Positions 1 through 64,000 of a DNA stretch of 64,000 nt are shown here, piece by piece. The notes beneath the pieces were generated by a model. It saw only the letters and a list, made by a program, of their open reading frames with translations. It made no database searches and was not told where the DNA came from. The DNA comes from Nitrospira sp. (GTDB lineage: Bacteria > Nitrospirota > Nitrospiria > Nitrospirales > Nitrospiraceae): the NCBI GenBank assembly GCA_029194665.1, contig JARFXO010000001.1, positions 124,001 to 188,000 of the forward strand, written 5' to 3'. A program made the translations under genes and the position numbers. The first letter of the stretch is position 1, and every line of letters starts with the position of its first letter.

Positions 1-872
1 GACATCACCACGAAGGTGTACGGTCTGCGCAGAGCAATGAGAACGATCTTATTCATGCCAGATCCTCTTATTCTTTTTCGCGTTCATATTCATGGAACCA
101 GTCTCTTAATCGGAACCATCGGAACCATAGGAGATTGCTTCTCAGGAAGGCCGCCGTTCACATTCATAAAGCTTGTGAGCGATCGAGCTTCAAATGAAAG
201 ATGCAGCGTGCCCGCCGCCGATTCTTTCACCGATCTGTCCTGATCTACCACCGGCTTAATTGCGACAGGGTCATCTTGAATGCTGATCATGAGATCAATA
301 CCGTGCAAAGTGTCTGCCTAACCTAGTGAAGTGCGCAGGTCGTACGAATTATGACAGTTGACGTAGTTTTCCTCGGAAAGAGTGAAACTCGATCAAAAGA
401 CACTGTGTCAGGAACGCATAGGTGTGCCAAGATGACCTAGTCTGAGCGCATCCATCGACGATGGATGCGGAGCGATTCATCAAAAACGATTATTCGAATA
501 AATGTGATCTTAGAGCGCGAGTAGATTGAGCAATCAATCGTGGAATTGTTCAGAAAAACATGTGTTTGTCTTTGAGGGTTGTGCTGTGAGCTGCCCTTCG
601 GAATGATTCTGACAGAGGCTCCAGACGATCGTGAGAATAACTCCATCGTAAGTCGGAAACTGCACGTCTGTGGCGCGTAGAGACTCTCACTGAGAGAGTT
701 GCGCTGCTTCGAGGCGAGGCAAAACGACAGACATGTGCGACTACGCCCTCTTCCACCCAGTAAGAAATCTCTGAGATCTATCAAGAGACATCATAATAAA
801 TACAATTGCATGCTCGCTGAAAACCACTTGTGTGGATGCTCAAGGTCCTAGGGTTCCATCGAGGAGTATCGC
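1..872. other. no gene recognised
   Basis: I see no convincing coding region here: the open frames on both strands are short, have odd composition and match nothing I recognise. The stretch precedes a decayed histidine kinase fragment, so it may be degraded coding sequence. The only structure I can point to is the short perfect palindrome at 447-469. Confidence 0.5.
447..469. repeat. 10-bp perfect inverted repeat
   Basis: CGCATCCATC and GATGGATGCG are perfect reverse complements separated by GAC. It could be a small hairpin or an operator. There is no T-tract next to it and no adjacent gene start, so no function is assigned. Confidence 0.5.
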
Positions 873-1070
873 TTGAGAGAGAGATCGACATGCGTAACGC
901 ACGACATACACAGACTCTTGGCATGGCACGTGCTTAGAACAGGAATGAAGGAAATAGTGCTCTTGTGGATCAGTGGTAGCCTCGCCGTAAAGAGCGGGGT
1001 GAGACAGGGTACCGAGTTCACGGTGGACCTGCCTATGTGGAAGGAGCGGGAGATCCGGAAACGCCCATGA
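873..1070 (+). pseudogene. C-terminal remnant of a sensor histidine kinase
   Basis: Only the last ~30 residues read like a protein family: G-S-L-A-V-K-S followed by Q-G-T-E-F-T-V-D-L-P is the usual end of a HATPase_c domain (G2 box region and final beta strand). The earlier part of the frame resembles nothing, and no H-box, N-box or G1 box is present upstream. The stop overlaps the ATG of the downstream response regulator (ATGA), the typical kinase-regulator coupling, so this is probably the leftover 3' end of the cognate kinase. The boundary of true homology is near 970. Confidence 0.6.
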
Positions 1071-2470
1071 GTGGCTTGCCTTCAATCCTGGTCGTGGATG
1101 ACGATCAACAGAATCGAGAGATGTTGGCCGAAGCCTTGAGCCAAGTCGGCTTTGAGGTGGACATGGCCTGTGACGGCGCGGAAGCCCTGAGCAAAGCCAA
1201 TGAGGTGATGTACGATGCCGTCTTGAGCGACATCCGCATGACCCCATTGTCCGGTTTGGATCTGTTGGATTTTCTACGCAAGACTATGCCGGAGATGCCG
1301 ATTGTCCTGTTGACCGCGTTCGGGTCCGTCGACACGGCGATCCAAGCCATGAAGCAAGGGGCCTATAATTACATCACCAAACCGGTCAATCTCGAAGAAC
1401 TCGTGCTCACCATGACGCGCGCTGTCGAGTACCGGCGCCTGATCGAGGACAATCGGACGCTTCCACGTGCGTTCAGTGAACGGCCGCGGACCGCCTCGTT
1501 GATCGGGCAAAGCAAGAAACTGGTCGAGGTGTTCAAACTCGTCGGACGAGTCTCTCGCAGCCGAGCCTCCGTGTTGATTCAGGGGGAGAGCGGGACGGGC
1601 AAGGAACTCATCGCCCGCGCCATCCACGACAACAGCCCCCGGGCCACGCACCGGTTCGTCGCCGTGAACTGCAGTGCGATTCCCGACTCCTTGCTCGAAA
1701 GCGAGCTCTTCGGCCACATCAAGGGGTCGTTTACCGGAGCCCATATCTTGCGGCGGGGCTTGCTGGAGGAGGCGAGCGGCGGGACCTTCTTCTTGGACGA
1801 AGTCGGCGATCTCTCGTCGGTCGGGCAGGCCAAACTGCTGCGTGTCCTCCAGGAAGGAGAAATCCGACGGATCGGGAGCAACGAGTCGGTACAGGTGGAC
1901 GTGCGGGTCATCGCCGCGTCGCGCCGGAATCTGGCCGACTTGATCGAGGCCGGTCGGTTTCGAGAGGATCTCCTCTATCGGCTGAATACGGTCAACATTT
2001 TCATCCCGCCGCTCCGGGAGCGGCCGGAAGACATTCCCGTGCTGGCCGAGTTCTTTCTCGCCCGCTACGGCGATGAGAAGGAAGTTCCCGTCACATCCTT
2101 TTCCCCTGCCGCGATGCGTGCGCTGACGGGGTATGCGTGGCCGGGCAATGTGCGTGAGTTAGAGCACGTCGTGGAACGGGCGGTGGCGCTGACGTCGCAC
2201 GCGATTCTCGCGCTCGATGATCTTCCTTCTGAAATCCTTCGTAAAGACGGAGGCATCTCGAACCACAATCACCTCTTGCCCGGCACACTGAAGGCCCTGC
2301 AGCGGGACCAGGTGCTTAGAATGCTGGAATCAGCGCATGGCAACAAGGAGCGGACGGCACGTTTACTCGGCATCAGTCGGCGTACGCTGTACCGGCTCCT
2401 CGACCGATACGACGTCGGCAAAACTCAGCCTTCGCCCGAGGCCGATACATCGGATCCTAATGGGTCTTGA
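1067..2470 (+). CDS. sigma-54-dependent response regulator, NtrC family
   Basis: A cytoplasmic enhancer-binding protein of 467 aa. An N-terminal receiver (about 1-120) has the acidic DDD cluster and a phosphoacceptor in the context L-S-D-I-R-M-T-P. A central AAA+ domain (about 140-380) follows, with Walker A GESGTGKE and the sigma-54 contact loop written as GSFTGA instead of the usual GAFTGA. A C-terminal Fis-type helix-turn-helix (NKERTARLLGISRRTLYRL) closes it. I chose ATG 1067, which overlaps the stop of the kinase remnant; an in-frame GTG at 1037 would add ten residues that look unlike the family. Its cognate kinase appears to have been lost here, so it may be driven by another sensor. 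Target genes are unknown. Confidence 0.93.
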   Translation: MSGLPSILVVDDDQQNREMLAEALSQVGFEVDMACDGAEALSKANEVMYDAVLSDIRMTPLSGLDLLDFLRKTMPEMPIVLLTAFGSVDTAIQAMKQGAYNYITKPVNLEELVLTMTRAVEYRRLIEDNRTLPRAFSERPRTASLIGQSKKLVEVFKLVGRVSRSRASVLIQGESGTGKELIARAIHDNSPRATHRFVAVNCSAIPDSLLESELFGHIKGSFTGAHILRRGLLEEASGGTFFLDEVGDLSSVGQAKLLRVLQEGEIRRIGSNESVQVDVRVIAASRRNLADLIEAGRFREDLLYRLNTVNIFIPPLRERPEDIPVLAEFFLARYGDEKEVPVTSFSPAAMRALTGYAWPGNVRELEHVVERAVALTSHAILALDDLPSEILRKDGGISNHNHLLPGTLKALQRDQVLRMLESAHGNKERTARLLGISRRTLYRLLDRYDVGKTQPSPEADTSDPNGS

Positions 2471-2600
2471 TAGGTCGTTCGGTCGGTGTGCGTGGCAGAG
2501 GAGTTCCGTACCTTCATCAGGTGTTCCTCGGAAACGGTCTGGTAGGGCCCCTGAAAACTACGTAAGGGCATCGATCTGGTCGATGCCGATTGTTCGTGGC

Positions 2601-2990
2601 TCATTGCGGCGCGGACTGAAGTTGTTGGATCATGTCGGGTGGAATCTCGCGCGCGGCGTTCTTGGCCTGCGTGTCCGCATAGACGGCTGCTTCTTCCAAC
2701 TGGTGGGCGAAGAGCCGCATCTGCTTCGCGAACTCGTTCATCGCCGGCCCTGGCTGTGTCTTCAAGAGCAGGTCGGTTTCGCGTTCTCTGAGCCTCGCCA
2801 TGGCATGAAGCTCTCGCCCTTCCTCCCGCCAATAAAACATTCGGTCCGAGGCGCGCATCTGGGAGACGGTCTGCGTCGCGGCCGGCTCTGTGGAGGGCGC
2901 TGTTGGTTGCGCCGACCCATTCATCGCACAGGCAGGGAGTATCCCGAGCATTCCACAGAAGATGATCGAAAGCATGTCCTTAGCGTTCAT
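2601..2990 (-). CDS. small lipoprotein, unknown function
   Basis: A 129-aa protein with a lipoprotein signal peptide (hydrophobic stretch ending L-P-A-C) and a helical, charged mature part rich in Glu, Arg and Gln. Its start ATG overlaps the sthA stop (ATGA), and AAGGAGG lies five bases upstream, so it is probably translated from the same message as the transhydrogenase. I do not recognise the family; membrane anchoring is inferred from the lipobox only. Confidence 0.75.
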   Translation of the reverse strand: MNAKDMLSIIFCGMLGILPACAMNGSAQPTAPSTEPAATQTVSQMRASDRMFYWREEGRELHAMARLRERETDLLLKTQPGPAMNEFAKQMRLFAHQLEEAAVYADTQAKNAAREIPPDMIQQLQSAPQ

Positions 2991-4420
2991 GTGGCCTCCT
3001 TTGGCACGTGGGACGCCGTCATGGCGAGTTTGTTATGCGCATCTAACGCGGCTACGTTGTAACATTCGGCCAACGTCGGATAGTTGAAGATTGTGCGCAA
3101 GAAATACTCCAACCCGCCACCGAGGTCGAGCACTGCCTGACCAATATGCGTTAATTCCGTCGCCCCCGTTCCGATGGCGTGCACGGCGAGCAGCCTTCGA
3201 TCCGCACGATGAAATAGTAATTTCACAAGCCCGCTGTCGTCGCCAAGGATCTGCCCCCGGGCGATTTCGCGATACCGCGCGACCCCTGTTTCGTACGGTA
3301 CGTGCTGGTCGGTCAGAACCTGCTCCGGTGGTCCGGTCATAGAAATCTCGGGGATTGCGTAAATGCCTACAGGCGGGTGGTCGGGGAGTGGATCAATTTC
3401 CACTCCAAAGGCGTGGCAAGCCACGTGGCGCCCTTGGGAGGCAGAAGTGGAGGCGAGGCTGGGATAGCCGATAATATCGCCTGCAGCAAAGATGTGGGGG
3501 ATTTTAGTGCGAAACTGAGCATCGACCGTGAGGCGGCCTCGCTTGTCGGCGCTCAAACCTGCTGCGGCAAGATTGAGTCTCTCCACGGCGCCCATCCTTC
3601 CGACCGAGTAGAGAACTGATTCGGCCAGAATGCGCTTCCCTGACTCCAACGTGAGGATGGCTCGATGGGGCTCCTCATCGGTCAGGTCGAGCTTTTCGAC
3701 CGCCTCGCCCAGTCGAAAGGTGACGTTGCGATTGCGCATCTGATGCATCAATTCCTCGACGATCTCGGAGTCCAGAAACTCCAAGAGGCCCGTTCGCTGG
3801 TCGACCAATGTGACGTGGATTTTCAAGGCTGCCAACATGGAAGCGTACTCAACGCCGATGATGCCGCCGCCGACGACGACCATCTTTCGCGGGAGCTTCT
3901 TGATGCTCGTGATGTCGTCACTGGTCAGGATGACCTCTCCGTCAACCGACACGCCTTCAGGTTGAGCAGGAATGGTTCCGGTCGCGATCAAGATGTTCGC
4001 CGCGGTGACGATCCTGGACTCTTGTTCAGCGGCGACGGAGACGGTATGGGTGTCTTTGAAGGACGCCTCTCCTTGAATCAACACCACGTCGTTCCGGCGA
4101 AGTTGATCGGCGACGACCTCGACTTCTCGCTTGGTGACATCCGCGACCCGGGCCAAGAGTTGCGCCGCCGTCGGTCGGCTGTCGAAGTGATTCCCTAAAT
4201 GCTGTTCGACATGATGAGCGGCGCACAGAAAAGACAGCACCGCTTCACGAAACGTTTTGCTGGGGATCGTACCGGTTTCTACGCAGACGCCGCCCAAAAT
4301 GCACCTGCGTTCAATGACGGCGACGCGTTTGCCGAGTTTTGCTGCTTGGATCGACGCCCGCTGGCCGGCAGGGCCGCTTCCGATACAGAGCAGGTCAAAA
4401 TCGTACGTGTCACGAGCCAT
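2987..4420 (-). CDS. sthA: soluble pyridine nucleotide transhydrogenase (SthA-type)
   Basis: A 477-aa flavoprotein of the disulfide-reductase family that interconverts NADH and NADPH. The N-terminal FAD dinucleotide fold is CIGSGPAGQRA. The motif GGVCVETGTIPSKT has one Cys but Thr where glutathione or lipoamide reductases carry the second redox Cys, which marks the transhydrogenase subgroup. A second GxGxxG (VVGGGIIGVEYAS, about residue 180) binds NAD(P), and a C-terminal dimerisation domain ends the protein. In a nitrite oxidiser, where reverse electron flow makes NADH, this would balance the NADPH pool (inference). It is followed by a translationally coupled lipoprotein. Confidence 0.93.
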   Translation of the reverse strand: MARDTYDFDLLCIGSGPAGQRASIQAAKLGKRVAVIERRCILGGVCVETGTIPSKTFREAVLSFLCAAHHVEQHLGNHFDSRPTAAQLLARVADVTKREVEVVADQLRRNDVVLIQGEASFKDTHTVSVAAEQESRIVTAANILIATGTIPAQPEGVSVDGEVILTSDDITSIKKLPRKMVVVGGGIIGVEYASMLAALKIHVTLVDQRTGLLEFLDSEIVEELMHQMRNRNVTFRLGEAVEKLDLTDEEPHRAILTLESGKRILAESVLYSVGRMGAVERLNLAAAGLSADKRGRLTVDAQFRTKIPHIFAAGDIIGYPSLASTSASQGRHVACHAFGVEIDPLPDHPPVGIYAIPEISMTGPPEQVLTDQHVPYETGVARYREIARGQILGDDSGLVKLLFHRADRRLLAVHAIGTGATELTHIGQAVLDLGGGLEYFLRTIFNYPTLAECYNVAALDAHNKLAMTASHVPKEAT

Positions 4421-4611
4421 AGGTAGTCACCGGGCAAGGCGATGATCGAACAGAAAGCGTATGGGAATAGACAAGAGGGTTGCTGAGATGAAAGCCTCTT
4501 TTCCCCAAGATCTTCGAAACAACATCTGGCGAAATCGTTTATTGATTGGGCCATACTCCTCAAGCCAGCCAACATAGGGTGACGAGCACCCGTTGCATTT
4601 TCGTCTCATCA

Positions 4612-5028
4612 TCACGAAGACAGGAGGATAGGTTTCGACATTCGTGATCGAGGTTCACGCGTCGATCGGATGGCGTTCCTCATGAGCTCCAGCAACTCAC
4701 TGAAGACATATGGTTTGCGAAGGATGCCGTATGCTCTGCCTTGCTCGGCCAGTGGAGACAACTGTGTTTCGTCATGCAGCAAGAGAATCGTGGGGAGACC
4801 TGGCCAAAGAAGTCGGACTAGCAAGATGAGCCGAAATCCATTGATCTGTGGTATGTGATGAGCGCTGATCACCACATCGAATCGTCGACGTTTCAGTTCT
4901 TCCAACGCTAGGCATTCCTCGGACACCTGGTGGACGCGATATCCTTCATTCTCCAACATCCGACTCAACACGTGGCGCTGATCATCGTTGTGCTCGACGA
5001 TCAGCACGCTCTTGCCAGACTCGATCAT
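4612..5028 (-). CDS. stand-alone receiver-domain protein lacking the phosphoacceptor Asp
   Basis: A 138-aa single-domain CheY-like protein with start ATG behind AAGGAGGG. The fold is clear (SVLIVEHNDD at the start, LRKP near residue 106), but the expected L-L-D-x-x-M-P stretch reads V-I-S-A-H-H-I-P, so residue 56 is Ala where Asp should be. The acidic pocket is also reduced (E-H-N-D-D instead of D-D-D/E). It is therefore unlikely to be phosphorylated in the standard way and may act as a pseudo-receiver that binds a partner. No output domain is present and no kinase is next to it. Confidence 0.82.
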   Translation of the reverse strand: MIESGKSVLIVEHNDDQRHVLSRMLENEGYRVHQVSEECLALEELKRRRFDVVISAHHIPQINGFRLILLVRLLWPGLPTILLLHDETQLSPLAEQGRAYGILRKPYVFSELLELMRNAIRSTREPRSRMSKPILLSS

Positions 5029-5107
5029 ATCGCCCTCCTTCGCTCAATTCTGGACCGCTTCGTTACCTTGCGCTTCCTGAGCGGGGTCCCCATCGATTTC
5101 GATGCGC

Positions 5108-5341
5108 TTATGCACAGGGTATCTCTATCTTCATTGTCTGTTGGGGAACGTCGACTCCGATGTTTCGAGGTCCTGCTGCACGTGTCGAGTGATCCTTCAG
5201 GCGATTGATATAAATGGCCGCGTCCTCGATGTTTCCACAGTTAACGCATCGCGACCCTTGCAGTTGGCTCGAACCAGCCGGTCCCGTGACATCAGAGATC
5301 GGCTCAAATACCATGAACCCATTGCAGCGTCCGCACGTCAC
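5108..5341 (-). CDS. small zinc-ribbon protein
   Basis: A 77-aa protein with two CxxC knuckles, CGRC near the N terminus and CVNC near residue 34, as expected of a zinc ribbon. The start is GTG 5341, supported by GGAGGTG seven bases upstream. The C-terminal third is basic and polar with no recognisable domain. The function is unknown; a nucleic-acid or protein-binding role is only a guess from the fold. A perfect 14-bp palindrome lies in its upstream region. Confidence 0.7.
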   Translation of the reverse strand: MTCGRCNGFMVFEPISDVTGPAGSSQLQGSRCVNCGNIEDAAIYINRLKDHSTRAAGPRNIGVDVPQQTMKIEIPCA

Positions 5342-5375
5342 GGTCTCACCTCCATTTTCTGTTGCCGCTGAGAAG

Positions 5376-5389
5376 TATGCAATTGCATA
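5376..5389. promoter_or_regulatory. perfect 14-bp palindrome, possible operator
   Basis: TATGCAATTGCATA is a perfect palindrome located 35 bases upstream of the GTG start of the zinc-ribbon gene and just past the end of the SPFH lipoprotein gene. Position and symmetry suit a homodimeric repressor site. No regulator can be assigned from the sequence. Confidence 0.35.
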
Positions 5390-5407
5390 ATTTTCTTAAG
5401 CGACGGC

Positions 5408-6310
5408 CTACTGCCGGCCCAAACGCATGTCTGAGCCCATACGAAATTCCTCACGCGACTGCCCGGTTGAGTGGTCAGTCCCGGGATTGATCAAAATCGG
5501 CACATTGAGCTTGTCCGGTAGGAGGACAAACTTGGAATTCGAACTGTCATAGAGTTTGAATCGGAGATATTCCGGCGTCAGCGTCTTGGTAATGGTTTCC
5601 TGTGCCTTCGCCTGGCCAACCGACCTAATTCTGAGACCTTCCGCCTCTCCTTCGGCTCGAATACGAATAGAATCGCCCTCCCCTTTCGCGCGACGGCGAG
5701 CAATCTCAGCGTCTTTTTCGGCGATAATGAGCTCGAATTCTTTTTGTTCCTTCTCTTGTTCTTTTGCCTGCTTACGTTCCACAGCCTCCAGGACGACCCT
5801 GGCCAGTTCGATGTCGGCCAAAGCAACGCTCGCGACTTCGAGATGGCGGCCTTTGAGTTTATCGACCACAACCGCCTGTACTTTGCTTGCGATTTCCGAG
5901 CTTTTCTCCGGTACGGTGACCATGGCATAGTTCGAGACGACACTTCTGACCGCCGCCAATAGCTCCGGTCGGACGACGCGAGGATAGAAATCTGGTCCGA
6001 TTTCCTGTGCCAGGAAATAGACCTCCTCAGGAATCGGCCTCAGGATAATGGCTGTTTTGAGGACGACGAGCAGGTCGTCTGAGCTCAGTGCGTCGACCGA
6101 TTCGGTGTAACTGCGCACCTGCACGTCGTACAGGTAGATGTCGTTCCAGGGTGCCCGCCAATAGAACCCGCTCTTCAGGGTTTCGGTGGTCAGGCCTTCG
6201 CTCAAAGGATACCAACGTAATCCCCGTTGACCTGGTGCGACGGTCGTCCCGCAAGCTTGCAGTGAGCCCAATATCATGACAAGCAACATGACCTTCACAA
6301 CATAACGCAT
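5408..6310 (-). CDS. SPFH/prohibitin-like lipoprotein, full-length copy
   Basis: A 300-aa protein with a lipoprotein signal (hydrophobic segment ending L-Q-A-C-G). An SPFH/Band 7 domain follows (about 30-190; SGFYWRAPW, ALSSDD, VVRPELLAAVRSVV). A highly charged coiled coil (about 190-250; KEQEKEQKEFELIIAEKDAEIARR and repeated RAEGEAEG) and a C-terminal tail end the protein. SPFH proteins form oligomeric membrane scaffolds; anchoring by lipid rather than by a transmembrane helix is the notable variation. A second, truncated copy lies at 8356-8955, so the family was duplicated locally. Confidence 0.88.
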   Translation of the reverse strand: MRYVVKVMLLVMILGSLQACGTTVAPGQRGLRWYPLSEGLTTETLKSGFYWRAPWNDIYLYDVQVRSYTESVDALSSDDLLVVLKTAIILRPIPEEVYFLAQEIGPDFYPRVVRPELLAAVRSVVSNYAMVTVPEKSSEIASKVQAVVVDKLKGRHLEVASVALADIELARVVLEAVERKQAKEQEKEQKEFELIIAEKDAEIARRRAKGEGDSIRIRAEGEAEGLRIRSVGQAKAQETITKTLTPEYLRFKLYDSSNSKFVLLPDKLNVPILINPGTDHSTGQSREEFRMGSDMRLGRQ

Positions 6311-6519
6311 GATTCCTCCTTTTCTGCCGAACGAGAGGTACGGTCGGCCTATGAAGATCCTGACCGTCCGGCAGAAGATGACCTCGACTCGCCAGGCTCT
6401 TCCCGATTCCCTGCGTGGTCGACCATCAACAGCAATAAAACCGGTTCTAGAAGAAGGCCTAATCCGTAACAGCTCCTACCAGTGTCTCCTCTTGCTATGT
6501 CATAATAGAGAAGACGTCG

Positions 6520-6687
6520 TTACTGCCGAATCTCTCGGCGTTGTCTCTCCCACACCTCTTGTAGGAGGACGATCTTGCTGAAGGAGAGATCCGCTACGAA
6601 CTCGCGCAGTTGCTTGGTTTCCTCCTCGAGTTGCCGTTTTTGTCTCGCAACCATGACCCGCTTCTTGGAAGATCTACCGTCGGCCAT
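6520..6687 (-). CDS. 55-aa coiled-coil protein, resembles tail of IS3-type OrfA
   Basis: A short frame starting at ATG 6687 with a good ribosome-binding site (AGGAGG about eight bases upstream) and ending TAA at 6520. The product is a charged helix: KRQLEEETKQLREFVADLS then a hydrophobic-rich end. The pattern L-R-x-F-V-A-D-L-S-x-x-K-x-x-L-Q-E-V resembles the C-terminal leucine-zipper end of IS3-family transposase OrfA. The helix-turn-helix part and OrfB are absent, so it may be either a domesticated fragment or an unrelated small protein. It overlaps the end of the 124-aa frame at 6674. Confidence 0.5.
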   Translation of the reverse strand: MADGRSSKKRVMVARQKRQLEEETKQLREFVADLSFSKIVLLQEVWERQRREIRQ

Positions 6688-7021
6688 TGTCTTCCCTCCT
6701 CGTGAGTGTTCCTGACTTCGATGATGTGCCGCTGTCAGTCTCGGCTGAGTGGAGCAGGATTGAAGAGGTACGTGAACGGGTCAGACCGGGATGCAGGTGA
6801 CGGAGCCTCAGCTGCAAGCCTTCGAACGATTTGCCATAGACCTGATCGTCAGGATGGGATTTCGGATAACCACGCCAAATCTCTTGATCCGGAAGAAACA
6901 TGTAGTCCATCAATTCCATCGTGGATCCATAGCTCAAATGAGAGTTTGTATTTTTGTGGTGTTTCGTCAGACTAGTGCGACTCTGACGTTTGCGATCCTC
7001 TGCGTTCCGATTACGTGCCAT
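6674..7021 (-). CDS. hypothetical basic protein, doubtful
   Basis: A 115-aa frame rich in Ser, Thr and Arg, with a more protein-like middle (MDYMFLPDQEIWRGYPKSH and a following segment). No signal peptide, membrane segment or known motif is seen, and no clear ribosome-binding site fixes the start; an in-frame start at 7048 is also possible. It ends inside the 55-aa coiled-coil frame. It may be a real Nitrospira-specific gene or chance; nothing about function can be said. Confidence 0.3.
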   Translation of the reverse strand: MARNRNAEDRKRQSRTSLTKHHKNTNSHLSYGSTMELMDYMFLPDQEIWRGYPKSHPDDQVYGKSFEGLQLRLRHLHPGLTRSRTSSILLHSAETDSGTSSKSGTLTRREDNGRR

Positions 7022-7479
7022 TCTCGTTTGGTATTCATCGTCGACCACCTGCCTTTACCAGGAGCAAACGCAATGCCAGCAATAAAAACGAATTACCGGC
7101 CTATCCGTGGGGAGAGTTTTCAGTTTTCCGTCTTTGGCTGGTTGTAGAAATAAGGGGACAGCAAGCATTAGTGCAGGACAGACTGACATGATGTGTCACA
7201 AGGACACAGAGGAGAGCGGATGATGTGATGAAAAATATATGAAAATCCGGCTCAGAAACAGAGACGGCCTGCTTTACTCGTGATGAGCCTATCTGTAACG
7301 TCTACCGACAATGAGGTGTTGAATTGGGAGGTGAAGAACTAAGATTGCCGTTGAAGTCTGTATCGACCGACTATCCGCTGAGAGTGGACTCTTTAGATAA
7401 AAACTGGGGACTAAGTAGATCCTTGCGCCTTCTGAGTGTCTAAAGGGACGATGGTAAGGTGGTACCCCTGTTCTTCCCA
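7022..7479. other. no gene recognised
   Basis: No frame with convincing coding character is seen on either strand. The stretch sits between the doubtful 115-aa frame and the decayed slp fragment and is probably degraded sequence. Confidence 0.45.
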
Positions 7480-7597
7480 GAGCCTTGAATCACAGGTATC
7501 CATTTCGGCGTCCTTCGTGATCGCTGAAGGAAACATGTGTTGGGTTGCACAGGCTGCCCACTAATACACCCATTGCAAACGGGCTGTGCAGCCCCAT
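7480..7597 (-). pseudogene. frameshifted 5' fragment of an slp-like lipoprotein gene
   Basis: Reading minus from ATG 7597 gives a start, then F-A-M-G-V-L-V-G, a match to the signal peptide of the intact slp-like gene next door (F-A-M-C-V-L-L-L). After a one-base deletion near 7546 the frame continues as FPSAITKDAEMDT, matching FPPEITKDIETDT of the intact copy. Similarity then stops. It is a decayed tandem duplicate of the gene at 7663-8280. Confidence 0.75.
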
Positions 7598-7662
7598 GGT
7601 GAACTCATTTTAAAGTCATACCCGAGCGCTGGCTCAATTCCAGACCGACCCTTCCCTCCTCT

Positions 7663-8280
7663 TCACGAGCCTGTGGAGTCGGATGGCTGATTCTCCTGAC
7701 CACCACCGGTTGACAAGGTTCCCCCGTTGCCCGCCTCCTGACAGAAGGTTCGGTTCTCCAGCGGGTAATGTTGTCCCATTGAGCCTTCGTAGTAATTGTT
7801 GGTATCGAACCCTTCTGTCTTCCAGATGTGAAGACATTGCGCAACAAGATGCGGTACAACTCTCGGCATCCTGCCGATCATCTCTGGGCTTGAGCCGTCC
7901 GTGGCTCCGACGACGGCAAGCTGATTGCCGACCTGTAACATGTCGGCGTCTGGAAAGCCGTTAAAAACGATCGCGAATTCCAATGCGCCTTCCCGTCTGA
8001 GGCTCGTAGGTCCATACCCCAGATATTTGTCGATGGGCTGCTCCTGAGCGAGAATCACGACACCGTCCGGCTTCCGAAGAACTTGGGTGATCTGCCCCCC
8101 TAACTCCACTTTGTGGGAGGTGAAGTTGGCCCCTGACGGGTAAGCTGTCTGGGCTTTCCACGCTTTGACGGCAACCGTGTCAGTTTCGATATCTTTCGTG
8201 ATCTCTGGTGGAAACAGGGATGGGGTTGTGCAGGCGGCTAATAATAATACGCACATCGCGAATAAGCCTATTGGACGCAT
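7663..8280 (-). CDS. Slp-family outer membrane lipoprotein
   Basis: A 205-aa protein with a lipoprotein signal (LLLAACTTP) followed by a small beta-rich domain. FPPEITKD just after the lipid-attachment Cys and the VELGGQITQV segment fit the Slp family of starvation-inducible outer membrane lipoproteins. I chose ATG 8280 because AAGGAGG precedes it by six bases; an upstream in-frame start at 8334 would spoil the signal peptide. The last ~40 residues are Gly/Ser/Asn-rich. It lies between a frameshifted copy of itself and a truncated SPFH lipoprotein. Confidence 0.8.
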   Translation of the reverse strand: MRPIGLFAMCVLLLAACTTPSLFPPEITKDIETDTVAVKAWKAQTAYPSGANFTSHKVELGGQITQVLRKPDGVVILAQEQPIDKYLGYGPTSLRREGALEFAIVFNGFPDADMLQVGNQLAVVGATDGSSPEMIGRMPRVVPHLVAQCLHIWKTEGFDTNNYYEGSMGQHYPLENRTFCQEAGNGGTLSTGGGQENQPSDSTGS

Positions 8281-8355
8281 GTGAGCCTCCTTTCTGAGGT
8301 CGACCGAAGGAGAGAAGCAGTTCTCACCTCGCATTCGTGAGTGAATTCCATCATT

Positions 8356-8955
8356 TCACTTTTCAGCCGTGATGAGCTCGAATTGTTGCGGTTCCTTGTC
8401 CTGTTCCTTAGCCTGCTTTCGTCCGACAGGATCGAGGGCGACCCTGGCCAGTTCGATATCGGCCATGGCGACGCTCGCCACTTGGAGATGACGGTCTTTG
8501 AGTTTTTCCGCCACTACGGCCTCCACCCTGCTTACGATTTCAGAACCGTGCTCCAGCACCGTGACCATAGGATAGCGAGAGACGGCGCTCCGGATGGCGG
8601 CCAGCAACTCGGGTCTGACGACCCGAGGATAGAATTCCGATCCTATGTCTTGAGCGAGGAAGGACACCTCGTCAGGAATGGGTCTCATGACAATGACGGT
8701 CTTGAGGATGACCGGCAGGTGGTCTGAACTTAAGGCTTCGATCGTTTCGGTGTAACTGTGCCATTGCACGTTGTACAGGTAGATTTGGCTCCATGGCGCT
8801 CGCCAATAGAATCCGCTCTTGAGTGGTTGGGTGGTTAACCCCCCTGTCAGAGGATTCCAATGTACCCCCCGATGACCAGGGTGGACGGTGGTCCCGCAGG
8901 CTGGCAATGAGACCAGAACCAGGACAAGAAATATGGTCTTCGTAAGATAGCGCAT
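8356..8955 (-). CDS. truncated paralogue of the SPFH lipoprotein
   Basis: A 199-aa protein that aligns from its first residue with the lipoprotein at 5408-6310. Shared features are the L-P-A-C-G lipobox, SGFYWRAPW, an ALSSDH region, VVRPELLAAIRSAV and a start of the charged helix. It stops at E-L-I-T-A-E-K, exactly where the full copy goes on into its long coiled coil. The SPFH domain is whole but the oligomerising coiled coil and tail (about 100 residues) are missing. It may still be expressed as a lipid-anchored SPFH domain, or it may be a decaying duplicate. Confidence 0.75.
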   Translation of the reverse strand: MRYLTKTIFLVLVLVSLPACGTTVHPGHRGVHWNPLTGGLTTQPLKSGFYWRAPWSQIYLYNVQWHSYTETIEALSSDHLPVILKTVIVMRPIPDEVSFLAQDIGSEFYPRVVRPELLAAIRSAVSRYPMVTVLEHGSEIVSRVEAVVAEKLKDRHLQVASVAMADIELARVALDPVGRKQAKEQDKEPQQFELITAEK

Positions 8956-9407
8956 CGTGCTTCTGTCTCTCGCGAGTCTGGGCTTTGGGTTACCCCGGCG
9001 AAGTTCCGACCGTTTGCATGGACGAAATCATCTGTTGGTGCCACCTTGGCCCCGATTACGCGAAGTTACATTATAGGAATGAGCAAGACTCACACCCCAA
9101 ACAGTAAAATCGCGCGATCTACAAGTTGTTATTTTTATTAGCTAAACTTCCGTGACGAGATGGAAGGAAAGATTCGATAGGAGGATTGATTTTAGAATTC
9201 GCACTGTGTACAGTGTGCAATATCGCTCGTTTTATCATGTGGATTGCTGAAAAAACATCCGCAGCCAAAAGAAGTTGAATGTGCGTAGGAGTCCGAGTCT
9301 TACAGTCATTGAAGAGGCTTCTGTCCCGTCTCCGTTACTGTTTCACGATTTGTTGGTGAGTCAGGGAGACTCCGACAGACTATCAACTTATAGAGGAGGG
9401 ATGGGTC
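8956..9407. other. intergenic region between divergent genes
   Basis: A 452-bp AT-richer stretch between the divergent truncated SPFH gene and the carbonic anhydrase gene. It must hold promoters for both, but I cannot place a confident -35/-10 pair. Its clearest element is the near-palindrome at 9201-9218. Confidence 0.5.
9201..9218. promoter_or_regulatory. near-palindrome upstream of carbonic anhydrase gene
   Basis: GCACTGTGTACAGTGTGC contains ACTGT-GT-ACAGT with imperfectly matching GCAC/GTGC ends. It lies about 190 bases upstream of the carbonic anhydrase start and could be an operator. No regulator is evident. Confidence 0.25.
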
Positions 9408-10316
9408 ATGGATACACTGAGTCCAGCAGTCGCAGATAGCCTGTTGCCCCACAGAGACTTGGCGAGGATGGTGATTCGGATCATGATGCTAACGCTCGCG
9501 TTGTCGGTGCCGGGGTGCGCGTATGCGGGAGAGACAGGGCACAGCTCATGGGGCTATGACGGGGATCGTGGACCGCTTCATTGGGGCAAGCTCGGGCCGG
9601 AATCCTCTCTCTGTGAAAAAGGCATGAACCAGTCACCGATCGATCTGTTGCGCACCCGCAAGACGACACTCGACGACATTCAGTTTTCTTATAGAGACGC
9701 TCCCTTCCATGTGGTCAACAACGGGCATACACTACAAGAAGTGGAACCGGTTTCAGAAACGGCCAAGTCCCGTTATCCCAAGCACGGCCAGACGGTGCTC
9801 CATTTTGACAAGGACAGCGCTATCGTATTTGATGATGACCTCTACTTGCTTGAACAATTTCATTTCCATACTCCGAGTGAACACACGGTCGATCAGAGAC
9901 ATTACCCGATGGAACTGCATCTGGTGCATCACAACGAGCGACATGAAGCGGCGGTGGTTGCCGTCTTCATGGAGGAGGGGAAACACAATCCGTTTTTCGA
10001 GACATTTTTAGAGCATGCTCCTACCAAGGTCGGGGAAATCATGGATGACCACAACCATTCCGTCAATCCGATAACTCTCTTACCCGAACGGCGCTCCTAC
10101 TACCTATACTCGGGATCCTTCACCACTCCACCATGCTCCGAAGGGGTCATTTGGATGGTCATGCACGATACCATCGAAGTCTCCGCTGAACAGATCCAGA
10201 AGTTCCGCGCGCTCGTGGGACATGATAATGTGCGACCGACGCAACCTTTGCATAAACGCTTCGTGCTGGAGACGAATTTCGCGAATGCAACGACCGCGAC
10301 GACCGCGACGAAGTAG
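9408..10316 (+). CDS. alpha-type carbonic anhydrase, exported
   Basis: A 302-aa zinc enzyme for CO2/bicarbonate interconversion. An extended N-terminal leader holds a hydrophobic signal segment ending near residue 41 (A-Y-A-G), so it should act in the periplasm. The three zinc ligands are visible as two His in QFHFHTPSEH and one in ELHLVHHN; the family signatures NQSPIDL and FTTPPCSEGVIW are also present. AGGAGG eight bases ahead of ATG 9408 fixes the start, although ATG 9465 would give a more ordinary signal peptide. The extreme C terminus is a small Ala-Thr repeat. It probably serves inorganic carbon supply or pH balance. Confidence 0.93.
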   Translation: MDTLSPAVADSLLPHRDLARMVIRIMMLTLALSVPGCAYAGETGHSSWGYDGDRGPLHWGKLGPESSLCEKGMNQSPIDLLRTRKTTLDDIQFSYRDAPFHVVNNGHTLQEVEPVSETAKSRYPKHGQTVLHFDKDSAIVFDDDLYLLEQFHFHTPSEHTVDQRHYPMELHLVHHNERHEAAVVAVFMEEGKHNPFFETFLEHAPTKVGEIMDDHNHSVNPITLLPERRSYYLYSGSFTTPPCSEGVIWMVMHDTIEVSAEQIQKFRALVGHDNVRPTQPLHKRFVLETNFANATTATTATK

Positions 10317-10406
10317 TGATTGTGGGTTTGGTCGCAAATCTCTCGGAGGTCTCAGAACGTACGTAATGGTTCCACAGGACGGAACACCGATTCTCAGAGA
10401 CTCTAT

Positions 10407-10447
10407 ACACTCTCATTCGTCGGTAGCGTTGCCGACGGTGAGAGTGT
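10407..10447. repeat. long hairpin-forming inverted repeat
   Basis: ACACTCTCA-TT-CGTCGG and CCGACG-G-TGAGAGTGT pair over 15 bases around an 8-base loop. It lies 90 bases past the carbonic anhydrase stop and could end or stabilise that transcript. No T-tract follows, so a standard intrinsic terminator is not shown. Confidence 0.5.
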
Positions 10448-10548
10448 GTACAGCTTCACTTCCGGGTGAGATGAAGAACGGTGCTTGGCCACTAACGGCT
10501 TCTCGTTGAGTTACCCGAACGAACCGCTTCATCACTAGGTCACCCCAA

Positions 10549-10680
10549 CAGGCTGCGAAAAAAGTTCCTTCGTGTGATTCGACAGGCACAGCACGAACGG
10601 AAACCCTTCGGTAGATTCAATGATCACTCCGTTCATCCTTCGAGAGCCTCAGGACGAACGGAGGGTTTTCCAGCAGCCTG
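10549..10680. repeat. MITE/REP-like element with inner palindrome
   Basis: The ends CAGGCTGC-GAAAA and TTTTCC-AGCAGCCTG are imperfect inverted repeats. Inside, two related units begin CCTTCG and end CGAACGG, and the second lies in the hairpin CCGTTCATCCT...AGGACGAACGG (10629-10661). No coding sequence is present. This is the layout of a non-autonomous intergenic repeat. Confidence 0.6.
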
Positions 10681-10861
10681 CTCTGTTCGATACATCCAAG
10701 CTGTAGGTGGCCGGTTGACGTAGTCGAGCTCAGCGACTCTATGCCCTTCTGTCTGCTTTCTTGCCGTCATAGGTGAAGAAGTAGACCCTCCCCCATGTGG
10801 TGACTGCCGGGAAAACGAAGCTGCTCTTCTTCCATCACGCACGGGCTCCTCACGCAAAGCC

Positions 10862-11623
10862 CTACAGATTGATGAAAAAATTAAATAAGATGGTGTGGTT
10901 CATCGTGTTGGCAAGATCAGGGATCGACCTGACGTTGCCCAGCTGATTTTGGTAACCGAAGTCCATGTTGAACCGTTTAGAGAACGTCCGGTTGATGCCG
11001 ATAAAAAACCGATTTTGATCGAATCCGGCTTCTGGTCCTCTACGACCTTCGACCGTGTTGAGGTTGATGAAGACCTCGTCGTAGGTGGCAAAGGCCCACT
11101 CCGGAGCAATGGGCAAAGGATACAGTCCCCGCCACATCAGACGGAGCCGCACCGCAGTACCGGCTGCACCCTCGATCCAGCGTTCTTCCAGGCGAACGCG
11201 GCTCAGGGTGTTCCAAGATTGGAACTTATGCACATAGTTGGCTTGCTGGTAGATCCGGTTTTCTTCGAAGAAGGACGACTGAGGTGGTGTGTGCGGCACA
11301 TTAAAGTTACCGACCCAGGCGTAACCTTGCCATATGGAGAGCTTCTCCGTCAGCTGATAGCCGGCTGCCGGACGGAGTAAGAGCTGACCAATGTCGCCGC
11401 CATCGTCGAGATCGAAGAAGCGTGGGTTGACTTCCATGTAGGCGTAAAACGACTTGGGAAGCTTCACCGTCATGAAAACAGGTGCCCACAGGGCTAAGTC
11501 CTGTTTGAATGTCGAGGGGGACTGGGCAAAGGCTACAGGGCTCAGAAGCAGACTCCAGACGAGGACTGAGATGCTGATGATGCCCGCGACCTTACGTCTT
11601 CGGTGATGTGCCACTTGCTGCAT
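10862..11623 (-). CDS. DUF2490-like outer membrane beta protein
   Basis: A 253-aa protein with an N-terminal signal peptide (hydrophobic core about 13-33, ending A-F-A-Q) followed by alternating aromatic and polar beta strands and a terminal Phe-rich strand, as in outer membrane barrels. The mid-region (R-P-A-A-G-Y, SIWQGYAW, RVRLEERW, R-L-R-x-M-W-R) resembles DUF2490 proteins. The physiological role is unknown. A strong GC hairpin sits in its presumed 5' leader. Confidence 0.75.
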   Translation of the reverse strand: MQQVAHHRRRKVAGIISISVLVWSLLLSPVAFAQSPSTFKQDLALWAPVFMTVKLPKSFYAYMEVNPRFFDLDDGGDIGQLLLRPAAGYQLTEKLSIWQGYAWVGNFNVPHTPPQSSFFEENRIYQQANYVHKFQSWNTLSRVRLEERWIEGAAGTAVRLRLMWRGLYPLPIAPEWAFATYDEVFINLNTVEGRRGPEAGFDQNRFFIGINRTFSKRFNMDFGYQNQLGNVRSIPDLANTMNHTILFNFFINL

Positions 11624-11670
11624 AATTACCTCCTAGCACAGATTGATGCTCGGCGCTTCCGAGGTCTCCG

Positions 11671-11689
11671 GCCCCCGACTCTCGGGGGC
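11671..11689. promoter_or_regulatory. GC-rich hairpin upstream of the DUF2490-like gene
   Basis: GCCCCCGA-CTC-TCGGGGGC is a perfect 8-bp stem with a 3-base loop, 48 bases upstream of the start codon on the minus strand. It may be a leader structure. No anti-Shine-Dalgarno pairing or T-tract is apparent. Confidence 0.4.
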
Positions 11690-11716
11690 AGCGATCTCCC
11701 TTCTTGGATCGCTTAG

Positions 11717-11814
11717 GGAAGGTCTGATTTATTCAAAGTTCCGACAAATAATCAGCTCAATTCCCCGTGTTTTGAGTGCCAACTGATTAAAATCAGGAAT
11801 TAATCAGACCTTCC
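11717..11814. mobile_element. 98-bp MITE flanked by TTAG duplication
   Basis: The left end GGAAGGTCTGATTTATTC and the right end reverse complement GGAAGGTCTGATTAATTC form 18-bp terminal inverted repeats with one mismatch. Directly outside both ends stands TTAG (11713-11716 and 11815-11818), a 4-bp target duplication. There is no coding capacity. A YTAR-type 4-bp target and such ends suggest an IS5-group parent, which is not in the window. Confidence 0.8.
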
Positions 11815-11930
11815 TTAGTTCAGGATAACTCTTTGTCTAGCCGGGACTTAACGTTAGAACGTTTCCTCGGCCACAATCTTGTACCTCTTCCAAGAAGAAA
11901 TCGCTAGTCAGAAATGTGAACTTCGATCGT

Positions 11931-12050
11931 CAGGCGCCATGGATTTGGCGCAAGAAACGACAGGGTCGTCTGAAGATTCTTAGGCGAACGGTTGAGCGAA
12001 TAGGCGATCATCCTCCTTCTACGTGGAGATGGGCTAGGAGCGATCCTCCG
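11931..12050 (+). pseudogene. decayed 3' end of a second arfB copy
   Basis: The sequence aligns with the 3' end of the intact arfB gene and its downstream flank (about 20284-20400). It encodes R-K-K-R-Q-G-R-L-K-I-L-R-R-T-V-E-R where intact ArfB ends G-K-K-R-Q-G-R-L-K-A-L-R-G-T-V-E-R. The stop is displaced by an inserted base, and the shared words continue past the gene (GGGCTAGGA). The body of the gene, with its GGQ region, is missing. Confidence 0.65.
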
Positions 12051-12183
12051 TGATTGTTTCCGATGTAGGAGGAGGGGATAAAGCTGGAGAAGCACGGATC
12101 GGGATGAAGTGAGGAGTCAAACGGGTGAGAGTCGCCTTCGGGAAAGCTCTGTTGCCTTCTCTCATATGTGAAGGAGCTTCGAG

Positions 12184-12693
12184 TTACAAGCTGTGTTCGC
12201 GTTGTGGAGCCGGTGCGGATTCCGTTGATTCGACATGCAGGGGGCCGACTTCGGCCTGCCTATGGCGGTCCATTTCCATTCGGAGTTCTTGTGTCATTTC
12301 TTCCGTTTTCTTCCAAGCCCACCGCCAGGTTTGTGCAAACCCGACCAGCGCGAAACTGATCGTCAAGTAGACGGCGATCCCGGCTTGATCCTCCAGATCA
12401 GTAAAGGTAAGGCTAGAACGGGGATGAATGAAGACCCAATTGGCAATCAGGCCGCCTAAGACAACCGTCACGACCGATGGCCCTATCCCGCCATACCACG
12501 TGGTAACTGCTATAGCCACGAGGAATGCGACATAGGCCAAGCGATCGTCGAGGTAAGAATCAAGAGACAAGCGCAGAACAAACGCAAAAAACGTTGCGCC
12601 GATGGCCACACCATACTCTCTACCCAGCTGCGGGCTGAGCGGGGTCCATCTCATTTCTGGCCGCTGCGGCGGGTGCTCCGAATCTTTGCCCAT
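12184..12693 (-). CDS. DUF4118 membrane protein, KdpD-like sensor membrane domain
   Basis: A 169-aa protein with three to four closely spaced transmembrane helices (about 28-120), including YGGIGPSVVTVVLGGLIANW and a following LTFTD stretch. This is the pattern of the DUF4118 membrane module found in KdpD and many PAS kinases. After the last helix a short charged helix (KKTEEMTQELRMEMDRHR) looks like the start of a signalling linker, but no kinase or PAS domain follows. It may be a truncated sensor kinase or a stand-alone membrane sensor. Confidence 0.7.
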   Translation of the reverse strand: MGKDSEHPPQRPEMRWTPLSPQLGREYGVAIGATFFAFVLRLSLDSYLDDRLAYVAFLVAIAVTTWYGGIGPSVVTVVLGGLIANWVFIHPRSSLTFTDLEDQAGIAVYLTISFALVGFAQTWRWAWKKTEEMTQELRMEMDRHRQAEVGPLHVESTESAPAPQREHSL

Positions 12694-13064
12694 GATGGCT
12701 GCCGTGGCCTCACCTGGTAATGCCGTCTGCGGAGAAGGTTACGCTCGTGGGCTTCTACGTCATTCTCGATCTGTGAAAGGAACCGCTCCATTGAAAAGAT
12801 TCCATCAATGAACCGTAGGGTATGACATCATGAGGAACGCGCACTGGATCATATGCCAACGGCACAAGGAATGAAAGCAGAGAACTGAGTCCCTTAAAAT
12901 GTGCCGATCCAGCGCCTACTGTGATCTCCGGTTTTGTGCCCCCGGTCGGCAGGGTAAGAAACCGCACTTCGTTGCTGAGATCAGGCTGGTGGTCAGGACT
13001 TTATCGCTCGGTCAGTTTTCACCGCTTGGACTGTCATGCTAGCTCGATGAAACGGAGGGGAACG
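12694..13064. other. no gene recognised
   Basis: A 371-bp gap between two minus-strand genes. The short frames on either strand lack recognisable motifs, and I see no repeat or clear terminator. Confidence 0.45.
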
Positions 13065-14459
13065 TTACCGTGGTGTATCCGTGAGCTTTTTCAATCGTCG
13101 GTCCAGCGAGAATCGGGTGAGGCCCAGTTGCTTGGCAGCCAAACTTTTGTTGTAGTCGGCCAGCCGTAAGACTTCTTCGATGATGGAGTCTTCGATTCGC
13201 TCCAGCGTGTGCTTGCCGACTTGCATTTCAATGCGAATCACGCGCTCAGCCCCTTGGGAAACAGACGTGGTGGTTTGCCCGACCTGTTCATGGAGTTCTC
13301 GCGGGAGATAGTTCGCCGTCAGCGTTTGTCCCGAGCAGAAAATCATGGCTCGTTCGAGGGTGTTTTCCAGTTCTCGAATATTCCCGGGATATTGATATCG
13401 CTCCAACATTGCGCGAGCTTCCGAGTCCAATTCTGGGATAGGCTTGCCGAATTCCCGTGCAAAGCGGACGATCGTTTTCCGACAGAGAGGAATAATGTCT
13501 TCGAATCGCTTACGAAGGGGAGGGATCTCAAATGAGACGACATTGAGACGAAAATAGAGATCTTCGCGAAAGGCTCCTCGTTCCACCTCTTTCTTGATTT
13601 CTCTGTTCGTCGCGGTAATGAGGCGGAAATCAGCCCCGAGATCGTCAGTTCCCCCTAGCCGCCTGAATGATCGTTCTTGAATCACCCGCAGCAGCTTTGC
13701 CTGCATCGTCAGATCGAGATCCCCAATCTCATCCAGAAACAGCGTGCCGCCTTCCGCCTTTTCGAGCAAGCCCAGCTTGCGCTGGTTGGCACCGGTAAAG
13801 GCGCCCCGTTCGTATCCGAACAATTCACTTTCAAAGAGCTCCTTGGGAATCGCCGTGCAGTTGACCCCCACGAAGGGACCCGACGCCCTCGGCCCATTGT
13901 GATGGATCACCCTTGCCAGGAACTCTTTCCCTGTTCCGGTCTCGCCCAACAGCATCACGGTAGGTTTTGGATTCTCCGCGACTTCTCGAACTTGGTCGAG
14001 CAACTGTTTCATCGCGCGGCTGTGAGCCTCGACGTTACTCAGATGGTAGCGGTTGGTCTGGCCATCAAGTTCCGATTCCAGGCGGCGGCGTAATTTTAGG
14101 ATTTCAATCGCACGGTTGACGACCTCCTCCACTCCTTCCAGATCGACCGTTTTGATCAAGAAATCGTACGCTCCCAATTTCATGGCTTCCACCGCATCCT
14201 GCACTGTCCCATATGCGGTCAGCATGATGACGAGGGCGGAGGGAGCAAGTTGACGCACGTGTTTGAGGGCATCAAGACCGCTGATGCCGGGCATCCTCAG
14301 ATCGAGCAGCACAAGCTCAGGGAGCTTGTGCTCAAGCTCTCGCAGCAACACCTCGCCGGATTCATAGCCGGTAGCGAAATGTCCTTGTCTGTTCAGCCGC
14401 TTGACGATGGCCGTGCGAATGACTTGTTCGTCGTCGACCACAAAAACGACTGTGTGCAT
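13065..14459 (-). CDS. sigma-54-dependent response regulator with complete domain set
   Basis: A 464-aa NtrC-type activator. The receiver (about 1-120) has DDE and phosphoacceptor L-L-D-L-R-M-P. The AAA+ domain (about 145-380) has GETGTGKE and a canonical GAFTGA loop. A C-terminal helix-turn-helix contains YNKSLAAKQLGLTRFSL. The conserved receiver Lys is in K-T-V-D-L rather than the usual K-P. The start lies three bases after the upstream kinase stop, so kinase and regulator are almost certainly co-translated. Its targets are not shown; candidates are discussed with the nxrA promoter. Confidence 0.93.
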   Translation of the reverse strand: MHTVVFVVDDEQVIRTAIVKRLNRQGHFATGYESGEVLLRELEHKLPELVLLDLRMPGISGLDALKHVRQLAPSALVIMLTAYGTVQDAVEAMKLGAYDFLIKTVDLEGVEEVVNRAIEILKLRRRLESELDGQTNRYHLSNVEAHSRAMKQLLDQVREVAENPKPTVMLLGETGTGKEFLARVIHHNGPRASGPFVGVNCTAIPKELFESELFGYERGAFTGANQRKLGLLEKAEGGTLFLDEIGDLDLTMQAKLLRVIQERSFRRLGGTDDLGADFRLITATNREIKKEVERGAFREDLYFRLNVVSFEIPPLRKRFEDIIPLCRKTIVRFAREFGKPIPELDSEARAMLERYQYPGNIRELENTLERAMIFCSGQTLTANYLPRELHEQVGQTTTSVSQGAERVIRIEMQVGKHTLERIEDSIIEEVLRLADYNKSLAAKQLGLTRFSLDRRLKKLTDTPR

Positions 14460-14462
14460 GCG

Positions 14463-16391
14463 TCAAACCCTTTCCAATGCAGTTCGTTGCTCCAACGGTA
14501 ACCAGATGCCGACAATCGTACCCTTTCCAACCTCGCTCGTGACATAGATGCTTCCCTCGTGGCTTTCAATGATATTCTGACAAATAGCCAACCCCAGTCC
14601 TGTTCCATGCTTTTTTCCGGACGTCACGAATGGTTGAAATACGTTGGGGAGCAACTCGGGAGGAATTCCCACACCTTCGTCCTTGACTTGAATCACCAAA
14701 CCGGGCCTCTCTTCCCGGAATAACTCGTGCCCGATGATCTCGATGGGAGCGCCACCCTTCGGAGTAGCATCAATTGCGTTGTCCACGACATTTAAGAGAA
14801 CCTGTCTCAGGAGGTCTCGATCGGCGATGAATTCGCTGATCATGGGTGAAATAGTGACCTTGATCGTGAGGTGCTTCTCCTCCAACCGGAGCCTCAACAT
14901 CTTGGAGACCTCATCGGCGAGTCGGGTAAGATCGATGCCTGTCGGTGCAGGGCGGCGCGGCCGTGCATAGTCCACGATCTGGCTAACGATTCGATCCAAT
15001 CGCCGAGTCTCCGACAAGATCACTTCGACTTCCTTTCGCTTCGGATCGCCGGATTCGAAGTCGTCCAACAACACCTTGGCGGTCGAACCGATGCCCACCA
15101 GCGGATTCCTGAGCTCATGGGCGATGCCGGCCGCAACTTGTCCCAACGTCGCCAACTTTTCCGCTCGCCGCAATTGCAATTGGAGATTGTCGAGGGTCGT
15201 AATGTCGATATTAAAGCCCACATAGACGACATCGGGACTGTCAAACTCCATGATGGGCACACGTTGACTTAAAACCGTTCGGATATTGCCGTCATCCTGA
15301 AGTAAGCGGAAAATGATTTCACAGGGTCTCCCCGCGGCGACGGCTTCTGCAAACGTCGTGACAACGCGGTCGCGATCTTCAGGATGCATCCGTTGGCGGA
15401 ATGTCTCGGGATCGGCAGCGGATTCAGGGTCCAGCCCCGCCAACTGCTGATTGTAACGATTGCTGAACGTGACTCTGATTCCTTTTGTCATAAAGATGCC
15501 GAGCGGTGCGTGATCCACGAGACCTCGATACTTCCCCTCGGATGCGGACAAGTGTGCATTCAGCTTCTTGAGGGTGGCTTCCGACTGCTGGACTTCGTCG
15601 AGATCTTTGCGGATCTGTAAGCTCATCTTTTTCATCACGGTGGTGAGCTCTCCGATTTCGTCTTTGCGGTCAAAGACAGGAATGGAGGGAATGGTCTGGC
15701 CGGCCGTGGAACCGACGACCTTCGATAAGGCCGTTAATGGAGTGGCGATGGAATGGGCAATGAGCGCCAGTGCGAGGATGACGAGGGTGAGCGTCACCAA
15801 TCCGCCGCCGAGAATGAGAAAGCGTGTCCACGTTCGATCGTAGCTCAATCGAGACAACTCCTGTTGCTGCATGCCATGTTGCTGTTGATCAAACCATTCC
15901 ATCCATTTCCGAACCTCACGCATGACCTCTCGACTTCGTCCCTCGCGAACATACCGTATGGCGTCGGCGCGATTTCCCTGCTGCATGCTTTGCAGCAAGG
16001 CTTCTTTCTCCAAATACGACTTCGTCACCAGGGCGCGAATGTCCTCGAAGCGTGCATGCTGTGCGGGAAGTTGGATTTCCAGCTCCTGGTCCATTGTCAT
16101 GACGCTTGTCCGCCCCTCCTGAAAGCGTGCCAGGTATCGATCGTCCTCAGAGATGACATAACCCAGAAATGCGGTTTCCAAATCTGCGATAGTGCGCACG
16201 TATTGGGCTGCCGTCTTTTGACGCTGGTAGAGGTGTGTCAGCCGTTCTTCACCCTGTATAAAATTCTGAACATCGAGATAGGTCATCATGCTGAATAACA
16301 TCAGAGAGACAAAGGGAATGGCCGGAATGAGAAGCAGCTTGGGAAGGATCGGGAGATCGTCTAAGAACTTCCGAGGAAAACGTCCTTGCAT
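14463..16391 (-). CDS. PAS sensor histidine kinase with periplasmic sensing domain
   Basis: A 642-aa membrane kinase. Transmembrane helix 1 is at about 20-40 and helix 2 at about 195-218, enclosing a helical CHASE3-like extracytoplasmic domain. HAMP and a coiled coil follow (about 218-285). The PAS domain is at about 285-410. HisKA has H-box IAHELRNPL, and HATPase_c carries the N-box VVDNAIDAT, DEGVGIPP and GTGLGLAI. ATG 16391 is preferred over GTG 16397. It is flanked by two EBPs in one operon and is the likely phosphodonor of the complete one at 13065. The signal sensed is unknown. Confidence 0.93.
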   Translation of the reverse strand: MQGRFPRKFLDDLPILPKLLLIPAIPFVSLMLFSMMTYLDVQNFIQGEERLTHLYQRQKTAAQYVRTIADLETAFLGYVISEDDRYLARFQEGRTSVMTMDQELEIQLPAQHARFEDIRALVTKSYLEKEALLQSMQQGNRADAIRYVREGRSREVMREVRKWMEWFDQQQHGMQQQELSRLSYDRTWTRFLILGGGLVTLTLVILALALIAHSIATPLTALSKVVGSTAGQTIPSIPVFDRKDEIGELTTVMKKMSLQIRKDLDEVQQSEATLKKLNAHLSASEGKYRGLVDHAPLGIFMTKGIRVTFSNRYNQQLAGLDPESAADPETFRQRMHPEDRDRVVTTFAEAVAAGRPCEIIFRLLQDDGNIRTVLSQRVPIMEFDSPDVVYVGFNIDITTLDNLQLQLRRAEKLATLGQVAAGIAHELRNPLVGIGSTAKVLLDDFESGDPKRKEVEVILSETRRLDRIVSQIVDYARPRRPAPTGIDLTRLADEVSKMLRLRLEEKHLTIKVTISPMISEFIADRDLLRQVLLNVVDNAIDATPKGGAPIEIIGHELFREERPGLVIQVKDEGVGIPPELLPNVFQPFVTSGKKHGTGLGLAICQNIIESHEGSIYVTSEVGKGTIVGIWLPLEQRTALERV

Positions 16392-16466
16392 AAACACTCC
16401 GACGACACCCGAATACTACCGACCATGTACCAACCGTTCGCGTTGACTGGCCGAACGCGCACGGCT

Positions 16467-17639
16467 TCAATGCGCTCCCGGGAGGTCGCTACTGGTCAAA
16501 GTCTTGCCGATGGACAGCATCATCGCCCGTTCTATAATGTTCTGAAGTTCTCTCACATTGCCAGGAAATAAATACTGTTGAAGCATCGCCACGGCTTTCG
16601 GATCGATATCGGTCACCTCTTTCCCGAGTTCCAGCCCATACTTCATCATGAAGAGCTTGGCCAGGGGTACGATATCCTCGGTGCGGCTCCTGAGCGGCGG
16701 TACGACGAATTGCATCGCGTTGAGCCGAAAAAAGAGGTCCTCTCGAAAACGCCCTGCCGACACTTCCTCCTTAAGATCCCGGTAAGAAGAGGCGATCACG
16801 CGGAAGTCCCCGGAAATATCCTCGACGCCGCCGAGACGGCGAAACGTTCGATCTTGTACGATCCCGAGGAGCTTACCCTGCATCACGAGGTCGAGATCAC
16901 CGATCTCGTCGAAAAACAGCGTGCCGGTTTCCGCTTGATCCAGCAGACCGAGCTTCCTCCGTTCCGCCCCGGCGAAGGCGCCTCGTTCATACCCGAACAG
17001 GTCGCGTTCGAACCGCATGGAGGAAAGAGAGGTGCAACTGATCCTCACAAACGGCCCCTTCGCGCGCCCGCTGTTATGATGAATGACGCGCGCTAAGAAT
17101 TCTTTCCCAGTGCCGGTTTCTCCCATCACGAGGATGGGCATATTCGGGTTCTGAGCCACTTCCCGCACCTGGACCAGCAAGGCTCTCATCGCCGGGCTCT
17201 GTGCGATCAAGTTGCCCAGTTGATATTGATGGGCTTCGTGCTCGATGGTGTAGGATACTCGCCGCTTCAGCAGAATATGCTCAAGAGCGCGCTTGACGAC
17301 CGGCTCCAGTGTTTCAAGATCGACCGTTTTAATGAGAAAATCAAATGCCCCGAGCTTCATGGCTTCAACCGCATCCTCTACGGTTCCATATGCGGTCAGC
17401 AGGATGACGAGGGCGTCGCAGCCTTTGGGACGAAGCGCTTGCAGAACCTCGATCCCGGTCATGCCGGGCATCTTCAGGTCGAGCAAGATCAAGTCCGGCA
17501 CATCCTCTTCGACCGCGGCCAGGAGTTCTTCGCCGGATTGAAACGACCGAACCCGGTGCTGCATACGAGAAAGCAGTTTGTCGAGTGCGTTGCGAAATGC
17601 AGCTTGGTCGTCGACGACGAAAATACTCGCTTGCATCAT
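16467..17639 (-). CDS. EBP-like response regulator without DNA-binding domain, GAFAGA loop
   Basis: A 390-aa protein with an intact receiver (L-L-D-L-K-M-P) and AAA+ domain (GETGTGKE, REDLFFRLN), but it ends right after the AAA+ lid at L-T-S-S-D-L-P, with no helix-turn-helix. The sigma-54 contact loop reads GAFAGA: the Thr central to sigma-54 contact is Ala (codon GCC). The preceding segment is also altered, with E-R-D-L-F-G where E-S-E-L-F-G is usual. It is closely related to the complete EBP at 13065 and sits upstream of the kinase. It might titrate phosphate, form mixed hexamers or be degenerating. Start ATG 17639 follows GAGAGG. Confidence 0.88.
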   Translation of the reverse strand: MMQASIFVVDDQAAFRNALDKLLSRMQHRVRSFQSGEELLAAVEEDVPDLILLDLKMPGMTGIEVLQALRPKGCDALVILLTAYGTVEDAVEAMKLGAFDFLIKTVDLETLEPVVKRALEHILLKRRVSYTIEHEAHQYQLGNLIAQSPAMRALLVQVREVAQNPNMPILVMGETGTGKEFLARVIHHNSGRAKGPFVRISCTSLSSMRFERDLFGYERGAFAGAERRKLGLLDQAETGTLFFDEIGDLDLVMQGKLLGIVQDRTFRRLGGVEDISGDFRVIASSYRDLKEEVSAGRFREDLFFRLNAMQFVVPPLRSRTEDIVPLAKLFMMKYGLELGKEVTDIDPKAVAMLQQYLFPGNVRELQNIIERAMMLSIGKTLTSSDLPGAH

Positions 17640-17827
17640 GGGAGAGCCTCTCATGGCATGCTACTGTATGCGAAGTTACGCTGCAAGGTGTTGACGACGA
17701 CCACTTTGTGGAAGGGAAATCGATGACATTCGGTAGGGACAGGCACCCTGTGACTAAACCGAGAACTTGCGACCCTACGACATCGGCTGAGAACTTAAAG
17801 TGAAGTCCAATGCCTCACAAGCGAGCC

Positions 17828-19591
17828 TCACCCATAGGCCAGAGCCTCATCCGATTGGCTCACTCGGTAGGCCAAACGATGGTCTGAATGAGAAAGGAAA
17901 TGTTGAGTTCCAATGATTACGCACTTACGACCCTCTTTCACATGTTGATCTCGATACCGATGCAAATACTCCATCGCAGTGTGATCCACCACATGCCCAG
18001 CCAAGATGATCATGAAGTTGTCCCTGTGATTAGGGAGGGTCTTGAGTTTGTCGTCGAGTTTCAACAAATTCATGCAGCTGAGCGATGAGAGGTAGATCTT
18101 GTAAGGGTGCTTCATATTTTTTGCCGCGACACTCATGACGGGGAGAGATCCTTTTCTACTGGTGCGCCCATCTCCGATTCGGATAACGGGATCTCGGAAT
18201 AGCTCTCCAAATGCGGCCCAGAGGCGGGTGGAGAAGGATGCAGTGTGACCGGCATGGGATTGCTGTTCCATCGTCAGCGCCTTTGCCACATCAAAGCAAA
18301 GCACGAGCACCTTCGTCACGGTTCCTGCGATGACTCCCGACAAGATGTTTGATGTGTAGAGTGTGACCGCGACACAGACGGACGCGACCAGGAGTTGCTC
18401 GACCCCGATCGAAAAAACCTTTAAAAAGATTCTCGGCGCACAGAGTTTCCATCCGATGAAGATGAGCAACGCAGCCAGGACGGTGAGTGGGATTCTGTTG
18501 ATAAGGCCGGTGCCGACCCAGACAAAGAGCGCCAAGAACAGGGCGTGGTAGAAATTCGCCCATAGTGTTCGCCCTCCTGCGATGACGTTTGCCGTACTCT
18601 TGATTCCCCCTGGAATAATCGTCAATCCGCCGGCTAACCCAGAGAGGATGTTGGATATACCCATGGCCCGAAGCGTGACAGTAGGGTCCGATTTTCTGGT
18701 GAATGGGTCGATTCTATCGATGGCGGCAATGGTGGCCAAGGTCTCCATTCCATCGATCAACGTCAGGGTGATAACCGTGGTCAGCAACGTAAACCATAGT
18801 TCCGGGCGCTGCCATATCCCCGAGAAATTGGGGAAATGGAATCCTTGGATCAGAGCATCTTTAGGGACATGGATCAAATAGGCCTCGGGGATGTGCAGCA
18901 TCCACCCGGCTATCCCGCCCAAGGCAACGGCTAAGAGAGGTGCAGGAATATTCCTCGCCCAGCTTTGGTTCTTGACCGTATTGCTGTCGAGCGCGAAGAG
19001 CAGGGCCAAGGTAATGCCTCCGACGGCGAAGATCTCGAAGTTCATCCCCATGATCTGCGCGGGGATGAGGATGATGGCTTCCGGAATCGATTTAGTTGAA
19101 AGCGTCAGGTGGCCGAGGAGTGAGGGAATCTGCTTGATGATAATCAGCATCCCGATGGCGGCCAACATGCCATGGAGCACCGACATCGGAAAGTACATGA
19201 CGAAACGGCCGACCTTATAGATGCTCAAAAATATCTGTACTGCTCCAGTAAAGAAAATGGCCACAAGCACCAGAGGGTACCCTGCCTCAAGATCTCCCTG
19301 ACCGAGAGCCAGAATACCAGCCAGTAGAGCTGGTGCGAGGCCTGCTGCTGGTCCGCTGATGGTGATATAAGATCCGCCGAGAAGAGGAAAGACGAGTCCT
19401 GCGATGATGGCTGAGATCACTCCTGCAATCGGAGCTGCACCTGAGGCGAGTGCAATGCCCAGAGAAAGTGGAAGTGCCACCAGCGCAACTTGTAACCCAG
19501 CTACTAGGTCATACCGCCAATGTATTAAGCCAGGTATCCCGTTCTGTGGTGTTTCGCCCTGAGGCCCAGCCAGATGTTCAAATGGCGACAT
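17828..19591 (-). CDS. SulP-family anion transporter
   Basis: A 587-aa inner membrane permease with about 10-12 hydrophobic segments in the first ~430 residues. The SulP signature regions are present (GSYITISGPAAG; LATIAAIDRIDPF; GGLTIIPGGIKS). It ends in a cytoplasmic STAS-like domain (about 480-580) of low conservation. Substrates in the family are sulfate, bicarbonate and other anions. The GMETLATIAAIDR stretch resembles proteins annotated as bicarbonate or carbonic-anhydrase-associated SulPs, and a periplasmic carbonic anhydrase lies 8 kb away, so bicarbonate is plausible but not shown. Confidence 0.88.
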   Translation of the reverse strand: MSPFEHLAGPQGETPQNGIPGLIHWRYDLVAGLQVALVALPLSLGIALASGAAPIAGVISAIIAGLVFPLLGGSYITISGPAAGLAPALLAGILALGQGDLEAGYPLVLVAIFFTGAVQIFLSIYKVGRFVMYFPMSVLHGMLAAIGMLIIIKQIPSLLGHLTLSTKSIPEAIILIPAQIMGMNFEIFAVGGITLALLFALDSNTVKNQSWARNIPAPLLAVALGGIAGWMLHIPEAYLIHVPKDALIQGFHFPNFSGIWQRPELWFTLLTTVITLTLIDGMETLATIAAIDRIDPFTRKSDPTVTLRAMGISNILSGLAGGLTIIPGGIKSTANVIAGGRTLWANFYHALFLALFVWVGTGLINRIPLTVLAALLIFIGWKLCAPRIFLKVFSIGVEQLLVASVCVAVTLYTSNILSGVIAGTVTKVLVLCFDVAKALTMEQQSHAGHTASFSTRLWAAFGELFRDPVIRIGDGRTSRKGSLPVMSVAAKNMKHPYKIYLSSLSCMNLLKLDDKLKTLPNHRDNFMIILAGHVVDHTAMEYLHRYRDQHVKEGRKCVIIGTQHFLSHSDHRLAYRVSQSDEALAYG

Positions 19592-19787
19592 CGCACTCTC
19601 GTCCCTTCGAGACGCGCCTAGACTCGGCGTTCACTGATTCACGAAGCACATCCGGTGCCTACGTTATGAACCGACTCGGTTCACTCTAGAAAGACGCACA
19701 GTGCATAAATGATCAATAGTTACAATTAGTTGAATCGCGTCTCACGTATGAGTTCCTAACCCATTGTCATTGTGTGATTATTGAAAC

Positions 19788-19825
19788 GAGCGTATTGATC
19801 GTGATGATGCGGTGCGAATACGCTC
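19788..19825. repeat. inverted repeat upstream of SulP and arfB
   Basis: GAGCGTATT and AATACGCTC are 9-bp perfect inverted arms around a 20-base loop. The repeat lies in the 349-bp gap between divergent SulP (minus) and arfB (plus). It may be a regulatory site for either gene. Nothing else is recognisable in that gap. Confidence 0.35.
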
Positions 19826-19940
19826 TCTTTGAAGAGGCGTTCCTATATTGGTGTTGTTGAAGTTAGAGAGGGGAAACGGGAGGAGGTCCGTTGTGGGGCC
19901 ACTCGTTGCGCCTGGATATTGACTGTGCTAGCTATTTATC

Positions 19941-20354
19941 ATGCTGCACATTTCATCGTCCATTGGCATTCCAGATTGCGAGATGGAGATACACGGCATT
20001 CGGTCGCAAGGTACAGGTGGGCAGAACGTCAACAAAGTCTCGACCGCCATCCATCTGCAATTCGATATCCATAGGTCATCTTTGCCGCAACTCTATAAAG
20101 ATGCCCTGTTGAGGTTGCGGGATCACCGCATCTCAGCCGATGGAGTGATCACGATTAAGGCTCAGCAATACCGCACGCAGGAGCGCAACCGTGAGGATGC
20201 GCTGAACCGCTTACGGACACTCATACAACGTGCGGCGATTCCTCGCAAGAAGCGAAAAGCCACCGTACCGACCAGGAGTTCTCAGGAGCGACGGATTGAG
20301 GGCAAGAAGCGTCAGGGGCGCTTGAAGGCGCTTAGGGGAACAGTTGAGCGATGA
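19941..20354 (+). CDS. arfB: alternative ribosome-rescue factor ArfB (peptidyl-tRNA hydrolase)
   Basis: A 137-aa release-factor-like protein that frees ribosomes stalled on broken mRNA. The catalytic motif is clear: R-S-Q-G-T-G-G-Q-N-V-N-K-V-S-T-A, with the GGQ hydrolysing the peptidyl-tRNA bond. The tail is strongly basic (R-K-K-R-K-A then EGKKRQGRLK), as needed to enter the empty mRNA channel. Length is normal for YaeJ/ArfB. It is the only plus-strand gene in its neighbourhood and has a decayed partial copy at about 11931-12050. Confidence 0.92.
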   Translation: MLHISSSIGIPDCEMEIHGIRSQGTGGQNVNKVSTAIHLQFDIHRSSLPQLYKDALLRLRDHRISADGVITIKAQQYRTQERNREDALNRLRTLIQRAAIPRKKRKATVPTRSSQERRIEGKKRQGRLKALRGTVER

Positions 20355-20408
20355 GAGAGGGTGGCTTCGTTGATGTCGAGCTGGGCTAGGAACGGTATTC
20401 CTTGGTTG

Positions 20409-21047
20409 TTACCGCGCGTTGGCTCGTGCCTGCTGCAGTACTGCTTCGGCCTCCGGGACGAACTCAATCTGCTTGTATTCCTTAGCTAAGGCCAGCGCAT
20501 CGGCGGCCAGTGCCACGGCTTCCTGGTGGTGGCCGTGCTGGCACCGAACCTTGGCGAGTGCCAACCGAGCATTGACTGCTTCGGGTGCCTGCTTGATGAC
20601 TTGTTGCAAAAGTCGCTCACCTTGTTCTGAGTCACCTCCAAGGACGCTGGGAAGCCTCACCAGCAAGGTACCCTTGGCCGAGCGCGCACCGATGTGAGTT
20701 GGATCAAGTTCGAGAGTCCGGTCGATTTCCTTCATCATGCGTCGAAGCCCGAAGAGGGAGGTGAGGGATTCTCCGTCGATGCGGAGCAGCTCCCCCAGAT
20801 TGCAAAACAGCGCAAAGTGGGCATCGGCGCTTCCTTCATCGGCTGCCACCGCACGCTCGCCCAAGGTCTGCCCCTGTTGGAAATGAGCCAGGCGCGTGGC
20901 ACGATCCATGGCGAGTCTCCCGAGATTACATTCCGCGAGAGCCTGTCTGGCAAGACGGTGGCTCGACTCCTGTGCCGTGGACTGCATCGGCAAGAAGGAC
21001 AGGCTGCTTACCAGAACAACCAGTAGGAGGGTCTTCATCCGTATCAT
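20409..21047 (-). CDS. exported TPR-repeat protein
   Basis: A 212-aa protein with a cleavable signal peptide (about 1-25, ending S-T-A-Q-E). Helical repeats typical of tetratricopeptide proteins follow (AVAADEGSADAHFALFCNLG; ELDPTHIGARSAKGTLLV; QAPEAVNARLALAKVRCQHG). It probably works in the periplasm as a protein-protein scaffold. It follows fabI by 31 bases on the same strand and may be the last gene of that run. The partner is unknown. Confidence 0.8.
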   Translation of the reverse strand: MIRMKTLLLVVLVSSLSFLPMQSTAQESSHRLARQALAECNLGRLAMDRATRLAHFQQGQTLGERAVAADEGSADAHFALFCNLGELLRIDGESLTSLFGLRRMMKEIDRTLELDPTHIGARSAKGTLLVRLPSVLGGDSEQGERLLQQVIKQAPEAVNARLALAKVRCQHGHHQEAVALAADALALAKEYKQIEFVPEAEAVLQQARANAR

Positions 21048-21078
21048 TCACACACCCAATGGCTTGGTCGTCGATAGG

Positions 21079-21870
21079 TCAGGAGATTCCCTGTCCCCCG
21101 GAAACCATCATGCCTAGGATATTGAATCCTCCATCTACGTAGATGACTTCGCCGGTAATGCCCCGCCCCAGTGAACTGACCAAGAACAATGCGGTGTCGC
21201 CGACCTCGCTCTGCTCGGTTGGGCGACGGAGCGGCGCAAATTCCTTATGGAGGTCCACCATCTTGGTGATGCCTGAAACCCCGCGCGCGGCCAGCGTCTT
21301 GATCGGTCCAGCGGAGATCGCATTCACGCGAATGTTGAGGGGGCCGAGATCGTAAGCCAAGTAGCGAACGGTCGCTTCGAGTGCAGCTTTCGCGACCCCC
21401 ATCACATTGTAATGGGGTACGACGCGCTCGCTCCCGAGATAGGTGAGGGTGAGGATGGAGCCTCCGGCGGCCATCAACGGCAAGGCGGCCCTTGCGACAG
21501 CCACGAGAGAATAGGCGCTGATGTCGAGCGCCGTTGCAAACCCTTGTCGAGTGGTATTCACGAATTGTCCGCTCAGCTCTTCCCGGGGGGCGAAGGCCAG
21601 GGAGTGGACAAGGAAGTCGATTTGTCCGGCTTCCTTCTGGACCTGCTGCATGAGCGATGTGATCTCTCCATCGTTGGTCACATCGCAGGGGAACGCTCTC
21701 GCGCCCGGCAAGGTGGCGGCGAGCTCTTCCACATTTTGTTTCAGTCGTTCATTTTGATAATTGAAGATGAGATGAGCTCCCTGACCGGCCGTCGATTCCG
21801 CGATGGCCCAAGCGATGCTGTGCTTATTCGCCACGCCGATGATGAGTCCTTTTTTCCCCTCGAGCAACAT
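21079..21870 (-). CDS. fabI: enoyl-[acyl-carrier-protein] reductase (NADH), FabI
   Basis: A 263-aa short-chain dehydrogenase that performs the last reduction of each fatty-acid elongation cycle. The NADH-binding start is LLEGKKGLIIGVANKHSIAW, the form specific to FabI. The active site is the Tyr and Lys in Y-N-V-M-G-V-A-K (Tyr-x6-Lys), and the substrate-loop region AGPIKTLAARGV is typical. I use ATG 21870, which gives the usual M-L-L-E-G-K start, although GTG 21876 also has a ribosome-binding site. It lies downstream of the NUDIX gene on the same strand. Confidence 0.94.
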   Translation of the reverse strand: MLLEGKKGLIIGVANKHSIAWAIAESTAGQGAHLIFNYQNERLKQNVEELAATLPGARAFPCDVTNDGEITSLMQQVQKEAGQIDFLVHSLAFAPREELSGQFVNTTRQGFATALDISAYSLVAVARAALPLMAAGGSILTLTYLGSERVVPHYNVMGVAKAALEATVRYLAYDLGPLNIRVNAISAGPIKTLAARGVSGITKMVDLHKEFAPLRRPTEQSEVGDTALFLVSSLGRGITGEVIYVDGGFNILGMMVSGGQGIS

Positions 21871-21979
21871 GAGCACTCTTCTCCTTCTTGAAGCTCAACG
21901 ACATGAGCGTTGATTACGATTCACGTTTCGCACAACTCTGATCCAGACCGACTCCAATGGTGCCCCCACCTCGCCCTGA

Positions 21980-22519
21980 TCAGCGGCAATCGCTCTTTCG
22001 GATAAAGACCGCTTGAAGGCCGACGATCGTTTTCCCATCTCGGATTGTACCATCTTGAATTCGTGCGATCGCCTGATGCAGCGGCATTTCGATGATCTCC
22101 AGCACTTCATCTCGATCCAGGTTCTGACGCCCTTTCGTGAGACCGATGGCCTTGTATACATGAATCACTTCGTCGGCAAAGCCGGGAGCCGTAAAGATAC
22201 TCGAGAGTAACTCAAACGAGGATGCTCGATAGCCGACTTCTTCTTCCAGTTCTCGTGCGGCGCAATCTAAGGGATCTTCTCCGGGAGCAAGCTTTCCCGC
22301 TGGAATTTCGTAAATGAATCCGCCGGCAGCATGGCGGAACTGCCTGATTAAGACCACCGTACCATCGTCTTTGATAGGGACCACCGCTGCCGCCCCCGGA
22401 TGACGGATTGTTTCGAGGTCAACCGTCACCCCATTCGGTAACTGGACGGTGTCGATGTTGAGAGTGATCACCTTCCCTGAATAGATGTTGCGAACCATTG
22501 GATGTTCCATTTCGGTCAT
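21980..22519 (-). CDS. NUDIX hydrolase, ADP-ribose pyrophosphatase type
   Basis: A 179-aa hydrolase with an intact Nudix box, G-K-L-A-P-G-E...ARELEEEVGY, which binds the metal-pyrophosphate of a nucleoside diphosphate substrate. The VLIRQFRHAAGGFIYEIPAGK segment and overall size fit ADP-ribose pyrophosphatases (NudF-like). The long upstream extension of the frame overlaps gcvT and is not protein-like, so I start at ATG 22519; ATG 22510 is an alternative, and neither has a strong ribosome-binding site. Confidence 0.88.
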   Translation of the reverse strand: MTEMEHPMVRNIYSGKVITLNIDTVQLPNGVTVDLETIRHPGAAAVVPIKDDGTVVLIRQFRHAAGGFIYEIPAGKLAPGEDPLDCAARELEEEVGYRASSFELLSSIFTAPGFADEVIHVYKAIGLTKGRQNLDRDEVLEIIEMPLHQAIARIQDGTIRDGKTIVGLQAVFIRKSDCR

Positions 22520-22565
22520 GCTGTTCAGCCGTTGGGCCGGCCGCAAGGGCGAGATTGCGCTCCTG

Positions 22566-23669
22566 CTATTTGGAGTTTCGCTTGTAGAACGGCGGCCTGA
22601 CGACCTTTGCCGGAACCGCCTTCCCTCGAATGTCGATGAAGAGATCCGTCCCGAGTTCGGCATGCTCGAATGATACATACCCTAAGCCGATCCCCTTCTG
22701 CAGAAGAGGGGAAAGATTGCCGCTGGTGACTTCTCCGATGGGAGACTGGGGTGACGATGCAGAGAGAATCTTGAAGCCATGGCGAGGAACGCCTTTCTCC
22801 AACAACTCAAAGCCGACGAATCGGCGGGACGGGCCCGCTTGTCGTTGAATCAACAAGGCAGTCTGGCCGACAAATTCCCCCTTCTCGAAACGCACGGCCC
22901 ATTCCGCTCCAGCATCGATCGGCGTCGTGTGTTCATCGATATCGTTGCCATACAGCAGATAACCCATCTCGAGACGCAGGAGATCCCGTGCCCCGAGTCC
23001 CGCCGGTTTCAAACCGTAGGATTTGCCTGTAGCAAACAGCTTATCCCAGAGGGTCGAGACTTGTCCGTAGACATAGAACTCGTAGCCGAATTCTCCGGTA
23101 TAGCCCGTTCTCGCCGCCAGGCATTCGACATCTGCGACACGCACCATCGCTGATTCTCTGAGCTTCAGCTGTTCCAGCTGGGACAATCCTAGCGATGCGA
23201 CGATCGCTCGCGCAGCCGGGCCCTGCAAGGCGATCTGCGCGATCTCTGCTGAACGGTCGGAGACCTGACAGCCAGGAACTCCCCGACTGTGCTCCGTGAG
23301 CCAGGACAGGATCTTGGCTCGATTGGACGCGTTGACGCATAAAAGAAATTCTCCGGCGTTCGCCATCCGATAGACGAAGACATCGTCCATGATGCCGCCC
23401 TGCTCGTTACAGATCATCGAGTACTGCGCCTGCCTGGGCCGCAGCGCTGTGAGATCGTTCGTCGTCATGCGTTGAAGGAAGGCTTCCGCGCCGGAGCCGG
23501 TGACGACAATCCGCCCCATATGGCTGACATCGAAGAGACCCGCCTTGCTTCGAACGGTATGATACTCATCCACAACGCCGCTGTACTGGATGGGCATTTC
23601 CCACCCCGTGAAATCGACGAGTTTCGCCCCGGCGACGCGATGTTGTGCGATGAGAGGCGTGTGCTGCAC
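22566..23669 (-). CDS. gcvT: glycine cleavage system aminomethyltransferase (T protein)
   Basis: A 367-aa tetrahydrofolate-dependent enzyme that takes the methylene group from the H-protein-bound aminomethyl intermediate. Family signatures are VDFTGWEMPIQY near the start, FDVSHMGR, R-T-G-Y-T-G-E-F-G-Y-E and LLRLEMGYLLYG. I start at GTG 23669, eight bases after the FKBP stop, because V-Q-H-T-P-L aligns with the usual GcvT N terminus; an in-frame TTG at 23699 would overlap FKBP. The other glycine-cleavage genes (gcvH, gcvP) are not in the window. Confidence 0.94.
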   Translation of the reverse strand: MQHTPLIAQHRVAGAKLVDFTGWEMPIQYSGVVDEYHTVRSKAGLFDVSHMGRIVVTGSGAEAFLQRMTTNDLTALRPRQAQYSMICNEQGGIMDDVFVYRMANAGEFLLCVNASNRAKILSWLTEHSRGVPGCQVSDRSAEIAQIALQGPAARAIVASLGLSQLEQLKLRESAMVRVADVECLAARTGYTGEFGYEFYVYGQVSTLWDKLFATGKSYGLKPAGLGARDLLRLEMGYLLYGNDIDEHTTPIDAGAEWAVRFEKGEFVGQTALLIQRQAGPSRRFVGFELLEKGVPRHGFKILSASSPQSPIGEVTSGNLSPLLQKGIGLGYVSFEHAELGTDLFIDIRGKAVPAKVVRPPFYKRNSK

Positions 23670-23676
23670 CGTGAAG

Positions 23677-24120
23677 CTACCGTATCCCGAGCAGCTCAAC
23701 GTCGAAGATCAGCGTGGCGTTCGGTGGGATTACGCCACCCGCGCCCCGCGGTCCGTATCCCAAATCGGATGGGATGGTGAGTTTTCGCTTGCCTCCCACC
23801 TTCATTCCCTGCACCCCTTCGTCCCAGCCTTTAATAACTCGCCCGGCTCCGAGAGGAAACGAGAAGGGCTGTCCACGATCGACGGAGCTATCGAACTTTT
23901 TACCGTTCTCCAGCCAACCGGTATAGTGGACGTTCGCCGTTTTCCCGGCAACCGCCACCTCTCCGGTGCCGACCACCTGATCCACGTATTTGAGCCCGGA
24001 CGATGTGGTGATTTCCTGCGCGTTTGACGGTTGTTCGCTTGATGCCATAGCCCCTCCCCATCCGAATGTTGATGCGAGAACCAACATCGCAAAGATAGAT
24101 ACAATGTATCGAGGTTTCAT
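23677..24120 (-). CDS. FKBP-type peptidyl-prolyl isomerase, exported
   Basis: A 147-aa folding catalyst with a signal peptide (about 1-25, ending G-A-M-A-S) and one FKBP domain. Visible landmarks are [16 protein letters not shown], the [15 protein letters not shown] segment and [19 protein letters not shown]. It should act in the periplasm on proline-containing substrates. ATG 24120 is chosen because AAGGAG sits seven bases upstream; the longer frame to 24249 lacks protein-like sequence. It is followed directly by gcvT. Confidence 0.92.
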
Positions 24121-24181
24121 ACGAGTCTCCTTCATTTCATTGTATGGCATGGGAGAGACGGCGTGGTCAACTATGGAATTG

Positions 24182-25351
24182 CTAGGAATTCCGTTCGGCA
24201 AAGAGCGCCAGACTAGCCGTGTACCCATGCAAGAAATTGCGGTTTCCAATGGGCCCTATCTCCCCTTGCGCAAAGAAACCCGCGATGGGAATCGGTCCCA
24301 GACGTTCCGTAGTCGTGGCCGCATCGTGGTTCGGCCGCCCAAAGAGCCCTCGACCACGGCCGCAACAGCTGAAGAGGAGCCCGCCGAGCGGAGGATGCCG
24401 ATGGCGGGCTCGGTCGGTCGCCAACAGAAGGTTCAAATCTTCCGCTGCTGATTCAGCATCGCGCAGATGGAACTGCACGGTCTGGCCTTCTTGCACCACA
24501 TCGCCGATGGCGATAGCACCAGTGGTACGGTCGGCTCCGAGGAGATTCCGAATGAGAAAGTCTCCCCGCTCGAAGCGATTCCGATGTTCGTCGATCACGA
24601 TACCGAGATGTAGCGCCCGATGAGCGCGCTGCCGGTCTTCGTGCGTCAGCGATTCGAAGATTGCCTGCAATCGCTCCAAAGCCGGCACGCCCCCAAGTTC
24701 GTGAATGAAATTGCGTTCGGCCTTCGTCACGACGAACCGGTCACCGATCAGGCGACAGCCCTGGGAGATGATCGGCCGAATATCCACGGCCCCCGTGAGA
24801 CGGACACCCACTAACCCGCCATCGAGGACTTGATCGTTGAGGACCAATCGATTCATGCCGGCCTCTTGTCCACCTCCGGCCAATCCTCCGACCGCCTTCG
24901 TTCCAGGATAGCGCTCCTCCATAAGCCCAAGGATATCCTGAACCGGCACGGTGAATGGATCGGCGAGTAAGAGGAACGACGCCTCTGGAACGCCCGGCTC
25001 TGGCCATCCCGAGAGGTGAAATTGATCGTGCGCCGATGAAAACGATGATCGCAGCGGGTGAAGGTTGACGTGGGGAAGGACGGCGGCCCAGACGGTGATC
25101 GCCGGGACGGTTTCCAATTCCTCTGCTCCGGCGATCACGCCCTCTCCACTGCAGCCGATCAGGAGGCTTGGACGAAGGGTCTCCCTCAGCACATGGACCA
25201 AGAGGTCGGCCTCGGCGACGTGATGCGCTGAAAAGAAAACGCAAGCAAGGTCGATGGGGGCGTCATTCAACTGCGTCCGAATGTCCTGGACCACGGCCCG
25301 CGCCGCGGATTCCGTCTCTTCTGTTTTTGAGAGGGCCACGGCAAATTGCAC
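24182..25351 (-). CDS. FIST sensory-domain protein
   Basis: A 389-aa protein with FIST_N (about 1-200) and FIST_C (about 215-380) domains; FIST modules are thought to bind small ligands such as amino acids. Supporting stretches are [47 protein letters not shown] and LLFSCCGRG. There is no kinase, GGDEF or methyl-accepting output. I start at GTG 25351, giving V-Q-F-A-V-A-L-S, which fits the family N terminus; the frame extends upstream but overlaps the 75-aa gene. It is probably co-transcribed with that small gene. Confidence 0.85.
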
Positions 25352-25430
25352 GATCTCGTCTCGTGATGTGGAAGGGTGGTCGATGAGCCCGGCATGAGTG
25401 AGGGGCGCGCGGGCTCGCCACAGGATCGAG

Positions 25431-25658
25431 TCAGACTCCTGGATCCATCCGCTGAGCCCTGGTCTGCGCCAATTTCTTATAATATCGCCACAGGTAGGAA
25501 TGGTAGTCGTCCACCTGCGCAAGGAGGTAGTGGAGTTCTGTCGGATCCTCTGTTTCCAGGGCATGGATCATCCTGGTTTTTAGGAACTCACCGAAGGCTT
25601 CGGTCTTCTGCACCGCGGTCAGCAGTTGCAACCCGCCCCCGATCTGGTAGTCACCCAT
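25431..25658 (-). CDS. 75-aa helical protein upstream of the FIST gene
   Basis: A small protein starting at ATG 25658 behind a strong AGGAGGG site. It has no signal peptide or membrane helix. The sequence reads as amphipathic helices (AVQKTEAFGEFLKTRMIHAL; ELHYLLAQVDDYHSYLWRYY) with a basic end. I recognise no family. The stop lies 79 bases ahead of the preferred FIST start, so the two may be functionally linked. Confidence 0.7.
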   Translation of the reverse strand: MGDYQIGGGLQLLTAVQKTEAFGEFLKTRMIHALETEDPTELHYLLAQVDDYHSYLWRYYKKLAQTRAQRMDPGV

Positions 25659-25759
25659 ACCACCCTCCTGGTTGACGTTCAGAAGGATAGCGAGGGAATC
25701 GCTACATTTGCAAGCTTGGCTCACTTTACAGCAGGCGCTCAAGATTCAGGTGATCAGTT

Positions 25760-26983
25760 TCAACGTGATTCGGCGAGCAAGGTTGTGAGTCGGGTGAGGT
25801 CAATGGCTTCGATGCGGTGATTGTCGCGGCCGGTCACCGTGGTGGCCGTGGTGAGTGCATTGAGAATGGCCTCTTCGGTGGCCTCGACCGTCGCCGCGAA
25901 GAGCGGATTCAGATGAGGGTCGGCGAGATGCGTCAAGTTGTAGGTAGGAGCTGTCGGGTAGTGTGGAATCACGTTGGCTGTGGAGAAAGCCAGTATGAAA
26001 TCCCCGCTTCCGTGGCGCACCGTCGAGCCGGTGCGGGCCAGACCGAGCGCCGCATGCTTGGCCAGCCTGGTGAGCTGGCGCCCATCCAGCGGCGCATCGG
26101 TAGCGATCACGATGATGATGGACCCTTCGCTCTGGCCAGGCACGACTGCTTCGGAGACCTGTTGTGGCGGATCATAGAGCTTTCCGACAGGGACCCCAGC
26201 GACCATCAGTTCCGGTCTTCGTCCGTGGTTCGCGTTGACCAGGACTCCCACCCTATAGCCACCTTCCTTGTCGGATACTGTTCTCGATGACGTGCCGATT
26301 CCGCCTTTGAATCCATAAGACACCATGCCCGTGCCGGCGCCGACCGTGCCTTCCGCCACCGACCCGCTGGTGGCACCGTCGAGCGCCGCCAGGACATGCT
26401 CCTCGGACACGTGGCGCCCCTGAATATCGTTCAATCGGCCGTCATCGCATTCGGCCACGACTGGTGTGAGCGTATCGTCGGAAATGCCGATCTCCGGATA
26501 TTGCCTGATCATCCAGCTCATCACGCCGTTGGCCACGCGTGGAACGTTGAGCGTATTGGTGAGTGCGACGGGATATTCAAGAAAACCCGACTCGGCCACC
26601 CAGGCGAGGCCGGTCATCTCACCGGTACCATTGAGGACGAACGAGCCTGCCGGAACCTTCTTGTGCCAGACGTCGTCGCGCGGAATGATGACCGTCACAC
26701 CCGTGCGAATAGGGCCCTGCCCGGGCTTTAAGGGGCCCACGCCTGAGATCAACGTGGTATGGCCGACCTTTACGCCTGCAATGTCGGTAATCGCGTTGAG
26801 GGGACCGGGAGGATATTGTCCGACGACGATCCCCAATTCACGCAGACGGTGGCGTTCCTGGTTCGGTTCTGCTGCGGCAGGGGTGAGACAACCGGCAAGC
26901 AGGCCAGCGGCGCAGGATAGGGCCAGCAGCCTAGCCGCATGTCGGCCACCCATTGCGACGAACTGTAGAGACCTAGATGTCAT
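25760..26983 (-). CDS. P1-family peptidase (DmpA-like aminopeptidase), lipoprotein signal
   Basis: A 407-aa Ntn-type hydrolase related to the L-aminopeptidase D-Ala-esterase DmpA. Family landmarks are NAITDIAGVKVGHTTL, GTGEMTGL, GTVGAGTGMVSYGFKGGIGTSSR (self-cleavage before the catalytic Ser of the G-T-S-S region) and RVGVLVNANHG. An N-terminal hydrophobic segment ending L-L-A-G-C makes it a predicted lipoprotein. Start ATG 26983 overlaps the MBL gene stop by 11 bases; ATG 26953 is the alternative. The frame continuing upstream to 27664 is only a shadow of the MBL gene. Confidence 0.88.
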   Translation of the reverse strand: MTSRSLQFVAMGGRHAARLLALSCAAGLLAGCLTPAAAEPNQERHRLRELGIVVGQYPPGPLNAITDIAGVKVGHTTLISGVGPLKPGQGPIRTGVTVIIPRDDVWHKKVPAGSFVLNGTGEMTGLAWVAESGFLEYPVALTNTLNVPRVANGVMSWMIRQYPEIGISDDTLTPVVAECDDGRLNDIQGRHVSEEHVLAALDGATSGSVAEGTVGAGTGMVSYGFKGGIGTSSRTVSDKEGGYRVGVLVNANHGRRPELMVAGVPVGKLYDPPQQVSEAVVPGQSEGSIIIVIATDAPLDGRQLTRLAKHAALGLARTGSTVRHGSGDFILAFSTANVIPHYPTAPTYNLTHLADPHLNPLFAATVEATEEAILNALTTATTVTGRDNHRIEAIDLTRLTTLLAESR

Positions 26984-28370
26984 ACGTACTACTCTGATGT
27001 GGAATCCGTACATCGATGGTCGGGTGTTCCGCCTGGATCGCTGCGCCGAGGGAGAGAGCCTGTTTCTCTTCGCCGTGTACGATGAAAATGCTGCTGGGTG
27101 GTGGGTGGATGGCTCGTACGTATGCCAAGAGATCATTCCGGTCGGCATGTGCCGACAGACCATTGAACCTGACGATCTGAGCCCGTCTTGGCGTCGGCAC
27201 GCCGAAGATAGGGACGACGTCCCAGCCTTCGACGAGCTTTCGCCCGAGCGTATGTTCCGCTTGAAAGCCGACAAACACGATGATAGTCGCTTCGTCTTGA
27301 ATAGCATGTTTGAGATGATGAATGATACGTCCCCCCTCGCACATCCCGGAGGAAGAAATGATGACACAGGGGCCGCGCATGGCGTTAAGCCGCTTACTGT
27401 CCTCAGAAGATGACACGAAATGGATGTAGCGGGAGGAGAAGAGATCCTCACCGGATGAGAAGGTCTTGATGGTTTCGTCGTCATAGCACTCAGGATGTCG
27501 TTTGAAGACCTCCGTAGCTTTATCGGCCAGGGGTGAGTCGATGTAGATCGGAACCGGGTCCGCGCGGCCTTCACCGACCAGCTCCTTGATCCGCATGACC
27601 AATTCCTGTGTCCGCCCCACGGCAAAGGCCGGCACGATGATCTTGCTCTTGTGGGTCCGCGCATGGTCGAGGAGATCCTGCGCCTTCTTCTTCATCTCCT
27701 CGCCGAGCTGTTCATGCATGCGGTCGCCATATGTAGATTCGAGAATCAACACGTCGCAGGGAGGCGGCGGCTCAGGGTCGCGCAAGATGGGCATATGAGA
27801 TCGACCCAGGTCGCCGCTGAACAAGAGTGTGGTGGTATTGCCGCGCGCCGTATATTTCATTCTGACGGCAGCCGATCCCAAGATGTGGCCTGCATCATGA
27901 AACGATGCGGTGATCCGAGGTGCGATCTTAAGCTGATCGCCGTACCGTTCTCCCTCAAACCGTCGGACGATCCTCCGGACGTCCTCCCCATCATATAATG
28001 GCCGAATGCAGGTCTTCCCACGTCGACGCTCTTGTTTGTTGACATAGCGGCAGTCGTTTGCTTGTACACGAGCGGAATCCTCGAGCATGATGCCAGTGAG
28101 ATCGGCTGACGCTCTGGTGAGGTAGACTTTCCCGGAAAAGCCTTGCCGCGGCAACATCGGGAGGGCACCGGAATGGTCGATATGGGCGTGCGAGAGCAAG
28201 ACGGCGCCCAGGGATTTTGTCTCAAACCCCAAGTCTCGGTTTCGGCGGGCCGCTTCTTCTCGGCGGCCCTGAAACATTCCGCAATCGAGCAGCAGCCGGA
28301 AGCCCGGCACCTCCAATAGATGCCGACTCCCGGTGACGGAGCGAGCGGCACCATGGAATGTGAGTTTCAT
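26973..28370 (-). CDS. MBL-fold beta-CASP ribonuclease (CPSF/RNA-processing type)
   Basis: A 465-aa cytoplasmic zinc hydrolase. The metallo-beta-lactamase part has the metal motif SHAHIDHSG, plus AGHILGSA and FSGDLGR. The beta-CASP insertion has ILESTYGDR, VPAFAVGRTQE and FNGLSAHADR. This is the architecture of CPSF73-like mRNA nucleases found in many bacteria. ATG 28370 overlaps the LOG gene stop (ATGA), and the 3' end overlaps the P1 peptidase start, so all three are translationally coupled. The RNA substrate is unknown. Confidence 0.92.
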   Translation of the reverse strand: MKLTFHGAARSVTGSRHLLEVPGFRLLLDCGMFQGRREEAARRNRDLGFETKSLGAVLLSHAHIDHSGALPMLPRQGFSGKVYLTRASADLTGIMLEDSARVQANDCRYVNKQERRRGKTCIRPLYDGEDVRRIVRRFEGERYGDQLKIAPRITASFHDAGHILGSAAVRMKYTARGNTTTLLFSGDLGRSHMPILRDPEPPPPCDVLILESTYGDRMHEQLGEEMKKKAQDLLDHARTHKSKIIVPAFAVGRTQELVMRIKELVGEGRADPVPIYIDSPLADKATEVFKRHPECYDDETIKTFSSGEDLFSSRYIHFVSSSEDSKRLNAMRGPCVIISSSGMCEGGRIIHHLKHAIQDEATIIVFVGFQAEHTLGRKLVEGWDVVPIFGVPTPRRAQIVRFNGLSAHADRNDLLAYVRAIHPPPSSIFIVHGEEKQALSLGAAIQAEHPTIDVRIPHQSSTYDI

Positions 28371-29221
28371 GGCGTGGGCACTCCATTGTGGCGTGCGATC
28401 AGGTCCCAAGCCTCCTGAGCCGTCTCGGCGTAGTGAAACAGGGCGAGGTCTGACTCCGTGATCAAGCCGTACTCAACGAGCAGTTGCCAGTTGATCAAGC
28501 GCTCCCAAAAGGCTCGTCCAATCAAGACGACAATCAGCCTCTCGATTTTCCCGGTCTGGAGTAGGGTCAGCGTTTCGAACAACTCATCGACCGTGCCGAA
28601 CCCTCCGGGAAACGCCACAAGAGCCTTGGCTCGGATGAGGAAATGCATTTTTCTAATGGCGAAATAATGGAACTGAAAACTGAGGCGCGGCGTGATATAG
28701 GGGTTTGGTTGCTGTTCGTGCGGCAGCTCAATGTTCAGCCCGATCGATTTGGCATTCACGTCCGCCGCGCCACGGTTGGCTCCTTCCATAATGCCTGGTC
28801 CGCCACCTGTCACGATGACGTAGTGACAATGACCGCCGATCTGACAGATCGAGGAGACCAACCGCCCGAATTCTCTGGCGACATCATAATACTTCGCCAA
28901 TTCGAGCCGCCGTTTGGCGATACCGAGTTGTTGTTGGCGAACGGGATCGTTCGGAGCTTGCGTTGCTTCTTCTTCCGCCATGCTGAGCGCCTGCTTTGCG
29001 ACAGTCGGCTCGTTCAGTCTGGCGCTCCCGAATACCACGATGGTGGATTTGATATGTTCTTCTTTTTGGATCAGTTCGGGCTTGAGCAGCTCAAGTCCGA
29101 TGCGGACGGAGCGAAGCTCATCGCGTTGAAGAAACTCGGTGTCCTTATCGGCCGGGATATAGGAGGAGGAGCGGACGTGGCTGGAGTGATGGGTCGGATG
29201 GTCGGATATTCCCTCATCCAT
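28367..29221 (-). CDS. LOG-family protein (lysine-decarboxylase-like, TIGR00730)
   Basis: A 284-aa protein with the two LOG signatures: GGGPGIMEGANRGA and FPGGFGTVDELFE (the PGGxGTxxE motif). Characterised members release cytokinin bases from nucleoside 5'-monophosphates or hydrolyse AMP-like nucleotides. The N-terminal 60 residues are an added helical extension. Its start overlaps the upstream lipoprotein by eight bases and its stop overlaps the MBL start by four. The bacterial role is likely nucleotide salvage or signalling, but the operon does not settle this. Confidence 0.88.
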   Translation of the reverse strand: MDEGISDHPTHHSSHVRSSSYIPADKDTEFLQRDELRSVRIGLELLKPELIQKEEHIKSTIVVFGSARLNEPTVAKQALSMAEEEATQAPNDPVRQQQLGIAKRRLELAKYYDVAREFGRLVSSICQIGGHCHYVIVTGGGPGIMEGANRGAADVNAKSIGLNIELPHEQQPNPYITPRLSFQFHYFAIRKMHFLIRAKALVAFPGGFGTVDELFETLTLLQTGKIERLIVVLIGRAFWERLINWQLLVEYGLITESDLALFHYAETAQEAWDLIARHNGVPTP

Positions 29222-29711
29222 GGCTCGTCATTATAGCGAGGGCGTTGAACGGCGGCAATTCGTGAACAGTGGGGTCCCGGGATTGTAGGAAGGGATAGGG
29301 GTGAAAAGGATGTCTGTAGAGATGACGGTGAAACCCTTGGTGCACTACCACCCACTTCGGATCACACAACACTTCAAAGGCGTCCACACCGAGTCCCGTG
29401 CGTGAAAAGATCAAATCAGGGTCCACAGGTGTCCAGGGTTTCGCGAGCCAACCCAAATTGATCCGTGAGTATTTCAAGTCAAGGAACCGATAGGTAGCCA
29501 CAAGGCCCGTATCGGAATCGGTGATCGAGTCAGGCGCTCCCAGCTTGGCCACAACGTCAGCCAGGGTAGTGCGCCCCGGAACAATGAATGCGACATCCAT
29601 CGGAGTGATGGGCCTGTTGAGTGTGATTCGAACGACATTACAGCCAAACAGGGACAAGCCGAGAGTCACCACCAGAACAAAGGCGCAGATGTCCTTGCAG
29701 TCGTTGATCAC
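29214..29711 (-). CDS. small lipoprotein with SmpA/BamE-like domain
   Basis: A 165-aa protein with a lipoprotein signal ending L-F-G-C. A domain with VPGRTTLADVVAKLGAPDSITDSDTG follows, the layout of SmpA/OmlA (BamE-like) proteins. GTG 29711 is chosen because GGAG precedes it and it starts just after the stop of the neighbouring lipoprotein; TTG 29723 is possible. A His/Pro-rich stretch lies near the C terminus. It may be a partner or paralogue of the adjoining lipoprotein, which has a similar domain. Confidence 0.7.
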   Translation of the reverse strand: MINDCKDICAFVLVVTLGLSLFGCNVVRITLNRPITPMDVAFIVPGRTTLADVVAKLGAPDSITDSDTGLVATYRFLDLKYSRINLGWLAKPWTPVDPDLIFSRTGLGVDAFEVLCDPKWVVVHQGFHRHLYRHPFHPYPFLQSRDPTVHELPPFNALAIMTSHG

Positions 29712-29712
29712 A

Positions 29713-30099
29713 TCAATCTCCAAACGGCCAGAATCGGAACTTGAGGTCCTCCGTCCGTTTCGATGAAATCACATCCTCGACAACCCCATCGCGGTCGAGA
29801 ATGACGAAGAGATCGTCGCTCTTGATAGAAAGACGCGTGAAATTGAGGACGATCAGCAGAAGACTGCCTGCCTTTGCATCGTATCGATAATACTGAAAGA
29901 CGTCTCTGCCATTGAGAGCGAGTAGCCGATCCGGGGCCCCTAGGAGATGAAGCAGCTCTTCCTTTGTTGTCGTACCTTTCTGAATGGTCTTGACAACGTC
30001 GGTTTGGAGTTCGTCGCCTAGCGTCCCTCGACTGAAGGCGCAGCTTTGAAGCAAGGAGGCGACTGCTAGAAGACAAATCAAGGAATGAGGGAATTTCAT
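29713..30099 (-). CDS. small lipoprotein with SmpA/BamE-like domain
   Basis: A 128-aa protein with a signal peptide ending L-L-Q-S-C and the segment TIQKGTTTKEELLHLLGAPDRLL, followed by FQYYRYD and IVLNFTRLSI strands. This is the helix-turn plus beta pattern of SmpA/OmlA domains. AAGGAG five bases ahead of ATG 30099 fixes the start. Two such lipoproteins in tandem suggest divergence after duplication, or a complex in the outer membrane. Confidence 0.75.
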   Translation of the reverse strand: MKFPHSLICLLAVASLLQSCAFSRGTLGDELQTDVVKTIQKGTTTKEELLHLLGAPDRLLALNGRDVFQYYRYDAKAGSLLLIVLNFTRLSIKSDDLFVILDRDGVVEDVISSKRTEDLKFRFWPFGD

Positions 30100-30112
30100 T
30101 GGGACTCCTTGC

Positions 30113-30610
30113 CTATTTGGAAGTGATTTCATGCCCCAGGACGAAATCTTGCTCGAAGACCGTATACGCTGACGGGGTGAGTCCCAGATGCTGGTACACA
30201 GTCTGAGCCCTGCGATTCTCTCGTTCCACGTATAACCTGAGTCCGCACACTCGTGGATCGGCCTTGGCTCTGACGAGGATATGGTCGTGCATGGCTCGAA
30301 ACACGCCCTGGCCACGCCGATTCGGCTCGACATAGACGCTTTGGATCCACCAAAAGGCGCCGTTCCGCCAGTCGCTCCATTCGTAGGTGATCATGAGCTG
30401 GCCAACCGGCTTGTAGCGTTTGTCCTCCGGAAGTGCCGCGAGGACATAAAATCCATAGGCGGGGCTTTCTAAGACTGCAAGAGTCCCCTGGCGCAATGTT
30501 GCAAGATCGAGCTGACGGCGCTCTGTTTCGAGTGCCATGGCGGCATTGAACATGACGATGATATCCAGATCGTCTTGACTGGCTGGTCTGATGTGGATGC
30601 TCTCGGTCAT
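30113..30610 (-). CDS. GNAT-family N-acetyltransferase
   Basis: A 165-aa acetyltransferase with the typical fold: IRPASQDDLDIIVMFN at the N terminus, the WWIQSVYVEPNRRGQGVF segment (acetyl-CoA-binding R-R-G-Q-G-V) and LYVERENRRAQTVYQHLGL at the C-terminal end. The substrate cannot be predicted. It is followed after 13 bases by the lipoprotein pair. Confidence 0.88.
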   Translation of the reverse strand: MTESIHIRPASQDDLDIIVMFNAAMALETERRQLDLATLRQGTLAVLESPAYGFYVLAALPEDKRYKPVGQLMITYEWSDWRNGAFWWIQSVYVEPNRRGQGVFRAMHDHILVRAKADPRVCGLRLYVERENRRAQTVYQHLGLTPSAYTVFEQDFVLGHEITSK

Positions 30611-30616
30611 GCTGGA

Positions 30617-31225
30617 TCACGAGTGGAGGGATTGAGATGCGTCAAGCCATCCGCGCTTGGGTCTATAGAATCCGGCTGAAAACTCCATTTTCATCGCATC
30701 CTCAACAGGGAGATTGATCGGGCGGAGGACCTGCTCCGGGATAAAGGCAAGAAATCCTGTAAGGGGGTGGATGGCGGTCGGGACGAACACCATGAAGAGG
30801 GTGCTGGATGGTTCGACCTGGAGGGATGAAGGCGCCATCCCCATCACGAAACCCAATGCCCAGCATCCATCGCGCGGGAATGGAAAGGCCACCACTTTGC
30901 TGCTACCAAAGCGAGACCGGAAGTTTAAAACATCGGTCATGCCTTTCAGCGTGAGGTAGATGCTCTGCACGAGTGGGATCCGTTCAATGCGCTGTTCCAG
31001 CCTTACTAACAGGCCTTGCCCGATGACATGATCGCCGATGAGGCCAACAACAGCGAGAAGGATGACCAATAGCAGTAGGCCCAGACCTGGGACTGGGTCC
31101 GACATGTATCGGCCGACGACCCCGTCAAGGATGGTGAACAGAGTCGAGAGAATCAAGAATGTGACCCAGGCCGGGACCAAGACGATGAGACCTGTCACGC
31201 ACGTCTTCCAAAAGAATTTAATCAT
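30617..31225 (-). CDS. DUF502 membrane protein
   Basis: A 202-aa protein with two N-terminal transmembrane helices (about 8-30 and 48-68) followed by the conserved soluble domain: RIERIPLVQSIYLTLKGMTDV, VVAFPFPRD, FVPTAIHPLTGFL. This is the DUF502 family, of unknown function, widespread in Gram-negative bacteria. It is the first gene of the minus-strand operon that runs to the P1 peptidase and is divergent from the Trm112-like gene. Confidence 0.88.
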   Translation of the reverse strand: MIKFFWKTCVTGLIVLVPAWVTFLILSTLFTILDGVVGRYMSDPVPGLGLLLLVILLAVVGLIGDHVIGQGLLVRLEQRIERIPLVQSIYLTLKGMTDVLNFRSRFGSSKVVAFPFPRDGCWALGFVMGMAPSSLQVEPSSTLFMVFVPTAIHPLTGFLAFIPEQVLRPINLPVEDAMKMEFSAGFYRPKRGWLDASQSLHS

Positions 31226-31353
31226 GACGAGCCAGGCTTGCGGAAAACAGGTCGAGTGTATCAGAATTGGCTGAGGATGAGGAGTTCCTTATGAGAGAGC
31301 TTGCACGAGATGTCTCGTTCGAATATTCTAGGGGCATCATACATGGGAGGTCG

Positions 31354-31620
31354 ATGACTGTGAGCATTGACAAAGAGCTTTTGGCAATCCTCTGTTGCCC
31401 GGATACCAAGCAGGTGGTCACTCTGGCGGAGGAATCCCTCATTCAGAAGCTCAATGCCGCTGTGGCACGAGGCGGAGTGAAGAATTTGGGGAAGCGGCCG
31501 GTATCCGATGTGCTCGACGGTGGTCTGATTCGCGCCGACCAGCAGATCCTCTACCCCATCCGCGACAACATTCCGGTGATGCTGATCGAGGAAGGCATTC
31601 CGCTGGAACAAATTCGTTGA
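31354..31620 (+). CDS. Trm112/YcaR-like small protein
   Basis: An 88-aa protein with the YcaR/Trm112 pattern: IDKELLAILCCPDTK near the start and L-Y-P-I-R-D-N-I-P-V-M-L at the end. Trm112 proteins are small zinc-binding activators of methyltransferases, but here only one CC pair remains near the N terminus. ATG 31354 follows GGGAGG; the frame continues upstream to 31267 without protein character. Its partner enzyme is not adjacent. Confidence 0.82.
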   Translation: MTVSIDKELLAILCCPDTKQVVTLAEESLIQKLNAAVARGGVKNLGKRPVSDVLDGGLIRADQQILYPIRDNIPVMLIEEGIPLEQIR

Positions 31621-31897
31621 CCCAGCCTGCGACGTACTTCTCTGCAGTGACGGCATTGGGTCGAGAGGCACCAGACCCTGGTCCGTCGAGCGACGGTCCA
31701 TCTCTACTAGAATGTCCATGGTGTCCCAGTCATGCCGGTATCTGGTCGGCGCAGTCTCCTGCGCTGGGGGGCATATGCGGTCAGGCCTGATACCTGAGGC
31801 TGTGTCGGTGTCGATACGGGATCAGTGGATAAGGATAGCCGGTTAAGTACCACCCTGTCGGATGCTCCGACCGGTGATGGATCGATACTTGATGAGG

Positions 31898-32179
31898 TTA
31901 AGGAGCGACAATTTGAACAGTCTTGTCGCGATTGTCAGTCTTTGAACCAGTCGAAGTGCCACAATGGACACAAAGATATTCATAAAGATTTCCGACGGGT
32001 AGAACGAGCAGAAGTCGTTCTCTCGTCGGGGTGGCCATGCGGCACCGAGGACAGAACAGGAGCGAAGCATTGAGAGAGGCGAATTGGGCTTGTGTGGTTT
32101 CTGATGAAGAGTGGGGTTGGTTGTTGGGAGCCCGGTGAGTGGTTGGAAGCCATGGAGGGCCTGATCTGTGTGAGCGCAT
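31898..32179 (-). CDS. possible small zinc-ribbon protein
   Basis: The frame contains two CxxC knuckles, CPRC and CVHC, 26 residues apart, with a well-formed hydrophobic stretch between them (LLLVLPVGNLYEYLCVHC). This core looks real. The first ~35 residues from ATG 32179 are polar and not protein-like, so the true start is uncertain and no ribosome-binding site helps. Confidence 0.4.
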   Translation of the reverse strand: MRSHRSGPPWLPTTHRAPNNQPHSSSETTQAQFASLNASLLFCPRCRMATPTRERLLLVLPVGNLYEYLCVHCGTSTGSKTDNRDKTVQIVAP

Positions 32180-32515
32180 GTTTTATATTAGTGAGAGTTG
32201 TCAGTCCTGGTCAAGGGTTAATCAATGTGAACTGATGGGGGAACGGCAGTCGGTCGAGCAATCAATATTTCCCACAACAATGGGGGGTTCGGATGTCGCT
32301 TTGGGAGTTGGGACGCCACCCGAGAGAAGGGAGAAGCGGCTGGATCGATCAGCCTGGATGAGAGGGGGTGAGCTGGTAGAGTCATGGTATACCGTTCGAC
32401 AACCGGTCGATTTGGTGTCTCACGACTGGGTCACGCTGCTCCAGACGTGACTGGAGAAAGCAAGACCCATGCGGCGACATGAGAGACACGGACCGCGCTG
32501 TGATAAAGGACCGGG
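32180..32515. other. no gene recognised
   Basis: A 336-bp stretch with no convincing frame, repeat or terminator on either strand. Confidence 0.45.
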
Positions 32516-32884
32516 TTAGACGGTGGCCTTGGCGGACTCGATCTCAGTTGCTGTAATGAGGCTGGAGAGATAATCGGCAACGAAATTGAGGGCTTCCTCC
32601 CGTCCGTCGGCTCTGCGTCCTTTCTCTCTTCGCTGTACGGATAGTTCATGATCCAAATCTGATTTGACTTCCCCCAGGATTCGCTGAAGGGACGATGGCG
32701 TAAGGTTGGTATCCATGTCCTCCAGCTCCTGACAGCGATCGAGAACCCAGTTGAGGCCTTCAATACGCCCGGCGTAATGCTCCTGCTCAGCGGTGTCGAT
32801 CCTTGCCATCGCAGTGGCGAAAGTCTGTGCTTCGTAAATCAAATTGTAGAAACTGGTGACTCCCCTTTGTAACGATGGATTCAT
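32516..32884 (-). CDS. hypothetical helical protein
   Basis: A 122-aa cytoplasmic-looking protein starting at ATG 32884 behind AAGGAG. It is predicted largely helical and acidic (TAEQEHYAGRIEGLNWVLDR; ILGEVKSDLDHELSVQRREK). No known domain is recognised. It lies downstream of nxrB on the same strand, separated by a doubtful gene and a terminator-like hairpin. Confidence 0.6.
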   Translation of the reverse strand: MNPSLQRGVTSFYNLIYEAQTFATAMARIDTAEQEHYAGRIEGLNWVLDRCQELEDMDTNLTPSSLQRILGEVKSDLDHELSVQRREKGRRADGREEALNFVADYLSSLITATEIESAKATV

Positions 32885-32972
32885 AATACTCCTTATACTC
32901 CTTCTCGTTTGGATGAGCCGCAATTATACATGAGATTCGAGTGCGGACAAGGGGTATTTTTAGTTGGCAATC

Positions 32973-33477
32973 TTATGTGAACAGGAGGGAATGGAACTCG
33001 TTCATGAACCCGTAGTAGAGGGGTGCAAAATCTTTCAAAGAGTCCGGACTCGTTTCCTTCAAGCGCTTGAAAAAGAAGACCTGCGTACGTGGATCGAGCT
33101 GCTCCAAGAGTTGGCTCAGCTGAGCCATGGAATAACTGCCGGCGGGCACGCTAAGAACATAGTGCACAAGGCGCTCGACGAATTGCTGAGCGACATAATC
33201 ACTATGCAGATAGCCATCTGGGAGTTTACCGGAAGCGAGAAACTCATCAAATGGGATGGCCTGTGCAGCAAAGGGCACTGATTGCTGCTGATGTGATGTC
33301 ACGCCGGGATTGCTCCACAGTTGAATAGCAAGGACGCCATAAGTAAAAACTGTACTGGACGGTATCCATCTCGTCAAGTGCTCTGAAGATACAGTGGTGG
33401 TGAGCCAAAAGATAGATGTTTCTGGCTAGATCGGCCCTAGCACTTTCTACGATACGTGCGTAGGTCGGGGTAGTCAC
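32973..33477 (-). pseudogene. possible frameshifted hypothetical gene downstream of nxrB
   Basis: Two overlapping minus-strand frames look like halves of one protein. From GTG 33477 the first reads TPTYARIVESARADLARNIY and onward. The second, usable from TTG 33377, reads AAQAIPFDEFLASGKLPDGY and a helical C-terminal part ending at 32973. Neither has a good start for the second half, and both have natural composition, which suggests a frameshift near 33300-33340. Alternatively these are two unrelated small frames. The family is not recognised. Confidence 0.4.
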
Positions 33478-33525
33478 ATGGGTGTTTGCTGAACAACGCG
33501 AGGGTTTGCCGTCCTGAAACAGGAA

Positions 33526-33556
33526 GGGGGCGACACCCTTGACGGACGCCGCCCCC
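33526..33556 (-). terminator. GC hairpin downstream of nxrB
   Basis: GGGGGCG and CGCCCCC form a 7-bp stem with a 17-base loop, 26 bases past the nxrB stop on the transcribed strand. The U-tract is poor (TTCCTGTTTC), so it may be a weak terminator or a 3' stabilising hairpin for the nxr transcript. Confidence 0.55.
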
Positions 33557-33581
33557 GCGGAGCCTTGCGCTTGAGGTCGCG

Positions 33582-34871
33582 CTACAGCCAGGTTACCCGT
33601 TCGGCCGGCCGGATATAGATGGGCTCTTCGACTTGAATGCGGGCCACTTCTTTCCCCGACTTATTGAAGCCCAACACCGTATCGTTGTACATCTCGAACC
33701 GCTTCCCGTGAATCTGGGTTTCGAAGACTTTCGGCCCCGGAATGACATCGTACCGGAAGATGATCTGCTGGCTGGCGCGCCAGAGCTGAAGTACAGCCAA
33801 CAGTTCCCGACTCGGCACCAGATACTTTTCAATGGCATTGTCCACACCAGGCCCAAACATCTGCCGGGCATAGCCACGGGGGGAATGCCGGGGCGGGATG
33901 TAGTACCCATTGGGCTCGGTCCCCCACTGCGGATACAGCGGCAAGGCCACTTGCTCGACCCGGATGGCATAGTAGAGCGGATGCCACCGGTCTTCGGCCC
34001 AGAGCCCATCCTCGCCGATCCGCACCAGGCTCTGCATCCGGATCTTGCCCACGCAGGCCGCCATGCAGCGCGTTTCCATCGGTTCGCCGCCGGTGAGCGG
34101 ATCCTTCCCTTCGATCCGAGGATAACAGGCGATACACTTCTCGCTGACCCGCGTCGTCCCCCGATACATGGGTTTTTTATAGGGACATTGCTCGACACAT
34201 TTCTTATACCCTCGGCAGCGATTCTGGTCGATCAGGACGATCCCGTCTTCCGGCCGCTTGTAGATCGCCTTGCGCGGACAGGCCGCCAAGCAGCCGGGAT
34301 AGGTGCAGTGATTGCAAATGCGTTGAAGATAGAAGTAGAAGGTCTCATGTTCCGGGAGGCTGCTGCCGGTCATTTTCCAGGGTTCATCCCGAGAGAAGCC
34401 GGTCTTGTCGATGCCCTCGACCAGGGCGCGCATCGAGGTGGCCGTGTCTTCATAGATATTGACGAACCGCCATTCCTGGTCCGTCGGAATATAGCCGATC
34501 GCGGCCTGGCCCACTTTGGCCCCGGCATCGAAAATCGTCATCCCTTCGAACACGCCGTAGGGGGCATGGTGCTTCCGTCCGACCCGGACGTTCCAGACCT
34601 GCCCACCCGGATTGACCTGCTCGATCAGCTGCGTGATCTTCACGTCGTAGAACTGGGGATACCCGCCGTAGGGCTTGGTTTCCACGTTGTTCCACCACAT
34701 GTATTCCTGGCCTTTGGAGAAGAGCCAGGTCGACTTATCGGCCATGCTACAGGTTTGACAGGCCAAACAGCGATTGATGTTGAACACAAAGGCAAACTGC
34801 CACTTCGGATGCCGTTCCTCGTAGGGATACAACATCTTGCGTCCCAGCTGCCAATTATAGACTTCAGGCAT
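33582..34871 (-). CDS. nxrB: nitrite oxidoreductase beta subunit (Fe-S electron transfer)
   Basis: A 429-aa protein that passes electrons from the molybdenum subunit through Fe-S clusters. Four ferredoxin-type Cys groups are visible: CLACQTC (35-41), CNHCTYPGCLAACP, CRGYKKCVEQCP and CIACYP with a later CMAAC. They fit three [4Fe-4S] and one [3Fe-4S] cluster as in the NarH family. It has no signal of its own, so export together with the Tat-bearing NxrA is expected. The start has AAGGAG eight bases upstream. Spacing and strand place it in one operon with nxrA. Nitrospira NxrB is a common phylogenetic marker, and this sequence fits it end to end. Confidence 0.97.
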   Translation of the reverse strand: MPEVYNWQLGRKMLYPYEERHPKWQFAFVFNINRCLACQTCSMADKSTWLFSKGQEYMWWNNVETKPYGGYPQFYDVKITQLIEQVNPGGQVWNVRVGRKHHAPYGVFEGMTIFDAGAKVGQAAIGYIPTDQEWRFVNIYEDTATSMRALVEGIDKTGFSRDEPWKMTGSSLPEHETFYFYLQRICNHCTYPGCLAACPRKAIYKRPEDGIVLIDQNRCRGYKKCVEQCPYKKPMYRGTTRVSEKCIACYPRIEGKDPLTGGEPMETRCMAACVGKIRMQSLVRIGEDGLWAEDRWHPLYYAIRVEQVALPLYPQWGTEPNGYYIPPRHSPRGYARQMFGPGVDNAIEKYLVPSRELLAVLQLWRASQQIIFRYDVIPGPKVFETQIHGKRFEMYNDTVLGFNKSGKEVARIQVEEPIYIRPAERVTWL

Positions 34872-34977
34872 TGCGTTGCTCCTTTCAGTCGCGACCGTTA
34901 TTCGTTACTCGTTCTTCGTTAAACGTCGGGACCCTCTGCTGCGATGCACGGTTAACGAGTCACGGTGAACGTCTACC
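34872..34977 (-). promoter_or_regulatory. nxrA-nxrB intergenic spacer with repeats
   Basis: The 106-bp spacer holds tandem CGTTATTCGTTACTCGTT-type words and, further on, GGTTAACGAGTCACG in inverse orientation, so the transcript can fold here. It contains the nxrB ribosome-binding site (AAGGAG). It may tune the A to B ratio or be a mobile intergenic repeat. Confidence 0.45.
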
Positions 34978-37900
34978 TCAGACTTTAATTTTAATATGCT
35001 CACCTTTGAGCCACTTGATCATAAACTCGTTTTCTTGACCCGGCGTGAAGCCGGTCCGCACCGGTTCCCACGGCCCACGACCCCCGATGCCGCCGTCTTC
35101 CGCCTTGGTGATGCGGATGAGACATTCCTTCGGCACGGTATTGACCGCATGGTGGTCGATTTCGAACCCCCACTTCATCCGGAGCCCGTTCGAATATTTA
35201 CCGGGGAGCGAGTCGGTTTGATGCATCGGCATGAGCCAACTGCGCGTAAAGGACTGTTGCGCGCCGTACCGGAAGTTGGACTGGTAGCCGGTATCGATCG
35301 CGATGGCGCGCCCGTCCGGTCTCGTTTCATGACCCTTGACCGACTTCGGCGTCGAGACGAAGGGTGCATGCTTGGCCATCGTGACATGGTACGGATAGGA
35401 CGGATTGTATTTCGCGCGAATCATCAACCGCGCGACCTTGTAGTAGGGATCGCTCGGCTTCCAGCCGCGGTAGGGACGGTCGACAGGATTACCGTCGATG
35501 TACACATAGTCGCCGTCGTTGATGCCGCGGTCTTTGGCCGCTTGCGGATTGATGTGCACTTGATGTTCGCCGACACCCGGCGTCCGCTTGTCCATGCGGT
35601 AGGGATCGCCGAAGTTCGACTCGTAAATCTGTACCCAGTCGTTCACCGACCACTGACTGTGGACCCGATGCCTGGTCTTGGGGGTCACGCAGTAGAACTG
35701 GTACCCCTTCTCCCACAGGGGGTTGCTATGACGCTTGATCTCAGCCCAGGACAGCTTAATGTTCCGAATTGTCTTGTCGTCGTGGTGCTGGGCCGTGATG
35801 GGAATGCCATAGTCGTCCGGCCGCACATAGGGGTTCGTCGTGAAGATGGCGTTCGGCAAGTAGGGGGTCGCCTCCGGCCCTTCGCGATGCACGACGAAGT
35901 TTTCGCCGTACTCGATGGCTTCCGGTTCGACACGATAGGTCTCGATGCGCCCGGACCTGGTCCACATCGGTTTCGACTCGTTGGTCTCTTCCCAGAGAGG
36001 ATGTCGCGGATAGGTGCGAGTCATCACCATCCAGCCCTTTTCCGACTTCAACAGCACATCGGCACTGTAGCCGTAGAAGGTGCTGGACGCATCGAGGAGC
36101 CGTTGCGCATACACATCCACGCGATTCAGATAGACGAAATGGAAGACGTCGCGCATGCGGCCGTCCCCCGTCATCTCGGCCAACTTGGCCGCCACGCCGG
36201 CAAACGTATCCGCATCGTTCCGCGTGTCGTACAATGGTCGGATGCCTCCCTTCCAAATCTGAATCCAGGGATTCGATACCGTGGCCGTCATCTCCGGGTA
36301 GGTGAACTCCATCCAGGAGTTGGCGGCGAAGGCGATATCGTTGTGGTTGACGTCGGACGTCATTTCGATGTCCTGCGTCATCAGACATTCGATGTTCGGA
36401 TCGACGTTCCGCACCATGTCGTAATGGTGCTTGGCGTTGTTTAAGATGTTGACGTTCACGACCCACCGGATCTTACTGGGGGTCGGCATATGGGTCTTGC
36501 CGGTAAACACCTTGCGCCCATACTTTGGGGTATTGACGATCAAGGCGGTGTCGCCGTGGTTCCAGTACCCCGGCTCCTCGCCATAATAGTAATTCCGGTA
36601 TTTGATTTCCTTCCCATGGGCATTGGCATCCAGATTGAGCCGCCAGGGATCTTCCGAGAGATGCACACCGGAGCCGACCCCGGACCAGGGCGTGGCATTC
36701 CAAATCCCCACTTTGTAATTGCCGGACCAGGTATGGCAGCCCGTGCCGAATTTGCCGATATTGCCGGTCAAGGTCGTGACGAGGGCCGCCGCCCGGCCCG
36801 TTTCCGTCATATGGAAATAGTGACAGACGCCCTCGCCGTTGTGGATGGCCATCGGCTTAATCGTGCCGGAGTCGCGCGCCCAGCGAACAATGAGGTCCTT
36901 GGGCGAGCGGGTGATCTGATGGACGGTATCCAGATCGTAGTCTTGGAGGTGGATCAGATACATCTGGTAGATCGGCAGGGCGTCGATTTCGCGGCCGTTC
37001 AGCAACTTGACCCGATAGGTGCCGGTCAGGGCCGGATCGATCCCGCTCTTGTCGAAATGCCAGCCGACCTGCTCCCGATGGAGCGGCACCGCCTGTTTCT
37101 TGGCCAAGTCCCACACCATGAAGCCCCCGAGCCGCTCGATCTGATCCGATTTCAACGATTGGATCCGGCCCGAATAGCTGTGGGAAAAGTCGGGAAATTT
37201 GTAGTTGGGCACGACATCCCGCGGATCCAAATACTGCAAAGTATCCGTACGGACTAACAGCGGCATATCGGTAAACTGCTTGATGTAGTCGATGTCCTGC
37301 ATGTTCTCATCGAGAATGATCTTGCAGGCCCCGAGGAACAGAGCCCCGTCCGATTGCGGTCGCAGAGGAATCCAGTAGTCGGCGCGCGTCGCCGTCGGAT
37401 TGTACTCCGGGGTGATGACCACGATGCGGCAGCCGCGCTCGATCGATTCGAGCTTCCAGTGCGCTTCCGGCATCTTATTTTCCACGAAGTTCTTGCCCCA
37501 GCTCGTGTTCATCTTGGAGAACCGCATGTCGCTCAAATCGGTATCGCAGTTTTGGGTGCCGTTCCACCAGGGCTGCGAGGGGTCCTGGTCTCCGTGCCAG
37601 GTGTAATTGTTCCAATACCGCCCCCCTTGCGCCTGATCCGGACCGACCTTCCGGATCCAGGTGTCCAGCAACGGCAGGACGCTGTTGTTGAAACGGGTAT
37701 TGCCGTGCTTGCCGATGAGTCCGAGAATGGGCATGCCGGCGCGGTGTTTGAAACAACGCACCCCCGCCCCCTTCATCATCTCGATCATCTCCGGCGCATA
37801 GCCCTGCTCGCGCAGCCGCCGGGCCCCGGCTTCCCCGCTGTACCGTGTGCCGATGACGATCATCGCCTTCGCCGCATAGGTAAAGGCGGTGTCCCACGAG

Positions 37901-38415
37901 ACCCGCAGCATGTCGTCCAAGAAACGGCTGTCGAACTTGTACTTGCGTTTGGATTCCGGGGTCAGCTCCGGCGAGCCGTCATCCATCCACTGTTTCCACC
38001 CCTTCCGCATCAAGGGCCCCTTCAAGCGATAGGGCCCATAGACCCGGCGATGGAAGGTGAACCCCTTCAGGCACATCCGTGGGTTATGGGCAAACGTCCC
38101 ACGATTGCCGTACAGGTCTTCATACGTTTGGTGGTCGTAGTTCTGTTCCACCCGCATGACGACGCCGTTCCGCACAAAGGCCCGGATGCGGCAAGCATGG
38201 GTGTCGTTCGGGGAGCAGACCCACGTAAAGGAGGAATCATACCGGTATTGGTCATGATAGACCCGCTCCCACGAGCGGTCCGGATAATCCCCCAAGGGAT
38301 TGCCCACTTCGATCACCGGCTGCAGGGCCGTCAGGGCCAGGACTTTGTCCGCCACGGCGGCAGCCGCGACGGTGCCTGCTGAGACCTTCAAAAATTGTCG
38401 ACGTGACAAGAACAT
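34978..38415 (-). CDS. nxrA: nitrite oxidoreductase alpha subunit (molybdopterin, nitrite oxidising)
   Basis: The 1145-aa catalytic subunit that oxidises nitrite to nitrate, a member of the type II DMSO-reductase family. The Tat signal is S-R-R-Q-F-L-K followed by an Ala/Val-rich core, so the enzyme is exported to the periplasm. The FS0 cluster ligands appear as C67, D71, C75 and C115 (CSPNDTHAC, then CLKG), with Asp in place of one Cys. The probable Mo ligand Asp is D296 in LSDMRFSK. The molybdopterin dinucleotide region is in the C-terminal third. GAGGAGG seven bases before ATG 38415 fixes the start. Upstream stands a sigma-54-like promoter; downstream is nxrB. Confidence 0.97.
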   Translation of the reverse strand: MFLSRRQFLKVSAGTVAAAAVADKVLALTALQPVIEVGNPLGDYPDRSWERVYHDQYRYDSSFTWVCSPNDTHACRIRAFVRNGVVMRVEQNYDHQTYEDLYGNRGTFAHNPRMCLKGFTFHRRVYGPYRLKGPLMRKGWKQWMDDGSPELTPESKRKYKFDSRFLDDMLRVSWDTAFTYAAKAMIVIGTRYSGEAGARRLREQGYAPEMIEMMKGAGVRCFKHRAGMPILGLIGKHGNTRFNNSVLPLLDTWIRKVGPDQAQGGRYWNNYTWHGDQDPSQPWWNGTQNCDTDLSDMRFSKMNTSWGKNFVENKMPEAHWKLESIERGCRIVVITPEYNPTATRADYWIPLRPQSDGALFLGACKIILDENMQDIDYIKQFTDMPLLVRTDTLQYLDPRDVVPNYKFPDFSHSYSGRIQSLKSDQIERLGGFMVWDLAKKQAVPLHREQVGWHFDKSGIDPALTGTYRVKLLNGREIDALPIYQMYLIHLQDYDLDTVHQITRSPKDLIVRWARDSGTIKPMAIHNGEGVCHYFHMTETGRAAALVTTLTGNIGKFGTGCHTWSGNYKVGIWNATPWSGVGSGVHLSEDPWRLNLDANAHGKEIKYRNYYYGEEPGYWNHGDTALIVNTPKYGRKVFTGKTHMPTPSKIRWVVNVNILNNAKHHYDMVRNVDPNIECLMTQDIEMTSDVNHNDIAFAANSWMEFTYPEMTATVSNPWIQIWKGGIRPLYDTRNDADTFAGVAAKLAEMTGDGRMRDVFHFVYLNRVDVYAQRLLDASSTFYGYSADVLLKSEKGWMVMTRTYPRHPLWEETNESKPMWTRSGRIETYRVEPEAIEYGENFVVHREGPEATPYLPNAIFTTNPYVRPDDYGIPITAQHHDDKTIRNIKLSWAEIKRHSNPLWEKGYQFYCVTPKTRHRVHSQWSVNDWVQIYESNFGDPYRMDKRTPGVGEHQVHINPQAAKDRGINDGDYVYIDGNPVDRPYRGWKPSDPYYKVARLMIRAKYNPSYPYHVTMAKHAPFVSTPKSVKGHETRPDGRAIAIDTGYQSNFRYGAQQSFTRSWLMPMHQTDSLPGKYSNGLRMKWGFEIDHHAVNTVPKECLIRITKAEDGGIGGRGPWEPVRTGFTPGQENEFMIKWLKGEHIKIKV

Positions 38416-38480
38416 TGTGGATACCTCCTCAACGTTTAGGAACTTGAACTGGCTCGGTTTCCCTGTTTGATTTTCATATT

Positions 38481-38499
38481 TGCCGGAGAGATACCGGCA
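38481..38499 (-). promoter_or_regulatory. hairpin in the nxrA leader
   Basis: TGCCGG and CCGGCA are perfect 6-bp arms with a 7-base loop, 66 bases upstream of the nxrA start. If transcription begins at the sigma-54-like site it lies within the 5' leader and could affect stability or translation. Confidence 0.4.
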
Positions 38500-38627
38500 C
38501 TAATCTGTTTTCTCTTAATCGGAATGATGGGGAACTGAAACTGATATCTTTGGCTCATCACCGACTCGCTTGTAAAGAACGTGTCGCACATAATCACTTC
38601 ACACCCAGAGATTCAGCTGACATGTTT

Positions 38628-38643
38628 CGCAATATCCAAGCCA
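38628..38643 (-). promoter_or_regulatory. candidate sigma-54 promoter of nxrA
   Basis: On the minus strand the sequence reads TGGCTTG-GATA-TTGCG, against the consensus TGGCACG-N4-TTGCW. The -24 TGGC and -12 TTGC cores are exact and the spacing is exact; three outer positions differ. It would start transcription near 38617, giving a ~200-nt leader before nxrA. Three sigma-54 activator-type genes are in the window. Confidence 0.5.
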
Positions 38644-38935
38644 TGTTGGCCGTACGTAGCCTTTTCGCTCATTGACGTCGTAAGTTAATGAAAAGAGATC
38701 GATCTTTCGGAATTGTGTTCTAGGAGTTTGGAGACAGATCCACGGTAAGGCGTGAGTAGCAGAGGTTACAATGTTTTGTAGTTGAGGCTATGACATGCGC
38801 CGACTCGTACTTATTATGCTTTAATATCACATGATTTGCTTAACATGCTCTGTCATTAGCGATGGCAGTTACACATAGGTAACGTTTTAAACTTGGTAAC
38901 TTTCTTTTTTGCTGTACTTACAGCAGCACCCTGGC

Positions 38936-38964
38936 TTGACAGTCTTCAACGAGGTCAGTACACT
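38936..38964 (+). promoter_or_regulatory. sigma-70 promoter of tRNA-Gly
   Basis: TTGACA at 38936-38941, a 17-bp spacer and TACACT at 38959-38964. The -35 is perfect and the -10 differs from consensus at two positions. It sits 20 bases upstream of the tRNA, as expected. Confidence 0.8.
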
Positions 38965-38984
38965 CCGCATCTCAAACCTCGCGA

Positions 38985-39059
38985 GCGGGAATAGCTCAGT
39001 GGTAGAGCATCGCCTTGCCAAGGCGAGGGTCGAGGGTTCAAATCCCTTTTCCCGCTCCA
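38985..39059 (+). tRNA. tRNA-Gly(GCC)
   Basis: The cloverleaf is complete. Acceptor GCGGGAA pairs with TTCCCGC, the D-arm contains AGCTCAGTGGTAGAGC, anticodon stem CGCCT/AGGCG holds loop TTGCCAA with anticodon GCC, and the T-arm is GAGGGTTCAAATCCCTT. The CCA end is encoded (39057-39059). It stands alone, divergent from nxrA. Confidence 0.97.
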
Positions 39060-39159
39060 ATAGAAGTTATCGTTCCTTATCAGGCTGAGTGGCTGGTAAG
39101 TCCGTCTTCTTCAGGCACATATCACGATGTGTGCGGGGGACGATCGGTTTCCGATTGTG

Positions 39160-41352
39160 TTACGGTTTATCGAGCGCCATGAGGCAGCGAAGATGATCTT
39201 CTGCTCGGTGCAGTTCTTCTCCTGTGAGAGGAATTCGACCGAATCTGGCTCGGCAATAGAGATCTGTAATGGAGGCGACCGCCGAAGCGGCATCGCTCCA
39301 CCGCTCCTGAGTGAGGCGGGCGAATTCAAGAGGTGGCATTGCAGTGAGTTTGGGAACACCTCTACGAGCTAGGTGGCTGATCATTCGTCCATAGAGTTGC
39401 GTGATGAGCTGTTCGTCCTCAGACGTCTTTTTACTGGCCGTCCCCTTGGCCCAGGGCCGCTTGATCCCTAGCCAGAGAAGAATGGCAAGGCCGATCAAGG
39501 CTGGGCCAAGCACCTCAGTCAAAGACCGTATCGCTCCTTTAGATGTATAGTCCTTTATCCCACTAAGTATGGAGATGAACGGGCTGAGGAGTGCGCTCAA
39601 GGAATCGAGTGCCTTGGTTCGGGCCGACGTACTCTCCGCTTTTAGTTCCCGCACAACGGCAAGCTGGTCCGCGGCACTATACTGGACAAAAAATCGGCTC
39701 CAGTGGAGTCTGATGGTATCCATTATTCGTTCCAACGCATGCCATGCTGATGATCCGCTGGCCAGAGTTTCGATGGAGGGTGGAGTTGGATCCATCGTGA
39801 TCCATCCAGAATTCGGCAGATGCATCTCCACCCAGGCGTGGGCGTCTTGCTGTCTGACCAAGTAGTAGTTGCCGTATTCATTCCACTCGGTGGCGAGAAA
39901 CCCCGTGACGAGGCGTGCTGGGATTCCGATGGTGCGGAGCATCACCACCATGGCGGTCGCATAGTGTTCGCAATAGCCGGTTTTTCGGGTGAAGAGAAAC
40001 TCTTCAAGCGGCTGGTCTTGATCTCTCAGAGGCGCATCCAGGCTATAACGAAAGTTACGGGTGAGGAACGATTGGATGGCGTCGGCTTTCTCGTAGGTCG
40101 TGCGCTTCGTGTGGGCGATCTCTCTCGCCAGGGTAGCGATTCGTTCGGATTGAGCGGGGATCTGCAAGAAATGTCGGGCAAATGATTCCGGATAGAGGTT
40201 GGATTCCGAACTGAGATCCGCCGGTAGTACCGGGTTGGAGCGCGAAAGGACGGAATATTCGATTCGTGACGAACTGGGGAATGGCAAGTAGGCAGACCCG
40301 GCTAAGTCTGACTGAACGCTGGGGAACCTTCCGCTGATTCTCTCGACAAAAGCGGCAGCAAAAAGCACGGTGGTGTCGAGCGGTTCCAAAAGAATGCTCT
40401 GTCGGATGGCTTCGCCATGGTGGGCCGACGCGGGAGATCGACTACCGTGGAGGACGAACGTCCCGGTCTCGTCTTCGCTCACAGTCCGTCGGTAACTCAG
40501 TCGATTAGTCCAGGCCTTGCCGTCGTATTGATCGAATGCCACACCTCGTAAGTAAAGCCGACCCGCTTCATGTCGAGAGCTGTCGGACAACCCGACTCGC
40601 ATCACGACTGTGGGATCTCGCTTGATGGGCCCGATCTCCCCCAAGTTCACCGTTTCGGAGAAGCCCGACGTGCGCATGTTCTCCCCAAAGCCTTTTTGGT
40701 AGAACCCAGCACTGACTCGGGGAATCGTAAAGAAGATCGCCAAGGTCAGACCAAAGGTTGCGAGGGCAAGCCCGTTTGCAAACCAAAAGAGTTGTGGTGT
40801 TACCTGGCTGACCGAGGCAGGAGGTTGCGCTCGCAGAGTGGCCGACGTCGTCGGTAGTCTGGTTCCATCCAGATTGTTGGTCAGCTGAAACAGCAACAGG
40901 GCCCACACAGCGGCCAAAAGATAGAGCAGGAAAATGGGGAGGTACCATAGCTCCGCCGTGAGAGAGCCGGAAGCCAGGATCGCCACGAGGCTGATGGCGT
41001 AGAGCTGGAGATAATCGCGACGAAGCTTGAGGTTGAACAGCTTGATGATCAGGAGGATCATGAGGAAGTGAATGCCTGCGGGGAGCAGTTCGCCCGAGAC
41101 CCACAATACATCCACCCAGAATCCAAGAAATCCGACGATCACAAGCAGATTCCATCTCATGGCTGAAATCGACGTCAAGGCGGCGAGTGGATCCACAACC
41201 TTGCCGCCTCTGTTCCGTAAGAGGGCAAGAATCAGCGCGGCACCCGTCAGGGCAGCCAGCCATTCCGGCAGACCTGCCCCAAGCGTCAGGCCGATGAAGG
41301 ACGTGGTAGCCAGCCAAATCGATGCGAACCGATGGGCGTGATCAAACTGCAT
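39160..41352 (-). CDS. TgpA-like membrane transglutaminase (DUF3488)
   Basis: A 730-aa protein with an N-terminal membrane part of five to seven helices (about 15-215). A large periplasmic domain carries the transglutaminase-like core: Cys in KTGYCEHYATAM, His in DAHAWVEMH and Asp in MDPTPP form the triad. A further helix (about 590-610) and a cytoplasmic DUF4129-like tail follow. ATG 41352 overlaps the DUF58 stop by 11 bases and has GGAG upstream. With DUF58 and MoxR it forms a widespread three-gene module whose precise function is unsettled; a cell-envelope peptide-processing role is supposed. Confidence 0.9.
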   Translation of the reverse strand: MQFDHAHRFASIWLATTSFIGLTLGAGLPEWLAALTGAALILALLRNRGGKVVDPLAALTSISAMRWNLLVIVGFLGFWVDVLWVSGELLPAGIHFLMILLIIKLFNLKLRRDYLQLYAISLVAILASGSLTAELWYLPIFLLYLLAAVWALLLFQLTNNLDGTRLPTTSATLRAQPPASVSQVTPQLFWFANGLALATFGLTLAIFFTIPRVSAGFYQKGFGENMRTSGFSETVNLGEIGPIKRDPTVVMRVGLSDSSRHEAGRLYLRGVAFDQYDGKAWTNRLSYRRTVSEDETGTFVLHGSRSPASAHHGEAIRQSILLEPLDTTVLFAAAFVERISGRFPSVQSDLAGSAYLPFPSSSRIEYSVLSRSNPVLPADLSSESNLYPESFARHFLQIPAQSERIATLAREIAHTKRTTYEKADAIQSFLTRNFRYSLDAPLRDQDQPLEEFLFTRKTGYCEHYATAMVVMLRTIGIPARLVTGFLATEWNEYGNYYLVRQQDAHAWVEMHLPNSGWITMDPTPPSIETLASGSSAWHALERIMDTIRLHWSRFFVQYSAADQLAVVRELKAESTSARTKALDSLSALLSPFISILSGIKDYTSKGAIRSLTEVLGPALIGLAILLWLGIKRPWAKGTASKKTSEDEQLITQLYGRMISHLARRGVPKLTAMPPLEFARLTQERWSDAASAVASITDLYCRARFGRIPLTGEELHRAEDHLRCLMALDKP

Positions 41353-42460
41353 GTGAGGCTCCGGCAACGACGGATCCGTTAATCAGTAGGGTGAGGTTTT
41401 CTGGCTCGGTATCCTCTGGTCCCAGCCAGGACTGCACGACGATGATTGTCGCTCCATCGAGATCCAAAGGGTGTCTCAGCGATTCTCCCGGCATAGCGGA
41501 CTCTGCATGGGGCGAAGTCCGTTCGCAGAGAGCGAGCATTCGCTGAAGGTCCAAGAGGTGGAGCTCGCCTTGATCGAAGGGCGAGCGCGACGACCCCACG
41601 ACCAACTGAAGAATATATCCGTGCTGCGTCAGGTGGTGAACGATGGAGGCCGTGAGGGAGACCGCCTGTTCAAACAAGGCATCGTGGCTCATTGGAGCGA
41701 CGATCGGTAGATGAACGATGGCTCGACGTTGGTCTTCGGCCTCGGTTTCTCGGACCGTCAGTTGGGAGGTCCGTGCCGTCGTCGGCCAGTGAATCTTTCG
41801 CGAGTCATCTCCTGCTTGATACAGACGCAGATTGTACAAATCATTGCCATAGCCTCGTCGGTGGATGCTACGGTCCGGTCCCGCAGTGAAAAGACCCCCT
41901 AGCCATCGCTCGTCCATCGGCTTGAGTTCCGGACAGACAATGATTGCTTCTTCAAGCGGGTAAAAGGTTTGTTTCTTGAAGAGTCCGAAGGGAAACTCCG
42001 TCTCGACGCATACCCCGCTAAGTTGCAGCCGGCCACGCCGCGTGGCAATGAGAGGATACGACAAGAGTCGGCTCGCGCCTGGTAGGAGTTGGCGAACCTC
42101 CAGGCCTCGATGCAGCTCGTGACCATCGCTGACATCAAACATCGTCAGGGAAAAGCTGGGGAGCCATGACTTCCGATTCTTCGCGACCAGCGTGACAGTG
42201 GACGGTTCATTCACAAGGACATGATCGGGAAGATGACGATGGAATTCCAACCGCCGCAGACAATATTCCGCCACAACTCCCGAGGTCAAAATCAGGCTCA
42301 GCATCATCGCGAACAAGAGATAGAAGAGATTGTTGCCGGTATTGATGGCTGCGAGGCCGATCGCCATGGTGAAGAGCAGGAATTGAATGCCTTCCGAGGT
42401 CACGTTCGTTCTACGGTGGCGAAACAATCGACGGAAGAAGGAAGGAGATTGATGCGGCAT
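41342..42460 (-). CDS. DUF58 domain protein
   Basis: A 372-aa protein with two transmembrane helices near the N terminus (about 22-62) followed by the DUF58 region: RRGYGNDLYNLRLYQAGDDSRKIHWPTTART is the typical G-x-x-x-x-x-R-x-Y-x-x-G-D-x-x-R-x-I-x-W motif. Its C-terminal part resembles a von Willebrand-like fold. ATG 42460 behind AGGTGG is chosen; the frame's extension to 42655 overlaps moxR. It is the middle gene of the MoxR-DUF58-TgpA operon. Confidence 0.88.
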   Translation of the reverse strand: MPHQSPSFFRRLFRHRRTNVTSEGIQFLLFTMAIGLAAINTGNNLFYLLFAMMLSLILTSGVVAEYCLRRLEFHRHLPDHVLVNEPSTVTLVAKNRKSWLPSFSLTMFDVSDGHELHRGLEVRQLLPGASRLLSYPLIATRRGRLQLSGVCVETEFPFGLFKKQTFYPLEEAIIVCPELKPMDERWLGGLFTAGPDRSIHRRGYGNDLYNLRLYQAGDDSRKIHWPTTARTSQLTVRETEAEDQRRAIVHLPIVAPMSHDALFEQAVSLTASIVHHLTQHGYILQLVVGSSRSPFDQGELHLLDLQRMLALCERTSPHAESAMPGESLRHPLDLDGATIIVVQSWLGPEDTEPENLTLLINGSVVAGASHAV

Positions 42461-42491
42461 GGACCACCTGCGCCGGGTGAGAACGGAGACG

Positions 42492-43433
42492 CTAGACAGG
42501 GACGGGAATCGTATCGACCAGATCCTGGATGATGCTCTCAGCTTGCTCAAAGGTTCTCTGATGCAAACCTTGTGTGCGGGCCACCATAATGCGGTGAGAC
42601 AACACGATGGGGGCCAGTTCCTTAATATCGTCCGGGAGACAATAGGTCCGTCCACGGACGAGCGACAACGCTTTGGCAGCGCGGCTCAGCGCCAACGCTC
42701 CTCTGGTGCTCACGCCCAATGACAGCAGATCCGACTGCCTGGTGCTTTGGACAATGGCCAGGAGATAGTCCGTGATGCTTTCTTCCATGAGGACCTGATC
42801 GACCTGATCCTGGAGCAGCAGGACAGCATGAGCCGTAAGCAACGGTTGAAGCTCTTCGGCCGGATGAAGCGATTGCGATCGCTCGAGGACTTTCTTCTCT
42901 TCCTCCGGCGAGGGATAGCCGATGCGAAGCCGCATCAAGAACCGATCCAGTTGCGACTCCGGGAGCGGAAACGTGCCATGGTATTCGGCTGGATTCTGCG
43001 TGGCAATGACCATGAAGGGCTGATTCAGGGGATAGGTCTTATTGTCGAAGGAAATCTGCGCTTCGCTCATCGCTTCCAAAAGGCTGCTTTGCGTCTTCGG
43101 CGTCGTTCGGTTGATCTCATCCGCCAGCACGATGTTGGCGAAGATCGGACCGGGCATGAATTCAAATGCCTGTTTCTGACGATTGAATATGGAGACCCCG
43201 ACGATATCGGATGGAAGCAGATCACTCGTAAACTGAATACGCTTGAAGGAGCAATCCAACGATCGTGCCAGACTATGTGCGAGCGTCGTTTTTCCGACTC
43301 CCGGTACGTCTTCGAGGAGAAGATGCCCTCGCGCCAAGAGAGCGACCAGACTCATTTCGATCACCTGCGGTTTGCCCTTGATCACCCGCGCAATATTCTC
43401 CTGGATGGCTCGAATGGTCTGGGTCGAATTCAT
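42492..43433 (-). CDS. MoxR-family AAA+ ATPase
   Basis: A 313-aa chaperone-like ATPase. Walker A is EDVPGVGKTT, Walker B is IVLADEINRTTPKTQ, sensor 1 is ATQNPAEYHGTFPLPESQLDRF, and a helical lid domain ends the protein. MoxR ATPases assist maturation of partner complexes, often with DUF58 and VWA proteins, here the adjoining DUF58 and transglutaminase genes. ATG 43433 gives the normal family length; the upstream extension to 43520 is not conserved-looking. Confidence 0.92.
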   Translation of the reverse strand: MNSTQTIRAIQENIARVIKGKPQVIEMSLVALLARGHLLLEDVPGVGKTTLAHSLARSLDCSFKRIQFTSDLLPSDIVGVSIFNRQKQAFEFMPGPIFANIVLADEINRTTPKTQSSLLEAMSEAQISFDNKTYPLNQPFMVIATQNPAEYHGTFPLPESQLDRFLMRLRIGYPSPEEEKKVLERSQSLHPAEELQPLLTAHAVLLLQDQVDQVLMEESITDYLLAIVQSTRQSDLLSLGVSTRGALALSRAAKALSLVRGRTYCLPDDIKELAPIVLSHRIMVARTQGLHQRTFEQAESIIQDLVDTIPVPV

Positions 43434-43572
43434 GTTAGGACTAAATCGTGGGGTGGCGCTTGAGAATGACTTGGTGATCGGACACGATCGAAGTCTAACA
43501 ATAGGTCGAAAAACGGTCAATTAGTCATGTGTTTTCGTCCCTACTCCCCTGGCACCGAGCCGTGGGGCACTT

Positions 43573-44880
43573 CTAGGCCGGAACAAGCGTGAGCATCCAC
43601 GGAGGCGGTTCTTCCCGCATGCCGGAGAACTTCCTTGCGGTGCTGCTCGCGGGAGTGCCAGGGAAGATGGCGCCACGGCTGACGCGGACATAACGAAAAT
43701 GACCTTGAACGCAGTCTATGAAGGCTGGTGAGGCCGACTGAAGATAGTGACGCCGAAGGGCCGCCGCTTCGGCCAAGTCAAATGATTCGCCGACCTGGAG
43801 ACCTGTGAGAATATGGTGGACCTCGCCGAAGATCTTGGGCAGATTGACGGAGTCAAATGGTTGGTCTCGCGGCCGATAGCGGGGTTCCTCCAGCAACTGC
43901 GCGAGAAGTTCCCAAAATACTTGCTCATCCACTGATCCGAGCACACAGAGTGATCCGCGACGGGCGAGTAAGGTCAGAAGGGGAAGGGGACCGATGATGT
44001 CAAACTTCCATGGTGGGAAGAGAAGAGCGCGACCGGCATGCAGGACTTCGAGCGCTTGTTCTTTCCGGAAGGGGACGTGATGAAACTCGCCCTTGGTTCG
44101 CTTGAGTTCATTGCGGATGAAGATTTCAGAGAGCCTGGTCGGCTCGTAGGCAAAGGTCGGGGTGGCTGGTGCCCAACAGGTGGCAATGGTATATCGTGGC
44201 GCCAGCAACTGCTGCCTATCTAGATCTTCAAGGTCAAACATATCTTGCTTGCCGAAGAAGGAGAAGGATATGCCCTTCTTCCGCTGGAACTTTTGCATTC
44301 TCTCCGGATTCGCATGGAGCGGACCGCCCAGATCAGAACGAGGATCGAGTCGGTCTAGGCAGTGGACGATGAATGGCCGCTGTTGTTGTGTGAGCTCGGA
44401 GCCGTACAGATCGACGAGTTCCTCAGCGAACGAGAGATCGCCGGCTCCAATCTCCAACATAGACGCCACTTCAGTGCGACGTAGGAGATCGAACGGATTG
44501 TCCAGATTGCGAACGGCTTCCTCGACCTCCTCGCTCGACAGGTGAGCCACAGGCCATTTCGAGGCGGCTGCCGGCACCAACTCAAAAAAGACGACCAGCG
44601 CACGTAGGGCTTTTGCAGGTGTAAGGCCGGTTAGGCACTTGAGCCCTGCTCCATCTAGATCCTGTGCGCGTCGAAGCGGATGCCGCTCGAAAAGGCGCAA
44701 CAAGGTTTGCTTCACGGACGCCGGAAGATCCTTGCTCTGGACGGCATTACAGAGTCGGGCGATGGTGGAGGGAAAGGTGGTCTCCTCCAGCAACTTCTTT
44801 GAAGCCTCCCATTGTCCGGGAGACTGACGCGCCCGATGACTTACGACAAGGCGGAATTCGGTGAGGGGGTCGCGACTCAT
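43573..44880 (-). CDS. hypothetical protein, 435 aa
   Basis: A long, well-formed frame with no signal peptide or transmembrane helix. The N-terminal half is helical with possible repeat-like segments (ETTFPSTIARLCNAVQSKDL; LLRLFERHPLRRAQDLDGAG). The C-terminal half contains aromatic-rich strands (CWAPATPTFAYEPTRLSEIF; LLFPPWKFDIIGPLP). I recognise no family. It lies 139 bases upstream of moxR on the same strand and may belong to that operon, which would make it a partner of the MoxR system, though this is only positional. Confidence 0.72.
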   Translation of the reverse strand: MSRDPLTEFRLVVSHRARQSPGQWEASKKLLEETTFPSTIARLCNAVQSKDLPASVKQTLLRLFERHPLRRAQDLDGAGLKCLTGLTPAKALRALVVFFELVPAAASKWPVAHLSSEEVEEAVRNLDNPFDLLRRTEVASMLEIGAGDLSFAEELVDLYGSELTQQQRPFIVHCLDRLDPRSDLGGPLHANPERMQKFQRKKGISFSFFGKQDMFDLEDLDRQQLLAPRYTIATCWAPATPTFAYEPTRLSEIFIRNELKRTKGEFHHVPFRKEQALEVLHAGRALLFPPWKFDIIGPLPLLTLLARRGSLCVLGSVDEQVFWELLAQLLEEPRYRPRDQPFDSVNLPKIFGEVHHILTGLQVGESFDLAEAAALRRHYLQSASPAFIDCVQGHFRYVRVSRGAIFPGTPASSTARKFSGMREEPPPWMLTLVPA

Positions 44881-45005
44881 GAAAGCGTCATGGGCTGTGT
44901 GCGTGAGGTATCAATGAGACGGCATCATTTAGGAGGATAGTCATCATCAAACTTCAGGGTCAAGTCCGCTTGTTCACGGTCATTCTGTGTGGTAGGAGTG
45001 TTTTC

Positions 45006-46016
45006 ATGAAGTCGAGATTCCTGCCTACCGACCCTCTGCGGCGGCGATCGGGCGTCATGCTGGGCTTGTTCGTGGGGATCCTGGCATTTCCGATCGACTG
45101 TACGGCTGAGGGAAATGGCAGCCTGCGTTCTGCAGACGATGAGAGATGGCAACCCTGGCAGCTCCTCGAAACCCAAACCGGTCGCGTGGTTCCCTTTCCA
45201 GAATTTGTCACGGCGCTGGAACAGTCCGACATTGTCTATCTGGGAGAGGAGCACCACAATCCATACCATATCGAAGCAGCACTGAAAGTGCTGAATCAAT
45301 TGGTGGCCGACGGTATTGAACCCACTATTGGAATGGAGATGTTCGGCTGGGACGGTCAACAGGCGCTCGATGACTATGTCTCGACCGCCCAGTCGGATGC
45401 GAACGAGTTTTTGGAACAGGTGCGCTGGAAACAAAATTGGGGGGGAGCCTTTGATGACTACGCGCCATTGGTGAGGTTTGCTCAAAACCGGCAGTTGTCC
45501 GTCCGGGCGATGAATCCACCCAAACCCTTGATTCGTCGAGTCGTGAAGGTGGGCCTTGACCAGGCCAGGCAAGAGCCTGAATGGGCGCCGTGGCGTATCC
45601 TCCAGGAAGAGATCGTCGACGATCCAGCGTACCGCGAGAGGATCGTCGATCAGTTGAGACGCTGTCACGGAGGAACCGAGGAGCACTACCAAACGATGTA
45701 TGAGGCGTCGATGGTTCGGGATGAGGGTATGGCGAGGACGTTGGCCACTAGGCAAGAGGAGCTTCGTCGCGAGAGCGGCGGCTCCCGTCGTATGATCGTG
45801 AGCTACACGGGTGCGGGCCATGTTCAATATAACCTCCCCGTGCCGAAGCGGGTCGCCAGGCGCCTGGAAGGGGAGGTCAAACAGACCACGATTTACATGA
45901 TGTCGTTTGAGCCAGGTAAAGGATCTGATGTTCGGGCTCTCATGCAGGAACCCATCGCGGACTATATTTGGCTGACGCCCATGGGCAAGTCCAGTTCCGC
46001 CAAACCCTGCCGGTAG
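45006..46016 (+). CDS. ChaN-like (haem-binding/Tiki superfamily) exported protein
   Basis: A 336-aa protein with an N-terminal hydrophobic signal and the ChaN signature: YLGEEHHNPYH (the family G-E-x-H), GMEMFGWDGQ and the GAGHVQYNLPVP segment. ChaN proteins are iron-regulated lipoproteins that bind haem. Here the signal region ends D-C-T-A, which could be a lipobox-like Cys. AGGAG precedes ATG 45006. It is the first of several plus-strand genes and is divergent from the 435-aa hypothetical. Confidence 0.8.
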   Translation: MKSRFLPTDPLRRRSGVMLGLFVGILAFPIDCTAEGNGSLRSADDERWQPWQLLETQTGRVVPFPEFVTALEQSDIVYLGEEHHNPYHIEAALKVLNQLVADGIEPTIGMEMFGWDGQQALDDYVSTAQSDANEFLEQVRWKQNWGGAFDDYAPLVRFAQNRQLSVRAMNPPKPLIRRVVKVGLDQARQEPEWAPWRILQEEIVDDPAYRERIVDQLRRCHGGTEEHYQTMYEASMVRDEGMARTLATRQEELRRESGGSRRMIVSYTGAGHVQYNLPVPKRVARRLEGEVKQTTIYMMSFEPGKGSDVRALMQEPIADYIWLTPMGKSSSAKPCR

Positions 46017-46156
46017 GAAAATTCAGAGCCTTTTTCTGGAGCCGGTCAAGGAGAGGGAGGGCAACGCGAAACGGGTCATTGCTTGACAGGATTCAACTCG
46101 CTCGTCACACTGAGGCCATCATGCGCGCTGCTTGCCCAAGATTTCACCGCGTCTAG

Positions 46157-47059
46157 ATGCGAAACAAAATTTCCTGCAGTGCCGAGCGCCTTGGATTGTT
46201 GACCTCTGAAATGATCCAGGCCGTGTCGAATGCCTCGGCCTTTCAAATTGCCCATCAGTACTTGACTGCGAATCGGGTCCGTATTGTTGCGGCCGATGAT
46301 TCCCAGATCACTTCCACTGTCGTCGGCAATGCCGGTCTGTACGAGCAGAACATTCGATTGAACGACGGCCACCTCGTCTCGAAATGTTCCTGCACGCTTC
46401 CTGAAGAGCCCATGTGCCGCCATTGCATCGCGGTGCTGCTGGAATATCGGCGATGGGCCCAGCCTCATCAATCCCGCAACTCCAGCCTTGGGAAGGACGA
46501 GATAACGACACCTCCGAGGGGTTATTCTGATAATGGGAAAAGGATCACCGCGCACTCGGTTTCGTCAGACGTAAAACTGAGCGATGTGATGGTCTTTTTG
46601 GAATGGCTGCAACCTGCGGCGAAAGCGCTTGAAAGGCAGGAGCCGCTTCCCGGTCCTCCCACACTCGGTCCTGGCGCGATCTCAACCTGGATTCAAGCGA
46701 TCAGAAACCTTGAGGATCGACGCAGGGAAAGTGAAGAGGTCATGACGAGCCTCGAATCGCAGCTGAAAGACCGTGAGTCGGACATTGGACGCCTCACGCA
46801 ACAATTCCAAACCTCTCTGCGAGAGAGCAATGCTGCGCAGGCCACAACCCGAGAACTTCAGCGCGAAGTGGATTCCTACAAGGAGGTGCTGACCAGAGTC
46901 AGCGAGTTGACTGCAGAAGTCCTACGGTATGCCGGCCAAATGCGCGCCGTAACAGGCGATATGCTCCAGAAGGGGTCGCAGCTCGATAAGCTTGTCAGCT
47001 CGTTTAAGGATGTGGCTGAGGCACTTCAGTCGGCCGTCTCGCTTCCTCGCCATGAATAG
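46157..47059 (+). CDS. SWIM zinc-finger protein with C-terminal coiled coil
   Basis: A 300-aa cytoplasmic protein. A SWIM-type zinc motif lies at about 78-90, C-x-C-x7-C-x-H-C (C-S-C-T-L-P-E-E-P-M-C-R-H-C), preceded by a strand pair that reads NAGLYEQNIRLNDGHLV. A low-complexity linker follows, then a long coiled coil (about 185-290; EDRRRESEEVMTSLESQLKD and onward). SWIM domains bind DNA or proteins and are often attached to SNF2 helicases; here no helicase is attached or adjacent. The role is unknown. Confidence 0.75.
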   Translation: MRNKISCSAERLGLLTSEMIQAVSNASAFQIAHQYLTANRVRIVAADDSQITSTVVGNAGLYEQNIRLNDGHLVSKCSCTLPEEPMCRHCIAVLLEYRRWAQPHQSRNSSLGKDEITTPPRGYSDNGKRITAHSVSSDVKLSDVMVFLEWLQPAAKALERQEPLPGPPTLGPGAISTWIQAIRNLEDRRRESEEVMTSLESQLKDRESDIGRLTQQFQTSLRESNAAQATTRELQREVDSYKEVLTRVSELTAEVLRYAGQMRAVTGDMLQKGSQLDKLVSSFKDVAEALQSAVSLPRHE

Positions 47060-47061
47060 CA

Positions 47062-47150
47062 AATTGCGCCGTCCTTAGGTACGCCGATTCTCCCTCGACT
47101 CGTTTCCGCTTGCGCCTTCAAGCCGGCATCCGGTACAATACGGCGCAATT
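47062..47150. repeat. 11-bp inverted repeat flanking a promoter-like site
   Basis: AATTGCGCCGT (47062-47072) and ACGGCGCAATT (47140-47150) are perfect inverted arms 67 bases apart. They bracket the putative promoter of the 62-aa membrane protein. Confidence 0.5.
47110..47139 (+). promoter_or_regulatory. promoter-like site before the 62-aa membrane protein
   Basis: TTGCGC at 47110, an 18-bp spacer, and TACAAT at 47134-47139. The -10 is good and the -35 is moderate. It lies 41 bases ahead of ATG 47180. Confidence 0.45.
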
Positions 47151-47179
47151 CTGTTGTGTGGATTTGGGAGGGGGTAGAG

Positions 47180-47368
47180 ATGAAACGGAAACTCTCGCAA
47201 ATAAGTCTGTTACTGGGGGCTCTGCTCGTCCAAGCTTTACCGGCGTTGGCGAACGCGCCAGAGGGAGGAGGGGCTCCTGATTATAGCGGAATCACAGGCT
47301 TGTACTATACGCTGATTGGAGTGGTCCTTGCGTACGGCGTCTATGACACGTTTTTCAAAAAGTCGTAG
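47180..47368 (+). CDS. 62-aa membrane protein with signal peptide
   Basis: A short protein with a signal peptide (about 1-22, ending A-L-A-N-A), a Gly/Pro-rich stretch and one transmembrane helix (about 38-56, YYTLIGVVLAYGVYD) before a basic end FFKKS. The purine-rich GGGAGGGGG precedes ATG 47180. I recognise no family. It could be a small subunit of a membrane complex. Confidence 0.7.
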   Translation: MKRKLSQISLLLGALLVQALPALANAPEGGGAPDYSGITGLYYTLIGVVLAYGVYDTFFKKS

Positions 47369-47452
47369 GGAATAGCGTCTCGTCGATCCGACTTATGCCG
47401 CTGTGTCTTGTAGTTTGTCGGTTCTGCTGATTTGGATCGAGTAGTCTCATCT

Positions 47453-48130
47453 TCAACTTTGCTTTTGAAGAGCCGAGGGGTTGCGTAACCGTTCATTCAG
47501 GACTGGCCTGAGAACTTTGAGCACCTGGTCGACGATAATCTCATAGCCTTCCCTAGTCGGATGAATGCCGTCAGCCTGATTCAACGAGGACGAACCGCCT
47601 ACCCCTTCGAGGAAGAAGGGGATCAGGGCAAGCTCGTACTCTTTGGCCAGCATCCGGTACATGGCTTCGAACCGTGCCGTGTACTCATGTCCATAATTCG
47701 GTGGCAACTTCATCCCAGCCAGGACCACCGTCGTACCGCCCTCCTGTAATTGTCGGATGATCTGACGAAGGTTGCTTTTTGCGTGATCGATCGAGAGCCC
47801 TCGAAGCCCATCGTTCGCGCCCAATTCGAGAATCACCAGCTCAGGCTTGTTATTGAGGATCCAGGCTACTCGTCGAAGTCCACCGGCCGTCGTGTCACCG
47901 CTCACACCGGCGTTGATCACCCGATAGTTGTAGCCGAGGCTGTCCAGTCGACGTTGAAGCTGAGCCGGGTAGGATTCATCGGCCTCCACCCCAAGCCCGG
48001 CCGTGAGACTGTCACCAAATGCCACGATGCGTGGTCTATCGTCTGAGGCTGAAGAAGAGATCGCTTCCGACGTGAGCGGCCCAAGCAGCATCAAGAAGGC
48101 TGGCACGACTATGTCATGAAATTGTTTCAT
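47453..48130 (-). CDS. tesA: SGNH-type arylesterase/lysophospholipase (TesA-like)
   Basis: A 225-aa exported esterase. The signal peptide spans about 1-23, then the SGNH blocks appear: block I FGDSLTAGLG, block III GANDG and block V DGIHPT with the catalytic Asp-His pair. The NAGVSGDTTAGG stretch is the Gly block. The role is hydrolysis of acyl esters or thioesters in the periplasm. It is divergent from the ABC transporter pair, exactly as tesA-ybbA-ybbP in E. coli, which supports the family call. Confidence 0.9.
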   Translation of the reverse strand: MKQFHDIVVPAFLMLLGPLTSEAISSSASDDRPRIVAFGDSLTAGLGVEADESYPAQLQRRLDSLGYNYRVINAGVSGDTTAGGLRRVAWILNNKPELVILELGANDGLRGLSIDHAKSNLRQIIRQLQEGGTTVVLAGMKLPPNYGHEYTARFEAMYRMLAKEYELALIPFFLEGVGGSSSLNQADGIHPTREGYEIIVDQVLKVLRPVLNERLRNPSALQKQS

Positions 48131-48221
48131 CGGTTAATCTGAAGCAAGTCTCGATCACTGACTCTGTACAGTATAATATCATTCACTGACTTCTTATCTC
48201 CGAAGCCGAAAAAGGTTTTTG

Positions 48222-48998
48222 ATGATCACCGTGAAAGATGTTTCGATGGTCTTGCCCGCGGCAAGTCGTTCTGTCACGATCCTCGGCCACATCACCTTTG
48301 AAATCCCTGCAAAGCAGACCGTGGCCATTGTGGGTCCGTCCGGGAGCGGAAAGTCGACATTGCTCGGTTTGATGGCCGGCCTCGATCGACCGACCACTGG
48401 ATCAATTCACCTGGATGGAACAGACATTACGAGTATGGGTGAGAGTCAGATGGCCCGCTTCCGACGTGAAAAGGTGGGTTATATCTTCCAATCGTTTCAC
48501 CTCATCCCCACCCTTACGGCTATCGAGAACGTCTCCGTTCCACTGGAGCTCAAGGGAGCAAGCCACGTCGGCGACCGCGCGGCTGAATTGTTGGCTGCGG
48601 TCGGACTGTCCGATCGTGTGGGGCACTATCCGGTTCAGTTATCCGGGGGAGAACAACAGCGAGTCGCCGTGGCGCGGGCTTTTGCCTGTCGACCGCCGAT
48701 CTTGTTGGCGGATGAGCCGACGGGGAACCTCGACAGTTCTACCGGTGCCCATGTCATTGAGTTGCTGCTTTCACTCCACCGAGATTACGGCACCACCCTC
48801 GTGCTTGTGACGCACGACGCGGCGTTGGCCTCATCGATGCAGCGTGTGCTGTCACTCCGCGACGGACACCTTGAGTCGGACAGCATGCCTGCATCGTCGG
48901 AGTTCCTCAACGACTTCTCCGCAGGCTCGCTGAGTGCGGAGCGAGCGCCCTCCGCTGATCCGTTAGCGTTGGATTCCTTCCCCACATTCGGGTCATGA
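48222..48998 (+). CDS. ybbA: ABC transporter ATP-binding protein (YbbA/LolD family)
   Basis: A 258-aa ATPase with Walker [11 protein letters not shown]-loop [11 protein letters not shown], signature [14 protein letters not shown] and Walker [13 protein letters not shown], ending in a His switch (VTHD). This is the MacB/LolD/YbbA group that works with FtsX-like permeases. ATG 48222 replaces an upstream TTG. Its stop overlaps the permease start (ATGA), so the two are translationally coupled. The tesA neighbour identifies the YbbA-YbbP type, of poorly known substrate. Confidence 0.93.
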
Positions 48999-51664
48999 CG
49001 TCTTTCGTATTCAACATGGCATGGCGAGAGTCACGCGCGACATGGCGACACTTTCTCTATTTCTTGGTCTGTATTGCAATCGGTGTGGGAGCGGTGACCG
49101 GGGTCTCTCTTTTCGGAGCGCAGGTAGAACGAGCCGTGACCAAAGAAGCGCACGGCTTACTTGGAGGAGACCTTGAAATCCGGCTCTCTCACCTGATCAG
49201 TCCCAAAGGCCAGGAAGTTCTTGATTCGTTGAGCGATCGTGGAGTCGCTCTTACCCACGTCAGCGAGCTCATCGCGATGGCCGCGAGAGCCGGATCATCC
49301 GGGACTGGGCAGCTGACTCAGATCATTGAGCTGAAATCCGTCGAGCCTGGGTATCCTCTGTATGGCACGCTTCGACTGGAACCACAGGGCAACTTAGTGG
49401 ACCTTCTTGCCCGGCAAACCGGACGGTGCCCACACCGGACCTGTTTTGGAGTGGTCGTGCAGGAGTCTCTCCTGATCCGGATGGGGCTCGCGATGGGAGA
49501 TCAGCTTAGGATCGGACAAGGTCTGTTCATCATCACCGGGCTGGTCAGGACGGAACCGGATCGCATGGCTAGCGCCTTCAGCCTTGGACCTCGAGTCTTG
49601 ATCTCGCGAGAGGGGCTTGCCGCAGCCGACCTGATCAAAATGGGCAGCAGGATTCGTGAGCGATATCTACTGAAAATCCCAAACACTATGGCGCCCGAGC
49701 TGCTGCTCTACGAACTGAGAGAACGCCTTGCGGCGGACTCGGTTCGCGTATCGACTTACCGAGAGGCACAACCACAGTTAAAGCAGTCTTTGGAGCAGCT
49801 GACGCGTTATTTGGGCCTAATCGGATTGACGGCGCTGTTTGTAGGAGGCCTGGGGGTCGCCACGTCGGTGCATGCCTTTGTGCGGGAAAAGTTGAATACG
49901 ATCGCCATTTTGAAGACGGTCGGCGCAGAGTCACCTACGATCATTTGGACCTATGGATTACAGGCAATGATTCTTGGGATGATCGGAAGCATGGTCGGGC
50001 TGATGCTTGGTGTGCTGCTCCACCAAGGAGGTCCATGGATGATTGCGGCCCTGATGGCATCGGATCTTCTTGACCAATTGGGATTCGCCGCGAATGGGAT
50101 GGAGCTTGCCCTCGCTCCTCTTGTAAAGGGGTTGGCACTGGGCATGCTGTCCACACTGCTCTTTACACTGTGGCCGCTGTTGACCATCCGCGATGTCAAG
50201 CCTGCTTGGATCTTCCGCCGTGAGATTGCTCCACTGACGCCGACGACAAACCCTCCAACGGCTGCATGGTGGGCTGCTTGGCGCAAACTCGACAGGGTAA
50301 AGATCTTGGTGTCGGTCGGGATTGGCTCAGGATTGGCGCTCTTGTCAGTATGGCAAGCGGGGTCTTGGAAGGTCGGGCTGCTCTTCGTCCTGGCCTTCGC
50401 GGCTGCGGTCCTGCTGTTGGGTGGGTCGGCACGTGGGGTACTCATGGGCCTGAAGAAATGGCCACGTTTCGGGCCCCTCGTCCTTCGTCAAGCGTTTGGC
50501 AATGTCGTACGTCCAGGTAGCCAGGCAGTGAGCATCACGATTGCGATCGGCATCGCCGTCATGGTCGTGACGACCGTGTCGCTCGTCGAGCGTTCGCTCC
50601 TCACACAAGTGGCCGACAATCGGCCGACCGACGCCCCAACGTTTTTTTTCATCGATATCCAACCTGACCAGGAAGACGGGATGGCTGCGCTCCTGCGCCA
50701 ACGGTCCAGTGATCCAAACCCTCAGTTGATACCTCTGGTGCGATCACGGCTATCAGCCGTCAAGGGCGAACCAGTGAAGTTTGAAGCGACGTCCGAGGAA
50801 GAAGAGCGGAAGGAGAAAAAGTCCCAGAAGGAAGAACGGCGGAAGAAGTGGTACCTGACACGCGAATACGTCCTGACGTTCCTCCAGGATCTCCCGAAAG
50901 ACAATAAGGTCGTAGAAGGCGAGTGGTGGAAGCTGGGACAGATCTTCACCAAACCGCTGATCTCGATCGAGGAGGATGCGGCGAAGCAACTGGGCCTTAC
51001 AATTGGAGACACTGTCGAGCTCGACATCCAGGGGGTACCCATCACCGGAGCGATCAGCAGCATTCGACAAGTGGAGTGGGGGAATTTTTCCACGAACTTC
51101 TACATGATTGTTTCGCCGGGCGCCCTCGATGGAGCCCCACATACCTTTGTAGCCACCGTTCACGTGGCGCCATCCGAAGAACTGGCGTTACAGCAAGCGG
51201 TCGTCGCATCCTTTCCCAACGTAACCGCGATCAATATGGGCGACGTCCTCGACAGTTTTGCCCTGGTACTTGATCGATTGTCTCTCGCTATCCGTGCCGT
51301 GGCCTTGTTCTGTGTGCTGTCAGGAGGTCTGGTGATGGCAGCGGCCCTGGCGGCGACGCGCTATCGTCGGTTGTACGAATCAGTCATCCTAAAAGCCCTG
51401 GGGGCGACTCGCGGCCTGATTGTACGCTCGTTTGCTGCCGAATACGCGCTCTTGGGAGCGCTGGGTGGGTTTCTGGGATGTGCATTGGCCAGCGCTCTGT
51501 CCTGGGCTGTGTTATCGCTAGTGTTCGACCTCTCTTGGAGCCTTGAACCAACGGTGCTGGCCATGGGCTTCACAGCCACGACCATACTCACCATGCTGGT
51601 CGGGTTTCTCAGCACCTACCGGCTACTCGGCCAGCCACCGTTGGCGGTGCTTCGCCAGGAATAG
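48995..51664 (+). CDS. ybbP: FtsX-like ABC transporter permease (YbbP family)
   Basis: An 889-aa inner membrane protein with about ten transmembrane helices arranged as in YbbP. An N-terminal helix (about 20-40) precedes a large periplasmic domain, then come helix groups at about 260-400 and 435-480 with an FtsX domain, a second periplasmic domain, and a final FtsX domain (about 770-880). The second periplasmic part holds a very charged stretch (EATSEEEERKEKKSQKEERR) that is unusual for the family. It pairs with the ATPase just upstream. The function is probably extraction or movement of a lipid or lipoprotein at the outer face of the membrane. Confidence 0.9.
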   Translation: MTSFVFNMAWRESRATWRHFLYFLVCIAIGVGAVTGVSLFGAQVERAVTKEAHGLLGGDLEIRLSHLISPKGQEVLDSLSDRGVALTHVSELIAMAARAGSSGTGQLTQIIELKSVEPGYPLYGTLRLEPQGNLVDLLARQTGRCPHRTCFGVVVQESLLIRMGLAMGDQLRIGQGLFIITGLVRTEPDRMASAFSLGPRVLISREGLAAADLIKMGSRIRERYLLKIPNTMAPELLLYELRERLAADSVRVSTYREAQPQLKQSLEQLTRYLGLIGLTALFVGGLGVATSVHAFVREKLNTIAILKTVGAESPTIIWTYGLQAMILGMIGSMVGLMLGVLLHQGGPWMIAALMASDLLDQLGFAANGMELALAPLVKGLALGMLSTLLFTLWPLLTIRDVKPAWIFRREIAPLTPTTNPPTAAWWAAWRKLDRVKILVSVGIGSGLALLSVWQAGSWKVGLLFVLAFAAAVLLLGGSARGVLMGLKKWPRFGPLVLRQAFGNVVRPGSQAVSITIAIGIAVMVVTTVSLVERSLLTQVADNRPTDAPTFFFIDIQPDQEDGMAALLRQRSSDPNPQLIPLVRSRLSAVKGEPVKFEATSEEEERKEKKSQKEERRKKWYLTREYVLTFLQDLPKDNKVVEGEWWKLGQIFTKPLISIEEDAAKQLGLTIGDTVELDIQGVPITGAISSIRQVEWGNFSTNFYMIVSPGALDGAPHTFVATVHVAPSEELALQQAVVASFPNVTAINMGDVLDSFALVLDRLSLAIRAVALFCVLSGGLVMAAALAATRYRRLYESVILKALGATRGLIVRSFAAEYALLGALGGFLGCALASALSWAVLSLVFDLSWSLEPTVLAMGFTATTILTMLVGFLSTYRLLGQPPLAVLRQE

Positions 51665-51698
51665 CCCTAAACCCCCACGGACACCGGGAGAGTGAACA

Positions 51699-52205
51699 CT
51701 ACGGGTTGGACGGCAAGAGTTCGGACAGCCACACATCGATAAGCTGGCGAATGCGCCGCTCATCGCTTCGACGGAGGCGGGTGAAGCGCAGGCCGATCGC
51801 CCCATTGGATAACGATCGCACTACTGCTTCATCGATCGTAATCGGGAAGGAATCGTTGGAATGCTGGAATTCCATTTCGAGCCGTGAGCCGACCCTAATC
51901 GGAGCGGTGGAACGAATTCGGCATCCACGAATCGACAGATTGTCAATCACGCCCTCATATCCCACTTCGGAGTAGGCTGAGGATCGGCGAGGCTTGAACC
52001 AGACCGGGAAGGAGACCGCGACGCGCTCGAAGCTGCGACGAGGATTGGGCGTGCGACGCCCGAGGAATGTGCGGAAGCGGTCGGCGCAGAGCTGGCACCG
52101 AAACGGGTAAATCGTCAGACCGCCCAGCAGAATATCAGAAAGAGATCTTCTGTGAGCGAGCCTGATTTTGCTCGCCCCGCAGGCCGGACAATGGAGGTCG
52201 GACAT
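51699..52205 (-). CDS. zinc-ribbon plus PilZ domain protein
   Basis: A 168-aa protein with an N-terminal zinc ribbon, CPAC...CQLC (about 5-43), followed by a PilZ domain (about 60-160). The c-di-GMP-binding motifs are visible as R-R-S-F-E-R-V near the start and the strand ending VIDNLSIRGCRI (a D/N-x-S-x-x-G pattern). A c-di-GMP receptor role is therefore likely. ATG 52205 is chosen; the frame goes on to 52313 with no domain. The target is not evident from neighbours. Confidence 0.8.
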   Translation of the reverse strand: MSDLHCPACGASKIRLAHRRSLSDILLGGLTIYPFRCQLCADRFRTFLGRRTPNPRRSFERVAVSFPVWFKPRRSSAYSEVGYEGVIDNLSIRGCRIRSTAPIRVGSRLEMEFQHSNDSFPITIDEAVVRSLSNGAIGLRFTRLRRSDERRIRQLIDVWLSELLPSNP

Positions 52206-52379
52206 CGGACGTTCTACATAGAGTTGTATTGATTGATTGTAGCGAGGTGCAGCGGTTGCGACAACGGAGCTAATATGCGTAGTAGTTGATACGTATTCAT
52301 CAGCCTGCTTCAATCTCTTTGCATTCTGAATCCCGGCCCCTGGGCATCTACCAATCGGTTGGAAGGGATCCGCTGCGTT

Positions 52380-55082
52380 TCAAGCGCCCACCGAGCTGGC
52401 AAGCGCAGCTCGAATTGTACGTCCTTCTCGTTCGCGGAACGAGACGGCAATACGAAGTTGTTCCAAATACTGGTCGAGGGTTTTCCCGCCCAGGTCGATC
52501 TTGCGGGAGGTAAAGAATTCGCGTACATCTTGTTCGAGGTCCGAAGTAGTGAGACCGGCGATTGCCCCGCACATGCGTCTGAGGCCCTGTTTCGGAAACA
52601 GTCGATCCATGTGAACCCAGTTGGCTTTTACAAAATGCCACGTGATCTCACAGCTATACACACTCATGAGCATGGCTCCGACGATGAACGGGGCATCTTG
52701 GGTTCTGATTTCGCCGTTGATCGTGCGGGCCAGCGTGCGCTTGAGTAATTCCTTGGGCTGAAAGGCAGCCAACGAAAAAAGGTACCGCCGTTCTTCCTGA
52801 GGGGTAGAGGCCGTTCGATAGAGCTCTAGGAATTCATCGTAACGTGCCTCATCTCCGGTATGGGCCAGTATGGCCACGAGAGCAGGTACGATGTTCGGAT
52901 CCACGGTAGTCGCATCCGTACGGTATCGTTGGTAGCGTTCCGTTGTCTCGTGTTGTGTCCCAGGATCATTGCCGAGCCTTCCAAGGGCACCAAGCAAGTC
53001 GCCGCGTAATTGCCGAACGAGATCCGATTCTGCCGGCCGCGGCTCCCATCCGAGATCCGTGACCGCCGGCTTGACCCGATCACGCACCAGGGCTTCGAGC
53101 GTGGCTCGATCCTCCGGTGCGATGGTCCTGTTCAAGAATGAGAACGAGTCGAGCAACACTGCCCATACATTCTTATCTCGTTCATTCTTGAAATGGGCGG
53201 TGAGTTGGAGATACTCCGAGAGCGGCGTCATCCCCGCAACGGTCGTAGCCCATGTATCACTAACCAGGGCGAACCGTTCTATGGCCGCCAGCCGATTGAG
53301 ACCCTGATCGAGGAGGTTCTGCAAGAGCGGCCTCCGATGACGGACGCGATAAAACCCATGCCCTCCTTCATTAACAAATACGGAGGTAGTTCCAGCCGGA
53401 ATCTCTATGGTCGTCTCCCGTTCTGTCAACAGCAGCCGGCGATGTTCCAGCCGATCTCCGACCATCAGACGAAGCTGGACCGGAACCTGCCACAGCTGCT
53501 TTGACACCGACTCTGGCTCCAGATAGGTGAATCGCTGCTGCGAGAGCCGCAGCTCGTTGTCATGTACCTCAGCTGTTACCAACGGGAAGCCTGGTTGAAA
53601 GATCCAGCCGTTCATCAGGTCCGGCACCGGTTGCTTGGCGACCGTGCCGAGGGCCGTCCACAAATCCTTCGTATCGGCGTTGGCATAGGCATGGGTACGA
53701 AGGTACTGTCGCACACCGTCCCGGAACACCGTGGGGCCGATATGTTGCTCCAGCATCCGAAGAACCGACGCCCCTTTTTCATAAGTCAGGATATCGAACA
53801 TGGCATCGGCATCCTTGGGTGCGTGAACGGGGTATTCGATCGGTCTGGTGCTCACCAGCCCATCGACCGAGAACGCAGCGGCTCGTGCGACGCTGAAACT
53901 CTCCCATCGTTTCCATTCCGGTTTCCAGGCGTCCACGGCCAACATTTCCATGAACGTCGCGAAGGCCTCGTTCAGCCAGAGTCCGTTCCACCAGGACATG
54001 GTGACTAGGTCGCCGAACCACATATGGGCGTTCTCATGGGCTACCACGTCGGCCACCCGTTCCAGCTCAGCATGGGCTGCAGTCTGTTGATCGACGAGTA
54101 ATGCGGTCTCACGGAACGTGATGGCACCGAGGTTCTCCATCGCCCCGGAAGCAAAGTCCGGAATCGCGACAAGATCCAGTTTGTCTCCAGGGTACGGAAT
54201 GCCATAGTAGCCCTCAAAAAAATTCAGAGACGCTACGGCAATCTCATGTCCGAACGGCGTGAGTGGTTGTTTCCCTGGGACCGTCCACAGCCGAAGAGGT
54301 GTCTTACCGACGCATACCGACTCCGTTGCCTCCATACGACCGACCACGAAGGCCACGAGATAGGTCGACATCTTGATGGTGTCCGCAAAGCGGACCAGTT
54401 TCTTGTCGGCTTCAACGTGCTCCGATGTGACCGACGTATTTGAGATGGCTGTGAGATCAGGATCGATCACGAGCGTCGTCGCGAAGACCGCCTTAAAATC
54501 CGGCTCGTCCCAACAAGGAAAGGCTCGGCGCGCGTCGGTGGCTTCGAACTGCGTGGCGGCCAACGTCTGCAGCGCTCCTGAAGCATCTTTGTAGGTACTG
54601 CGATAGAAGCCCCGAAGCTGATCGTTCAGTTGCCCATGAAAGGAAAGGTGCAGACGCCACTCGCCGGGCGGGAGGGCTTCTTGAAAAGAGAGCCTGGCGC
54701 GTTGTGATTTTTCGTCTAACTCGAGGCGTGCTCCCACATGCCGCCGATTCGCGTCCTCGACCAGCGCTGATTGAAGCACAAGATCGACGGCGTTCAACAG
54801 GATGGTCTGCGTGAGCTGTTTGACCGTGATCGTGATCGTCGCCCGGCCCGTGAATGTTGCGGCCGCGAGATCAGGTTCAAACCGTAGGTCGTAGCGTGTT
54901 GGGATCACATGTCGCGGAAGCCGATAGGGGTCGTCGCTGCCTGGAACATCATCTGGACACATGTCTTCACCTTGTGGTCTGGTGGTGGTTGCGGCGTCTG
55001 CGGATTCGGACGATGGTATGAGTGTATATGCTGCCGAGCCGCTCAGAAGAAAGCAGACCCATCGGCCGAACTCCAATAGCAT
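52380..55082 (-). CDS. M1-family aminopeptidase
   Basis: A zinc metallopeptidase of about 900 aa. The N-terminal beta domain includes PTRYDLRFEPDL, and the catalytic domain has the exopeptidase motif GAMEN and zinc motif HENAHMWFGD with the third ligand Glu in NEAFATF. An ERAP1-like helical C-terminal domain follows. A hydrophobic stretch near residues 8-30 (WVCFLLSGSAAYTL) resembles a signal or anchor, so it may be exported. The start is uncertain: ATG 55082 is used, 55121 or 54962 are possible, and the longer frame overlaps rpiA. It trims amino-terminal residues from peptides. Confidence 0.9.
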   Translation of the reverse strand: MLLEFGRWVCFLLSGSAAYTLIPSSESADAATTTRPQGEDMCPDDVPGSDDPYRLPRHVIPTRYDLRFEPDLAAATFTGRATITITVKQLTQTILLNAVDLVLQSALVEDANRRHVGARLELDEKSQRARLSFQEALPPGEWRLHLSFHGQLNDQLRGFYRSTYKDASGALQTLAATQFEATDARRAFPCWDEPDFKAVFATTLVIDPDLTAISNTSVTSEHVEADKKLVRFADTIKMSTYLVAFVVGRMEATESVCVGKTPLRLWTVPGKQPLTPFGHEIAVASLNFFEGYYGIPYPGDKLDLVAIPDFASGAMENLGAITFRETALLVDQQTAAHAELERVADVVAHENAHMWFGDLVTMSWWNGLWLNEAFATFMEMLAVDAWKPEWKRWESFSVARAAAFSVDGLVSTRPIEYPVHAPKDADAMFDILTYEKGASVLRMLEQHIGPTVFRDGVRQYLRTHAYANADTKDLWTALGTVAKQPVPDLMNGWIFQPGFPLVTAEVHDNELRLSQQRFTYLEPESVSKQLWQVPVQLRLMVGDRLEHRRLLLTERETTIEIPAGTTSVFVNEGGHGFYRVRHRRPLLQNLLDQGLNRLAAIERFALVSDTWATTVAGMTPLSEYLQLTAHFKNERDKNVWAVLLDSFSFLNRTIAPEDRATLEALVRDRVKPAVTDLGWEPRPAESDLVRQLRGDLLGALGRLGNDPGTQHETTERYQRYRTDATTVDPNIVPALVAILAHTGDEARYDEFLELYRTASTPQEERRYLFSLAAFQPKELLKRTLARTINGEIRTQDAPFIVGAMLMSVYSCEITWHFVKANWVHMDRLFPKQGLRRMCGAIAGLTTSDLEQDVREFFTSRKIDLGGKTLDQYLEQLRIAVSFREREGRTIRAALASSVGA

Positions 55083-55104
55083 CTTTCGTCTGGTGAACGA
55101 GTAC

Positions 55105-55803
55105 TCATTTCCTTGGAGCATGGAGGGTGTGAACGCCTTCCGGCGTACCAACGATCAAGACGTTCGTCCGACCGACAAAGAGTCCCGTTTCCACGACACC
55201 GGGGATCAGATTCAGTGCTGTTTCCAATTCACCAGGCCGATCGATGCGGGCGATATGAGCATCAACGATAAGATGACCGGCCTCGGTCTTAAATGGGAAC
55301 CCGTTGCACTCTCGTAACACGACGCGACTCTTGGTGAGCGCTTCAATTTCGCGCGCAGTGCTGCCCCACCCAAAGGGAATGACCTCGATAGGCAGCGGGA
55401 AGGACCCTCCGAGCACCGGTACTTGCTTGGTGTGGTCGACCATCACAATGAATTGTTGCGCCGACCCCGCCACGATTTTTTCTTTTAAGAGCGCTCCGCC
55501 GCCACCCTTGATCAGATTGAAGTCGGGATCGACCTGATCGGCTCCGTCGATGGCAACATCGATCTCCCACCGATCTTCTGAGTCGATGAGAGGAATACCG
55601 GACTCTCTGGCGAGCATGGCGGTTTCTTGCGACGTTGCGACGCCTCGTAGTTTCATGCCGCTACGGACTCGTTCGCCGAGGGCGACGAGCATATGCTTTG
55701 CCGTCGATCCTGTCCCTAGTCCGACAACCATCCCGTCTCGAACAAATTCAATGGCCTTTAGAGCAGCAGCTCTTTTGAGGCTGTCGAGATCGCCGGAGGT
55801 CAT
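55105..55803 (-). CDS. rpiA: ribose-5-phosphate isomerase A
   Basis: A 232-aa enzyme interconverting ribose-5-phosphate and ribulose-5-phosphate. Family motifs are GLGTGSTAKHML, the catalytic region DGADQVDPDFNLIKGGGGALLKEK and VPFGWG-like strands. The start overlaps the glk stop (ATGA), so it is translated from the same message. It belongs with pgl and glk to a sugar-phosphate operon. Confidence 0.95.
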   Translation of the reverse strand: MTSGDLDSLKRAAALKAIEFVRDGMVVGLGTGSTAKHMLVALGERVRSGMKLRGVATSQETAMLARESGIPLIDSEDRWEIDVAIDGADQVDPDFNLIKGGGGALLKEKIVAGSAQQFIVMVDHTKQVPVLGGSFPLPIEVIPFGWGSTAREIEALTKSRVVLRECNGFPFKTEAGHLIVDAHIARIDRPGELETALNLIPGVVETGLFVGRTNVLIVGTPEGVHTLHAPRK

Positions 55804-56870
55804 GGCGCGGAGGTGAGGGAGAGCGCCCCTGCGACGGACGCCGCACCGATCAAGGCCGTTTGCTGGTTCATGATGATTTTCACTGGTATCTGAGTCATGA
55901 GTCGCTTGTAGCGACCCTTATTGGTAAAGGCTTTCATGAATGTGCCGTCTTGAAGCTTGGTGATGAGCTTCGGAGCAATCCCGCCACCAATATACACACC
56001 GTCAAGGGAGAGCGCCTTCAAGGCGAGATTGCCGGCTTCTGCCCCATAGATCGAGGCAAAGAGATCCAATGCCTGGGTGGCAATCTCGGCTTGTCCTTGC
56101 AACCCGGCTTGGGCAATCTCGGCGGCTGGATCGCCGACGTTAATCTTTTGTGCAAGCCATGTCGGTTCGTTCTTCTTCGTGTCGCGCAAGAACTCATAAA
56201 TCGCGTGGACTCCGGGGCCGGAGAGAATCCGCTCATAGCTGACGTGGAGATACTGGCTCCGCAGGTATCGAAGCAGTTCGATTTCTTGATCATTGTTTGG
56301 AGCAAAATCCGAATGACCTCCTTCAGACGGCATGGGATGGTATGTTTTGCCGTCCCAGAATAAGATGCCTTCACCCAGTCCTGTGCCCGCGGCAATGAGT
56401 GCCAATGCCTGGCGTTTGTTCGGAGGATTGCCGGGATTCAGCACCTCAAGCTCGTCTGGACGCAGCCATAGAAGTCCATAGGCGGTTGCTTCCAGATCAT
56501 TGAGTAACTGCACGCGCGGAATACCGAACTGCTTGGCGATGGTCAGGCCGTCGATAGCCCAGGGGAGATTCGTCGTTTGGCAACGATTGTCGATAACCGG
56601 TCCCGCGACTCCAAAACAGGCCGCTCTCAGCTGCACCGGCTTAGCAGGTGGGATAGGGGGCTTTTCGCGTTGGTGTATGTCTTCGATTTCTAGCGAGGTT
56701 TCAGGAGATGGCTGGTTCGGTGGTGTTAGGAACTCGACGAGAATATCCTCGAGCGATTTGTACTCACCACTTGTAAACCTCTCCATACGCAGGGGTTCCG
56801 CCCGTGCGTTGGTCCACTCATAAAGGGCCAAGTTTGTTTTTGTTGCCCCAATGTCTCCAGCAAGAATCAT
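55800..56870 (-). CDS. glk: glucokinase (E. coli Glk type)
   Basis: A 356-aa ATP-dependent glucose kinase. The phosphate-binding N terminus is LAGDIGATKTNLAL; the central motif includes L-L-N-D-L-E-A-T-A-Y-G, and the ATP region contains GTGLGEGIL. ATG 56870 overlaps the pgl stop by four bases; a longer frame to 56933 lacks family character. Glk feeds glucose (perhaps from glycogen) into glucose-6-phosphate, upstream of the pentose-phosphate steps encoded next to it. Confidence 0.93.
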   Translation of the reverse strand: MILAGDIGATKTNLALYEWTNARAEPLRMERFTSGEYKSLEDILVEFLTPPNQPSPETSLEIEDIHQREKPPIPPAKPVQLRAACFGVAGPVIDNRCQTTNLPWAIDGLTIAKQFGIPRVQLLNDLEATAYGLLWLRPDELEVLNPGNPPNKRQALALIAAGTGLGEGILFWDGKTYHPMPSEGGHSDFAPNNDQEIELLRYLRSQYLHVSYERILSGPGVHAIYEFLRDTKKNEPTWLAQKINVGDPAAEIAQAGLQGQAEIATQALDLFASIYGAEAGNLALKALSLDGVYIGGGIAPKLITKLQDGTFMKAFTNKGRYKRLMTQIPVKIIMNQQTALIGAASVAGALSLTSAP

Positions 56871-57643
56871 GTCACCTCTCTCTGTGATCGCTCCTGCGTG
56901 AGCTGTTGCGCAGCGGCTTGATCGAGCATCCACACGAGTCGACCGGATTCCGGCGATACCTTCGCCGCCGGCAAGGAGCGATCCCTCTCGGATTCAGATT
57001 CGATGACCCGACGGGCCATCTCTGCTTTACCTGAGCCGGTCACCAGAAACAGTATCACAGCAGCTCGATTCAGAACACCTAGGGTGAACGTGAGGCGGGA
57101 CCTGATGCCTGCGGGGGCATGGCCGACCGTGACGATCTTGGATTGTTCTCGGAGGGCAACGGTACCGGGAAAGAGCGATGCCGTATGGCCGTCTTCGCCG
57201 AGGCCGAGTAGGATCAAGTCTAGGCGGGGGAGATCTGGAACAGGACATTGGATAAGTCTTCGAATCGTTTCCTCGTATTCCTGAGCCGCGGCCATGGGGT
57301 CCTCATACTCACCCTTCATGCGAGAAATATGATCGGCCCGAATATTCAACGGCTGAAACAGCTCCGTCTGAGCCATGCCAAAATTGCTCTCGGGGTGTTC
57401 AGGTGGGGTGCACCGTTCGTCTCCAAATAAGAAAAAGATTCTCGACCAGTTGAAACGTACGCTCCAGTCAGGTTCGCGTAAGGTTCGGTAGAGACTTCTC
57501 GGTGTAGATCCTCCCGAGAGTGCGATCAGACATCGACCGGTGGATCGAATCGCTCGCTCACTGACGGTAAGGATGAAGGCGGCTGCTTTCTGCACGCATT
57601 CCTGAACGTCGTGCGAAACATGGATTTCCGGGGTGACGGACAT
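56867..57643 (-). CDS. pgl: 6-phosphogluconolactonase
   Basis: A 258-aa DevB-type lactonase that opens 6-phosphogluconolactone in the oxidative pentose-phosphate pathway. Signatures are LSGGSTPRSLYRTL and FFLFGDERCTPPEHPESNFGMA, plus LLGLGEDGHTASLFPG. It starts two bases after the short pgi-like fragment and overlaps glk. Neither zwf nor gnd is in the window. Confidence 0.94.
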   Translation of the reverse strand: MSVTPEIHVSHDVQECVQKAAAFILTVSERAIRSTGRCLIALSGGSTPRSLYRTLREPDWSVRFNWSRIFFLFGDERCTPPEHPESNFGMAQTELFQPLNIRADHISRMKGEYEDPMAAAQEYEETIRRLIQCPVPDLPRLDLILLGLGEDGHTASLFPGTVALREQSKIVTVGHAPAGIRSRLTFTLGVLNRAAVILFLVTGSGKAEMARRVIESESERDRSLPAAKVSPESGRLVWMLDQAAAQQLTQERSQREVT

Positions 57644-57644
57644 T

Positions 57645-57821
57645 TTAGCGGCTAGCTAACCAGCCCAGACGGTCGACGATTTCTTTGGCATGCGGCTTCC
57701 AGAGTCGATGGTCATCCGACCACAGACGCTTAATGACCTGTTCGTGACTCAGCACATCGACGGCCAGATGGACTACGGACTGGAACGAAGCAGGAAGGTC
57801 GTCACTCAACCGTCTCGACAT
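57645..57821 (-). pseudogene. 58-aa fragment resembling the start of phosphoglucose isomerase (Tal-Pgi type)
   Basis: The frame starts at ATG 57821 with GAGG five bases upstream and stops one base before the pgl ATG. Its second half, VIKRLWSDDHRLWKP then EIVDRLGWLAS, closely resembles the first residues of the isomerase domain in bifunctional transaldolase/glucose-6-phosphate isomerase (R-x-W-x-x-D...E-I-x-x-R-L-G-W-L). Nothing of the catalytic domain remains. Its place between sugar-phosphate genes fits a truncated pgi. A true small protein cannot be excluded. Confidence 0.55.
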
Positions 57822-57914
57822 AGGTACCTCAACGATAAGAGCCCCGGCGAAAATCTGCTTGTATCTTATTGGGCCGGTTCAGAAAAGACAATAGGAGCGC
57901 TACGCTCTGTATTC

Positions 57915-58553
57915 CTACTTATCGGTTGGGCGACGAATGACCAGAGCCATGCCATCGACCAGAGACCAGGCGAAGGATTGTGCATGGTCGACTGATAAGG
58001 TCAGTCGAAGATGAGGGGTGGGCACCGACGAGCGGTCCGTTATGAGGCTACTCGTCCAGTCCCTCACATTTCGCCACCCAGCTTTTCCCATGAGGACAGC
58101 GCTTTGAAGGAGGCCCTCGCCGGCAATGGACGGAACGACCCTGACGCTCAATGAGGGATTGAAGGCCAACACAAAGTCGGTCGGCATATCGACGAGAGAA
58201 ATAGGCTCCTGTTCGACTCCGACACCCGGTTCGATCTTGCGTCTGACGACCGGGGGCCGTGCAACCAATCGGTGGATTCCCTTGAGACCCTCTCGTGAGG
58301 TTGTGGACCATGCAATGATGGGAATTTGGTGAAGGCCGATGCCACGACCTTTGATGTGAATCGTGCTCCCGCCCAGATCGATCAAGAGATAGGTTTGAGG
58401 ACGAGCAGCCAGCTTTAGCTCTTCCTCAAGGACGCGTGTTGCCTCCTTCAGCTCGTCGGGGTTCTTGAGATTCAAGTCGGGAAAGGTTTCGATATCCTTT
58501 GCCCAACTTGGCACGGTGAAAGCGAGCAGGAGAAAAATGGCGCAGAGGTTCAT
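57915..58553 (-). CDS. exported protein related to L,D-transpeptidase neighbours
   Basis: A 212-aa protein with a signal peptide (about 1-18, ending S-W-A-K). The stretch YLLIDLGGSTIHIKGRGI resembles the substrate-side first strands of YkuD L,D-transpeptidases, but no H...HGC catalytic motif follows. It is therefore probably an inactive relative or a binding partner. It is followed by the pgi-like fragment and preceded by the canonical transpeptidase. Confidence 0.65.
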   Translation of the reverse strand: MNLCAIFLLLAFTVPSWAKDIETFPDLNLKNPDELKEATRVLEEELKLAARPQTYLLIDLGGSTIHIKGRGIGLHQIPIIAWSTTSREGLKGIHRLVARPPVVRRKIEPGVGVEQEPISLVDMPTDFVLAFNPSLSVRVVPSIAGEGLLQSAVLMGKAGWRNVRDWTSSLITDRSSVPTPHLRLTLSVDHAQSFAWSLVDGMALVIRRPTDK

Positions 58554-58580
58554 TGGTAGTATCTGCGCACTCTTGAGGGA

Positions 58581-59231
58581 TCAAAAGATCATGATCGGTG
58601 TCCCTACTCGAGCGAGCTTGTAGACACCTTTAAGGTCGTTGTCATTGAGCCGGATGCATCCGTGCGTCACGTTTTTTCCCAACAAACGGGTATACAAGGT
58701 CCCATGGATGAAATAGCCTTGGCCGAATCCCAAGGCATATTCGCCGAGGACCCCCTGCTCGGCACGGTCGGCGGCATTTCGTGGCACCGCGAGTCCTTCT
58801 TCGATGAATGCCCAATCGGGCTTGATCCAGGTGGGATTGGTCAGTCTCGACTTGACGAGAAATTCTCCTCGGGGCGTATCGAAGACCCACTGGTTGTTAC
58901 CTTCACCGGGCTTGTCAAGAATGGTCCCGCTACCGGTCGAAGCAATCGCATCGAGGACGACTTGCCCTTGGTGCTTGACATAGAGTCGGTTGCGGGCCGT
59001 GTCGACTAAGATGTATGGCTGGTTCGGCATGAGTTGGGACAGCTGCTTGGAGAGCGCCTTATACCGGGCTTGCATTGTACGAAGACCGGTGTTGTCCCGG
59101 ACAGCCGGCTGGTGAACGGCTTGGGGAGCTTTGTGTGCTACGAGACTGGGGGTCCGAGCAATCACGACCAGTAGTAGCAGTAAGAGTAGCAGTAAGACCG
59201 CCGCTGAAGTTGGAAGAAGAAGTCGGCCCAT
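58581..59231 (-). CDS. L,D-transpeptidase (YkuD), membrane-anchored
   Basis: A 216-aa cell-wall enzyme with a Leu-rich N-terminal helix (about 6-25) as anchor. Its YkuD domain begins PYILVDTARNRLYVKHQG and ends with the catalytic motif N-V-T-H-G-C-I-R-L, where Cys is the nucleophile. It should crosslink peptidoglycan or attach lipoproteins to it. The Leu run is coded by a short tandem DNA repeat. GGAG lies upstream of ATG 59231. It is the second of three such genes. Confidence 0.88.
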   Translation of the reverse strand: MGRLLLPTSAAVLLLLLLLLLVVIARTPSLVAHKAPQAVHQPAVRDNTGLRTMQARYKALSKQLSQLMPNQPYILVDTARNRLYVKHQGQVVLDAIASTGSGTILDKPGEGNNQWVFDTPRGEFLVKSRLTNPTWIKPDWAFIEEGLAVPRNAADRAEQGVLGEYALGFGQGYFIHGTLYTRLLGKNVTHGCIRLNDNDLKGVYKLARVGTPIMIF

Positions 59232-59241
59232 CAGGCTCCAC

Positions 59242-60375
59242 TCAGGTTTCGCCTCTACGCTGGGCGAGTTCAGATAGGGCCATGGCCACCGCGTTCTCTT
59301 TCGTCAAGGCCCCGACGATCGTCACCGGTGTCCCGATGGAGACGCCCTCGTAGAGAACAGCCATATTCTGATTGTCGAGCATGATACACCCAAGGGTCTG
59401 GGCCAAGAGTTCATTATCGGCTCCATGAATTTCGATTTGGCCTCCAATGCCTTTGGTAGGACTGATCGTTCCCGCCCTCTTCGCAAGGGCGAATCGCCGA
59501 CGATCTTCGGCATTGGGATAATCCAGAGCCAGGGCTCGGTAGAATTGCGTCTGCCCTTGGCCTCGCTTGTCGGTCACACGATAGCGACCTTCCGGTGTCG
59601 CACCGTCCCCCTGGAACTGTTTCTCCAGCATGCCATTAAACCCCAAACGGACTGCGTATGATAACACCTTCCGGCCGTTCTTGTAGAGCGTCAATTCTCG
59701 GTCGGCCTTGCTCACCAAGATTGCCGTTGATTGGTGGGTTCTCGACCAGGCGATGGTCTGTTTGGCCAAGGTCTGCCAAAAAGCGATGCGGCTCTCGTCG
59801 GCGTATCGCCCCAATTCTTGGCTGAGTAATGAAGCCTGTGCCTTGAGAGCATGATCGGCCTTCTCTGCCGCTTGCATGGCTCGTTGGAAGTCTTGTTGCT
59901 CGAAGAAGGAACGGGCCTGTTTAACGAGGAGATCCGTTTGAACGACTTTTTCTCCTAGGAGGATGCGCCCATCGATGGATTCGACCCTTGATGTAATCGT
60001 ATGAAGCTGCTCCTCGAGACGAATCACCTTGTCCTGTGCCGCGCGATGCTGCGAGGCCTGCCTCTCGTGCAGCCGGGAGACCGTACGCTCGCCCAAGATG
60101 TACAACTGCCGAAGTTCAGTCTCAAGATCGCTCGATTCCCAGGGCCATTGGATCAGATCATCGTCCAATTGGACGCGCGTTTTCAGAGTGACCCATTGGT
60201 GAACGAACTGCCCGTACTCCTCAGGCGCGGACTCCGGAGCCCGCATTGCGATTAAATCCTGATCAATGGTTTCAAGGGCTGCAATGAGGTCCGGCGGAAC
60301 GGCCTGAACGCAACCGGTCAGATAGAGGACCCAGAGAATCGCGGCAAGTGCCTTATGTGTGTGATCAAGCGCCAT
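59242..60375 (-). CDS. L,D-transpeptidase with long helical N-terminal domain
   Basis: A 377-aa protein with a lipoprotein-like signal ending L-T-G-C and a long helical domain (about 25-230; charged, coiled-coil-like). The YkuD domain at about 240-370 has IEIHGADNELLAQTLGCIML, the T-x-G-C-I form seen in YafK-like enzymes in place of S-H-G-C-V-R. The Cys is present, so activity is possible. ATG 60375 overlaps the upstream lipoprotein stop by 11 bases. The helical part may place it near peptidoglycan or a partner. Confidence 0.82.
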   Translation of the reverse strand: MALDHTHKALAAILWVLYLTGCVQAVPPDLIAALETIDQDLIAMRAPESAPEEYGQFVHQWVTLKTRVQLDDDLIQWPWESSDLETELRQLYILGERTVSRLHERQASQHRAAQDKVIRLEEQLHTITSRVESIDGRILLGEKVVQTDLLVKQARSFFEQQDFQRAMQAAEKADHALKAQASLLSQELGRYADESRIAFWQTLAKQTIAWSRTHQSTAILVSKADRELTLYKNGRKVLSYAVRLGFNGMLEKQFQGDGATPEGRYRVTDKRGQGQTQFYRALALDYPNAEDRRRFALAKRAGTISPTKGIGGQIEIHGADNELLAQTLGCIMLDNQNMAVLYEGVSIGTPVTIVGALTKENAVAMALSELAQRRGET

Positions 60376-60994
60376 GCCGTGTGGTACTTTTTCTTGCGGG
60401 TTTGCCTTTTCCCACCTTTGCGAGGGCGTTCTGTATTTCAGTGGAGACACCTTGGCTCATGTCGTGAATAGCCTTCGCCTGGGTTTGCGCAGCCGGATAA
60501 TCTTCTTTGTCAATCGAGGCCTGAACCTGCTTCAGTAATGACTTTAACCCTTCCACGTCATTCTTGATGGCCTCCACCGCAGCCCGATCTTTTCCGACGG
60601 GCGCCTTGGCGACCAAGTCTTGCGTCGCTTTCACCGCCTCCTCAGCGACCTGTTGAGCTTGCAAGGCTGCGGCCCTGGCTTCCTCCTTCTTTTGCGCTGA
60701 GGCCGCCTTGATCCGTTCACTATCGGCTTTGGCCGAGGTAGACAGTTGTTGGGTCTTGCCGTAGTCTCGAAAGAGGGTGAACTTGTCGTCCTGATCGGCG
60801 ACTTCTTTCCGCAATGCCGCAAGGGTACCTTCAAGCTTGGCATACTCTTCGGCGCTATAGGTGGCGGCGCCGCTTTCCTGTGCATCTTTGAGAGCTTTTT
60901 CCGCTTCCTGAATCTGCTGGGTTGGAGGTTCCGCACATCCAGCGATGCCAATGAGAGTTACGGCAAGAGCGACAATGGATGCTTGTCTCAGCAT
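60365..60994 (-). CDS. coiled-coil lipoprotein
   Basis: A 209-aa protein with a lipobox ending G-I-A-G-C and a long Ala/Lys/Glu-rich coiled coil (EAEKALKDAQESGAATYSAE onwards; AAALQAQQVAEEAVKATQD). It begins at ATG 60994 behind AAGGAGGG. Such lipoproteins can tether or space the outer membrane and peptidoglycan. Being first in an operon with L,D-transpeptidases, which attach proteins to peptidoglycan, it is a reasonable candidate substrate or partner (inference). Confidence 0.75.
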   Translation of the reverse strand: MLRQASIVALAVTLIGIAGCAEPPTQQIQEAEKALKDAQESGAATYSAEEYAKLEGTLAALRKEVADQDDKFTLFRDYGKTQQLSTSAKADSERIKAASAQKKEEARAAALQAQQVAEEAVKATQDLVAKAPVGKDRAAVEAIKNDVEGLKSLLKQVQASIDKEDYPAAQTQAKAIHDMSQGVSTEIQNALAKVGKGKPARKSTTRHGA

Positions 60995-61408
60995 ATGAAG
61001 AACCCTCCTTACAGATTCTGCCCAGAGCTGTGGGTAATTCAGTTCTTGCTGCCTGTTATTGATTAACATGCGGCAGTCCACGATTTGCAGCCGGTGCTAC
61101 TGTTCATAACCGATTCATAAACGATGAAGAGCATTTTGAGGCTGATGCGCCAGCATAGCAGACTTAGACCTTCAGGCATACCAGCACGTAGAAAATATGC
61201 AGCAAGCTCGGTGCCATCGACGATCGTCGTTGTTGGACAAAGATTCATTCTAGTCCACATGCTTATGTTGAGGGTGATCCTCTCTAGACAGGAGGTGTTG
61301 TGGCACTCTGGTGGCAGGAAGCAAAAGCGCCTCAACATTGCGGACATCAGGGTCTGAAGTCTATTGATCCCACAAGGATCCGAAGGCCAAGGGGGCAGGA
61401 ACATGAAA
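60995..61408. other. intergenic region, no gene recognised
   Basis: A 414-bp stretch between the divergent coiled-coil lipoprotein gene and the rpmH promoter. The minus-strand frame 61063-61419 is not protein-like, and I see no DnaA-box cluster or structured RNA that I can name. Confidence 0.45.
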
Positions 61409-61437
61409 TTGACAGACACAAGTGCCTTCCCTATAAT
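61409..61437 (+). promoter_or_regulatory. consensus sigma-70 promoter of rpmH
   Basis: TTGACA at 61409-61414, a 17-bp spacer, and TATAAT at 61432-61437: both boxes match consensus exactly. It lies 51 bases upstream of the rpmH ATG and should drive strong expression of the ribosomal-protein/RNase P cluster. Confidence 0.9.
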
Positions 61438-61488
61438 TCGCTGTTCATTTCAACCGACAATCCAAGGTATAGGAATCGAGAGGGGATC

Positions 61489-61626
61489 ATGTCTTTCACA
61501 TTTCAACAACCGTCCAACTTGAAGAAGAAGCGTGAGCATGGATTTAGGAAGCGCATGAGCACCAAGAACGGGCGTAGGGTGCTGGCCCGCCGCAGGGCTA
61601 AGGGACGGGCTCGGTTGACTGTCTAG
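61489..61626 (+). CDS. rpmH: 50S ribosomal protein L34
   Basis: A 45-aa basic ribosomal protein. It shows the L34 core: [22 protein letters not shown] and a basic end. An A/G-rich GAGAGGGG serves as ribosome-binding site. It is first in the rpmH-rnpA-yidD-yidC cluster, an order widely conserved in bacteria. Confidence 0.96.
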
Positions 61627-61769
61627 ACCCATCATTCGAATGAGCAAGTGTTCTTCGAGGCGCGCACCACTCGGTCGGGTTGCTCTTGAGCGTGCGTTCA
61701 CCTACCAGCTAGAGCCTTCTCCGGGATCAGGGACGGATTGGTTGCTGCGAAGATACACCCCGTTTACCA

Positions 61770-62135
61770 ATGCCGGCGAAAGAGCAGGGACGAGATGTCA
61801 TTTTTTTGCGTAGGGATCGGGACATTCAAATCGTCAAGCAGCATGGTCGGCGAACTTCGACCGCCCTCTTCAATCTCTTGGCCTGCAGGATGGATGAAGC
61901 CCCGAGTCGCGTGGGGATTATCGTCGGGAAGCGATTTGGAAATGCGGTCCGACGCAATCGTGCCAAACGAGTCTTTCGTGAACTGGTGAGGCAATCACAT
62001 CCGGACTTGGCTCCGGGGCGGGGACTTCTCGTGTTTCCAAAGCGGGACGCATTACTGCAATCTCGGGAGGGATTGGTCCAAGCATGGAGAACCGCGCTTG
62101 ATCGTCTCCACCTTCTTCGACCGAGGGCATATTGA
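61770..62135 (+). CDS. rnpA: ribonuclease P protein component
   Basis: A 121-aa basic protein that joins the RNase P RNA in 5' maturation of tRNAs. The family RNR motif is present, [18 protein letters not shown], and the central strand [10 protein letters not shown] precedes it. The N terminus is a little divergent from the usual RnpA start, and the ribosome-binding site is weak. It lies between rpmH and yidD and stops one base before the yidD ATG. Confidence 0.92.
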
Positions 62136-62136
62136 G

Positions 62137-62346
62137 ATGCAATCGTTGTGTTTGTGGCTTCTTCGGGGATACCGCATGGTGATTTCCCCTTTGTATGGTC
62201 GCACATGCCGATTCGAACCCAGTTGTTCGCAATATGCCTCCGATGCCATCACCAAATACGGAGTGTTACCGGGTGTTGGATTAGCCATCCTCAGGCTTAT
62301 GAAATGTCACCCCTTCCACCCCGGCGGAGAAGACCCGGTCAAGTAG
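62137..62346 (+). CDS. yidD: membrane protein insertion efficiency factor YidD
   Basis: A 69-aa protein that helps YidC insert membrane proteins. The family pattern is plain: [14 protein letters not shown], then [11 protein letters not shown] and [10 protein letters not shown] start at ATG 62137, giving the short hydrophobic N terminus; the frame starts at 62098 inside rnpA. It is placed just before yidC as in most bacteria. Confidence 0.93.
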
Positions 62347-62383
62347 CGACTATTACTTCTTTTAGAGAAAGCATAGCGTCCTC

Positions 62384-64000
62384 ATGGAAAAGCGAGTCAT
62401 CGTGTTTTTGGTACTCTCCCTTGCGATCATCTTTGGGTACGAGTACCTGCTCAAAGAGTTGGGTCTCATCCCTGAACCGACCATTTCGGAACCGGGCGAG
62501 CCTTCCACGAACGATACGTCATCCCCTGGGAGGACTGGTCACGGAGCTCCAGCGTCAGGGGTGCCTGTGACTAAGGAGGCAGCCCCGGAAAAATCATCTG
62601 CAAAATCAGCTGGTGGGGACGTGGGAGCTCAGGAGGCTCGTGGTGAACCTGTCGCAAGTGACTTTATCGAGGTGGAAACGGATCTGTATCGAGCTAAGTT
62701 CACGAGCCGCGGTGCCGCGCTCATTAGCTGGGAACTCAAACGCTATCACAGCAGTTCTGATGGAAAGCCCGCGGTGCAACTCGTTCGACAAGGAGGCAAG
62801 TTTGCCGAGCCCCTGACGGTGTCAACAGCGGATGCCTCTCATTCAAAGGAATTGAGCGACGGGATCTACAGAGTGGAAAAGGACTTTACGACTTTGGACC
62901 AGGACCATCCCACAGGTCATATGACCTTTCATTACGATAATCCAGCGACCGGCGTACGCCTAGAAAAACAGCTGACCTTTCATGCTGGTAGGTATGTCGT
63001 GGATATCGCGTTGAAATCCAGTGGTCTTGCAGGAACGGTGACTGTCGGTTTGGGGACCAATTTTGGAATTGTGGATTGGGGAGAGGGGTTCATTGGATCG
63101 GTCGGAACGGCCTCGCTTATCGACGACAAGATTGAAACCGACGCGCCGGAATCCGAGACTGAGCGCAAGGGCTCCGTGAAATGGGTCTCGCTACAAGATA
63201 AATATTTCATTTCCGCGCTTATTCCCAAGACGACTGCGTCCGCTTTGCCCAGGAAACAAGGGGACAAGCTTGTTTCCACGGCGCTTCGATTGCCTGCGGA
63301 TTCATCAGGCGCGCCTCTCGCACTCCAGCTGTTCGCCGGTCCCAAGGAGTTTGACACGCTTCAAAATTTGCAAATTCGGCTCGAAGATACCATCGACTTT
63401 GGATGGTTTCTGTTCGGGAGCTGGGACATGGTACGGGCCGTGGCCAAGCCCATCTTCTATGTGCTGCGATATATCAATGATTATACTCATAATTATGGAC
63501 TCACGATCATCCTCCTGACAGTCATCATTAAGCTGTTGTTTGTTCCCCTGCAATACAAGAGCTACAAATCGATGAAACAGATGCAGGGCATTCAGCCACG
63601 GGTGGCGGCTGTCCAGGAAAAATTCAAAGACGATCGTGAACGGTTGAACAAGGAGCTGATCAAACTGTACCGAGACCACAAGGTTAATCCTGTCGGTGGC
63701 TGTCTCCCTATGATATTGCAGATGCCGGTGTTCGTATCCTTGTTCAATATTCTGTATATGACGATCGATTTACGCCAAGCGCCGTTAGGATTGTGGATTA
63801 GCGATCTGTCGGTTCAGGATCCCTACTATATTTTGCCTATCATCATGGGCATCAGCATGGTGGTCATGCAAAAGATCCAACCGACTACCATGGACCCGAC
63901 TCAGGCGAGAATCATGCTGATGCTTCCGGCCCTCATGACGTTCCTATTCATCAATTTTCCTGCCGGCCTCGTGCTGTATTGGTTGACCAATAACCTGCTC
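62384..64000 (+). CDS. yidC: membrane protein insertase YidC (3' end outside the window)
   Basis: 539 codons are visible and the frame is open to the window end. The N-terminal transmembrane anchor (about 5-22) is followed by a linker and the periplasmic beta domain (about 90-340, with LTFHAGRYVVDIALKSSG). The conserved insertase core follows, starting near residue 350: NYGLTIILLTVIIKLLF, the cytoplasmic hairpin SMKQMQGIQPRVAAVQEKFK, and the later helices with VNPVGGCLPMILQMPVF. It inserts inner membrane proteins with or without Sec. The ribosome-binding site is weak, so translation may be coupled to yidD. Confidence 0.95.
   Translation, partial: MEKRVIVFLVLSLAIIFGYEYLLKELGLIPEPTISEPGEPSTNDTSSPGRTGHGAPASGVPVTKEAAPEKSSAKSAGGDVGAQEARGEPVASDFIEVETDLYRAKFTSRGAALISWELKRYHSSSDGKPAVQLVRQGGKFAEPLTVSTADASHSKELSDGIYRVEKDFTTLDQDHPTGHMTFHYDNPATGVRLEKQLTFHAGRYVVDIALKSSGLAGTVTVGLGTNFGIVDWGEGFIGSVGTASLIDDKIETDAPESETERKGSVKWVSLQDKYFISALIPKTTASALPRKQGDKLVSTALRLPADSSGAPLALQLFAGPKEFDTLQNLQIRLEDTIDFGWFLFGSWDMVRAVAKPIFYVLRYINDYTHNYGLTIILLTVIIKLLFVPLQYKSYKSMKQMQGIQPRVAAVQEKFKDDRERLNKELIKLYRDHKVNPVGGCLPMILQMPVFVSLFNILYMTIDLRQAPLGLWISDLSVQDPYYILPIIMGISMVVMQKIQPTTMDPTQARIMLMLPALMTFLFINFPAGLVLYWLTNNLL

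Follow-up and report, generated by a model that had tools for sequence, protein, structure and literature searches.

A conserved putative sigma-54 promoter module upstream of a single nxrA copy in Nitrospira

Upstream of nxrA in a Nitrospira sp. genome lies a -24/-12 site, very probably the core of an enhancer-dependent sigma-54 promoter from which nxrA and nxrB are transcribed. We favour this reading because the boxes are kept among relatives while the spacers between them are near-random, because the site is biased towards the coding strand and the module to which it belongs is present in six other genera, and because the genome carries rpoN while the minus strand of the gap between nxrA and the neighbouring tRNA gene contains no sigma-70-like pair. 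The site falls within a stretch of 64,000 nucleotides (hereafter the window; assembly GCA_029194665.1, contig JARFXO010000001.1, positions 124,001 to 188,000, forward strand), where the features of the locus are as follows.

33582..34871, minus strand: nxrB, iron-sulphur subunit (Pfam, NCBIfam)
34978..38415, minus strand: nxrA, catalytic subunit of nitrite oxidoreductase (Pfam, NCBIfam, family-wide matches)
38416..38617, minus strand: predicted untranslated nxrA leader of about 200 bases, placed from the position of the core
38629..38643, minus strand: -24/-12 core, TGGCTTGGATATTGC, read directly and conserved among relatives
38681..38694, minus strand: A/T-rich, IHF-like block, TTTTCATTAACTTA (61% pairwise identity among relatives)
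38752..38770, minus strand: UAS2, TGTAACCTCTGCTACTCAC, consensus TGNTAC-N5-CTACTCA, probable activator site at a fixed position
38868..38883, minus strand: UAS1 palindrome, GTTACCTATGTGTAAC, probable activator site, conserved among relatives

On the minus strand, 38643..38628 reads TGGCTTGGATATTGCG, that is TGGCTTG-GATA-TTGC-G, with GG and GC boxes at the exact -24/-12 spacing, 213 to 228 bases upstream of the nxrA start codon at 38415. The position of the core predicts a transcript start near 38617, and nxrB is presumably carried on the same transcript as nxrA, whose product is a molybdopterin oxidoreductase with a Tat signal (Pfam). The gap that contains the core separates nxrA from the tRNA gene by about 570 bases. 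The tRNA gene is on the plus strand (38936-39056), with a sigma-70-like TTGACA-17-TACACT just upstream that is directed away from nxrA. At the other end, a possible small hairpin, seen by eye, takes in the nxrA start codon together with its ribosome-binding site (38400-38435, minus strand); the stem of this hairpin varies among relatives. The genome itself (4.8 Mb in 17 contigs) encodes RpoN (Sigma54_DBD, E 3.6e-58, with the RpoN box ARRTVAKYR) and two copies of nxrA whose proteins are 99% identical. Counting against a sigma-54 reading, the -24 box in the window is TGGCTTG and not TGGCACG, and TGGT is common among relatives. TGGCN7TTGC occurs three times in the window against 2.2 expected, which is chance level, so that only a comparison among relatives could decide.

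We located nxrA in the 79 genomes of the genus and retrieved the upstream regions, 89 of which are distinct. With a weight matrix that approximates the published sigma-54 consensus, a strong -24/-12 site was found on the coding strand of 73% of these regions; the corresponding figures were 6% for the opposite strand and 9% for shuffles. One wording of the site, mostly TGGYTYGAATATTGC or TGGTTTGAATCTTGC, recurs in 46 nxrA copies, 114-288 bases from the ATG. There is at most one such copy per genome (46 of 64 genomes, or 54 of 64 when weaker variants with the palindrome are counted), and the 46 share an entire module, consisting of a GTTAC-N6-GTAAC palindrome, TGNTAC-N5-CTACTCA, an A/T-rich block and the core. 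Pairwise identity is 73% in UAS2, 61% in the A/T-rich block and 82% in the core (a value owed partly to the selection of sequences by their core), against 34% and 31% in the spacers. All 17 invariant alignment columns fall inside boxes; those in UAS2 and the TT pair played no part in selecting the sequences, and the invariant bases coincide exactly with GG and GC boxes at sigma-54 spacing.

That the site is a chance match, alike among relatives through common descent only, is extremely unlikely: the motif is indeed at chance frequency in the window alone, but decay of the spacers with retention of the boxes contradicts such an origin, and the coding-strand bias, the presence in other genera and the variable distance from core to ATG all speak against it. 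It is also conceivable that the 15-mer and the upstream elements bind other proteins and that sigma-70 transcribes nxrA from an unrecognised promoter, and the genome's second nxrA copy does appear to use a non-sigma-54 promoter. We consider this very unlikely given the exact match of the invariant bases to the sigma-54 boxes and their spacing, the fact that the minus strand of the gap shows no sigma-70-like pair, and the -24/-12 sites, differently worded, of nxrA classes that adjoin an EBP gene (see below). The preliminary description of the window had placed the two boxes about 210 bases before nxrA, where they are indeed found, and had named conservation across Nitrospira nxrA loci as a check, which bears the site out in the genus and beyond it. 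Its suggestion of sigma-54 control gains from the conserved site, the upstream elements and rpoN for one nxrA copy, and fails for the second, which lacks the site.

Sigma-54 promoters have upstream activator elements about 100-200 bases or more from the core, and an IHF-type bending site between enhancer and core is frequent, though not obligatory. In the genus, the UAS1 palindrome lies about 225-257 bases upstream of the core, and the window copy is the single perfect GTTAC-N6-GTAAC in the 4.8 Mb genome. When regions are aligned on the core, UAS2 lies about 124-130 bases upstream of it, and the A/T-rich block occupies about -50 to -36, with TTA at its end. Of 37 non-redundant regions, 31 have a TAC-N6-TAC dyad in UAS2, where 2.4 were expected, and in 41 of the 46 module copies the best IHF-like match has the same position. 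A fit to at least 8 of 9 IHF positions is seen in 20 of the 46, against 10% of shuffles. Both where it lies and how it reads, the block is similar to an IHF site, but the window copy fits at only 7 of 9. The arrangement is consistent with a mechanism in which RNA polymerase bearing RpoN would occupy 38629-38643, while a hexameric AAA+ activator would bind the palindrome and the TGNTAC-N5-CTACTCA element and reach the polymerase through a DNA loop, perhaps with the help of a protein that bends the DNA at the A/T-rich block.

In its GG and GC boxes, its -24/-12 spacing, its enhancer-like elements more than 100 bases upstream and, possibly, the IHF-like block between enhancer and core, the module resembles the glnA and nif-type promoters served by NtrC and NifA, and the genome likewise carries rpoN and NtrC-family regulators. 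It differs from them in having one target per genome, and in being predicted here from sequence. To our knowledge, GTTAC-N6-GTAAC together with TGNTAC-N5-CTACTCA is not the wording of an NtrC or NifA enhancer.

How specific the module is to nxrA can be judged from a model of its 144 bases, built from sequence only and run on the organism's own genome, on the genus and on 236 genomes of the order. The own genome gave one match with a convincing score, and the genus nearly always one match per genome, in front of nxrA. Across the order, full-length copies were found in other genera of the same family, none of which had contributed sequences to the model. We fetched 20 such loci; 18 extend to the gene, and nxrA adjoins the module in all 18 (genera g2, g5, g9, g17, g20 and g21), with the palindrome about 210 bases upstream of the core in 13. 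Partial matches in family f4, mostly to the A/T-rich half of the module, are taken as chance. One exception was seen: in G064 and G065 a second module copy precedes a gene for a 409-aa protein (L171:5563-7207 in G064:C1; G065:C20:67250). This protein looks exported and has no Pfam or NCBIfam match; a fragment resembling NxrA lies near its gene. Finally, when 84,980 species were scanned for exact matches to the pattern, 18 places belonged to Nitrospira or to uncultured records that match it, and five to unrelated taxa; we estimate about 10 matches by chance. The two-element enhancer appears to be reserved for nxrA.

Other nxrA copies have different control regions. The second copy in the same genome, and 18 like it, lack the module; the former is preceded by the following pair.

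L095:5818-8550 (G000:C2:467817-470549): kinase and LuxR-type response regulator before the second nxrA

A LuxR HTH motif is encoded directly upstream in 17 of these 19 copies, and their upstream regions contain GTAGT words and a CTAAACT box, possibly a sigma-70 -10 element; the LuxR-type pair would represent a conserved alternative control system. In a further 14 nxrA copies the gene directly upstream encodes an EBP, whose N-terminus is by eye either receiver-like or GAF-like, and these copies mostly carry -24/-12 sites with other wording. Among EBP-adjacent copies, the candidate -12 box of L050, L065, L066 and L094 is TTGTA, not TTGC; if functional, this would be an unusual sigma-54 variant. 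It follows from these upstream classes that the control regions of nxrA genes in one cell differ even where the genes are near-identical. G003 has five nxrA copies in the layout described for N. moscoviensis, and the module (G003:C1:248241-248381) stands only before the copy matching nxrA_1. In N. moscoviensis, nxr copies are differentially expressed, with nxrA_1 at 486 RPKM and nxrA_5 at 13,027, and nxrAB_1 has no regulator nearby (PMC6606698); the most expressed copy is therefore not the one bearing the module, a point against our reading of the promoter.

Which protein activates the promoter can be approached through co-occurrence, the basis of our inference here. Sigma-54 promoters require an EBP. 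The organism's own genome (G000) encodes 26 EBPs, a 2.0 Mb relative (G030) four, and three other module-bearing genomes (G169, G088 and G029) 4, 4 and 9. The four of G030 have orthologues in G000 at C1:1,135,269, C3:409,770, C3:534,774 and C1:1,131,464, and only two orthologue groups are common to the EBP sets of all four genomes. One is an NtrX-like protein, accompanied by an NtrY-like kinase; the other is the response regulator at C3:534,774, which has a membrane-anchored kinase directly upstream that is conserved beside it. This regulator (C3:534,345-535,757) consists of a receiver, an AAA+ sigma-54 interaction domain and a Fis-type HTH (Pfam), contains GAFTGA, and is below all NCBIfam equivalog cut-offs among the matches listed. 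Within the order, its DNA-binding end was detected in 162 genomes, every one of family f1, and at E 1e-12 in none of the other families. As the pair is shared by small module-bearing genomes in which the EBPs of the window have no orthologues, we regard this histidine kinase and NtrC-type response regulator (G000:C3:533,173-535,757) as the leading candidate, and as somewhat more probably the activator than not. NtrYX (C3:406,889-410,744) is a possible but less probable second candidate. In genus g14, also of f1, the pair is present and no module was detected; the pair may serve other targets, or g14 may carry a diverged module.

The EBP at C1:1,135,269, considered for its 91% identity to that of G030, was rejected since its HTH occurs also in other families, f4 among them, and since the module-bearing G006, G029, G059 and G169 have only weak matches to it. 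G030:C60 (L174:440-6765) holds an EBP-kinase-receiver-EBP cluster ending beside a gene that by eye resembles amoC, and its EBP pair is also found at C1:1,131,464-1,135,269 of the own genome.

The window encodes EBPs of its own, as had been pointed out, and these had been implied as the activators.

1037-2470: EBP (Pfam)
13065-14459: EBP (Pfam)
16467-17654: EBP with a receiver and a sigma-54 activator domain, lacking the C-terminal Fis-type HTH

Pfam confirms all three, along with a kinase, at 1-18 kb of the window; the third, without its Fis-type HTH, would not bind an enhancer in the usual way. They share a contig with nxrA, within 40 kb of it, and a real sigma-54 promoter activated by one of them might for that reason be entertained, but none adjoins nxrA, one is devoid of a DNA-binding HTH, and among the 4 to 9 EBPs of each of the module-bearing G030, G169, G088 and G029 no orthologue of any was found. 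We judge their involvement to be very unlikely; the activator is most likely encoded elsewhere than in the window.

Sigma-54-dependent regulators near nxr have been reported in Nitrospira (PMC6606698, PMC7522533), as have sigma-54 interaction domains in the genome (PMC12542776). The nxrAB loci with an adjacent sigma-54-dependent regulator (PMC6606698, PMC7522533) are like the window locus in combining nxrA with a -24/-12 site. They differ in that no regulator gene stands beside the window copy, and that elements of the UAS1 and UAS2 type are absent from the EBP-adjacent nxrA copies, whose sites also read differently. Neither these papers nor further literature searches yielded a sigma-54 promoter for Nitrospira nxr; the founding papers may contain an earlier mention.

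With the module come a predicted transcript start, two named candidates for the activator and the exact bases that a mutation should change, and none of this calls for Nitrospira genetics, since a laboratory host or an in vitro system would serve for the tests. The nxrA promoter likely ties NXR, the main energy enzyme of Nitrospira, to a signal-sensing regulator, which bears on how several NXR copies are controlled. We tentatively propose, while holding it to be somewhat short of an even chance, that in each nitrite-oxidising Nitrospiraceae genome one nxrA copy is under a near-single-target sigma-54 promoter with a dedicated kinase/regulator pair that the family has conserved, its near-identical paralogues depending on a LuxR-type pair or on adjacent EBPs. 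If this is true, NXR copies would differ in the timing of their production rather than in their activity.
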